A stretch of 42,032 bases of DNA from NCBI GenBank assembly GCA_028714235.1, contig JAQTMQ010000007.1:1-42032 (forward strand). The letters are read 5' to 3'. The notes beneath the pieces are model-generated. The model saw only the letters and a program-made list of their open reading frames with translations, was not told where the DNA came from and made no database searches. Made by a program: the position numbers and the translations under genes. Position 1 is the first letter of the stretch. Each line of letters opens with the position of its first letter. Positions 1-42,032 of the stretch are shown piece by piece. Origin of the DNA: Candidatus Iainarchaeum sp. (lineage in GTDB: Archaea; Micrarchaeota; Micrarchaeia; Burarchaeales; Fermentimicrarchaeaceae).

Positions 1-1081
1 TGGTGACGAGGTCGCTCGGCCCGCCGCCCTGAAGCGATTTCAGCACGTCCCTGCATTCGAGCCCGGGCCCGATTCCCATGCCCACGGGGTCCCTGCCCGA
101 CGTAATCAGCACCTCGCTCTTCATCCCGAGCCGCGCGCTGATGACGAGGAATTCGCGCGCGAGGTCGTTTGCGGCGTCCATGCTCTGGATTTTCGCGCCC
201 CTGCCGACAGGGATGTCAATCACGACGTATTCCGCGCCCACGCTCTTCTTTTTCGCGAGCACGCTCGCGACCATGACGCCTTTCGGGTCGAGGCGCATGG
301 GATGCCTGATTTTGATGAGCTTGTCATCCGCGGCCGCGAGGTTTATCGCACCGCCCCACACGACGCACCCGTGGGTTCCGAGGACGATGCGCTTCAGCTC
401 ATCAAGCGAAAACTCGACGCCTGCGAGCACCTCCATCGTGTCCGCCGTCCCCGAGGCGCTCGTAATCGAGCGCGAGCTCGTCTTGGGCATGTAAAGCCCC
501 GCCGCGGCGACAATCGGGACGATGAGCATGGTCGTCCTGTTGCCGGCTATGCCGCCCGTGCAGTGCTTGTCCACGATGGGGCCCGCCCCGCCGAGGTCAA
601 GCGTCTCGCCCGAGGAAACGACGGCCTTGGTCAGCCCGACCGTCTCCTCCGTGTTCAGCCCCCGTATGTACAGCGCGGTTATGAAGGAAGCGAGCTCGAC
701 GTCGCTGAGCTTTTCCGCCATGAGCTCGGAGATGATGGCGTCAATCTCCGCGTTCTCAAGCATCCTGCCGTCCAATTTCTTCTTGATGTACTCGATGGAG
801 GCGGGCGGCTCGGCCTGCGAAATCCGCAGCATGTCGCCGTTCTTCACCCCCAGCCGGCCGGCCGTGTCGTCGAAAAGGACTATCTCGCCCGGCTTGACCG
901 TCTCGCCGCTCACGTCAACGTTGGACATTATCTGGCGGCCGTCCTTGTCCACGATTATGCGGTCGGCCATGAAGATGTCGTTCTCAAATGCCTCCTGCTT
1001 GTTCAGAATCACGACGTTCAGGCCCGCCCTGATGTCGAGCACGCGCGCCCTGAATCTCCCCTTCGCCGAAAGTAACGCCAT
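1..1081 (-). CDS. deoA: AMP phosphorylase (thymidine phosphorylase-family, archaeal), 3' end truncated by window edge
   Basis: Reverse-strand translation from ATG at 1081: MALLSAKGRFRARVLDIRAGLNVVILNKQEAF...; contains IVDKHCTGGIAGNRTTMLIVPIVAAAGLYMPKTSSRSITSASGTADTMEVL, a phosphorylase signature. Not in ORF track because no stop lies in window. Adjacent to R15P isomerase. Confidence 0.93.
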   Translation of the reverse strand, partial: MALLSAKGRFRARVLDIRAGLNVVILNKQEAFENDIFMADRIIVDKDGRQIMSNVDVSGETVKPGEIVLFDDTAGRLGVKNGDMLRISQAEPPASIEYIKKKLDGRMLENAEIDAIISELMAEKLSDVELASFITALYIRGLNTEETVGLTKAVVSSGETLDLGGAGPIVDKHCTGGIAGNRTTMLIVPIVAAAGLYMPKTSSRSITSASGTADTMEVLAGVEFSLDELKRIVLGTHGCVVWGGAINLAAADDKLIKIRHPMRLDPKGVMVASVLAKKKSVGAEYVVIDIPVGRGAKIQSMDAANDLAREFLVISARLGMKSEVLITSGRDPVGMGIGPGLECRDVLKSLQGGGPSDLVT

Positions 1082-1086
1082 CCGGT

Positions 1087-2007
1087 TCACCCCAGCCCGA
1101 ATTCCCTTGAGGCAAGATTGAAGAGCCCATGCGGCGAAACGACGCCTTTCTCGGTCACGAAGCCCGAAATGAATTTGGCGTCCGTCTTGTCGAAAGAATA
1201 GTTGGCTATCCTGACGCCCGGAAGCAGGTAAGGGTCCGCGATTTCGCGCGGGTCCCTGACCTCCATCTCCGTCGCCCTCCCGAAAACCGTGAGCGGGTCG
1301 AACTTGTACAGCTCGGCGCACGAATAGAATTCGACGTCCATGTCAAACGCGACGGCGGCGATGCCCGCCGTTCCCACCTTGTTCACGAGGTCGCCCGTGG
1401 ACGTGATTGAATCCGCGCCCACGAGCACGAGGTCCGCCTTGCGCATCACCGTCCTGGCCGCGGAGTCGACGACGAGCGTGACGTCCACGCCCGAGCTCGC
1501 GAGCTCCCTCGCCGTAATCAGCCCCTGGAACCTCGGCCTCGTCTCCGTGCAGAACACGACCGGGTCCTTCCCCTGCTCCTGCGCGCGCCTGATCGCGCCG
1601 ACGACCGTGTGCGAATGGCAGTGCGTCACGACCACGCCCTTTTCCGGGACGAGCTGCGCGCCGTACCCCGCAATCTTCTCCGCGTTGTCGTCAAACCGCT
1701 TGAGAAGCGCTTTCTCGTCGGAAGCGATGGCCTTGCGCGCGGCCGCGACCGCTTTCGGCTTCCTCCTCTCAAGCTCGGCGAAAATGAAGCGGAGGGAATT
1801 CTGGAGCATCGGCTCGGTCGGGCGCGCCTTCGCGAGCGCGTCCGCCGCGACCAGCAAATCGCTTTTGAAGCCGTCAAGCGTGCGCGCGTCGCTTTCCTTC
1901 GCCTGCGCCGCCATCGCCTTCACCGCCGCCTCGGCAATCTTCCGCGCGCCCTGCACCCGAAGGGCGGAGATGTCCGCGCATGCGGCTTCCACTTTCGGGG
2001 AAAGCAT
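1087..2007 (-). CDS. e2b2: Ribose-1,5-bisphosphate isomerase (eIF2B-related family)
   Basis: VVTHCHSHTVVGAIRRAQEQGKDPVVFCTETRPRFQGLITARELASSGVDVTLVVDSAAR...VGADSITSTGDLVNKVGTAGIA. ORF extends to 2058, but ATG at 2007 (MLSPKVEAA) lies about 27 nt from a reverse-strand TATA-like TTTTTTAA at about 2031-2038. Confidence 0.9.
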   Translation of the reverse strand: MLSPKVEAACADISALRVQGARKIAEAAVKAMAAQAKESDARTLDGFKSDLLVAADALAKARPTEPMLQNSLRFIFAELERRKPKAVAAARKAIASDEKALLKRFDDNAEKIAGYGAQLVPEKGVVVTHCHSHTVVGAIRRAQEQGKDPVVFCTETRPRFQGLITARELASSGVDVTLVVDSAARTVMRKADLVLVGADSITSTGDLVNKVGTAGIAAVAFDMDVEFYSCAELYKFDPLTVFGRATEMEVRDPREIADPYLLPGVRIANYSFDKTDAKFISGFVTEKGVVSPHGLFNLASREFGLG

Positions 2008-2084
2008 GGAATGGAATTGGCCGGGGGGTGTTAAAAAACGTTTGCGCTTTTCCGCCACCCGGCTCCAACGCCTGCAATGCTTAA

Positions 2085-2102
2085 TATACTTCTCTTTCGC
2101 GG
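2085..2102 (+). promoter_or_regulatory. TATA/CGCG promoter element, copy A
   Basis: TATACTTCTCTTTCGCGG upstream of orphan A. Confidence 0.6.
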
Positions 2103-2123
2103 GGTAGGCGAAGCCGTCCGTGT

Positions 2124-2639
2124 TTGGATTGGAGATTTGTCGTGGTGGTTCGGATGCCGGTAACGAATAAGGGGGCTGTAACTGGACACGATGTGCGTAA
2201 GGCGGTTCAGGATACGCCCATTGACTCCCTGCTCAGGAAAGAGTTTCCGAAAATCATGGCAACGGGACAAGGACCCGAGTTCGACCTCATTTTTGCAGCC
2301 AAGCTCAATCGCTGGGAAAGGGTGGTGCATGCATGGGCGGACGTGAAAAACCCCGAGTTGAGGGGCGTGGCTCAGCGCCTTTTTTCCCTTTTGGAGCATC
2401 ACAGCAGGGTATTCGGCCTTGACGACGTCTTGGATGGCCCGGCTGACAAGAGCAAAGCGCTGATGGCACAGCAGCTCTGGAAGCTTTCCAGCATGGGCAG
2501 CGTAAATGGCGAAATCGGCGAAAAAGCGAAGAACTATTTTTTGAGGTGCTGCGAAGGCGCGATAGCGGATGAACTCCATATGGCGAATGCGAGCGAGGCG
2601 CTGCGACAGCGGCGAGACAACCGCCGTTACGAGCCGTAG
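2124..2639 (+). CDS. Orphan hypothetical protein A (helical, paralogous to downstream ORF B)
   Basis: 171 aa ORF (TTG start 2124 or ATG 2154) preceded by TATA-like element at 2081-2089; AAKLNRWERVVHAWAD...DGP matches ORF B. Confidence 0.7.
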   Translation: MDWRFVVVVRMPVTNKGAVTGHDVRKAVQDTPIDSLLRKEFPKIMATGQGPEFDLIFAAKLNRWERVVHAWADVKNPELRGVAQRLFSLLEHHSRVFGLDDVLDGPADKSKALMAQQLWKLSSMGSVNGEIGEKAKNYFLRCCEGAIADELHMANASEALRQRRDNRRYEP

Positions 2640-2770
2640 CATGCACAGCTTAGTGCGGTTCATGACAAACGGACCAAGCGGGCTGCGGCATGCCTTGGAT
2701 TGGCGCGTCTTAAAAAAAAGCGTTTGCGAAACCCGGGCGCCGCCGCGCGCGGACGCCATCGCAATCGTTT

Positions 2771-2788
2771 TATACTTGTAGCTCGCGG
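2771..2788 (+). promoter_or_regulatory. TATA/CGCG promoter element, copy B
   Basis: TATACTTGTAGCTCGCGG upstream of orphan B. Confidence 0.6.
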
Positions 2789-2801
2789 CTAAGCCGGGTG
2801 C

Positions 2802-3578
2802 TTGAAAGTGAGCGTAAAGACAAGGGCGGTTCCGGGCAACGACCGAACGGGTCAGACGGGCAACCCGTTTGCGCGCCACGGAAAGGCGGAAAGCGCGGCC
2901 ATCGAGCCGAGGATTGCGGGCGCATTGCAGACCGGCGACTTTTTCGGAATGACAAGCGTCATGAACATCATCAGCTTCGGCCCGGCCGAGGTTTCGAAGG
3001 ACGCCCTCAAGCTCGCGGCGCGCGAGAACCGCTGGCAGCTCGTGCGCCTCATGACCTACCACCCGCCTGATGGCGCAAACGACTTCAGGGATTTGGCGAG
3101 AAAGCTTTTCGCGGGCATCAAAGACGACGAAGCGAGATTCCAAGCGATGGTTGACGGCCCGGTTTACGACTGCGACGCAATCAGGGCGATAGCGGAATGC
3201 TGCCCCGAGTCCCGGGTATTCCGCGCCGCGCGCCGCGAATGCAACACGCCCCTCATGAAGTCGGCGTGGGAAAACCAGCGGCTGCTGCCCAAGCTCGCCA
3301 AGGGGATGCCGGGCGTCGAGCTGACCGAGCTGCACTGGAGCGCGGTTTCGGAAAACGGCAGGAAAGTCCTCTCGTGCCAGGGGCTGTACCGCATAAAAGG
3401 GGAAAGCTGGGAGCAGGACGAGGCAAGCGATGCGATAAAGCGGCTGGAGGAAAGCCTCCCGAAAGCCGTCAAAAACAGCAATCCGGGCCCCGAAATCTGC
3501 GTGGTTGGCTGGCAGGGCAACGGGGCACTCGTGTACTGCAAATGGGACACGAAAGTCGCCGGGAACGCGGAGGCGTAG
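2802..3578 (+). CDS. Orphan hypothetical protein B (paralogue of ORF A with longer C-terminus)
   Basis: 258 aa ORF; TTG 2802 start about 30 nt after TATA element 2768-2775; AARENRWQLVRLMTYHPPDGANDFRDLARKLF...DGP. Confidence 0.7.
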   Translation: MKVSVKTRAVPGNDRTGQTGNPFARHGKAESAAIEPRIAGALQTGDFFGMTSVMNIISFGPAEVSKDALKLAARENRWQLVRLMTYHPPDGANDFRDLARKLFAGIKDDEARFQAMVDGPVYDCDAIRAIAECCPESRVFRAARRECNTPLMKSAWENQRLLPKLAKGMPGVELTELHWSAVSENGRKVLSCQGLYRIKGESWEQDEASDAIKRLEESLPKAVKNSNPGPEICVVGWQGNGALVYCKWDTKVAGNAEA

Positions 3579-3627
3579 CCCGGCCGCAAAGGCATGCTTT
3601 TAATCATGCCTCCCCCAAACTTTTTCG

Positions 3628-4464
3628 ATGACAGACGTTGTAGAAAGCTTCAATTGCGCGCAATGCGGCGCGCCCCTGAAAATCAGGGAAGGCGAGGCGG
3701 TCGCGGTCTGCGAATACTGCGGCTCGCTCAACAGCCTGCGCGCGGACAAGACTTACATAATCAAGCACTCGTGGATGCCCAACAAGCTGACGAAAGACGA
3801 GGCTCTCCGGAAAGCCGGGGAGTGGATGAGGGGCGGCATGCTTATGCCGCCCGGGCTGGACGAAAAGGCGGTAACGGGCGCCAGCCTCGCCTACGTCCCC
3901 TTGTGGGTGTTCGATGCCAAGGCGAGAACCGATTACTCGGGCGTTTTTCTCAGGGGCGGCGGAAAGGAGGGCAAGCGCGTGCAGGGAAGCGAGGAGAAGG
4001 AATTCTACTGGAAGGTCCTCGGGCGGAGGCAGAGCAGCTTCCCGGTGAAAGAGTACAAGGTGCCGCTCTCGCAAAAAGTGCCGTTCTCGCTTGAAGACCT
4101 CATGCGGGGCGAGATGCTCAACAGCGAGCTTGACGTGGAGGAGGCGAAGGCGGCGGCAGCGCAGGAAATAGAGGGCTACATGCGCGGCGTGCTTTCGGAA
4201 AAGGTTGACCGGTTCGATTCCCTTGAAGTGAAGATAGATTTCGGCGAGCCCGAGCTCGTCCACGTCCCGGTCTGGTTCATGGAGTTCGGCTACAAGGGCG
4301 GCTCCTACCGCCTCGTGATGGAAGGCAGCGATGGAGGGGTCTTGAGCGGCGAAATCCCGCCTTCAGACTTCCTCGGAGGCGAAATGAGGCTCGTCATCGC
4401 GATTGCCGCCGCATTGGTTCTGGTCGCCGCCTGCGCCTTCATCGCCCTGAACCTGCTGCGTTAG
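3628..4464 (+). CDS. N-terminal zinc-ribbon protein with C-terminal transmembrane helix
   Basis: 278 aa; FNCAQCGAPLKIREGEAVAVCEYCGSLN zinc ribbon; C-terminal LVIAIAAALVLVAACAFIALNLL TM segment. Confidence 0.85.
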   Translation: MTDVVESFNCAQCGAPLKIREGEAVAVCEYCGSLNSLRADKTYIIKHSWMPNKLTKDEALRKAGEWMRGGMLMPPGLDEKAVTGASLAYVPLWVFDAKARTDYSGVFLRGGGKEGKRVQGSEEKEFYWKVLGRRQSSFPVKEYKVPLSQKVPFSLEDLMRGEMLNSELDVEEAKAAAAQEIEGYMRGVLSEKVDRFDSLEVKIDFGEPELVHVPVWFMEFGYKGGSYRLVMEGSDGGVLSGEIPPSDFLGGEMRLVIAIAAALVLVAACAFIALNLLR

Positions 4465-4523
4465 CTGGACCATTTATTGCTGCACGAATGGGTCGGAGGA
4501 GAGATGGACCGGAAGGCGCGCCT

Positions 4524-5381
4524 TCACCCGAGCTTCTTCCACTCCTCGTCCGTCATCGCCTGGATTTTGGCGACGTCCTCGTCCTTCAGGTGCCTGAAGC
4601 GCGCCTGCCCGGCAAAATACTCCTTGACCGGCTTCCTTGGCGAGGGCTTCACGTTGAGCTTGAACTCCCCGTGCTCGTACTCGGAAAGCCTCCAGAGGCC
4701 CGTTTCCACGGCGAGCTTCGCGTACCTTATCGCGGAGTCGGAAGGGATTCCCCATCCGGGAATGCAGGGCGAGAAAACGTCAATGAACCTTGAGCCCCTG
4801 ATTCCCATCGCCTTTTTCACTTTCGCCGCGAGGTCCTGCGGGTGGCCTATGCTCGCGCTCGCCGCGTAGGGAACGCGGTGCGCGGCAACGATTTCGACTA
4901 TCGGCTTCTTTGACAGCTCTTTCCCGCGGTGCACTCTCCCGACGGGCGAGGTCGTCGTCCTTGCGCCGTACGGCGTCGCGCCGCTCCGTTGGACGCCCGT
5001 GTTCATGTAAGCCTCGTTGTCGTAGCACACGTAAAGCACGTCCTCGTTCCTTTCAAGCATCCCGGATAGCGCGCCGAAGCCGATGTCGTAGGTGGAGCCG
5101 TCCCCGGCGACCACGAGGACGGTCGTGTGCCCGTTTCCTTGCGCGCGCAGCGCGCGCACCACGCCGCTTGCCACGGCCGGGGGGTTCTCGAAAAGCGAGT
5201 GCACGTAGGGCACGCGCCACGCGCTCCTCGGGTAGGCGGAAGAGATTATTTCGCTGCAGCTCGTCGCGTTCACGACGACCACGTCCGGGCCCGTCGCCTC
5301 GAGGACCTGCCGTATTACGGTCGGCATGGGGCAGCCTGCGCAAGCCGTGTGCCCCGCGCTGAAAAGCGGTTCGTAAGCCAT
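4524..5381 (-). CDS. porB: Pyruvate:ferredoxin oxidoreductase beta subunit
   Basis: 285 aa; GHTACAGCPMPTVIRQVLEATG, VVAGDGSTYDIGFGALSGMLERNEDVLYVCYDNEAYMNTGVQRSGATP (TPP-binding). Confidence 0.95.
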   Translation of the reverse strand: MAYEPLFSAGHTACAGCPMPTVIRQVLEATGPDVVVVNATSCSEIISSAYPRSAWRVPYVHSLFENPPAVASGVVRALRAQGNGHTTVLVVAGDGSTYDIGFGALSGMLERNEDVLYVCYDNEAYMNTGVQRSGATPYGARTTTSPVGRVHRGKELSKKPIVEIVAAHRVPYAASASIGHPQDLAAKVKKAMGIRGSRFIDVFSPCIPGWGIPSDSAIRYAKLAVETGLWRLSEYEHGEFKLNVKPSPRKPVKEYFAGQARFRHLKDEDVAKIQAMTDEEWKKLG

Positions 5382-6524
5382 TCAAATCCATTCCGTAAGG
5401 GTTTTCCCCTGCTTGATTTTCGCGAGCATTTCAGAAACGTGCGCGACGGTAACGTCCTTTCCGCCCAGGCCGCCTATGAAGCTTGAAAGGGCCGGGCGGT
5501 CGCCTTTCAGCAGCGCGATGGAAGCCGAAACATCCGAGCAAAGCGGCGCGAGCGCGCCCAAATCGTACGATTTCTCGAAAACGCCGACGGACTTCTTGCC
5601 GGAAAGCGCTTTGGCGAGCGCATCGTACGGGAAGGGCCTGAAAAGCCGTATCCTGACGAGGCCCGCCTTCTCGCCTTTCGCGCGCAGCGCGTCCACCGCC
5701 TCTTTTGCGTTCCCGCAAATCGAGCCCATGCTCACGAAAACGTAATCCGCGTCCCCGGACTTGTACTCCTCGATGGTTCCGTCCCCGTAAGACCTTCCGA
5801 ACTGCGCGGCGTACCCGCCGTTCGCGTCGCGCACGATTTTTTCCGCGGCCAGCAAGTCCTCGTGCAGGTCCTGCCTGAACTGCTGGTAGTGGCTCGGAAG
5901 CGCGTACTCGCCCATGCTCACCGGGTTATCCGGGTCCAGCCTGACTTTCGGGTTGAAGGGGGGGAGATACTTCCTGATTTCCTCCTTTCCGGGAATCTCC
6001 ACCGGCTCGACCGCGTGCGTGATGTAGAAGCCGTCCATGCAGACCATCGCGGGAAGCAACGTCGCCTCGGCGACCTTGTACGCCTGCGGCACCGTGTCGA
6101 GCGCCTCCTGCGAGTTCTCGCAATAAAACTGAATCCAGCCCGAATCCCTTTCGGTGACCGCGTCCTGCCAGTCGCCCCAGATGTTCAGCGGGGCCGAAAG
6201 CGCGCGGTTCCCGACAATCATGACGATTGGAAGCCTCATTCCCGCGGCGCAGTACACGGCTTCGTGCATGAGCGCGAAACCCTGCCCCGAGGTGACGGTC
6301 ACGGTCCTCGAGCCGGCCGCGCTCGCGCCGATGCAGGCCGACATGGACGAAAGCTCGGATTCCGTCGTTATGTACTCCTTCAGCTCCCCGTCCGCGTAAT
6401 AGTTCGCGAGCTCCTCCGCGACGTGCGTTGAAGGCGTGATGGGGTAGCAGGCGGCGACGTCCGGCTCGCAGTTCCTCACCGCCTCGGCGACCGCAAACGA
6501 CCCCTCAACAGTTTTTCGCGCCAT
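5382..6524 (-). CDS. porA: Pyruvate:ferredoxin oxidoreductase alpha subunit
   Basis: MARKTVEGSFAVAEAVRNCEPDVAACYPITPSTHVAEELA...TVTSGQGFALMHEAVYCAAGMRLPIVM; ATG at 6524. Confidence 0.95.
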   Translation of the reverse strand: MARKTVEGSFAVAEAVRNCEPDVAACYPITPSTHVAEELANYYADGELKEYITTESELSSMSACIGASAAGSRTVTVTSGQGFALMHEAVYCAAGMRLPIVMIVGNRALSAPLNIWGDWQDAVTERDSGWIQFYCENSQEALDTVPQAYKVAEATLLPAMVCMDGFYITHAVEPVEIPGKEEIRKYLPPFNPKVRLDPDNPVSMGEYALPSHYQQFRQDLHEDLLAAEKIVRDANGGYAAQFGRSYGDGTIEEYKSGDADYVFVSMGSICGNAKEAVDALRAKGEKAGLVRIRLFRPFPYDALAKALSGKKSVGVFEKSYDLGALAPLCSDVSASIALLKGDRPALSSFIGGLGGKDVTVAHVSEMLAKIKQGKTLTEWI

Positions 6525-6537
6525 CCTCACCACTCGC

Positions 6538-6813
6538 TCATTTCTCTTCCGCGACCATCGCAATCGCCTTGACCGGGCACACGCTTGCGCAAACGCCGCA
6601 GCCCTTGCAGTAATCGTAATCGGTCACGGGAAAGGTGCGCTCCGCGGGCTTCCTGCCCGCCTCAACCCCGGTGATGCACGGCTCGGGGCACAATTGCTGG
6701 CACGTGCCGCACTTGATGCATTTGGCCTCGTCCGTCTTTGGCTTGAAGCCCACCCTCCACGCGCCGGTCTTGTTTTCGAGGCTTGAGCCCGGCTTTGCAA
6801 CAGGTAACAGCAT
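6538..6813 (-). CDS. porD: Pyruvate:ferredoxin oxidoreductase delta subunit (2x[4Fe-4S])
   Basis: 91 aa with CIKCGTCQQLCPEPC and CKGCGVCASVCP motifs, in the por operon. Confidence 0.95.
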   Translation of the reverse strand: MLLPVAKPGSSLENKTGAWRVGFKPKTDEAKCIKCGTCQQLCPEPCITGVEAGRKPAERTFPVTDYDYCKGCGVCASVCPVKAIAMVAEEK

Positions 6814-6821
6814 GACAGCAC

Positions 6822-7355
6822 CTACGCGGTGGAATTATAGCACTCCTCAATCGCCGCGACGTTCTTTTCCGCGATTTCGCCCTTGAACCTGTGGCGGATG
6901 GCGCGCTCGAGCGCGTCAAGCGGGACGAGCCCGGTGACTTTCGCGAACGCGCCGAGCATCGCCGTGTTGACGATGGGCCTGCCCAGGTGCTTCACCGCGA
7001 TTCCCGTCGCGTCAACGATGAATACCTTCCCGCCCTTAATCCCGATTTCGCCCCTGCCTTTCTTGGTGTTGACTATCACGACGCCGCCCGCCTTAAGGCC
7101 GGAAGCGACGTCCGTCACGGCAAGCAGGGAGGCGTCCAGCACCATGACGACGTCCGGCTCGTAAACGTTTTGGTGGATGCGCACAGGCTTCTCGTCAATC
7201 CTGCAGAACGCCTGCACGGGCGCGCCCGTCCTCTCGACGCCGAAGAACGGGAAGGACTGCGTCCACTTGCCGCCTTCCGCGGCGGAAACGGCGAGGAGCT
7301 CGACCGCGGTGACCGCGCCCTGCCCGCCCCTCCCGTGCATCCGCACTTCAATCAT
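6822..7355 (-). CDS. porC: Pyruvate:ferredoxin oxidoreductase gamma subunit
   Basis: MIEVRMHGRGGQGAVTAVELLAVSAAEGGKWTQSFPFFGVERTGAPVQAFCRI. Confidence 0.95.
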   Translation of the reverse strand: MIEVRMHGRGGQGAVTAVELLAVSAAEGGKWTQSFPFFGVERTGAPVQAFCRIDEKPVRIHQNVYEPDVVMVLDASLLAVTDVASGLKAGGVVIVNTKKGRGEIGIKGGKVFIVDATGIAVKHLGRPIVNTAMLGAFAKVTGLVPLDALERAIRHRFKGEIAEKNVAAIEECYNSTA

Positions 7356-7430
7356 GGAACCACTGCGAAAACTTTGGCGCGCAGGGTTTAAAACCCGAAC
7401 CGCGACAGGCGTCGAACGCCTCCGAAAGCT

Positions 7431-7961
7431 TTATTGGCTGCGCGCGATTCTTCCGACTTTCCTGTAGGGCTTGCTCGTGGGCGACTCCATGCATTCGAAG
7501 AGCGCCTGCGTGCACCGCGTCCCGGCGCGCAGAACAATGGAGTACGGGGCAAGGTTCACGATTTCAAGCACCTGGCGGTTGTCCGAGCCGGGCTGGATGA
7601 AGGAGGACGTGACGTGGATGGCAAGCCCCCTGCGCGCGTACCTGCTCCTGCCTTCAAGGTGGCCGCAGACGTTGTCCGGAAGGGTTATCCGCTCCACCGT
7701 CTTCCCGAGGGCGAGCTCGCCGGGTTTCAGCGTGATTTTGTCCGCGGCAACCTTTTTCGTCACTTTCCCGAGGTCTATTTTGTCGAGCTCAAGCGTTTTA
7801 CCGTGCACCTTTCCGTCCCTGAACTTCCAGAACTCGCTTGAAAGCGTCAAATCCACGGAGCCCGGTCCAATCTGGTCCGGCTTCAGCGCAGGGGTAAACC
7901 TAATCACGCCCTTCCTTATCGCCGCCCTCACGTCCACGTCGGAGAAAACCAAACACTCCAC
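7431..7961 (-). CDS. dcd: dCTP deaminase / dUTPase family
   Basis: IGPGSVDLTLSSEFW...LKPGELALGKTVERITLPDNVCGHLEGRSRYARRGLAIHVTSSFIQPGSDNRQVLEIVNLAP. Start codon uncertain (GTG 7961 or internal). Confidence 0.9.
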   Translation of the reverse strand: MECLVFSDVDVRAAIRKGVIRFTPALKPDQIGPGSVDLTLSSEFWKFRDGKVHGKTLELDKIDLGKVTKKVAADKITLKPGELALGKTVERITLPDNVCGHLEGRSRYARRGLAIHVTSSFIQPGSDNRQVLEIVNLAPYSIVLRAGTRCTQALFECMESPTSKPYRKVGRIARSQ

Positions 7962-8003
7962 CTTCAGCTCTTTCTCGCGGCTTGTTTGCGCGCGCCGCCC
8001 TTT

Positions 8004-8501
8004 TTATTGTTGCTGCCGCCCCCGCAAGCCCGCCTTCAGGGCAGCGAGGCAGGCGAGCGCGAGCAGCAGGACGAGCGCGGCGTCAATGCAGACGAGCGAG
8101 TGCGCGAAGGGGTAGGCGAGCCCGAAAACCGCCTGGTGGAGCGGCAGGCTTGAGCCATCGATGATTTCGTAAAGCGAGTACCGCGTGCTTGTCGCCGGCC
8201 AGAAAAGGGGCGCGCCCAGCGCGTCAAGGAAATCCACGGCAGGGTGCGTGAGGGCCCCTGCAAAGCCCCACAGGAGCTCGCGCCTGCGGAAGAAAACGTG
8301 CAAGGCCAGGGGGATGAAGGCGAAGGCAATCGAGTGCGTGAAGCCCCTGTGGCCGCCGAGCCCGCCCGGAATGAACAGGCCGAAAACGAGGTCTATGTCC
8401 GCCAGGTAGGCGAAAAAAAGCATTACGGCAAGCGCGAACCACCCCTGCCTTGACCAAAGCCAGACAATCGCCGTGGCCGCGGCGTGGCCGAAGACCGCCA
8501 T
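8004..8501 (-). CDS. Membrane-bound metal-dependent hydrolase (YdjM/DUF457-like)
   Basis: 165 aa, multi-TM, HxxxxxxLW-type N-terminus MAVFGHAAATAIV, LADIDLVFGLF, HRGFTHS motif. Confidence 0.8.
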   Translation of the reverse strand: MAVFGHAAATAIVWLWSRQGWFALAVMLFFAYLADIDLVFGLFIPGGLGGHRGFTHSIAFAFIPLALHVFFRRRELLWGFAGALTHPAVDFLDALGAPLFWPATSTRYSLYEIIDGSSLPLHQAVFGLAYPFAHSLVCIDAALVLLLALACLAALKAGLRGRQQQ

Positions 8502-8563
8502 AAAACCCCTTTCTTGCTTGGCGGCGCGTTCTTTTTAAACCGTTTCCAGCAAATATTCAAGCG

Positions 8564-9310
8564 ATGGATTCGGTTCTCCTCTGGATAATCGCGGCAACCG
8601 CGCTGGACGGGCTGCTCGCGCTCGTGGGCGTCTTGACGCTCTGGATGAAGCCTGAAACGTTCAGCAAGTCCTTGATGTTCATGGTCGCGTTCTCCGCGGG
8701 CACGCTGCTCGGGGGCGCGCTCTTCCACCTGCTTGGCGAGGCGGCGGCAACGATGGACCTTGACACGGCAACGGTGCTGCTCGTGGTCGGGTTCTGCTCG
8801 TTCTTCGTGCTCGAGCGCGTGTTCAAGTGGCACCACTGCCACGAGGGCCGCTGCGACGTGCACCCCTTCACCTACCTCATCCTGCTCGGGGACGGCGTGC
8901 ACAACGTGATTGACGGCCTCCTGATTGCGGCGAGCTTCATGGTCGGGATTCCGTTCGGCATCGTAACCTGCGTCGTGGTCTTCAGCCACGAGATACCGCA
9001 GGAGCTCGGCAACTTCGCGGTGCTGGTTTACGGGGGATTCGACAGGAAGAAGGCGCTCCTCTACAACCTGCTCGCGCAGCTGACGTGCGTAATCGGGGGC
9101 GTGGGGGGGTATTTCGCGGCGCAGGCATTCGCGGGAATATCCGGGGTTCTGCTCGCGTTCGCCGCCGGAGGGTTCATTTATATCGCCGCCTCGGACCTGA
9201 TTCCCGAGCTCCACAAGGAGGAGAGCACGGCGAAGGCGTTCAGCTCGTTCGGGGCGTTCGCCATGGGCGTCGTATTCATGTACGCGGTCAAGGCCTTCTT
9301 CAACGTTTAG
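8564..9310 (+). CDS. ZIP family metal transporter
   Basis: 248 aa; GDGVHNVIDGLLIAASF and FSHEIPQELGNFAVLVYGG ZIP signatures; TATA-like tttttaaac about 26 nt upstream. Confidence 0.93.
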   Translation: MDSVLLWIIAATALDGLLALVGVLTLWMKPETFSKSLMFMVAFSAGTLLGGALFHLLGEAAATMDLDTATVLLVVGFCSFFVLERVFKWHHCHEGRCDVHPFTYLILLGDGVHNVIDGLLIAASFMVGIPFGIVTCVVVFSHEIPQELGNFAVLVYGGFDRKKALLYNLLAQLTCVIGGVGGYFAAQAFAGISGVLLAFAAGGFIYIAASDLIPELHKEESTAKAFSSFGAFAMGVVFMYAVKAFFNV

Positions 9311-9314
9311 CAGG

Positions 9315-9926
9315 ATGGGGGTGAGTGGAGTGGCGGGCGAAGCGAAACCGCTCAAGGAGAAGCTGAAGAACGGAGTCGAGGGGCTTTCGGCGCGGCAGCT
9401 CGCGGAGCACCACGGCGTCCTCTACGCGGGCTACGTGAAAAAGCTCGCGGAGATTGAGGCGAAGCTCGCGACCGCGGACCTGACCGAGGCGAACGCGACC
9501 TACAGTTTCGTTGGCGAGCTCAAGCGCGAGGAGTCGTTCTGCACGAACGCCGTGACGCTCCACGAAGCCTACTTCGACTCCCTCGGCGGGGACGGGAAGC
9601 CATCGGGACGGCTCGCGGAAATGATTGCGCGCGACTTCGGCTCGGTTGAGAGGTGGGACGCGGATTTCCGCGCGGCGGGGCTCGCCGCGAGGGGGTGGGT
9701 CGTGCTCGCATTCAACTGGAACGACATGAGGCTGCACGACTATTCGCTTGACATCCACACGCACGGGGCATGGGGCGCGAGCCCGATTCTCGTGCTCGAC
9801 GTGTACGAGCACGCCTATTTCCTCGACTACGGCACGGCCCGCAAGAAATACATTGACGCGTTCATGAGGAACGCGGACTGGGCCGCCGCGAACGCGCGCG
9901 CGGAAAAGTGCGGAATCTACGGCTAG
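9315..9926 (+). CDS. sod: Superoxide dismutase, Fe/Mn family
   Basis: LSARQLAEHHGVLYAGYVKKL, VTLHEAYFDSL, GWVVLAFNWNDMRLHDYSLDIH, PILVLDVYEHAYFLDYGTARKKYIDAF: metal ligands H/H/D/H present. Confidence 0.9.
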   Translation: MGVSGVAGEAKPLKEKLKNGVEGLSARQLAEHHGVLYAGYVKKLAEIEAKLATADLTEANATYSFVGELKREESFCTNAVTLHEAYFDSLGGDGKPSGRLAEMIARDFGSVERWDADFRAAGLAARGWVVLAFNWNDMRLHDYSLDIHTHGAWGASPILVLDVYEHAYFLDYGTARKKYIDAFMRNADWAAANARAEKCGIYG

Positions 9927-9995
9927 GGAAAGACGGGAACCGCCCGGCGCTGCTTGCCGCCACGGTCCGTGTGGAGACGCGAGCGCCAGATTCGC

Positions 9996-10004
9996 TTTTT
10001 TTTT
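9996..10004 (+). terminator. Poly-T tract downstream of SOD, putative archaeal terminator
   Basis: ttcgcttttttttt (T9) about 70 nt after the SOD stop; archaeal termination is T-tract driven. Confidence 0.5.
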
Positions 10005-10111
10005 AAGTCCCGCCTAATTTTTTCCGTTCGCGCCCTGAAAACGTTTAAATAGCATCGCGGGCAGATTCCTCACGTCAATATTAGGGCTGCCAGTGTTTGG
10101 AGTTGGTCTTC

Positions 10112-11167
10112 ATGGAGAACCTCATTATGGACGCATTGAGCCACAAGGCAAGCGAGGCGCAAGGCGAGTTCTTCGAGACGCCGCGCATAGTCGTCGCGGG
10201 AATCGGGGGCGCGGGATGCAACACGGTGAACCGGCTTTCGCGCATGGGAATCCGCGGCGCGGAGCTCGTCGCGGTCAACACGGACAGGAAGCACCTCGGC
10301 ATCCTTAGCGAATCCGTGAAAAAAATCCTCATCGGGCCCCAGCTCACGCGCGGCCTCGGGGCGGGAGGCTTCCCGGAGGTGGCGCACAAGGCGGCGGAAG
10401 CGAGCAGGAAGGAGCTCGAGGAAATCTTCAACGGGACGGACCTCCTCTTCCTCGCCTCAGGCATGGGAGGCGGCACCGGGACGGGCGCTTCGCCGGTCGT
10501 GGCCGACATCGCGAGGAAGTCGGGCGCGATAGTCGTCGCAATCGTGTCCTACCCGTTCGTATTGGAAAGGAACCGCCTCAGGACCGCCGAAGACGGGCTG
10601 AACGAGCTCCGCAAGTCCGCGGACACGGTCGTGGTGATTGACAACAACCGCCTCGTCGCCCTCGTGCCCAACCTTCCCATCGACCAGGCGTTCGCGGTCG
10701 CGGACGAGATTACCGCGCGCGCCGTGCGCGGGATAACGGAAACCATCACGACCCCGTCGCTCATCAACATAGACTACGCGGACGTGCGCGCCATCATGCA
10801 GGGGGGCGGCGTCGCGATGATTGCGGTCGGGGAGGCGAAGGGGCAGGACCGCGTGCGCGAAGTGGTCCACAACACGCTTACCCAGAAGCTCCTCGAAGTG
10901 GACTATTCCGACGCCTCCGGCCTGCTTTTGCACCTCACGGGCGGCCCGGACATGACGCTTGGCGACGCGAACGAAATAGGCGAGCTGATTTCGCAGAACT
11001 CCTCGCCCACCGCGAACGTGATTTGGGGGGCGCGCATGGACCCCGCGTACGCGGGAAGAATCGAGGCAATCGCCATCTTCACGGGCATCAAGTCGCCTTA
11101 CGTGGTCGGAAGGACGAGCGTGGAGCCGCAGAAAAAGAAGGCGGACTGGGAACTGGGCGGAGTGTGA
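10112..11167 (+). CDS. ftsZ: Cell division protein FtsZ
   Basis: IVVAGIGGAGCNTVNRLSRMGIRGAELVAVNTD, SGMGGGTGTGASPVVADIARKSGAIVVAIVSYPF. ATG at 10112; ORF track start 10097 is TTG. Confidence 0.97.
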   Translation: MENLIMDALSHKASEAQGEFFETPRIVVAGIGGAGCNTVNRLSRMGIRGAELVAVNTDRKHLGILSESVKKILIGPQLTRGLGAGGFPEVAHKAAEASRKELEEIFNGTDLLFLASGMGGGTGTGASPVVADIARKSGAIVVAIVSYPFVLERNRLRTAEDGLNELRKSADTVVVIDNNRLVALVPNLPIDQAFAVADEITARAVRGITETITTPSLINIDYADVRAIMQGGGVAMIAVGEAKGQDRVREVVHNTLTQKLLEVDYSDASGLLLHLTGGPDMTLGDANEIGELISQNSSPTANVIWGARMDPAYAGRIEAIAIFTGIKSPYVVGRTSVEPQKKKADWELGGV

Positions 11168-11206
11168 GCCCGGTTCCCGCCCGTTTTTTAATTCCGTCCC
11201 ACCCCG

Positions 11207-11356
11207 CTACTCCACCGAGTGAATCATCCCGTACTGGTCCACCTTGAACCTGTGCTTCGGGTTTATCGGGCAGAAGTATTCGTCCGAAAGGCTGTCTTTT
11301 TCGAGCGTGACGGTTATCCCCTTCATCAGGCTGCACTTCGTGCAATAATACGCCAT
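11207..11356 (-). CDS. 49-aa zinc-ribbon microprotein
   Basis: Own reverse-strand translation: MAYYCTKCSLMKGITVTLEKDSLSDEYFCPINPKHRFKVDQYGMIHSVE*. CxxC...CxxxxH putative Zn ligands; 24 nt downstream of the M50 protease stop on the same strand. Confidence 0.75.
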   Translation of the reverse strand: MAYYCTKCSLMKGITVTLEKDSLSDEYFCPINPKHRFKVDQYGMIHSVE

Positions 11357-11380
11357 TTCATCACCCTTTCCCGCCGATTC

Positions 11381-12997
11381 TCATCGCCACAGCCATGGGA
11401 GCGCGTTCACGATGAACGCGACGACCACGAGGACGACGACCGCCTTGGTCACGGTCAGGCTGCGGTAAAGCGACTTCTCGCCAAGCGTGAGCGAGAGGAT
11501 GCGGTATCCGTCGAAAGGCGGTATCGGGAGCAGGTTGACCATCCCCACGAGCACGTTGAGGACGAACGCGAGCCCTATGAAGTTGAAGAGGAATCCTACG
11601 TACGGCTTGTCGGCCGAAAGGGCGTTCACGAAGGCGACGAAGCCGTAATTCCTTTCCGAAACCTGCAGGCCGGTCCCGGGCTCAAGGTAATCCCCGTATT
11701 GCGTGGGCAGAAGCGAGGCGTTCGCCGGGCGGTTTCCCCGGGCCGCCGTGAAAAGCGTGCCGTTGCGCGCCAGGATGTCAACCCGGCTCGCGTTGCCGGT
11801 CGAGCCAATCGCAGCGGCGAGGCTGCCGATTGTCGTCACGTTCACGCCATTCCATTGCGCGATGACCGCGCCCGCGGGGACGATGCCGTACGCGGTCCCG
11901 TTCTCGGCGACCGCGTCAACCTGCACGTACCGGGTTCCCAGAAGCGGGCTCGGGAAGCTCGCCAGCACGAGGAAATAGAACGCGAGGAAGACGAAGAAGA
12001 ACGCCGTGGCGGCGTAAATGTTCGCGGTCGAGCCCGCGACGAGGACGCGGTTCTGGGGGTCCCGGTCCATTTTCGCGAGCTTCTCCTCGTCCGGGTCGAC
12101 GAACGCGCCGAACGGGAGGACGCCGAAGAACACTATGCCCGCCGATTTGAGGGGAATCCGCGCGACCCTCGCGAGCACCGCATGCGCGCCCTCGTGGACG
12201 ACCAGTATCAGCGCGAGCGCGAGCACCCCTTCCACGAGCGGGATGTTTATCCCGGGCAGTATCGGCGAAACGCCCGGCAGAGCGGTCGAGGCCGCGTTGC
12301 CCCCGCTTGCCCCGGTCGCGAGCGCGAACGCCGAAATCCCCATCTTCATCAGGATGTCCACCGCGTTGAACACGACGTAGTACGCGAGAAGGAACGCGAG
12401 GCCGCCGGACATGACGAGCAGGACGGGAACCATCGCTTCCAGGAGCAGGATGTAGGACAAGACCATCCCGAACGGGTCGCCCGGGGTCGCCGAAACCTCG
12501 GCTCCGGTCAGCAAGTCCTTCTCGATTCCGGAAAGGTTTATGAGCTCGAGCGATAGCGGGGCGACGAACGGGAAGATGGCGGACCAGAAAACGAACAGGA
12601 AAACCATTCCCGCGACCACTGTCTTCTTCGGAATCCTTTTTTCGAAGATGAACAGCGAGAACAGCCCGAACCCGGCCACGAGCCCCATGTCGGCAAGGAA
12701 AATCCAGAGCCCGGGCGCCTTGCGCGCGACCGTGTCAAGGAACCCGAGGCCTTTCCGCGTCCTGAAAAGCAGGAGGCCGAGCTCGCCTTCCAAGTCAAGG
12801 AGCCTTTGGAGCGACAGGCTGCACGCCGCGAGCAGCACCACCGCGAGCACGGCTTTCGCCGCACCCTGCAAACCGGAGAACAGTATCAGGCTGAACGCCG
12901 CAAGCGTGACGGCGACGGCTGCGAAGGCGAGGAACAGCTTCAGGGCGCGCGCACCGCTCCCGTCCCGGCTTGCCGGGCGGGTCCGTGAAGTAGGCAT
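11381..12997 (-). CDS. M50 family (site-2-protease-like) membrane metallopeptidase with PDZ-like region
   Basis: 538 aa from ATG 12997 (MPTSRTRPASR...); LILVVHEGAHAVLARVARIP (HExxH), later NLLPIPPFDGYRIL (NxxPxPPxDG). Confidence 0.92.
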   Translation of the reverse strand: MPTSRTRPASRDGSGARALKLFLAFAAVAVTLAAFSLILFSGLQGAAKAVLAVVLLAACSLSLQRLLDLEGELGLLLFRTRKGLGFLDTVARKAPGLWIFLADMGLVAGFGLFSLFIFEKRIPKKTVVAGMVFLFVFWSAIFPFVAPLSLELINLSGIEKDLLTGAEVSATPGDPFGMVLSYILLLEAMVPVLLVMSGGLAFLLAYYVVFNAVDILMKMGISAFALATGASGGNAASTALPGVSPILPGINIPLVEGVLALALILVVHEGAHAVLARVARIPLKSAGIVFFGVLPFGAFVDPDEEKLAKMDRDPQNRVLVAGSTANIYAATAFFFVFLAFYFLVLASFPSPLLGTRYVQVDAVAENGTAYGIVPAGAVIAQWNGVNVTTIGSLAAAIGSTGNASRVDILARNGTLFTAARGNRPANASLLPTQYGDYLEPGTGLQVSERNYGFVAFVNALSADKPYVGFLFNFIGLAFVLNVLVGMVNLLPIPPFDGYRILSLTLGEKSLYRSLTVTKAVVVLVVVAFIVNALPWLWR

Positions 12998-13081
12998 TGC
13001 GGCATCTTTTGGCGGGCATTTATTATTAAGCGTTGCAGAAATGTTAGGCGGCAAGCGCGTTTCGGTTTTCAGGTGGTCGTG

Positions 13082-13561
13082 ATGGCGGATTGCGAGGTTT
13101 GCGGAGAAGGGGTGGAGGCGTTTGTCGTCCTCATAGAAGGAGCGAAGCTCAGGGTTTGCAGGAATTGCGCGCGCGGCGAGAAAGTGCTCGCGGCAATCGC
13201 GCCCCCGGCTTCCCCGCGGCCCGGGAAGTCCCAGCCCGCCCCGCAACGGGCCGCCATGGAGATGGAGCTCGTCCCCGACTACGCGGAAAGGATTCGGAAG
13301 GCGCGCGAAAAGATGCGGATTGGGGCGGACGTGCTCGCGGAAATAGTCTTCGAGACGGAATCCTTTTTGAGGCGCGTCGAGTCCGGGAGGGCGCGGCCCA
13401 GCGACGCCCTCGGGAAGCGGCTTGAGAGGGAGCTCGGGATAAGGCTTTACGAGGAAGCGGGTTCCGGGGGCTCCGCCTCCGCATCCGACGGCAGGCACGG
13501 CGGGGGCGTCACGCTCGGCGACCTGATAGTCGTGAAAAAAAGCGGCAAAGGGGGCAAGTGA
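13082..13561 (+). CDS. Archaeal multiprotein bridging factor 1 (MBF1; Zn-ribbon + HTH)
   Basis: MADCEVCGEGVEAFVVLIEGAKLRVCRNCARGEK; YAERIRKAREKMRIGADVLAEIVFETESFLRRVESGRARP HTH. Confidence 0.9.
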   Translation: MADCEVCGEGVEAFVVLIEGAKLRVCRNCARGEKVLAAIAPPASPRPGKSQPAPQRAAMEMELVPDYAERIRKAREKMRIGADVLAEIVFETESFLRRVESGRARPSDALGKRLERELGIRLYEEAGSGGSASASDGRHGGGVTLGDLIVVKKSGKGGK

Positions 13562-13573
13562 GGCGGCGCGAAC

Positions 13574-14602
13574 ATGGGGGTCGACATCGGGGCGCTTGCC
13601 CCGAAGCAAGGGGTTTCCCTGGAATCGCTTTCCGGAAAGAAGGTCGCGATTGACGGGAACAACGCCCTATACCAGTTCCTCGCGATAATCCGGCAGAAGG
13701 ACGGCTCCCCGCTCGTCGATTCGAAGGGAAGGGTAACCTCCCACATTTCGGGCCTGTTTTACCGCACCGCGCGGCTCGCCGAGGCGGGAATCCGCCCGGC
13801 ATACGTTTTTGACGGCGAGCCGCCCGCCCTGAAAAGGAGGACGGTGGAGGAGCGCAGGGAGCTACGCGCCGAGGCGAAAGAGAGATGGGAGGCGGCGCTC
13901 AGGGAAGGCGACCTCGCCGGCGCGCGCACCGCCGCGATGGCGTCAAGCCGGCTGACCCGGCCCATGGTCGAGGACGCGAAAAGGCTTTTGACGCTCATGC
14001 GGATTCCGTGGGTGCAGGCGCCGCAGGAAGGCGAGGCGCAGGCGGCGTTCATGGCCGCGTCCGGCAGCGTTCACGCGAGCGCGTCGCAGGACTACGACTC
14101 CCTCCTCCTTGGCGCGCCGCGCCTGCTCCGCAACCTCGCGATTACGGGGAGGAGGAAGCTTCCCGGCCGCGCGGATTACGCGGAAGTGGTCCCGGAGATG
14201 ATTGAGCTCGAGGCCGTGCTTTCCGCAAACGGCATCTCCAGGGAGCAGCTCGTGTGGCTCGCAATCCTCGTGGGAACGGATTTCAACGATGGCGTAAAGG
14301 GAATCGGCCCCAAAAAGGCGCTCAAGCTCGTGAAGGAATGCGGGTCCCTTGACGAAGCCGTGCGGAAAAGCGGCGGCGAATTCGAGGTGGAGCCCGCAGA
14401 GGTGGAAAAGCTCTTCCTTTCCCCGGAAGTCGAGCGCGGGTACGCGCTGGATTTCGGAGTCCCGGACGCGCGCGCGATAACCGATTTCCTTGTCGCCGAA
14501 TACGATTTTTCGCGGGAAAGGGTCGAGAACGCGGCGAAATCGTTCGCCGAAAAGATGGCCGAGGCGTCGCAGCAAAGCAGGCTTGGCGACTGGTTCGGCT
14601 GA
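13574..14602 (+). CDS. fen: Flap endonuclease 1
   Basis: MGVDIGALAPKQGVSLESLSGKKVAIDGNNALYQFLAIIRQKDGSPLVDSKGRVTSHISGLFYRTARL; C-terminal QQSRLGDWFG PIP-box. Confidence 0.97.
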   Translation: MGVDIGALAPKQGVSLESLSGKKVAIDGNNALYQFLAIIRQKDGSPLVDSKGRVTSHISGLFYRTARLAEAGIRPAYVFDGEPPALKRRTVEERRELRAEAKERWEAALREGDLAGARTAAMASSRLTRPMVEDAKRLLTLMRIPWVQAPQEGEAQAAFMAASGSVHASASQDYDSLLLGAPRLLRNLAITGRRKLPGRADYAEVVPEMIELEAVLSANGISREQLVWLAILVGTDFNDGVKGIGPKKALKLVKECGSLDEAVRKSGGEFEVEPAEVEKLFLSPEVERGYALDFGVPDARAITDFLVAEYDFSRERVENAAKSFAEKMAEASQQSRLGDWFG

Positions 14603-14614
14603 ACGGGGTTTTGC

Positions 14615-15901
14615 ATGGCCAAGGCGTTGTTGCAGGTTGCTCTTGACTTCGCGGATTTGGGCAGGGCGCTTGAAGTCGCGCGCGAAGCCGCGAGCGGGGG
14701 CGCGGACTGGCTTGAGGCCGGAACCCCGCTGATAAAGAGCGAGGGCATGAACGCCGTCCGCGAATTCAGGAAGGCTTTCCCGAAATCCGTGATTGTCGCA
14801 GACATGAAGGCGATGGACACCGGCGCCTTTGAGGCCGAGATGGCGTGCAAAAGCGGGGCCGACGTCGTCACGGTCCTCGCGTGCGCGGATGACGGGACGA
14901 TTCGCGAGGCGGCTTCCGCCGCGAAGCGGTACGGCGCGAGGATTGCGGTTGACCTGATCGGCGCCCCGAATCCCGTTGAAAGGGCCCTTGAATGCGTGAA
15001 GCTCGGCGCAGAAATCGTTTACGCGCACGCCGGGATAGACCAGCAGATGAAGGGAGTCTCCTCGGTCTCCATTGCCGAGAAGCTGCTCGGAAAGACCGAT
15101 GCGCTTGTCGGGGTCGCCGGGGGACTGAATTCCGAAAACATCGCCCGCGCAGCGAAAGCGTCCGGGCTGGTCGTGGTTGGCGGCGCGGTCACGAAGGCGG
15201 CCGACGCCGCAAAAGCCGTGCGCGAGCTCAAGCGCGCAATCTCTTCCGGCAAATCGGTTGAGAGCAAGCTCTACAAGAAATACGGGGCCAAGGACCTGCT
15301 CAAGGCCTTCCTGAAGGTTTCCACCCCGAACGTTTCGGACGCGATGCACCGCAAGCCGCACATGCTCGGCATAAGCAACCTGTTCGGCTTGAAGTTCGCC
15401 GGTCCCGCCCTCACGGTGCGCACTTTTGACGGCGACTGGGCGAAGCCCGTCGAGGCAATCGAGAAGGCGGAGCCGGGAGCCGTCCTGGTGGTTGACGCGC
15501 AGGGCGGGAAAATCGCGGTCTGGGGCGAGCTCGCCGCCCATTCCGCGGTCGTGAAAAAGCTCGCCGGCGCCGTGATTGACGGCGCGGCGCGCGACGTTGA
15601 CGGCATCCGGAAGCTGAAATTCCCGGTTTGCGCGCGCCACGTCGCTTCCGCGGCGGGCGACGCCAAGGGATGGGGCGAGATTGGCGTGGAAATCGTTTGC
15701 GGCGGCTCGAAGGTGAGGAACGGCGACTGGGTCGTCGGCGACGAGAACGGCGTGATGGTGGTCCCGAAAGAGGACGCGGTTGAGGTCGCCAACCGCGCGC
15801 TCGACGTCCTCGAGCGCGAGAACCGCCTGCGCGCGGAAATCATGAAGGGCAGGACCCTTTCCGAGGTCGCCTACCTGAAAAAATGGGAGAAGGCGGGGTA
15901 A
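14615..15901 (+). CDS. Bifunctional 3-hexulose-6-phosphate synthase / RraA-like domain protein
   Basis: N-term LLQVALDFADLGRALEVAREAASGGADWLEAGTPLIKSEGM...VADMKAMDTGAFE; C-term RraA-like VWGELAAHSAVVKKLAGAVIDGAARDVDGIRKLKFPVCARHV. Confidence 0.92.
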   Translation: MAKALLQVALDFADLGRALEVAREAASGGADWLEAGTPLIKSEGMNAVREFRKAFPKSVIVADMKAMDTGAFEAEMACKSGADVVTVLACADDGTIREAASAAKRYGARIAVDLIGAPNPVERALECVKLGAEIVYAHAGIDQQMKGVSSVSIAEKLLGKTDALVGVAGGLNSENIARAAKASGLVVVGGAVTKAADAAKAVRELKRAISSGKSVESKLYKKYGAKDLLKAFLKVSTPNVSDAMHRKPHMLGISNLFGLKFAGPALTVRTFDGDWAKPVEAIEKAEPGAVLVVDAQGGKIAVWGELAAHSAVVKKLAGAVIDGAARDVDGIRKLKFPVCARHVASAAGDAKGWGEIGVEIVCGGSKVRNGDWVVGDENGVMVVPKEDAVEVANRALDVLERENRLRAEIMKGRTLSEVAYLKKWEKAG

Positions 15902-16001
15902 GGGGAGCCGGACCGCACGGCCACGCGGCTGCGGAATCCGGGCGAAGCGGCCGGGTTGAGGAACAAGGGACTGGCTTTTTGGAATCGCCCGGAAGGCGCG
16001 C

Positions 16002-17210
16002 CTATGCCACGGCCAGCTTGCCTTTCGCGAGGTCGTCTATGAACCTGTCCAGGTGGTCGAACTCGTCCTCGATTATGTCGTCCACCTTGGGCTTGAGCGA
16101 CGCCTCTTCCAGGCCGTTTTCGTGCGTGCATTGCACCGCGATTATGTGCGGCTGGTCGACCGGCTTGCCGATTTGCGAGAGCAGCCACACGTAGGTGTCG
16201 CCCACGTTCCCGAGCTCGCCGTAGATGCGCTCCGCGATCCTGTAGGTGAGCAGGTTGTAGATTTTCCCGATGTGGCTCACCGGGTTTTTCCCCGCCGCGG
16301 CCTCGCTGCTTCCCGGCCTGTTGAGGGGGATGAGCCCGTTCACGCGGTTCCCGCGCCCCACCTGCCCGCAGTCGCCGTCCTCGGCGCTCGTGCCGAGAAG
16401 GGAGAGGTACACCCCGTTTATGCCGCGGCCCCGGACGTCAAGCGTGTTCAGGTCAAGCGCCACCTTCTTGCCCGTCTTCGCGCGCAGGAATTCGAGGCCC
16501 GCCTGCCTGACTTCCTCCTTCTTCTTGAAGTACGCGTCCTCGCTTTCCACGAACCGCTCGATGAACCCCATCGCGACCGTGAAGCTCAGGGCGTCGCGGT
16601 TCCGCATGCCCATGACCTTGATGTCCTCGCCGCTTTCGGGATGGCGGCCCTTGAATTCCCGGGAGTTGTAGTGCTTTTCGAGCTCGAGGACGAGCCGCTC
16701 CGTTTCGCTCATCGGCGCGTAGCCGACCGCCGCGGACGTGTCGTTCGCGGGCAGGAATTTCCCGGCTTTCCGGTTGAAGATGTCGACGAGCTCGGCCGAG
16801 CCCGGCTTGATTTCGTTCTGGCAGCGCAGGTGGACGTTCGGGTCCACGAACCGCATGTTCTTGCGGAACCACCCGTGCGCCGCCTGCTCGGCGATGGATT
16901 CGACGTCAACCGAGTTCTCCTTCACGCCGTAGGACGCGCGGTCGCCGAAAATGAGCTTCATCGGCTCGAGCATCTTCCCGCCGCCGAACGCGTGCTCCAC
17001 GCCTCCCGCGACGAGAAGCGACTTGTCCGTGTTGTGGTGCAGGATTGCGCCGAACTTTTTCATGTATTCCTTGCAGAGCTGCACCGAGACCTCGTTCATT
17101 ATGGAATCGCAAATCGTGTCCGGGTGGCCGAGGCCTTTCCGCTCGACCACCTCGACAAGCCTGTTCCCCATTTTGGGCGACCGGATGCATTCCAGCGTGA
17201 TTTTCCTCAT
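16002..17210 (-). CDS. mat: S-adenosylmethionine synthetase, archaeal type
   Basis: 402 aa; MRKITLECIRSPKMGNRLVEVVERKGLGHPDTICDSIMNEVSVQL...VGRGNRVNGLIPLNRPGSSEAAAGKNPVSHIGKIYN. Confidence 0.96.
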   Translation of the reverse strand: MRKITLECIRSPKMGNRLVEVVERKGLGHPDTICDSIMNEVSVQLCKEYMKKFGAILHHNTDKSLLVAGGVEHAFGGGKMLEPMKLIFGDRASYGVKENSVDVESIAEQAAHGWFRKNMRFVDPNVHLRCQNEIKPGSAELVDIFNRKAGKFLPANDTSAAVGYAPMSETERLVLELEKHYNSREFKGRHPESGEDIKVMGMRNRDALSFTVAMGFIERFVESEDAYFKKKEEVRQAGLEFLRAKTGKKVALDLNTLDVRGRGINGVYLSLLGTSAEDGDCGQVGRGNRVNGLIPLNRPGSSEAAAGKNPVSHIGKIYNLLTYRIAERIYGELGNVGDTYVWLLSQIGKPVDQPHIIAVQCTHENGLEEASLKPKVDDIIEDEFDHLDRFIDDLAKGKLAVA

Positions 17211-17251
17211 AAGGCGTCACCTGCGAGTTTTTGTCCCACAAACATTTTAAT

Positions 17252-17947
17252 TCAGCGCGTTTTGGCGGCGCCCTTCCCTCCCATCGCCGCCTCTATTTTT
17301 TCCAGCGCCGCAACCGGGTCGGCTGCGGAGGTGATGAACCTTCCGACCACGACGACGTCCGCGCCGGCGGCGACCGCCCTGCCCGCCTTCTCCGCGTCAA
17401 TCCCGCCCGCCGAAGCGCAAACGAGCCTGGGGAAAGCCTTCTTTGCGGCGGACAGGCGGTCGAACTCGTGCGGCTCCCCGGCGAGCTCGGCGTCTATGCC
17501 GCGGTGGAAGGACGCGCCGCAAGGGATTTCGTCGAGGGATTCGAGCAGCCCGACCGGGTCCTTTACCCCCATCATGTCCACGAACGAGAGGACGCCGAGC
17601 TTCCCGCATTCGGAAACGAACTGGCGCACCGTCGGCTTGCCCGCGAGGCCGGAGCATATCGCCGCGTCCGCCCCGCCGTTTTTCGCGATTCGCGCCTCGA
17701 GGTCGCCCACGTCCAGCGTCTTCAGGTCCGCGATTATGAACGGGTCGCCCGCCATCTGCCTCATCTGGCCCACTATGCCGATTCCGAACTGCTTTATCGT
17801 GGGCGTGCCCGCCTCGAAGATTACGCCTTCCCTGTGGGCGAGCGCCTCGCAAATCCGCGCCACGTCCCTTTTCTCGACCGCGTCAACCGCAACCTGCACG
17901 CAAGGCGTGACAAGCCTTTTCCCGGGCATCGCAAACCACTCCAGCAA
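17252..17947 (-). CDS. OMPDC-superfamily protein, probable stand-alone 3-hexulose-6-phosphate synthase-like
   Basis: CVQVAVDAVEKRDVARICEAL...EAGTPTIKQFGI...FIIADLKTLDVGDLEARIAKNGGADAAICSG (DxKxxD motif). Confidence 0.75.
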   Translation of the reverse strand: MLEWFAMPGKRLVTPCVQVAVDAVEKRDVARICEALAHREGVIFEAGTPTIKQFGIGIVGQMRQMAGDPFIIADLKTLDVGDLEARIAKNGGADAAICSGLAGKPTVRQFVSECGKLGVLSFVDMMGVKDPVGLLESLDEIPCGASFHRGIDAELAGEPHEFDRLSAAKKAFPRLVCASAGGIDAEKAGRAVAAGADVVVVGRFITSAADPVAALEKIEAAMGGKGAAKTR

Positions 17948-18011
17948 CAGTTAAATAATAAGCCGAACGAATAAATTTGTCCGGGTGAGCTTTTAAATCG
18001 TTTCAGGTGGG

Positions 18012-19355
18012 GTGTTCGCATTGGCGGTTTCTGCGATTGACGTCCGTTATTCCGGCCCGATGAACGCGGTTTTCGACGAGGAGAACAAGCTCGCGAGGTG
18101 GCTGGAAGTGGAGGCGGCGCTTGCGATGGCGCACGCCGAGCTCGGCGACATCCCGAGGGAAGCGGCGACGGAGATCGCGAGGAAGGCGAACGTGCGCGCC
18201 GTGAAGCTGGAGCGCGCCAAGGAAATCGAGTCGCAGGTTGGCCACGACATGATGGCGGTGGTCAAGGCGCTCTCCGAAAAGTGCGCGGGCGGCGCGGGCG
18301 GCTTCGTCCACCTCGGCGCGACGAGCTACGACATAGAGGATACCGCCACCGCGCTCATTTTCAGGGACGCGCTCGCCCTGTACGAGAAGCGCCTTGCCGC
18401 GCTGAAGAAAACGCTCATGAGGCAGGCCGCGCTCCACAAGCACACGGTGTGCATCGGGAGGACGCACGGCCAGCACGCGGTCCCGACGACGTACGGGCTG
18501 AAGTTCGCGGTCTGGGCGTGCGAGGTGGACCGGCATCTCGAGCGGCTCGGCGAGGCGAGGAAGCGCATCCTCGTCGGAAAGATGACCGGCGCGGTGGGCA
18601 CGATGGCGACTTTCGGCAACAACGCGTTCAGGCTCCAGGCCTCGGTGATGAAGCTGCTGGGCCTGAAGCCCGTCCTCGCCTCAACGCAGGTCATCCAGCG
18701 CGACAGGCACGCTGAGATAATCTCGCTTCTCTCGCTTTCGGCCTGCACGTGCGAAAAGATTGCGAAGGAAATCCGCAACCTCCAGCGCACGGAGATAATG
18801 GAGGTCGCCGAGCCTTTCGGCAAAACGCAGGTGGGGAGCTCGACCATGCCGCACAAGCGCAACCCGCACAAGAGCGAGCGCGTGTGCTCGCTTGCGAGGG
18901 TGGTCCGCTCCGGGCTCCAGGTGGCCATGGAAAACATCGCGCTTGAGCACGAGCGCGACCTGACGAACTCGGCGAACGAGCGCATCATTTTCCCGGAGTC
19001 GTTCATCCTGACCGACTACGTCCTCGCCCAGACGACGGAAATCGTTTCGGGCCTCGAATTCTTCCCCGAAAGGATTGCGTGCAACCTGAAGATGAGCCGC
19101 GGCCTCGTGATGGCCGAGCGGCTGATGGTGCTGCTCACCCGGAAGGGGATGAACCGGCAGGAGGCGCACGAGCTCCTGAGGGAGGCGAGCAGGCGCGCCA
19201 TAAAGAACAAGGTCCACCTCAAGGCCGAGCTTTCGGCCGACCCAGGCGTCCTGAAATACCTGAGCCCGGCCGAAATCGGCGAGGCGTTCAAGGAGGAGTC
19301 GTACGTCGGGAAAGCGGTCGAAATCGTGGAGCGCGCCCTGAAAAGCCTTTCGTAG
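18012..19355 (+). CDS. purB: Adenylosuccinate lyase
   Basis: 447 aa; GSSTMPHKRNPHKSERV signature; TSYDIEDTATALIFRDAL; start GTG 18012 or TTG 18021; TATA-like ttttaaat at about 17990. Confidence 0.95.
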   Translation: MFALAVSAIDVRYSGPMNAVFDEENKLARWLEVEAALAMAHAELGDIPREAATEIARKANVRAVKLERAKEIESQVGHDMMAVVKALSEKCAGGAGGFVHLGATSYDIEDTATALIFRDALALYEKRLAALKKTLMRQAALHKHTVCIGRTHGQHAVPTTYGLKFAVWACEVDRHLERLGEARKRILVGKMTGAVGTMATFGNNAFRLQASVMKLLGLKPVLASTQVIQRDRHAEIISLLSLSACTCEKIAKEIRNLQRTEIMEVAEPFGKTQVGSSTMPHKRNPHKSERVCSLARVVRSGLQVAMENIALEHERDLTNSANERIIFPESFILTDYVLAQTTEIVSGLEFFPERIACNLKMSRGLVMAERLMVLLTRKGMNRQEAHELLREASRRAIKNKVHLKAELSADPGVLKYLSPAEIGEAFKEESYVGKAVEIVERALKSLS

Positions 19356-19364
19356 CGCTGCGTC

Positions 19365-20198
19365 CTATGGCTGCTTCCGGCCCGGGCTCCTGCCGCGCGG
19401 CTTGAATCCATTCCCTTCGTCAAGCAGGGCTATTTCGCGAATCATGACGAACCGCTCTCCCCTTTCCACGCGCGAGTCAAGCGGACTGATTCGTGCCGCC
19501 TCCTTGAAAACCGCGCGCGATTCGTCGAAGCGGTGGAGGGCGCCGAGCGCAATGCCCTTGTTCTCCATTGCCTGGATATACCCGGGGCAGATTTCCAGCG
19601 CCTTGGAATACGCCGCGAGCTCCTCCGCGTGCCTGCCCATCCCGCAAAGCCGCATCCCCCTCCAGTTGTACGCGAGCGCGAGAAGCGAATCGAGGCCGGC
19701 TTCCTGCCGGACGGGGTATTTTCGGGTAAGCAGTGCGTTCGGAAAAATGCAGTCTTCGGGCGGGGAGCCGGTTTCAAGCGAAAAGAACCTGCCTTTCAGG
19801 AGCACGTGCTGGGGCGCAATGATTACCCCCACCTCCCTGCCAAGCCGCGAAAGCACGTCCCCCGCCATAAGCGAGCCGAAGCGGCAGTTGTCCTTCCTCG
19901 TCAAAACCGCTTCGGACATGGCCGCGTCCGAGTCGTAGGCCACCGGGAATTTTGAGTAGTAAATCCGCGAGATTTCCGGGAAAAGCTCTTCCTCGGGGAT
20001 GGCTTCAATGCTTTTTCCGGCGAACCGCGCCGTCAAAAGCTCGAGCAGCAGCGCGGACTGCTCCTCGTAAATGCCGCGGACGCGCTCCCTTTCCCTTCTC
20101 GGGGTCGAAAGAGTCGCGAACTCCACTTCGAGAATCGCGTCCACCGGCGCAAGCCCGCGCTTTTGCCGCGCGCGGCCCTCCCTTAACCGGACTGCCAT
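19365..20198 (-). CDS. Transglutaminase-like (SirB1-type) plus TPR repeat protein
   Basis: DNCRFGSLMAGDVLSRLGREVGVIIAPQHVLLKGRFFSLETGSP (Cys...His...Glu arrangement) followed by TPR-like GRHAEELAAYSKALEICPGYIQAMENKGIALGALHRFDESRAVFKEA. Confidence 0.65.
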   Translation of the reverse strand: MAVRLREGRARQKRGLAPVDAILEVEFATLSTPRRERERVRGIYEEQSALLLELLTARFAGKSIEAIPEEELFPEISRIYYSKFPVAYDSDAAMSEAVLTRKDNCRFGSLMAGDVLSRLGREVGVIIAPQHVLLKGRFFSLETGSPPEDCIFPNALLTRKYPVRQEAGLDSLLALAYNWRGMRLCGMGRHAEELAAYSKALEICPGYIQAMENKGIALGALHRFDESRAVFKEAARISPLDSRVERGERFVMIREIALLDEGNGFKPRGRSPGRKQP

Positions 20199-20272
20199 GC
20201 GTTTGACGCGCAAGGCAGGTATAAATTAGTTGCGAAGCCACATCTAACCCCTATCCGGATACCGGTGAGGGA

Positions 20273-21442
20273 ATGATAAGCCTGCTGCTCGCGTTCGTCT
20301 CCATCTACATGTCCGTGCTGTTCATCCTGATATACCTGGAGAACGAGGGGTGCATGGACGACCCCCGGCCAAGCCGCTTTCCCTCGGTTGACGTAATCGT
20401 GCCGGCCTACAACGAGGAGGCCCACGTCGCGCAGACGCTTTCCTCCCTCCTCGCGCTCGAATACCCGGGAAAGAAAAAAATCATTTTCGTCAACGACGGC
20501 TCGACCGACGGCACGCTTGCCGCCGCGAAAAAATTCGGGGGAAAGGGCGTGCTCGCGCTCGACAAGAAAAACGGCGGGAAGGCGAGCGCGCTCAACCTCG
20601 GCCTCGAGCACTCCGGCTCCGAGCTCGTCGCCGTGCTCGACGCGGACTCCGTCGTCGCGCCCGACGCGCTCCTGCACATGGTCGGCTACTTCGAGGACGG
20701 GAGGGTCGCGGCGGTGACGCCGATGATGAAGGTCCGGAGCAGCCGCACGCCGGCGCAGCTCCTGCAGCGCGGCGAATACGTGGCGAACTCGTTCATGAAA
20801 AAAATTCTCGAGCAGATTGACGCGATAACGGTGACTCCCGGCCCGTTCAGCGTTTACAGGCGAAAGGTTTTCGGCGAGCTCGGCGGCTTTGACGAGGGCA
20901 CGGTCACCGAGGACCAGGAGATTGCGCTGCGGATTCAGCGCGCGCACTACAAAATCGCGAGCTCGTGCGGGGCCGTCGTCTACACGGACGCGCCGGCCGG
21001 GCTCCGCGGGCTTTACGCGCAGCGCAAGCGGTGGTACCGCGGGTTCCTGGAGAACGCCTGGAGGTACCGCGGCCTGTTCCACCCGTCTTACGGGGACCTG
21101 GGGATGGTCGTGCTTCCCGCAACGCTCGCGATGATAGCGGTCGGAATCTTCTCGCTCTTCTATTCCGCCTACAGCGTGCTTTCCGCGCCGTTCGCGCTCA
21201 CGCCCGGCTTCGCGCCCATGTTCTTCGGCCCGACCGAATTCGTGCTCGCGTTGGCGGCGCTCGCCTCTTTCGCGCTAGTCGCCCTCGCGGCAGGCAGGCT
21301 CAAGGAAAACAATCCGGTCTCGCTGTTCGCCGCCTGCCTCGTCATGTCCCCGATTCTTGGGGCGTTCTGGCTCATGATATTAATAGGCGCGGGCAAAGAC
21401 ATATTGACAGGGGTGCGCATGCAATGGAAAGGCGGGGCCTGA
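20273..21442 (+). CDS. Membrane family-2 glycosyltransferase
   Basis: VDVIVPAYNEEAHVAQTLSSLLALEYPGKKKIIFVNDGSTDGT...VLDADSVVAPDAL...GTVTEDQEIALRIQRAHYK...QRKRWYRGFLENAW plus TM helices. Confidence 0.93.
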   Translation: MISLLLAFVSIYMSVLFILIYLENEGCMDDPRPSRFPSVDVIVPAYNEEAHVAQTLSSLLALEYPGKKKIIFVNDGSTDGTLAAAKKFGGKGVLALDKKNGGKASALNLGLEHSGSELVAVLDADSVVAPDALLHMVGYFEDGRVAAVTPMMKVRSSRTPAQLLQRGEYVANSFMKKILEQIDAITVTPGPFSVYRRKVFGELGGFDEGTVTEDQEIALRIQRAHYKIASSCGAVVYTDAPAGLRGLYAQRKRWYRGFLENAWRYRGLFHPSYGDLGMVVLPATLAMIAVGIFSLFYSAYSVLSAPFALTPGFAPMFFGPTEFVLALAALASFALVALAAGRLKENNPVSLFAACLVMSPILGAFWLMILIGAGKDILTGVRMQWKGGA

Positions 21443-22074
21443 GCCTTCGGCTGTATTTCTTCGCTTTCGTCATCTCGCTGCTGGTTTTCGTGGTCGGAGT
21501 GGTCCTGGGCTGGCAATGGGGGTATTCCGCGGTGACGCAGATGGGCGCGGAGCTCGACAGCCTCAATTCGCAGAACGCCGAGATGGACCTGGTCTCGCTG
21601 ATGGAGAACCAGTCCTTCGCCTGCCCTGTCTACGAATCCGAGTTCAGCCGGCTCTTCCAGGCGGCGCAGGACTACGGCGACAAGCTTGCCGAGATGGAGA
21701 GGCGGAAGGGGAAGCTCGACCCGGAAGTCATGCGCCTCAAGGAGGACTACGCGGCGATGCAGCTCCGCAACTACCTCCTCCAGCAAAAAATGGATTCCAA
21801 ATGCGGCTCGCGGCACAACGTCATACTCTATTTTTACTCTAACGAAAACTATTCGCAGGCCGCCGACGAAGGCATCCAGATAGGGGAGGTCGCGCGCGGC
21901 TTCGGGGTCTACACCTACCATTTTGACGTGAACGCCGCCGGCCCGGTGGTCGCCGGCCTAAAGGCGGGTTACGGCGTGCGCGCGACGCCCACGCTCATAA
22001 TCAACGGCGAGAAGTTCGAGGGCTTCATGGACGCCGCGGCGCTCGCGCAGGCGCTTCGCGGGAACGGCTCATGA
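21424..22074 (+). CDS. TM-anchored thioredoxin-fold protein lacking CxxC
   Basis: 216 aa from ATG 21424: MERRGLSLRLYFFAFVISLLVFVVGVVLGWQWG...NVILYFYSNENYSQAADEGIQIGEVARGFGVYTYHFDV...GVRATPTLIINGEKFEGF. Confidence 0.75.
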   Translation: MERRGLSLRLYFFAFVISLLVFVVGVVLGWQWGYSAVTQMGAELDSLNSQNAEMDLVSLMENQSFACPVYESEFSRLFQAAQDYGDKLAEMERRKGKLDPEVMRLKEDYAAMQLRNYLLQQKMDSKCGSRHNVILYFYSNENYSQAADEGIQIGEVARGFGVYTYHFDVNAAGPVVAGLKAGYGVRATPTLIINGEKFEGFMDAAALAQALRGNGS

Positions 22075-23667
22075 GCCGCGCCTCGCGGCGTACGCGTACA
22101 TGGTGTCGCCGTAATCTATCGCCTGCCAGCTCCCGGCCAGGTAATACTTTTCCATGAACCGCGGGTTTGACTGCCAGCTTCCCTCGCAGCAGGCCAGGAT
22201 GACGACGTTCGAGTAATTCCCGCGCGCCCGCTCCTCGTCAACGGCCCGCATGACCCTGTCCGAATCCCAGCCCATCGCCTGCTGGAACCGCGTGTCCCAG
22301 ACCATGTACGAGCCGAACGCGCCGTATTCCAGCTGGTAAATCCTGAAGCCGTCGTCCGGAATGAGGGCGAGCACCGCCGCGTCCATGGCCGAAGGGTACG
22401 ACGCGACGAGCGTGTCCCTGCCCGTCAGGTTGTTTTCCCGCAGGAACCCGGCCGCCCTCTGCGACGCGGAAAAATCGTGGTTCCAGTCGTAATAAACCGC
22501 GATTGCCGCGCCCCAGGCCTGGACTGCGAGCAGCAGGACGAGCAGGAGAGAAAGCGCCGTGTCCGCATGCCTTTCCGCGCTGCCCGGAAAAAGCCTTCCG
22601 GGGAAGCAGGACCCCAGCAGCGGGGGCCCCCGGTCAACGCGCGCCACCCAGGCAGCGAAGACGAACGAAACGAACAGCAGGCCGTGCTGCCTGAAGTAGC
22701 CGAAGTGCTTCAGGAAGAAGATGGAAAGCAACCCCGAGGCGGCAATGGCGAAGAACACGAACGCCCACCTTGAGCGCGCAAGGAACAGCGCCGCGAGAAG
22801 CAGGAGGGCGGCAACCGGCGCCCACCAATAGCCGGTTTCAAGGATTTGGGGAATCTGCGGGTTCGTGTTCCAGAACCCGGGCCGGTTGTCCGAAACGGGG
22901 ATGAAGGCGTTGACGACCACCGCGGGAACGTTTTTCAGGTGGCCTTCGCTCGTTTCCGTGTTCCATTGCGCCGCCCACCATTGCAGGTCCGGCGGCGGGA
23001 GCACCTGGAAGACCGCCGCCGAAAGGCCGAGAGCGAGGACGAGCAGGGGCGCCGCGATTTTTTTGAGCCCGCCCGCATCGCGGGAGAAAACCAGCTCCAG
23101 GCCGAACAACGCCGCGATTGCCCCTGCTATCGCCGTGCCGTGGACGGCGGTGTTGGCGAGCAGGGCGGTCAGGGCAGCGAAGGCGACGGGGCTTGAGAAG
23201 CGCCGCCTGAAGAGCGCGGCCAGAAGGAACAGGAGGAGGACGACGAGGACGTAGCTGCGCGCGATTGCCGCGTACTCGAACAGCGGGTAGGAGCCGAAAG
23301 GGAAAAGAATCTTGGCGGCTTTCGGGAACGGCGCGTAAAGCGTGAAATGCGCGACCCCGGCCACGGCGATGAGCCAGTGCAGCGCCTGCATCGCAGCGGG
23401 GAACGGGAAGCCGAGCCTCGCAAGCGGGAACAGGAGGGCGTGCCACAGCGCGGGCGTGCCCTCGTAGCCCATCAGCCGGATTACGGTCCCGGGGTTCGGG
23501 GCGTCGCGCGCAATCAGCCATGCCTGCGCCTCGTCGCGCCACGGCTCGTGGTGCAAGACCGCGAGAAGGGAGACGGCCGCGTACAAGGCGATGACTGCGT
23601 ACAGGGGCCAGGAGGAGCGCATGGACGGGAGGCGCGGGAAAACCGGATTGCTTTCGTCGCCCTCCAT
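22069..23667 (-). CDS. GT-C family polytopic glycosyltransferase (mannosyltransferase-like)
   Basis: LHHEPWRDEAQAWLIARD (DE motif of GT-C enzymes), about 10 TM segments; ends tail-to-tail with a 6-nt overlap of the Trx-like gene. Confidence 0.7.
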   Translation of the reverse strand: MEGDESNPVFPRLPSMRSSWPLYAVIALYAAVSLLAVLHHEPWRDEAQAWLIARDAPNPGTVIRLMGYEGTPALWHALLFPLARLGFPFPAAMQALHWLIAVAGVAHFTLYAPFPKAAKILFPFGSYPLFEYAAIARSYVLVVLLLFLLAALFRRRFSSPVAFAALTALLANTAVHGTAIAGAIAALFGLELVFSRDAGGLKKIAAPLLVLALGLSAAVFQVLPPPDLQWWAAQWNTETSEGHLKNVPAVVVNAFIPVSDNRPGFWNTNPQIPQILETGYWWAPVAALLLLAALFLARSRWAFVFFAIAASGLLSIFFLKHFGYFRQHGLLFVSFVFAAWVARVDRGPPLLGSCFPGRLFPGSAERHADTALSLLLVLLLAVQAWGAAIAVYYDWNHDFSASQRAAGFLRENNLTGRDTLVASYPSAMDAAVLALIPDDGFRIYQLEYGAFGSYMVWDTRFQQAMGWDSDRVMRAVDEERARGNYSNVVILACCEGSWQSNPRFMEKYYLAGSWQAIDYGDTMYAYAARRGS

Positions 23668-23691
23668 CAAACCACGGTTTTTGCCTTGCGC

Positions 23692-24321
23692 TCAGGCTGA
23701 AAGCTTTTTTTCCAGGCCGGAGAGCATCCTCTTCCCCTCAATCAGGGTTTCCGCGAGCGCCTCGTTTCCCGAAACCTTTCTTTCAAGCGCGAGCCCCTGG
23801 CTTCCCGGGCCCGCCGCCTCAAGGCGCCAACCCGCCGACTCAAATCTTTTCATCGCCTTCCCGAGTTGCCGGCCGGAGCCCTTCGGAAGCGCGACCACCC
23901 GCGCGCTCACGGTCTTCAGGCCGGGCGTGAAATGCGCCTGGAACGAGATTTCGGCGCCTCCGGCTTCCTTGAACGCGTCAAAGCAAAGCGTCTTCTCGAT
24001 TCCCGCGTCGGTCTGGCAGAGCGAGCTCCTCGCCGAGCAGTCGAAGCCGGCGAACGCCTCGCGCCCCCTGCCCTCGACTTCCTTGAGCGCGCCTTCCGCC
24101 TTCCTGATTGCGGCAACGCTTTCGTCAATGCCTTCAAGGGCCTCCTTCAGCGCCGGGTCGGCGCCCGCCCGGTTCTTGAGGCAAAGCTTGAGGAACGCGG
24201 CGTCCTCGCCAACGTTTTTTTCCCCCACGAAGGCGAGGGGGTCGTTGATGAAGGGGATGAGGCGAACCGGGCATTCGCGCGGCATCTGCTTCTGCAGGCG
24301 CACCAGGTCGTTGAACTGCAT
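23692..24321 (-). CDS. Hypothetical protein
   Basis: ATG 24321 (MQFNDLVRLQKQMPREC...), with reverse-strand TATA-like ttttttatatca at about 24344-24356, about 25-29 nt upstream. Confidence 0.7.
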   Translation of the reverse strand: MQFNDLVRLQKQMPRECPVRLIPFINDPLAFVGEKNVGEDAAFLKLCLKNRAGADPALKEALEGIDESVAAIRKAEGALKEVEGRGREAFAGFDCSARSSLCQTDAGIEKTLCFDAFKEAGGAEISFQAHFTPGLKTVSARVVALPKGSGRQLGKAMKRFESAGWRLEAAGPGSQGLALERKVSGNEALAETLIEGKRMLSGLEKKLSA

Positions 24322-24343
24322 CACTAAAAAGTATGGCCGGAGG

Positions 24344-24356
24344 TGATATAAAAAAG
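24344..24356 (-). promoter_or_regulatory. TATA box for the 24321 start
   Basis: Reverse strand cttttttatatca, spacing consistent with leaderless archaeal transcription. Confidence 0.5.
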
Positions 24357-24416
24357 GGGAAGAAAGGAAAAGAAGGAAAAAAATTTGGGGCGGGCGGCGC
24401 CCCGGTCAGGGCCCGG

Positions 24417-25304
24417 TCACTCGCCCGCGGTGCAGTTTTCCGCCCAGGGCTGGATGCATTCGTGCCTGGCCTCGCACCAGGTGTAGCCGCCATCGGGAAC
24501 GCAGCCGTCCTCGTCATACTGCGTGCATTTCCCGCCCACGCAGCGCGCGGCGCCCATGCCGCAGTCCGACACCGTCGTGCAGTTGCCGCCTTCGCCCGCG
24601 CAGTTTTCCTCCCACATGCGGATGCACTTGTTCTTCGCCCCGCACCACGAGTAGCCGGCCGATGGTATGCAGCCGTGCGAGTCGCGGTCCGAGCCCGGCA
24701 TCCCGGTCCCGTTGGCGCAGACGTCGGTTTCGGCGCAGTTCGAGCCCAGCACGTACATCCTGCATTCCTCGCTCATCGAGTCCGGCGCCACGAGCGGGCA
24801 GCTGATTGTGCTGCCGTTCCGGTAGATGGTCGAGCCCGCTCCGGGCATCGTGCTTACGACCCGGAAGTAATCCCCGCAGACGTAAACCGCGCCCACGTTC
24901 TCTCCGCCGCAGTAGCTCTCCGCCTGCGCGTTAAGCGTGCTCGCGTTGCAGTATTCCTCCCAAACCCGGAGGCACTTGCCCTGCTCGGGGCACCAGACGT
25001 ACCCAGCGGAGCCTATGCATCCGTGCTCGTCCCTGTCCCCCCCGTCAAGCTCCGCGGTGCAGTTCTCCTCCCAGACGCGGATGCATCGCTGCTTTGGCTC
25101 GCACCAGCTGTAGCCGGCCGAAGCCCGGCAGCCATGCGCGTCGGAATCGTTTCCGAACAATCCCGGGGTCGCGGTCGGGGCCGCGGCCGGAGCCGGCGTG
25201 GGCGTCGCGGCCGGCGTAGCGTTGCTCGCGCCCTGCATGCATCCCGCGGCGAGCAGCGCAAAGGCCAGAACAGCCGCAACAATCACAAAATGCCCTTTAC
25301 CCAT
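24417..25304 (-). CDS. Cys-rich repeat lipoprotein
   Basis: ATG 25304: MGKGHFVIVAAVLAFALLAAGCMQGASNATPAATPTPAPAA (lipobox LAAGC, TP-rich linker) then four 'HGC..SAGYsWC....kCiR.WEEnC' modules. Confidence 0.85.
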   Translation of the reverse strand: MGKGHFVIVAAVLAFALLAAGCMQGASNATPAATPTPAPAAAPTATPGLFGNDSDAHGCRASAGYSWCEPKQRCIRVWEENCTAELDGGDRDEHGCIGSAGYVWCPEQGKCLRVWEEYCNASTLNAQAESYCGGENVGAVYVCGDYFRVVSTMPGAGSTIYRNGSTISCPLVAPDSMSEECRMYVLGSNCAETDVCANGTGMPGSDRDSHGCIPSAGYSWCGAKNKCIRMWEENCAGEGGNCTTVSDCGMGAARCVGGKCTQYDEDGCVPDGGYTWCEARHECIQPWAENCTAGE

Positions 25305-25415
25305 CGTTTCATCCCTCCGAGGGATTGTTTCCTCCGGGCATTTAAAAAAGGCGCGCTTTTGCCCGGGCGGGCGGCGGGCAAAAACGGTTAAAATACCGCT
25401 TCCCCAAAGCATTGC

Positions 25416-26447
25416 ATGGACAAGCCCCTGGATTACGCTTCCTCCGGGGTTGACCGGGAAGGCCGCGAAAAGGCGAAAGCCGTCCTTTCCTCAATCCGGA
25501 ACACCTACTCGCTGTCCCGCTTCGGCGCGGTCGTCGAAACGCCTTTCAACATACTTTACCCCGTGCTCCCCAGCGGCAAGCTCTACCACGTGAAAACCGC
25601 GGACGGGGTGGGAACGAAGGTCCTGCTTGCGGAAATGGCGGGAAGGCACGACACGATAGGCATTGACGCGGTCGCGATGGTGGCAAACGACTGCATAAGG
25701 TGCGGGGCCGACCCCATCGCGCTGACCGACGTGATTGACGTGAAGAAGTCCACCCCTGGCCTGTTGCGCGAGCTTCAGAAGGGGCTTGTTTCCGGCGCAA
25801 TGGAGGCGGGCTGCCCGCTCGTCGGCGGGGAGACGGCGGACCTGCCCGAAATCATGTCGGTTCCCTACCACATCAACGCGGACTGCGTGGGGTCGGTCGA
25901 GCGCGCCAAAATCATTGACGGCTCGAAGATTAGGCCGGGCGACGCCGTAATCGGGCTGCGCTCGTCCGGAATCCACAGCAACGGCTTGAGCCTGGCGCGG
26001 CGCGCGCTTTTCAGGAAATGGGGCGGAAAGTATTCCGGGGACGAGGTTGTCGAGTCAACGGGAAGAAGCATCCTGCTCGAGGCGCTCACGCCCACGAAAA
26101 TCTACGCGAGGCAGTTCGCGAAGCTGAGGGACGAGGCCGAAATACTGGGCGCGGTGCACGTAACCGGCGACGCGTACCTCAAGTTCGGCCGGCTTTGCAG
26201 GCACGGGTTCAGGTTCAACAACTTCAAGCCCCAGGAAATCTTCGGCCTCATCCGCAAGGCGGGCAGCGTTTCCATGGAGGAGATGTATAAGACGTTCAAC
26301 ATGGGCTGGGGCTTCGCGGTCGTGGTGCGGAAAGGCGACGTGGAGCGCGCGCTGCAAAGCCTTGGGAGCGGCGCGGAAGTGATTGGCGAGGTAACAAAGC
26401 AGGGCATAACCGTTGAGAGCGACGGGAAGGGCGTCGTTTTGCGCTGA
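25416..26447 (+). CDS. purM: Phosphoribosylformylglycinamidine cyclo-ligase
   Basis: HVKTADGVGTKVLLAEMAGRHDTIGIDAVAMVANDCIRCGADPIALTDVIDV...GLRSSGIHSNGLSLAR; TATA ttaaaata at 25388-25395. Confidence 0.96.
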   Translation: MDKPLDYASSGVDREGREKAKAVLSSIRNTYSLSRFGAVVETPFNILYPVLPSGKLYHVKTADGVGTKVLLAEMAGRHDTIGIDAVAMVANDCIRCGADPIALTDVIDVKKSTPGLLRELQKGLVSGAMEAGCPLVGGETADLPEIMSVPYHINADCVGSVERAKIIDGSKIRPGDAVIGLRSSGIHSNGLSLARRALFRKWGGKYSGDEVVESTGRSILLEALTPTKIYARQFAKLRDEAEILGAVHVTGDAYLKFGRLCRHGFRFNNFKPQEIFGLIRKAGSVSMEEMYKTFNMGWGFAVVVRKGDVERALQSLGSGAEVIGEVTKQGITVESDGKGVVLR

Positions 26448-26462
26448 AACTGGACTGGTTTG

Positions 26463-29426
26463 ATGGCTGAAAGGATTTACGTCGGCTTCAGGGAAGGCGT
26501 CACCGACGCCGCCGGGAACGCGGTGCTGCGGCGCGTGAAGGACGATTTCGGGTTTCCTGCGGCAAGCGTCCGGACGGTTGACGTCTACACTTTCGACTGC
26601 GCGCTTTCCCCGCAGGAGCTTGAGAGGCTTGCGGGCGGCCTGTTCGCAGACCCCGTCGTACAGGTTTTCAGCGTGGGCAAGCCGCTTGCCGCGGGCTTCG
26701 ACTGGATTGTGGAAGTCGGCTTCAAGCCCGGCGTCACGGACAACGCGGGAAAGACGTCGCGGGAGGCGGCCGAGGAAATGCTCGGGCGCAAGCTTGGCGG
26801 CGACGTCTACACTTCAAGGCAATACCTTTTCAGGGGCGGCATGACGCGCGGGCAGGTGGAGTCGGTTTCGTCCAGGCTTCTCGCTAACGACTTGATTGAG
26901 AGGCGCATGATTTCGGATGCCGCCTCATGGAACCCGGAGAGCGGGTTCGGGCTCATCGTCCCGAAAGTGGTGCTTGCGCACGAGCCGGAAGTGGGGGAGG
27001 TGGACCTCAAGGTCCGCAACAAGACGCTCCTCAAAATCAGCTCGGAGCGCCTGCTCGCCCTGGACTTGCGGGAGATGAAGGCAATCCAGAAGCATTTCCG
27101 CGACCCGGTCGTCCGCGAGGGGCGCGCGAAGCTCGGCCTTCCAGCCAATCCCACGGACGTGGAGATTGAATGCCTCGCCCAGACGTGGAGCGAGCACTGC
27201 AAGCACAAGATTTTCAACGCCGCGATAAGGTACGATGACGGAAGCGGCAAGGCGAGGCGCATCAACTCGCTTTTCAGGTCCTGCATCCGGAAGTCAACCG
27301 AGCGCACCGCGAAAAAAGTTGACTGGCTGGTTTCGGTTTTCGTGGACAACGCGGGCGTGTTCAGGTTCAACGACTCGTGGAACCTCGCGATGAAGGTGGA
27401 GACGCACAACGCGCCTTCCGCGCTCGACCCCTACGGCGGCGCGCTCACGGGGATAGTGGGCGTGAACCGCGACGTGATGGGCACGGGGAGGGGGGCGCGC
27501 CTCGTCGCGAACACGGACGTCTTCTGCTTCGCCGACCCGGCCTGGAAAAAGGAGGTGCCGCCGAGGCTCCACCACCCCAAGCGCGTTTTCGAGGGCGTGA
27601 GGAGGGGCGTGGAGCACGGGGGAAACAAGCTCGGCATCCCCACCGTCAACGGGAGCATCGTTTTCGACGACAGGTACCTCGGGCGGCCGCTCGTCTACTG
27701 CGGCACCGTCGGCATCATGCCTTCGGCCGTTTGCGGGGCGGATTCGTCCGAAAAAACGGTGAAGCCCGGCGACCTCGCGGTGATGGTGGGCGGAAGGGTG
27801 GGAAGGGACGGCATCCACGGCGCGACGTTCTCCTCGCAGGAGCTGAACGAGGTTTCCCCTGTCACCGCGGTGCAGCTCGGCGACCCGATTACGCAGAAGC
27901 GCATGATGGATTTCCTCCTTGAGGCGCGCGACCTGTGCATGTTCAAGGCGCTCACGGACAACGGCGCGGGCGGGCTTTCCTCCTCCGTGGGCGAGATGGC
28001 CCAGCTTTCCGGGGGCTGCGAGATAATGCTTGACGCGCCTCCCCTCAAATACGCTGGCCTGAACCCGTGGGAAATCCTCGTTTCCGAGTCGCAGGAGAGG
28101 ATGACCGTCGCGGTTTCGCCGGAAAAATTCGGCGAGTTCAAGGCGCTCGCAGACAGGCGCGGCGTGGAATGCACCGCGGTCGGGAAATTCACGGATTCGG
28201 GCGATTTCGTCTGCACGTACGGGGGGAAAACGGTGGCCTTCATCCCCATGAAGTTCCTGCACGGGGGCGTGCCGCAGATGAAGCTTTCGGCAAGGTGGGA
28301 GGAGAGGAGGAACCCGGAGCCGGAAATGCCGGACGAGCAGGACCAGACGCAAAACCTTTCCGCGCTCCTTTCGCGCCTCAACGTCTGCTCGAAAGAGTAC
28401 GTCGTGAGGCAGTACGACCACGAGGTGCAGGGCGGCTCGGCGGTCAAGCCGCTCATGGGCGCGCAGAACGACGGCCCGAGCGATGCCGCGGTCGTCCGCC
28501 CGCTTCTGGAGTCGGGCGAGGGCGTGGTGGTCTCGCACGGCATCTGCCCCCGGTATTCCGACATCGACGCCTACTGGATGGCGGCGTGCGCGGTTGACGA
28601 GGCGCTGCGGAACTACGTTGCCACGGGCGGCTCGCTTTCTCGCGTCGCGTGCCTCGACAACTTCTGCTGGTGCGACCCGGTGAAAAGCGAGAAGACGCCC
28701 GACGGCGAGTTCAAGCTCGCGCAGCTCGTGCGCGCGAACAAGGCGCTCTACGACTTCACAGTCGCCTACAGGATGCCCCCGATTTCGGGGAAGGATTCCA
28801 TGAAGAACGACTACGTGGTTGGCGGCGTGAAAATCTCCATCCCCCCCACCCTGCTAATCAGCGCCGTGGGGAAAATCGGGGACGTCTACAAGGCGGTGAC
28901 GGTTGACGCGAAGAAGGCGGGCGACCTTGTCTACGTCCTGGGCGTGACGAGAAGCGAGCTCGGCGGCTCGGAGTATTACGCCATGAAGGGTTTTGTCGGG
29001 AACTCGGTTCCCAAGGTTGACGCGAAAGCGGCCTACAAGCTGTACCGCGCGCTCGAAAAAGCGGTTTCAAGGGGCTTGCTCGCCTCCTGCCACGACTGCT
29101 CGGACGGGGGGCTTGGCGTCGCGCTTGCGGAAACCGCGTTCTCGGGGATGCTGGGAATGCAGCTGGACTTGCGCCTCGTGCCCCGGGAAGGCGCGGAGAG
29201 GAACGACTCGCTCCTCTTCTCCGAGTCGCAGAGCAGGTTCGTGGCCACGGTTTCGCCCGAAAACGCGCAAAAATTCGAGAAAGCCATGAAAGGAAACCAA
29301 TTCGCGAGAATCGGGGAAGTGAACGGCTCGATGAGGCTCGTTGCGAAGGGCCTCAATGGCGCTAACGCGATTGACGCCGACATCGCAGAGCTGAAGAAGG
29401 CTTGGAAAAGGACGCTGGGCTGGTGA
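26463..29426 (+). CDS. purL: Phosphoribosylformylglycinamidine synthase, PurS-like tandem + PurL fusion
   Basis: 987 aa; CLAQTWSEHCKHKIFNAAI, MKVETHNAPSALDPYGGALTGIVGVNRD, ALTDNGAGGLSSSVGEMA, ISGKDSMKNDY; N-terminal duplicated PurS-like VGFREGVTDAAGNAVLR / VGFKPGVTDNAGKTSRE. Confidence 0.95.
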   Translation: MAERIYVGFREGVTDAAGNAVLRRVKDDFGFPAASVRTVDVYTFDCALSPQELERLAGGLFADPVVQVFSVGKPLAAGFDWIVEVGFKPGVTDNAGKTSREAAEEMLGRKLGGDVYTSRQYLFRGGMTRGQVESVSSRLLANDLIERRMISDAASWNPESGFGLIVPKVVLAHEPEVGEVDLKVRNKTLLKISSERLLALDLREMKAIQKHFRDPVVREGRAKLGLPANPTDVEIECLAQTWSEHCKHKIFNAAIRYDDGSGKARRINSLFRSCIRKSTERTAKKVDWLVSVFVDNAGVFRFNDSWNLAMKVETHNAPSALDPYGGALTGIVGVNRDVMGTGRGARLVANTDVFCFADPAWKKEVPPRLHHPKRVFEGVRRGVEHGGNKLGIPTVNGSIVFDDRYLGRPLVYCGTVGIMPSAVCGADSSEKTVKPGDLAVMVGGRVGRDGIHGATFSSQELNEVSPVTAVQLGDPITQKRMMDFLLEARDLCMFKALTDNGAGGLSSSVGEMAQLSGGCEIMLDAPPLKYAGLNPWEILVSESQERMTVAVSPEKFGEFKALADRRGVECTAVGKFTDSGDFVCTYGGKTVAFIPMKFLHGGVPQMKLSARWEERRNPEPEMPDEQDQTQNLSALLSRLNVCSKEYVVRQYDHEVQGGSAVKPLMGAQNDGPSDAAVVRPLLESGEGVVVSHGICPRYSDIDAYWMAACAVDEALRNYVATGGSLSRVACLDNFCWCDPVKSEKTPDGEFKLAQLVRANKALYDFTVAYRMPPISGKDSMKNDYVVGGVKISIPPTLLISAVGKIGDVYKAVTVDAKKAGDLVYVLGVTRSELGGSEYYAMKGFVGNSVPKVDAKAAYKLYRALEKAVSRGLLASCHDCSDGGLGVALAETAFSGMLGMQLDLRLVPREGAERNDSLLFSESQSRFVATVSPENAQKFEKAMKGNQFARIGEVNGSMRLVAKGLNGANAIDADIAELKKAWKRTLGW

Positions 29427-29429
29427 AAC

Positions 29430-29456
29430 AAACCCCTTTTAGCCCAAAAGGGGTTT
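29430..29456 (+). terminator. Perfect 11-bp hairpin with T tail between purL and the R-M gene
   Basis: AAACCCCTTTT-agccc-AAAAGGGGTTT then ttct; starts 4 nt after the purL stop (TGA 29424-29426). Confidence 0.65.
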
Positions 29457-29510
29457 TTCTTCGATTTCCCCAAAAACGTAATATTGCTGGATGAGAAACA
29501 GGATGCTTGC

Positions 29511-32231
29511 ATGGAAAAAAACGAGGCGAGGGCCAAGCTCGCCGAACTGGTGGAAAAATACCGGCGCTACGAGTCCGCGGGCAAGCTCAAAGGGCTTAAC
29601 GAGGCGGACACGAAAGCCGTATTCATAGAGCCCCTTTTTGAGGCGCTCGGCTGGGACGTCAGGAACTTGGAGGAAGTCTCAAGAGAAGAGTCCGTGCTGA
29701 AAGGACGCGCCGACTACGCTTTCAGGCTTTCCGGAGTCATCCGCTTCTTCGTCGAGGCAAAGTCCGCAAACGCGCCCCTGGAAGAAAAAGAGGCATGGCA
29801 GGCAATCCGCTACGCCTATTCGCGCTCAGTCCCTTGGGCGGTCCTCACAAGCTTCACTGAACTCGTCATCTACTCCTCGGAATGGAAAGCGACAAGAAGC
29901 GAGGAGAGCCGATTCCTGCGCTTCACCGTTGACGAATACGTTTCCCGCTTCGATGAACTATGGATGCTGGGCAGGGAAGGGATGGCCGAGGGTTCCCTCA
30001 ACACAGATGCCGAGAGGGTGGGTAGGAAACTCAAGCGGGAGCCCGTGGGAACCGCCCTTTTCAAGGACTTCATGGAATGGCGCACCATTCTTGCGAAGGA
30101 GGTGGAAAAGCATGACCCCCGCAACAAGCTCTCAAAAGACCAGATTGACGAAGGCGTGCAGCGTTTCCTCAACCGGCTGATTTTCATCAGGACTTGCGAG
30201 GATCGCGGCTTTGAGAATGAGCAACTTCGGGAAATCGTTCGCGTTTGGCGGGAAAAACGGGAGCGCAGGATAACTAGGTATGTCGGGGACATGATTGAAG
30301 GCTTTAACTACACTTACGACAGCGACATCTTCTCGCCCCACATGGCAGGAGAACTCCTCATAGAGAACGACGTAATGGAGCGCGTCATAAGCGAACTCTA
30401 CGATTATGACTTCAAGGCGATTGACGCCGACGTGCTCGGCAACATTTACGAGCAATACCTCGCAACCATCCTGCGCAAGGGCGGCGGCCTCCTTGACCGC
30501 GGCGCCAAGCGCAAGGAAATGGGCATCTACTACACGCCAACCTACATTGTAGACTACATCGTGAAGAATACCCTCGGGGAGCTTATCTCCAAGGCGAGGA
30601 AGCCGGAAGACCTGCAAAAAATCCGCGTCCTCGACCCTGCATGCGGCTCCGGCTCGTTCCTCATCCGCGCTTACGACGCGCTTTCGCATGCATATGAAGC
30701 CAAGAACGGGGGCGACCACGCGCTCCTGTCCGGCAATGTTTCCCGCAACGCCTCGCTCATCCTCACGAAAAATCTCCATGGCGTCGACCTGGACAGGAAA
30801 GCGATAGAGATAGCCGAGCTCAACCTGCTTTTGCGCGCGGCAACTAGGCGGGGACTTCTCCCCATGCTCTCGGACAACATAAAGCAGGGCAATTCCCTCA
30901 TTTCCGGCACGGAAGAGGAGCTGGAAAAATACTTCGGCCCGCATTGGCGCGACAAGCACCCTTTCAACTGGGAAGACGAATTCCCCGAAGTAATGAAGGA
31001 AGGGGGATTTGACGTAATAATCGGGAACCCGCCGTACGAAAGACTGAAACAGCTTAGCGACAAGAAAGAAATGACGATGTTGACTAATTACTTTGCCGAC
31101 ATTTATGCATACCAACGTGGAAACTTGAATCTTTACAAACTCTTTCTTGAGCGTTGTTTCAAGCTCCTCAAGCCTGGCGGATACTTCGCCATGATATTCC
31201 CAACTGCATTTTTGGGAGAGGAAAGTTCGGCCCCCTTGCGGAAACTGTTCTTTGAAGGAGCGCATGTAATCAGTATCCTGCAATTTCCTGAGAGTGCTAA
31301 GGTGTTCGGGAGCGTGACTCAGGATGTTACTGTTCTCGTTTATAAAAAAGAGAAGAAACAGGATTACCCGCTAACGATAAATATGAATCGCAGATTTGAG
31401 ACCATGACTGAAGAAGGCATAAGTATAACGAAAGAGGAATTGAACTTGCTAAGCACCGATTATCAAATACCCATGTTCAAGTCGCCCAAGGTCGAAATCA
31501 AAATTCTTGAGAGAATATCTGCCTTTTCGCCTTTTGGGGGTGATCCGAAAAACCCTCCCGTAGGAATAACGCGAGAAGGGCAACTTCACGAAACTAACGA
31601 TGCAGAATTTATGACTACTGACCCCACCGGAGACTTGTTGATAAAAGGCATTCATTTGGACAGGTACTTCACAGACTTAAACCCTAGAGGTACCCAGCCT
31701 CGTTGGGTCAAAAAAAAGGCATTTTTGAAAAAAAAGCCTAACGTATCCGAGGCATTGCAGGCAGAGCGGATTATCGGGATGAGCACACTAAATAAGCAAG
31801 CGAAACGAAGGTTTATTTTCTCAATACTACCTCCCGGCTACGTCATTACCAATAATGTTAAATACCTAAATGTGAACGATATGAACCTGAGCCCAGATTA
31901 TGTACTAGGGCTGTTGAATTCAAAACTGCTTGAATGGCGGTTCAGAGTCTTTTCGCAAACAAATCGCGTTTCGAATTATGAAGTTGAGAGCCTCCCGATT
32001 GTCCGCGCAAGCAAGGAGAAACAGTCACCAATAGCTGACAGAGCAAAACGACTTCTTGAACTTAGAGCCTATCTTAACGACCCCGCAAAGAAGGCGGAAT
32101 ATGACTATAAACGCGTCGAAGCAGAAGCCGCGCGCCTTGAGCGCGAGATTGACGAGCTGGTTTATGACCTGTACGGCTTGACCGCGGAAGAGCGCGCCGT
32201 AGTTGAGGAGAGTTTCAAGGAGCGAATTTGA
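29511..32231 (+). CDS. Type IIG restriction-modification enzyme (PD-(D/E)XK nuclease + N6-adenine methylase + TaqI-like specificity domain)
   Basis: GRADYAFRLSGVIRFFVEAKS nuclease motif; DPACGSGSFLIRAYD (motif I); VIIGNPPYERL (motif IV); C-terminal LNSKLLEWRFRVFSQTNRVSNYEVESLPI. Confidence 0.92.
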   Translation: MEKNEARAKLAELVEKYRRYESAGKLKGLNEADTKAVFIEPLFEALGWDVRNLEEVSREESVLKGRADYAFRLSGVIRFFVEAKSANAPLEEKEAWQAIRYAYSRSVPWAVLTSFTELVIYSSEWKATRSEESRFLRFTVDEYVSRFDELWMLGREGMAEGSLNTDAERVGRKLKREPVGTALFKDFMEWRTILAKEVEKHDPRNKLSKDQIDEGVQRFLNRLIFIRTCEDRGFENEQLREIVRVWREKRERRITRYVGDMIEGFNYTYDSDIFSPHMAGELLIENDVMERVISELYDYDFKAIDADVLGNIYEQYLATILRKGGGLLDRGAKRKEMGIYYTPTYIVDYIVKNTLGELISKARKPEDLQKIRVLDPACGSGSFLIRAYDALSHAYEAKNGGDHALLSGNVSRNASLILTKNLHGVDLDRKAIEIAELNLLLRAATRRGLLPMLSDNIKQGNSLISGTEEELEKYFGPHWRDKHPFNWEDEFPEVMKEGGFDVIIGNPPYERLKQLSDKKEMTMLTNYFADIYAYQRGNLNLYKLFLERCFKLLKPGGYFAMIFPTAFLGEESSAPLRKLFFEGAHVISILQFPESAKVFGSVTQDVTVLVYKKEKKQDYPLTINMNRRFETMTEEGISITKEELNLLSTDYQIPMFKSPKVEIKILERISAFSPFGGDPKNPPVGITREGQLHETNDAEFMTTDPTGDLLIKGIHLDRYFTDLNPRGTQPRWVKKKAFLKKKPNVSEALQAERIIGMSTLNKQAKRRFIFSILPPGYVITNNVKYLNVNDMNLSPDYVLGLLNSKLLEWRFRVFSQTNRVSNYEVESLPIVRASKEKQSPIADRAKRLLELRAYLNDPAKKAEYDYKRVEAEAARLEREIDELVYDLYGLTAEERAVVEESFKERI

Positions 32232-33031
32232 TGGAAAACGTGAGGGCGATCGTGTTCACGGGCTTCGGGGTGAACTGCGACTACGAGACGGCGCGCGGTT
32301 TCGAGCTCGCGGGCGCGCACGCGGACAGGGTTCACATAGAGGACCTTATCTCCAAAAAATACTCCCTTGACGACTACCAGGTTCTCGCCCTCCCCGGGGG
32401 ATTCTCCTACGGCGATGACATCGCGTCCGGCAAGGTTTACGCGAACAAGCTCAAGTACCACTTGTCAGGAGAGCTTGAAAAATTCGTTTCGGACGGCAAG
32501 CTCGTAATCGGCATTTGCAACGGATACCAGATGCTCGTCAAGGCCGGCCTGCTGCCGGGATTGGACGGGGATTACGGGTCGCAGAAGGCGACGCTCACGT
32601 TCAACGATTCGGGCAGGTTCGAGTCGAGATGGGTCAAGTTGAAGGCAAACCCGGCCTGCAAATGCGTTTTCACGAAAGGCATCGACGCGATTGACCTGCC
32701 GGTGCGGCACGGGGAAGGCAAGTTCATCCCGATAAGCGAGGAGGTGAGGGTGAGGCTGCACTCCGAGAACCTCATCGCCTTCAGGTATTGCGACGGGGCG
32801 GGAAACGTCGCGGGCGAGTACCCGCTGAACCCCAACGGCTCGATTGACTCAATCGCCGGCATCTGCGACCCCACGGGAAGGGTTTTCGGGATGATGCCGC
32901 ACCCGGAGGCGCACCTTTTCCGGCACAACAACCCGCATTGGGCGAGGGAGAAGTGCTCCGACCCGGGCGGAGAAGGCGCGGGCTTGAAGGTATTCAGGAA
33001 CGCGGTCGAGCACGCGAAGGAAAGGCTTTGA
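32231..33031 (+). CDS. purQ: Phosphoribosylformylglycinamidine synthase glutaminase subunit
   Basis: MENVRAIVFTGFGVNCDYETARGFELAGA...LALPGGFSYGDDIASGKVYANKL...VIGICNGYQMLVKAGLLPG; ATG overlaps the R-M stop (TGATG). Confidence 0.95.
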   Translation: MENVRAIVFTGFGVNCDYETARGFELAGAHADRVHIEDLISKKYSLDDYQVLALPGGFSYGDDIASGKVYANKLKYHLSGELEKFVSDGKLVIGICNGYQMLVKAGLLPGLDGDYGSQKATLTFNDSGRFESRWVKLKANPACKCVFTKGIDAIDLPVRHGEGKFIPISEEVRVRLHSENLIAFRYCDGAGNVAGEYPLNPNGSIDSIAGICDPTGRVFGMMPHPEAHLFRHNNPHWAREKCSDPGGEGAGLKVFRNAVEHAKERL

Positions 33032-33128
33032 GTCCGTCATGCCGCCACCAAGAATGTGCAAGCGAGTCCTTTCGGAATCTCACAAGCAGAGTGCAGTAAT
33101 TTATACCCGTCCTCGCCAAAGCTGCTTT

Positions 33129-33791
33129 GTGGACGCTTCTCTTCGCTTCAGGCTGATTAGAGTCGCAAGAAAAAAGATTTCCAGCCGTGACCCGTCCCAC
33201 GATTTTGGGCATGCGGTGAGAACGCTTGCAAACGCGGAACGGATTGCGGAAGAAGAGGGGGGAGACCTTGAAGTCCTCGTGCCCTCGGCGCTTTTCCATG
33301 ACGCGGTTAATTACCCGAAAAATCACCCGCTGAGGCACAGTTCGCAGCAAATGGCCGCGGATGCCGCTGAAAAGATGTTGAAGTCGGTAAAGAATTACCC
33401 GAAAGGAAAAATAGCCCGGGTAAAAACCTGCATTCGGGAATGCTCGTTCACCAACCGGACCTCTCCTTCCACGCTCGAATCCAAAATCCTTCAGGACGCT
33501 GACGCGCTTGAATCAACAGGAGCCGTCGCAGTCATGAGGACGTTTGCATCGGCCGGAGGCTTGGAAAAGCCTTTTTACGACTTAAGCGACCCCTTCAGCA
33601 GGAACCGGAAGCCGGACAGCGGCAAGTACGCGGTTGACCTATTTTACGACAGGCTCTTGAAAGTCGGGCTTATCATGAACACCAAAACCGCTAAGAGGAT
33701 GGCTTTAAAAAGGGAGAAATTCTTGCGCCGGTTCCTTCGCGAACTCGAAAATGAGGCCAGCCTACGCGTTGGTTCCGCAGGCGAGGTATAA
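33129..33791 (+). CDS. HD-domain phosphohydrolase (YpgQ/YedJ-like)
   Basis: RDPSHDFGHAVRTLANAERIAEEEGGDLEVLVPSALFHDAVNYP...SKILQDADALESTGAVAVMRTFASAGG. Start inferred GTG 33129 because TATA-like atttatacc lies about 28 nt upstream; ORF track start is 33039. Confidence 0.8.
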   Translation: MDASLRFRLIRVARKKISSRDPSHDFGHAVRTLANAERIAEEEGGDLEVLVPSALFHDAVNYPKNHPLRHSSQQMAADAAEKMLKSVKNYPKGKIARVKTCIRECSFTNRTSPSTLESKILQDADALESTGAVAVMRTFASAGGLEKPFYDLSDPFSRNRKPDSGKYAVDLFYDRLLKVGLIMNTKTAKRMALKREKFLRRFLRELENEASLRVGSAGEV

Positions 33792-33872
33792 GAAGCCTAA
33801 CCGGATTTTTCCTCCTAAGAAATTTTCCAAGCGTTCAGTCCGGAGTCCGTCAATCGTCCCGCCATCACCTTA

Positions 33873-33890
33873 TATACTTGTTTTTCGCGG
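33873..33890 (+). promoter_or_regulatory. TATA/CGCG promoter element, copy C
   Basis: TATACTTGTTTTTCGCGG upstream of orphan C. Confidence 0.6.
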
Positions 33891-33907
33891 TCAATGATGG
33901 TGAGAAT

Positions 33908-34369
33908 ATGATTACTAGGATGCGTACCAGTAAGCCCGAGGAGTTCCCGCCGAGCATGCAAATCCATCTGTATCGCTCAGTTCCCATGAGGGTCATGGTG
34001 CCCTCCGGAAGGGTGAATTGCACCAAGATTCCGCTCGAAACCAAGTGGCACAATGGAACGGCTTATCTTGCCGTGGTCGGGATGACGAACCCCAGCCTCG
34101 TGAGGGACGTGGTCGGGGAATTGACCGGGCCCGACTCCAAGACGCTGAAGGGCGACGCGGTGCTGAAGGATTTCCTTTACGCCCGTTTCGCTCCCGAATC
34201 GGAAAAGAACGGCGTCACCGAACCGAGACCGGGAACAGTGTTCGTTGTCGAGGGCATCGCCTGCAGGGTGATTCCCCGCGACGAGGCGGTCAGGATAGCG
34301 TCCGAAATCAACACGAGACTGCTGGAACCCGCGGAGCCCGGAATCCCGACAATGCGCCGCCGCATCTAG
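33908..34369 (+). CDS. Orphan hypothetical protein C
   Basis: 153 aa from ATG 33908 (MITRMRTSKPEEFPPSMQIHLYRSVPMRVMVPSGRV...), TATA element at 33868-33877. Confidence 0.7.
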   Translation: MITRMRTSKPEEFPPSMQIHLYRSVPMRVMVPSGRVNCTKIPLETKWHNGTAYLAVVGMTNPSLVRDVVGELTGPDSKTLKGDAVLKDFLYARFAPESEKNGVTEPRPGTVFVVEGIACRVIPRDEAVRIASEINTRLLEPAEPGIPTMRRRI

Positions 34370-34388
34370 GAAACGACGGGATTGGCAT

Positions 34389-34745
34389 CTACCCGTCCTT
34401 CAGGACCGATGAGCGCTTTTTTTCCGGGAGCTTCACGTAGTAGACGCCGTAGGAATCCTTGACCACGACCGGGTCGCGGTTGATTATGAGGGATGCGAGG
34501 TCGAGCTCGAACACGCCTTTTTCGAGCATCCGCACGTTCTCGATTTCTATGGTTACGGGCGCGCCGATCCGCTTTTCGTCAATCTTCCTCAATTCGCTCT
34601 GGAGCCAGTCCATTTCCCCGGCTTTCTTGAGGTCCTCCTTTTTCTTCATGTAAAGGAAGATGCGGGCGCCGCACCCGCAGCCCCGGATGAGCTCCATCGC
34701 GTCCCCGGAATAGTCTTTTCCGCACCTGATGCAGCGGTGTGGCAA
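34389..34745 (-). CDS. OapC/ArvC-like zinc-ribbon protein
   Basis: MPHRCIRCGKDYSGDAMELIRGCGCGARIFLYMKKK; downstream of DUF2073 and Era-like GTPase. Confidence 0.8.
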   Translation of the reverse strand: MPHRCIRCGKDYSGDAMELIRGCGCGARIFLYMKKKEDLKKAGEMDWLQSELRKIDEKRIGAPVTIEIENVRMLEKGVFELDLASLIINRDPVVVKDSYGVYYVKLPEKKRSSVLKDG

Positions 34746-34751
34746 CCCGCG

Positions 34752-35132
34752 TCACCTCCGGGTTTTTTCGCCCGCGCGCCAGCTGAGCGATTCGGGGTCC
34801 TTTTTTATCTGCTGGACGAGCTGGGAGGGCCCTATTACGGTGAGCCCGCGGGGCTTGCCTCCGAGCATGCGGATGATGCTTTCGCGCAGGCTCCTGAATT
34901 CGCCCCCGTTTCCGATGACGGTGCCGCCAAGCGTCCCGATTTCTATCCCCGGAAAATTTGGGGACACTTTTTTCATGGTGGCCTCGATAAGCCGGGTTTC
35001 CTCGCCGAGCGAAAGCGGGTCCTCCAGGACGAGAATCTTGCCTTTCCTCAGGTTGCCCACGAGGAACTCGATTTTTTTTGCGCCGGGCTGCTGGGACAGG
35101 ACTTCGGCCGAAAGGAATTCTATTTCAATCAT
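34752..35132 (-). CDS. DUF2073 (OapB/ArvB-like) protein
   Basis: MIEIEFLSAEVLSQQPGAKKIEFLVGNLRKGKILVLEDPLSLGEETRLIEATM...GLTVIGPSQLVQQIKKD. Confidence 0.8.
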   Translation of the reverse strand: MIEIEFLSAEVLSQQPGAKKIEFLVGNLRKGKILVLEDPLSLGEETRLIEATMKKVSPNFPGIEIGTLGGTVIGNGGEFRSLRESIIRMLGGKPRGLTVIGPSQLVQQIKKDPESLSWRAGEKTRR

Positions 35133-35136
35133 GCGA

Positions 35137-35757
35137 TTACCTCATCCGCCTGGCGATCTCGTCGTAAAGCAGGTCGACGTTGTCGCCTTTCAGCGCCGAA
35201 ACCTCTACGACCGGGTATTGCGGGTACGCCTCCCTTATGCGCTTCGCGTCCGCCTTGGGAAGGTCAATCTTGTTCGCCACGAGTATCACGGGAATCTCGC
35301 GCGCCTCGAGGTTCCCTATCACCGTTATGTTCACCTGCGTGTAAGGGTCCTCGCAGGCGTCCATGACCACGAGCGCGGCGTCCACCTTCTCAAGCCACTT
35401 GATTGCCTCTATGATGCCCTTCGTGGCTTCCTTGGAGCGCTTCTGCGCCTCCTCGAGCGTGAGGCCGTACCTTATGAAGTCGCGGTAATCCACCTTCGTC
35501 GAGATGCCGGGCATGTCAAGCAGGTTCATGGAAAGCTCGAAGCCGTTCGCGCGCATGCGCACGTTCTCCTTCTGCTGCACCATCCTCGTCTCGTGCGGTA
35601 TGCGGGAAACCTCGCCGAGCGGCTCGCCCAGCCAGTCCATCGAGATTTTGTTCGCGAGGCTCGTCTTCCCGGCGTTGGGCGCGCCGTAAAGCCCGAGGCA
35701 AACCCTCTTTTTCCTGCCGAACAGGCCGCGTATCCAGCCAAAAATTGAGTCAATCAT
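35137..35757 (-). CDS. Era-like GTPase
   Basis: LGLYGAPNAGKTSLANKI (P-loop), LLDMPGIST, VANKIDLPKADAKR (NKxD). Confidence 0.92.
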   Translation of the reverse strand: MIDSIFGWIRGLFGRKKRVCLGLYGAPNAGKTSLANKISMDWLGEPLGEVSRIPHETRMVQQKENVRMRANGFELSMNLLDMPGISTKVDYRDFIRYGLTLEEAQKRSKEATKGIIEAIKWLEKVDAALVVMDACEDPYTQVNITVIGNLEAREIPVILVANKIDLPKADAKRIREAYPQYPVVEVSALKGDNVDLLYDEIARRMR

Positions 35758-35939
35758 CTAGCACCAACCCTACGCGCAATCGCCGAGCGCATTCCTTTCA
35801 CTGGCCGCAGCAAGGAATTGGCTTCAGGGAATATTTATACCTTTTCAGGGGCAGCGCCCGGCGGCAGGCCAACGGGCGCCGCGAAAGCCGGCCCGTTTCG
35901 CGCCGTTTCAAGGCCGCGTTCCGGGCAGGCCGCGGCGGA

Positions 35940-36632
35940 TTACTCCTTCGGGTATTTGGACACCAGGTCCGCCCACCACGCGTCCTCTTTTTCGGGCTCG
36001 AATTTCTGCGGGGCGGACGCTTTGCCGCCTTCCTTGATTTCAATCATCTGGCCGGGCGAAAGGCTTGCCGTTTCCGCGGGCGCCTCCAGCTGCACGTCCG
36101 CCTTGCCGTCGAGAAGCTTGAAGGCCATCTTCCCGCCCGAGCTTTGGAGCAGGACGTCCGCGTTGCGTATGAGCGCGGTGAATCCCCCGGCCGAGAGGAT
36201 GAACGGCTCGGTGCCGCGCTCGACCATGAAATGGAGGCTGCCCTTGAACGATTCCACGACCACCTTTTTCGGGGCGCTCGGCAGGGGCAGCAGCGCGAGC
36301 TGGCCGAATTTGAACGTGGTGCCCGGGCCCGCGTCCTGCACTATCCCGGAATTGTAGAAGACGAGCCGGAGCTTCCCGGCGTCGCTGCCTTTCCCGCAGA
36401 TTTTCACGGTGTCCCCGGTTCCGACCGCGATTCCGGCCTTGGCGTCGCACCAGTCGCTTGAACCCTTCCTGTTGACCCGTGGCCTGCCCGAAAACGAGGT
36501 TATCACGCCGCAGCTTGGGCATGGGCTGTACGAGTACGAGCACTTGAGCGCGCTCGTCACGCAGGCATCCTCGTCGCTTTCCTGGATTTTGGTCATTTTT
36601 CCGGGTTCAGCCGCCATTGGGGCCACCTCCAT
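35940..36632 (-). CDS. FecR-like domain protein with N-terminal Cys-rich region
   Basis: KVVVESFKGSLHFMVERGTEPFILSAGGFTALIRNADVLLQSSGGKMAFKLLDGKADVQLEAPAETASLSPGQMIEIKEGG...WWADLVSKYPKE; N-term CSYSYSPCPSCG. Confidence 0.65.
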   Translation of the reverse strand: MEVAPMAAEPGKMTKIQESDEDACVTSALKCSYSYSPCPSCGVITSFSGRPRVNRKGSSDWCDAKAGIAVGTGDTVKICGKGSDAGKLRLVFYNSGIVQDAGPGTTFKFGQLALLPLPSAPKKVVVESFKGSLHFMVERGTEPFILSAGGFTALIRNADVLLQSSGGKMAFKLLDGKADVQLEAPAETASLSPGQMIEIKEGGKASAPQKFEPEKEDAWWADLVSKYPKE

Positions 36633-36639
36633 ACCTGGT

Positions 36640-37962
36640 CTATTCGTCTTTGCGGATAATAAATAATATTGCGCAAGGCACGAAGGCGAGAAGGGCGAGC
36701 CCCGGCGCGCAGAAGCCGCCGGAGGGGGCCGGCAGCGGGGTAGCCCCCTGCTCCGGGGTTCCGGTTGCCTGCGGGCCGGGAGTGGGCGAGCCTTGCCCTG
36801 CCGGGCTCGGGCTTGGGGTTGGGGTTGGCGATGGAGCCGGGGTTGCCGCGCAGGTGCAGCGGTGGTCCTCGATTTCGCAGCCGCAGGGGACCGGCCTGCA
36901 GGCGTGGTCCGTGCACGCGAATTCCTCGAAGCAGTCGGAGTCCGAGCAGCAGCCGTAAGGAACGATTGTGTGGTTGCCCACGAGGCCGCAGCCGGTTATT
37001 TTGACGCACGCCCCGGCGCTGCATTTGGAGTCGCCCGGGCAGCTCGCGTCCGTCACGCATCCCGTGCACGCGTTGCCAACGCAAATCTTTCCCGCTGGGC
37101 AGGCGGAATTGTTGCAGCATTCGAAATCCTGCCAGGCGTGGTTGCGGTACTGCCCGCAGGACGAGTTCGGAGGGATGTATGTGCAAAGGCCGGTCGCAAG
37201 GTTGCATTTCTCGTCAATCACGCAGTCCGAGTCGAAGACGCAGAGACGCTGCATCCTGCACGAGTTCCGTATGCACGTGGAGTTGGCCGGGCACTCCGAG
37301 TTGTCGCAGCACATGAAGCTTCTCCACGTGTGGTTCACGATTTCGCCGCAGGTGCCAACCGGGACGGAGTAGCATTGCCTGTTCACGCAGTATTCGTCGG
37401 CCGCGCACTGGGAGCTTGAGGAGCATTCGCTGTGCACGCACTGGTAGGCGGCGCAGCCAAGTCCCCCGGCGCAGTCGGAGTCCGTCGCGCATTCCACGAA
37501 CGGCTGGAACTGTATAGAGACCAGCTCGTCGCTTGACACGCATTCCCCTGTGTCAAGGTTCACGACGCGAAGCGTCTCGGTGATTGACGCCACCCTGACC
37601 TTGAACCTGCCCTGGAGCTCGCCCGTCGCGCCCTGCAAAACCCCGTCCAGCACGGACTCGGTGCCGTTCAGCCATGCGACCTGGAATGATGCCGACTCCT
37701 GGCCGAGCGCGCAGGAGCCGCACGTGCGCGAGCCGCTTTCCCCGCTGCATTGCGCGAACCCCGCGTCAACCGAAATCCTGTACGCGCGGACGTCCGCCCA
37801 GGCGTTGCCGAAAGCGACGCGCATGACTCCGCCCTCGCCCGCCGGCCCGGCGCCGATCGGTGAGAGGTAGACGCCTGCCGCCGCGAGGCCCGAGAGCGAG
37901 AGAAAGAGCGCTGAAGCGAGCAGGAGGCTTCTGGCGGTTCGGCGCGCGCAAATTCCCGGCAT
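36640..37962 (-). CDS. Secreted Cys-rich repeat surface protein with TP/SP-rich stalk and C-terminal TM
   Basis: ATG 37962 [30 protein letters not shown] signal; repeats [26 protein letters not shown] / [40 protein letters not shown] stalk; [24 protein letters not shown]. Confidence 0.85.
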
Positions 37963-38031
37963 ACCCCCATTTTTGCCGGTGCGAACCTTTTTAACGTTTC
38001 CAACCGCAATACCGATAACTGTTTTTGGGGG

Positions 38032-39288
38032 GTGCATCGGGTGGGTTTCCTGGAAAAACGCGATCCGGAGATTTTCAATGCCATCAGGGGCGAAATCGGG
38101 AGGCAGAGGGGGACGCTTGAGCTCATCGCGTCCGAAAACTTCACGAGCCTCGCGGTCCTGGAAGCGCAGGGCTGCGTCATGACGAACAAGTATTCGGAAG
38201 GCTACCCGGGCAAGCGGTATTACGGGGGAAACGAGTTCATCGACGTCGCGGAAAACCTCGCCCGCGACCGCGTGAAAAAGATTTTCAATGCCGAGCACGC
38301 GAACGTGCAGCCGCATTCCGGCTCGAGCGCGAACATGGAGGCGTATTTCGCGGTCTTGAAGCTCGGCGACAAGATTTTGAGCCTCTTCCTCCCGGAAGGC
38401 GGCCATTTGTCGCATGGGAGCCCGGTCAACTTCTCCGGCCAGTTCTACAAGATTGCGCACTACCACCTCGACCCGGAAACCGGGATGCTTGACTTCGACG
38501 CGATTAGGAAGGCGGCGCTTGCCGAAAAGCCGCAGATGATTTTGTGCGGCTATTCCGCCTATCCGCGAACCGTTGACTTCAAGGCGTTCAAGGAGATCGC
38601 GGACGAGGTCGGCGCGGTGATGATGGCGGACGTCGCGCACATCGCGGGGCTGATTGCCGGGGGCGAGCATCCCCACCCGTTCCCCTACGCGGATATTGTT
38701 ACTACCACCACGCACAAGACGCTGCGCGGGCCGCGCGGGGCCGTAATCATGTGCAGGGAAAAATACGCGCAGGCGGTCGACAAGGCGGTTTTCCCCGGGA
38801 TGCAGGGGGGGCCGCTTGACCACGCGATTGCCGCGAAAGCGGTGTGCTTCGGCGAGGCGATGAAGCCCGAATTCAGGGGTTACGCGCGCCAAATCGTCTT
38901 GAACGCGAAGGCGCTCGCCGACGAGCTGATGGGCAGGGGCTTCAAGCTCGTTTCAGGCGGCACGGACAACCACCTCATGCTCGTGGATTTGCGCAGCAAG
39001 GGCTGCACGGGAAAGGAGGCGCAGGTTTGGCTTGAGGCCGCGGGCGTAACCGCGAACAAGAACATGGTGCCTAACGACGACAAGTCGCCTTTCGTCACTA
39101 GCGGCATCCGCCTCGGCACCCCGGCGCTCACGACGCGCGGGATGAAGGAAGGCGAAATGCGCGAGATTGGCGGAATGATTGACAGGATTGTCGCGTCGAA
39201 GGGCGACGCGGCGGTGGCGGCGAAGGTGAAGGGCGAAGTGTCCGCGCTTTGCGCGCGCTTCCCGCTTTACCCGGAGCTTGAGTGGTGA
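38032..39288 (+). CDS. glyA: Serine hydroxymethyltransferase
   Basis: [41 protein letters not shown]...[18 protein letters not shown]. Start GTG 38032 or 38041. Confidence 0.97.
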
Positions 39289-39310
39289 ATGCCTGCGCGC
39301 GGTGTCTCCC

Positions 39311-40153
39311 ATGGCTGCGGAAATAATTGACGGGCGCAAAATCGCGGACTCGCTTCTTTCGGCCCTCGCGGAAGAAATCCGGGGCAAGGGCCTGAAGCCC
39401 AAGCTTGCGACCGTCCTCGTCGGCGAGGACCCCGCTTCGGTGTCCTACGTCGCCGGAAAAATCAGGGCGTGCGAAAGAATCGGCGTCGCGAGCGACGCGC
39501 ACAGGCTGCCCGCCTCGGTGACCGAGGGGGAGCTTCTCAAGCTCGTGGGGAAGCTGAACGCGGACAGGTCGGTCCACGGGATTCTGGTGCAGTTCCCCCT
39601 GCCGCCGCACCTTAGCGAGAAGAAGGTTACCGAAGCCATCTCGGAGGAAAAGGACGTTGACGGCTTCAGCCCCCGCAGCCTTGGCAGGCTGTTCGGCGGG
39701 GACGAGTCGATGCCCGCGGCCACGCCTGCCGGCGTGACTTATTTGCTTGAGGCCGCGGGCGTGCGCATCGCCGGCTCGCATGCGGTGGTCGTCGGGAGGA
39801 GCATCACGGTCGGAAAACCGCTTGCGGCGATGCTCTTGAACCGGGACGCGACGGTGACCGTCTGCCACTCGAAGACGAGGGACCTCGCAAGCCACACGCG
39901 GCAGGCGGACATCCTGTGCGTCGCGGTCGGGAAGCCGGGAATGGTTTCCGCGGGCATGGTGAAGAAGGGCGCGACCGTCGTTGACGTCGGCACCACGCGG
40001 GTGGACGGGAGGCTCGCGGGCGACGTGGATTTTGACGCGGTCAGGGAGGTCGCCGGAAAAATCACGCCCGTCCCGCGCGGCATCGGCCCCATGACAATCG
40101 CGTCCCTGATGCGGAACACGGTTAGGGCGTGCGAGCGGGCGGCCGCAAGATGA
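39311..40153 (+). CDS. folD: Methylenetetrahydrofolate dehydrogenase/cyclohydrolase
   Basis: MAAEIIDGRKIADSLL...ILVQFPLPPHLSEKKVTEAISEEKDVDGFSP...VVVGRSITVGKPLAAMLLNRDATVTVCHSKT. Confidence 0.97.
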   Translation: MAAEIIDGRKIADSLLSALAEEIRGKGLKPKLATVLVGEDPASVSYVAGKIRACERIGVASDAHRLPASVTEGELLKLVGKLNADRSVHGILVQFPLPPHLSEKKVTEAISEEKDVDGFSPRSLGRLFGGDESMPAATPAGVTYLLEAAGVRIAGSHAVVVGRSITVGKPLAAMLLNRDATVTVCHSKTRDLASHTRQADILCVAVGKPGMVSAGMVKKGATVVDVGTTRVDGRLAGDVDFDAVREVAGKITPVPRGIGPMTIASLMRNTVRACERAAAR

Positions 40154-40183
40154 TTGCGCTTGGCTGTCTTTCAGGCTGGTTGG

Positions 40184-41452
40184 ATGGACGTTTTGGACGA
40201 GGTTCTCGCGCTTCCGAGGAAGATGGGCCCCGGCGACCTCGGGCCCATGGGGCGCCTCGTCGGGGAGGCGGGCAACCCGCAGAACCGCTTCAAGGCGGTC
40301 GTCGTGGGCGGCACTAACGGGAAGGGCTCGATTACCGCGATGGTCTCGTCAATCCTCGCAAGCTCCGGGTTCAGGACGGGCGCGTATTACTCGCCCCACG
40401 TGGACTGCATCGGGGAGCGCATACGGGTCGGCGGCGAAAACATTCCCGAGGAGGACATCGCCCGCATTTTCGCGGAGAGGGTCAAGCCGGTGATTGCCGG
40501 CGGGCTCGAAGTCTCCTTTTTCGAGGCGATGACCGCGATCGCGTTCCATTATTTCGCGGAGCAGGAGGTTGACTACGCGGTGCTTGAAGTCGGGCTCGGC
40601 GGCAGGTTTGACGCGACGAACGTTGCAGACCCGAGGGTTTCGGTCGTCGCGACGGTGGACCTCGAGCACACCGAGATACTCGGCGGAAGCATCGCGCGGA
40701 TTGCCGCGGAAAAAGTGGAAATCCTGCGCAAGGGCGGGACGCTCGTGACGAATGAAGACAAGGACGAGGCGATGGCCGTTTTCGTGAAGGCGTGCGCGGA
40801 AAAAGGCGCGGAGCTCTTGCGCGTCGGCCGCGATGCGCGCGCCGAGAAGCTGGCCTGCGACGACAAGGAGAACGTCTGGAGAATCAGGTCCAGGCACGGC
40901 GAATACGTCGGGCGGCTGAAGCTCCTCGGCGAGCACCAGGCAGGCAACGCCGCGGCGGCAGTGCTTGCGGCCGAAGCGCTGCGCGAGCCCGGGATTACCC
41001 GGGAATCAATCGAGCGCGGCCTCCGCGGCGCCTTCCTTCCCGCGCGGGTCGAGGTCGTCTCGCGCAACCCGCTCGTGGTCATGGATGGCGCGCACAACCC
41101 CGCCGCGATGAGGGCGCTTGCGAGGGCCTTGAGGCTTTTCCCGCACAAGCGCGCCGTTCTCGCAATCGGGATGATGGCGGACAAGGACATCGGGGGGACG
41201 GTCAGGGAAATCGCGCCGCTTTGCGGCAGGATATTCGTCAACAAGCCCAACGTGCCGCGCGCGGCAACCCCGGAGGCGATAGCGGGCGAGGCGAGAAAGT
41301 ACTGCCCGGACGTGGAAATCGTTCCGGACGTCCGGGAGTCGTACGCGCGGGCGGTTTCGTCGGCAGGCGAGGGCGGCATGGTCGTCCTCGCGGGCTCGAT
41401 TTACATGGTTTCCGAGGCGCGCGGGAAGGACCGGCTGGGGTTGTGCCAGTGA
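40184..41452 (+). CDS. folC: Folylpolyglutamate/dihydrofolate synthase family
   Basis: VVVGGTNGKGSITAMVSSILASSGFRTGAYYSPHVDCIGERIRVGG...VVMDGAHNPAAMRALARAL; start ATG 40184 or TTG 40154. Confidence 0.93.
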   Translation: MDVLDEVLALPRKMGPGDLGPMGRLVGEAGNPQNRFKAVVVGGTNGKGSITAMVSSILASSGFRTGAYYSPHVDCIGERIRVGGENIPEEDIARIFAERVKPVIAGGLEVSFFEAMTAIAFHYFAEQEVDYAVLEVGLGGRFDATNVADPRVSVVATVDLEHTEILGGSIARIAAEKVEILRKGGTLVTNEDKDEAMAVFVKACAEKGAELLRVGRDARAEKLACDDKENVWRIRSRHGEYVGRLKLLGEHQAGNAAAAVLAAEALREPGITRESIERGLRGAFLPARVEVVSRNPLVVMDGAHNPAAMRALARALRLFPHKRAVLAIGMMADKDIGGTVREIAPLCGRIFVNKPNVPRAATPEAIAGEARKYCPDVEIVPDVRESYARAVSSAGEGGMVVLAGSIYMVSEARGKDRLGLCQ

Positions 41453-42009
41453 TTGGGAAAACCGCGTTGCGGAAGACGATGCGTGAAACGCTGTCCGGCA
41501 TGCCGGAGGCCGACTTGCGCGAAAAGAGCCTTGAAATCGGGCGCAGGCTCGCCTCGTCGCGGGAATTCGCGGAGGCGGCCTCAATCCTCGCCTACGTTTC
41601 CCTGCCGGGCGAGCCGGAAACGAGGGGAATAATAAAGAAGGCGCTGCGCCTAAAGAAGGCCGTGTACGCCCCGAAAGTGGAGGGGAACTCCATTTGCGTG
41701 TGCAGGCTTCACGGGCTTGAAGGGCTCAAGCCCGGAAGGTTCGGGATATGCGAGCCGCCGGGGGAGGCCAGGTGCGGCGTCCACGAGTTCGGAATCGTGC
41801 TGGTGCCCGGGCTTGCGTTTGACCCGCAGGGGCGCAGGCTGGGGCGGGGCGGCGGTTTTTACGACCGGCTGCTCTCGGAGGCGTCCGGGGAGTTCGCGGC
41901 GCTCGCTTTCGACGAGCAGGTCGTGGCCCGCGTCCCCACCGCGGCGCACGACGTGCGCGTTGACAGGATTTTCACGGACAAGAGAGTGATTGAATGCCGA
42001 AAAAGCTGA
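41449..42009 (+). CDS. 5-formyltetrahydrofolate cyclo-ligase
   Basis: GTG 41449 overlapping folC stop; GIVLVPGLAFDPQGRRLGRGGGFYDRLLSEA signature. Confidence 0.93.
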   Translation: MIGKTALRKTMRETLSGMPEADLREKSLEIGRRLASSREFAEAASILAYVSLPGEPETRGIIKKALRLKKAVYAPKVEGNSICVCRLHGLEGLKPGRFGICEPPGEARCGVHEFGIVLVPGLAFDPQGRRLGRGGGFYDRLLSEASGEFAALAFDEQVVARVPTAAHDVRVDRIFTDKRVIECRKS

Positions 42010-42032
42010 GGGTCGCGGTGCTCGCGAGCGGA
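41994..42032 (+). CDS. purN: Phosphoribosylglycinamide formyltransferase, N-terminal fragment (truncated by window)
   Basis: ATG 41994: MPKKLRVAVLASG, matching the GART/PurN N-terminus (RVAVLASGxGSN); only 13 codons visible. Confidence 0.7.
   Translation, partial: MPKKLRVAVLASG

Follow-up and report, generated by a model that had tools for sequence, protein, structure and literature searches.

The window, a stretch of 42,032 nucleotides from a Micrarchaeota-type archaeon, contains a restriction-modification (RM) gene between two genes of purine synthesis, purL and purQ. How did a defence gene come to lie there, and on what does the expression of purQ then depend?

The purine cluster and its restriction-modification gene

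All genes of the cluster lie on the plus strand. The first is purM (25416–26447; NCBIfam purM above cut-off), followed by purL (26463–29426; NCBIfam FGAM_synth_II above cut-off, intact to the C-terminal TLGW), the RM gene (29511–32231; 906 aa, ATG start, complete) and purQ (32231–33031; PF13507 and NCBIfam FGAM_synth_I above cut-off, intact). The preliminary description had placed a single-chain RM gene between purL and purQ of a purine operon. Pfam and PADLOC searches agree with it on the gene and its position, whereas the setting is narrower than was supposed, as the cluster comprises only purM-purL-purQ, with purF and purD found on a different contig. PurS appears to be fused to PurL in this lineage, since the N-terminal part of PurL (window 26463–27100) matches the PurS-like domain PF02700 (1.1e-8). 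Because purF and purD are encoded elsewhere and purQ is the sole copy in the genome (one match in the search of its own genome), the purine pathway appears to be in use.

The open reading frame at 29484–32231 is present as originally delimited, but position 29484 is an upstream TTG, and the true start is most likely the ATG at 29511, where the aligned family members begin. At the other end, the RM stop (TGA, 32229–32231) and the purQ start (ATG, 32231–32233) have one base in common within TGATG (32229–32233), exactly as had been noticed. Overlaps of 1 or 4 nt occur in 19 of 243 same-strand neighbour pairs of the host genome, so this overlap represents ordinary operon-style packing. Tight packing downstream is also common in the RM family, as several other members (L047, L072, L076, L077, L080 and L085) overlap, or lie within a few nt of, an unrelated gene on the same strand.

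The RM protein exhibits Pfam matches above cut-off to Eco57I (4e-36), N6_Mtase and TaqI_C, together with an HSDR_N-like start, and its best PADLOC model is REase_MTase_IIG (E 4e-114). The catalytic motifs D68, E82-x-K84, DPACGSGSF (invariant at almost every position) and NPPY are intact and conserved in all 16 complete family members aligned; we take them to be those of a PD-(D/E)XK nuclease joined in one chain to an N6-adenine methyltransferase of the gamma type. The predicted domain order is thus an N-terminal nuclease (D68, E82-x-K84), a methyltransferase (DPACGSGSF, NPPY) and a C-terminal recognition domain. Such a composition, with the three domains in one polypeptide, identifies the protein, at the level of sequence, as a Type IIG enzyme, which would probably be active. 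It corresponds to the single chain of Eco57I-like Type IIG enzymes (PADLOC REase_MTase_IIG, PDLC03604), but represents an archaeal subfamily, about 100 aa shorter than the best model; the match to NCBIfam TIGR02987 is below the cut-off of that model. The BREX protein PglX and the MADS methyltransferase were rejected as alternatives, with the NCBIfam PglX and MAD2 models scoring far below their cut-offs; none of the nine neighbouring genes tested with PADLOC matched a partner or any other defence gene.

Among the phylum's 301 genomes, 81 contain relatives of the RM protein, many of which match weakly or only in part, and the named organisms among the matches are mainly Candidatus Micrarchaeota. 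The viral contigs searched contained no relative, which speaks against carriage by a known virus. The recognition half is far more variable than the rest (11–35% identity to the window protein over residues 501–800) and has a lower GC content, here as in the majority of the other members; the abrupt fall in GC around position 31,050 is therefore a family trait, and a recent swap of a low-GC recognition domain in the host alone is ruled out. The insert as a whole has a GC content of 0.51, compared with about 0.63 in the surrounding stretch of the genome.

Empty junctions in related genomes

The RM gene is absent from all 64 other loci of the phylum in which purQ follows purL. In 30 of these the gap from stop to start ranges from -8 to 209 nt, while in the further 34 it is below 500 nt between the matched ends. 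The two closest relatives possess a spacer of only 4 nt (CTGGTGA-agtg-ATGG and CTGGTGA-aaag-ATGG), compared with the 2804 nt that separate purL from purQ in the window, and the PurL and PurQ proteins of the window align with those of the relatives to their very ends, i.e. both genes are intact. These empty junctions rule out an ancestral arrangement shared by all relatives, which had been considered at the outset; judging from the sequence comparison, the RM gene is a derived insertion between purL and purQ.

The RM protein extends by three residues (ERI) beyond the usual end of its family, and the TGATGG of the RM/purQ join is present also in the relative L003, so the stop codon of the RM gene may derive from the target. 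At the ends of the insert we found neither inverted repeats nor a target duplication; insertion with a long target duplication can be dismissed, as no direct repeats beyond the TGA flank the insert.

The entry of an RM gene, in the same orientation, between functionally linked genes that relatives keep side by side is a published kind of event. PabI-family systems have been detected, by comparison of related genomes, between the genes for glutamate synthase subunits and between histidine genes (PMC4615327; PMC10273834). In those cases as in ours the RM genes separate biosynthetic genes of linked function and share their strand; however, the PabI-family examples are two-gene restriction-glycosylase systems of Helicobacter and Campylobacter, whereas in the window a single Type IIG gene sits within a purine cluster of an archaeon, overlapping the following gene by 1 nt on one side and bordered by a hairpin element on the opposite side. 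The present locus adds unusually clean empty-site evidence, and provides a clean archaeal example of a biosynthetic operon entered by a defence gene. What goes beyond the published cases is the hairpin element, which is dispersed, and a second insert in another genome (G116), both described below.

Transcription, translation and the hairpin element

The purL and RM genes are separated by 84 nt of non-coding DNA. A terminator-like hairpin element (29427–29475, plus strand) directly follows the purL stop; its 11-bp perfect stem begins a few bases past the stop codon and is followed by TTTTTCTTCGATTTCCCC / TTTTTCTT, with a T-run of five Ts (fold z -1.95). Promoter and terminator statistics were derived from 442 kb of host genome stretches, window included. 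Hairpin-plus-T sites occur at only 3 of the 276 gene ends sampled, the one at purL being the strongest, and T-runs of at least five are about three times commoner after genes without a close same-strand follower than inside operons.

The element belongs to a dispersed family. A search of the 301 genomes with the pattern ACAAACC, a hairpin of variable sequence, then GGTTTTTC[CT]T[CT]GATTTC yielded ten copies in five genomes (L155-L164), while the reversed control yielded none: the window copy and one other in the host genome (G000:C6:38584-38623), the remainder in G043, G048, G094 and G117. The hairpin arms vary among the copies, while the flanks are conserved. In G043 at least three of the five copies start immediately after the end of a tRNA called by ARAGORN, and a fourth, by eye, after a tRNA-like 3' end; in G117 one copy starts at a stop codon. 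The second host copy sits in a tRNA-Ser(TGA)-like gene (G000:C6 about 38551–38770, L126/L134), for which ARAGORN makes no call and which, as read by eye, appears interrupted at three points, the element being one of the inserts. Other tRNAs of the host genome also bear intron-like inserts. The pattern was found neither in the closest relatives nor in the viral contigs, the window hairpin has no Rfam match, and no such hairpin occurs in the 90 nt upstream of other RM family members, so it is not a regular companion of the family. The element is apparently previously undescribed, and may behave as a terminator, a mobile mini-element or an intron-like sequence; lying as it does at a gene join, next to tRNA ends and within one tRNA gene, it merits a separate study.

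A promoter motif derived from 104 first genes in the host genome (TTTTAAAA-like, mostly 25–45 nt before the start) gave scores of 8.6 for purM, with a strong TATA-like site at -28, 1.1 for purL, 4.8 for the RM gene and 0.6 for purQ, compared with a median of 7.0 for first genes. The candidate RM promoter TAATATTGCTGG (29479–29490, plus strand, -32 from the ATG) scores higher than 92% of within-operon starts, yet 77% of first genes score higher still. The 60 nt upstream of purQ contain no promoter-like site, in agreement with the original observation that the overlap leaves no room for one. The latter had been coupled to two alternatives, i.e. that purQ relies on RM transcription or on promoters within the RM gene; since no site in the last kb of the RM gene is better than shuffled sequence, the former is most likely and the latter finds no counterpart. 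The Shine-Dalgarno sequence AAGGAG (32217–32222, plus strand) lies inside the last RM codons, eight nt before the purQ ATG, and stands in place of the GGTGA that the relatives exhibit at the purL stop; similar words precede 71% of within-operon starts, compared with 29% at a control position.

Taken as a whole, we regard the following reading as probable. A single-gene Type IIG cassette would have entered the roughly 4-nt purL/purQ spacer in the host lineage, with neither gene damaged. The purM and purL genes would now constitute one transcription unit, whose transcript would end at the terminator-like hairpin, and RM-purQ another, starting at the RM gene's own weak promoter; purQ would ride on the RM transcript and be translated from the Shine-Dalgarno sequence in the RM 3' end. 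Against a separate RM-purQ unit count the only moderate score of the RM promoter and the T-run of just five Ts, and against a strong terminator the related element inside a tRNA gene of the same genome; read-through from purL into the RM gene may occur. Should purQ truly depend on the transcript of the RM gene, insertions of this kind would offer a simple route to RM genes that are hard to lose.

Or perhaps purM, purL, the RM gene and purQ form one operon, with the RM gene under the purM promoter and purine demand, and the hairpin terminating partly or not at all? All four genes share a strand, the purM promoter is strong while that of the RM gene is moderate, and the hairpin copy inside the tRNA-like gene is presumably transcribed through. 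On the other hand, the joins elsewhere in the cluster are tight, whereas the RM gene is set off from purL by an 84-nt non-coding stretch that contains the 11-bp hairpin, the T-run and the TATA-like site, and we consider a single operon rather unlikely. With these signals in between, insulation of the RM gene from the purM promoter is more likely than control by it, and the suggestion of the preliminary description that restriction is tied to purine status finds no support here.

A second Type IIG insert and the persistence of the gene

When the positions of purQ and of the RM relatives were compared throughout the phylum, one further genome stood out, G116 (L165, contig G116:C58). Here purQ (6526–7302), a Type IIG-like gene (7366–9576), a frame of 231 aa (9564–10259), purL (10295–12421), purF and purD follow one another on one strand. 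As in the window, a Type IIG RM gene lies among purine genes, in their orientation, and parts members of the purL and purQ families. Yet the gene order is opposite, PurL is short, and the RM protein belongs to a different subfamily (about 23% identity over the methyltransferase); by these differences the insertion, in a distant family, is most likely independent of that in the window. Its occurrence in so distant a relative, which makes the window one of two apparently independent cases at this gene pair, is a small surprise. Among 71 linked pairs (64 purL-then-purQ, six purQ-then-purL including G116, and the window), only the window and G116 contain inserts of more than 600 nt, and both inserts are Type IIG. 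A rough guess, with some one hundred such genes, about 1,200 positions in each genome and the junction present in a quarter of the genomes, gives a chance expectation at this named junction of about 0.02; the figure, reckoned after the fact, is suggestive.

That linkage to an essential gene stabilises the RM gene, as the preliminary description proposed, is plausible by analogy, the idea being already published for other operon insertions (PMC4615327, PMC10273834), with maintenance of the operon via post-segregational killing proposed in PMC4615327. For the present locus it would mean that loss of the RM gene removes purQ expression or triggers such killing, and that the site was selected. The independent insert in G116, and the fact that it and the window are the only large ones, would fit; but the cases are only two and the expectation post hoc, the single-chain Type IIG enzyme joins cutting and marking in one protein, so that post-segregational killing by this family is putative, and the essentiality of purQ in the host is an assumption. 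We consider this version unlikely, though it is compatible with the favoured reading of an inserted cassette and a separate RM-purQ unit, to which it would add a reason for the persistence of the gene. Under the favoured reading itself, persistence may be helped as a by-product, as deletion of the RM gene would tend to harm purQ expression.

We are more doubtful still of a broader proposal, in which Type IIG genes of Micrarchaeota settle repeatedly, and under selection, at the purL/purQ junction, glutamine-dependent purine synthesis has come to rely on a defence transcript, and the join was formed at a dispersed hairpin element that settles at the 3' ends of genes and tRNAs. Finally, an assembly artefact wrongly joining the RM gene between purL and purQ might be suspected in a draft genome of 43 contigs, with an insert of lower GC and a genus represented in the comparison by a single genome, but it is very improbable, given that the insert meets purL precisely at its stop and purQ precisely at its start, with both genes intact, that the low-GC recognition half occurs in most family members, and that the hairpin beside purL occurs once more in the host genome.

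In G116, in contrast to the window, the end of the recognition domain is found in a second frame, that of 231 aa, which overlaps the Type IIG-like gene; this two-frame arrangement may reflect a frameshift, an error in sequencing or a genuine division of the gene.
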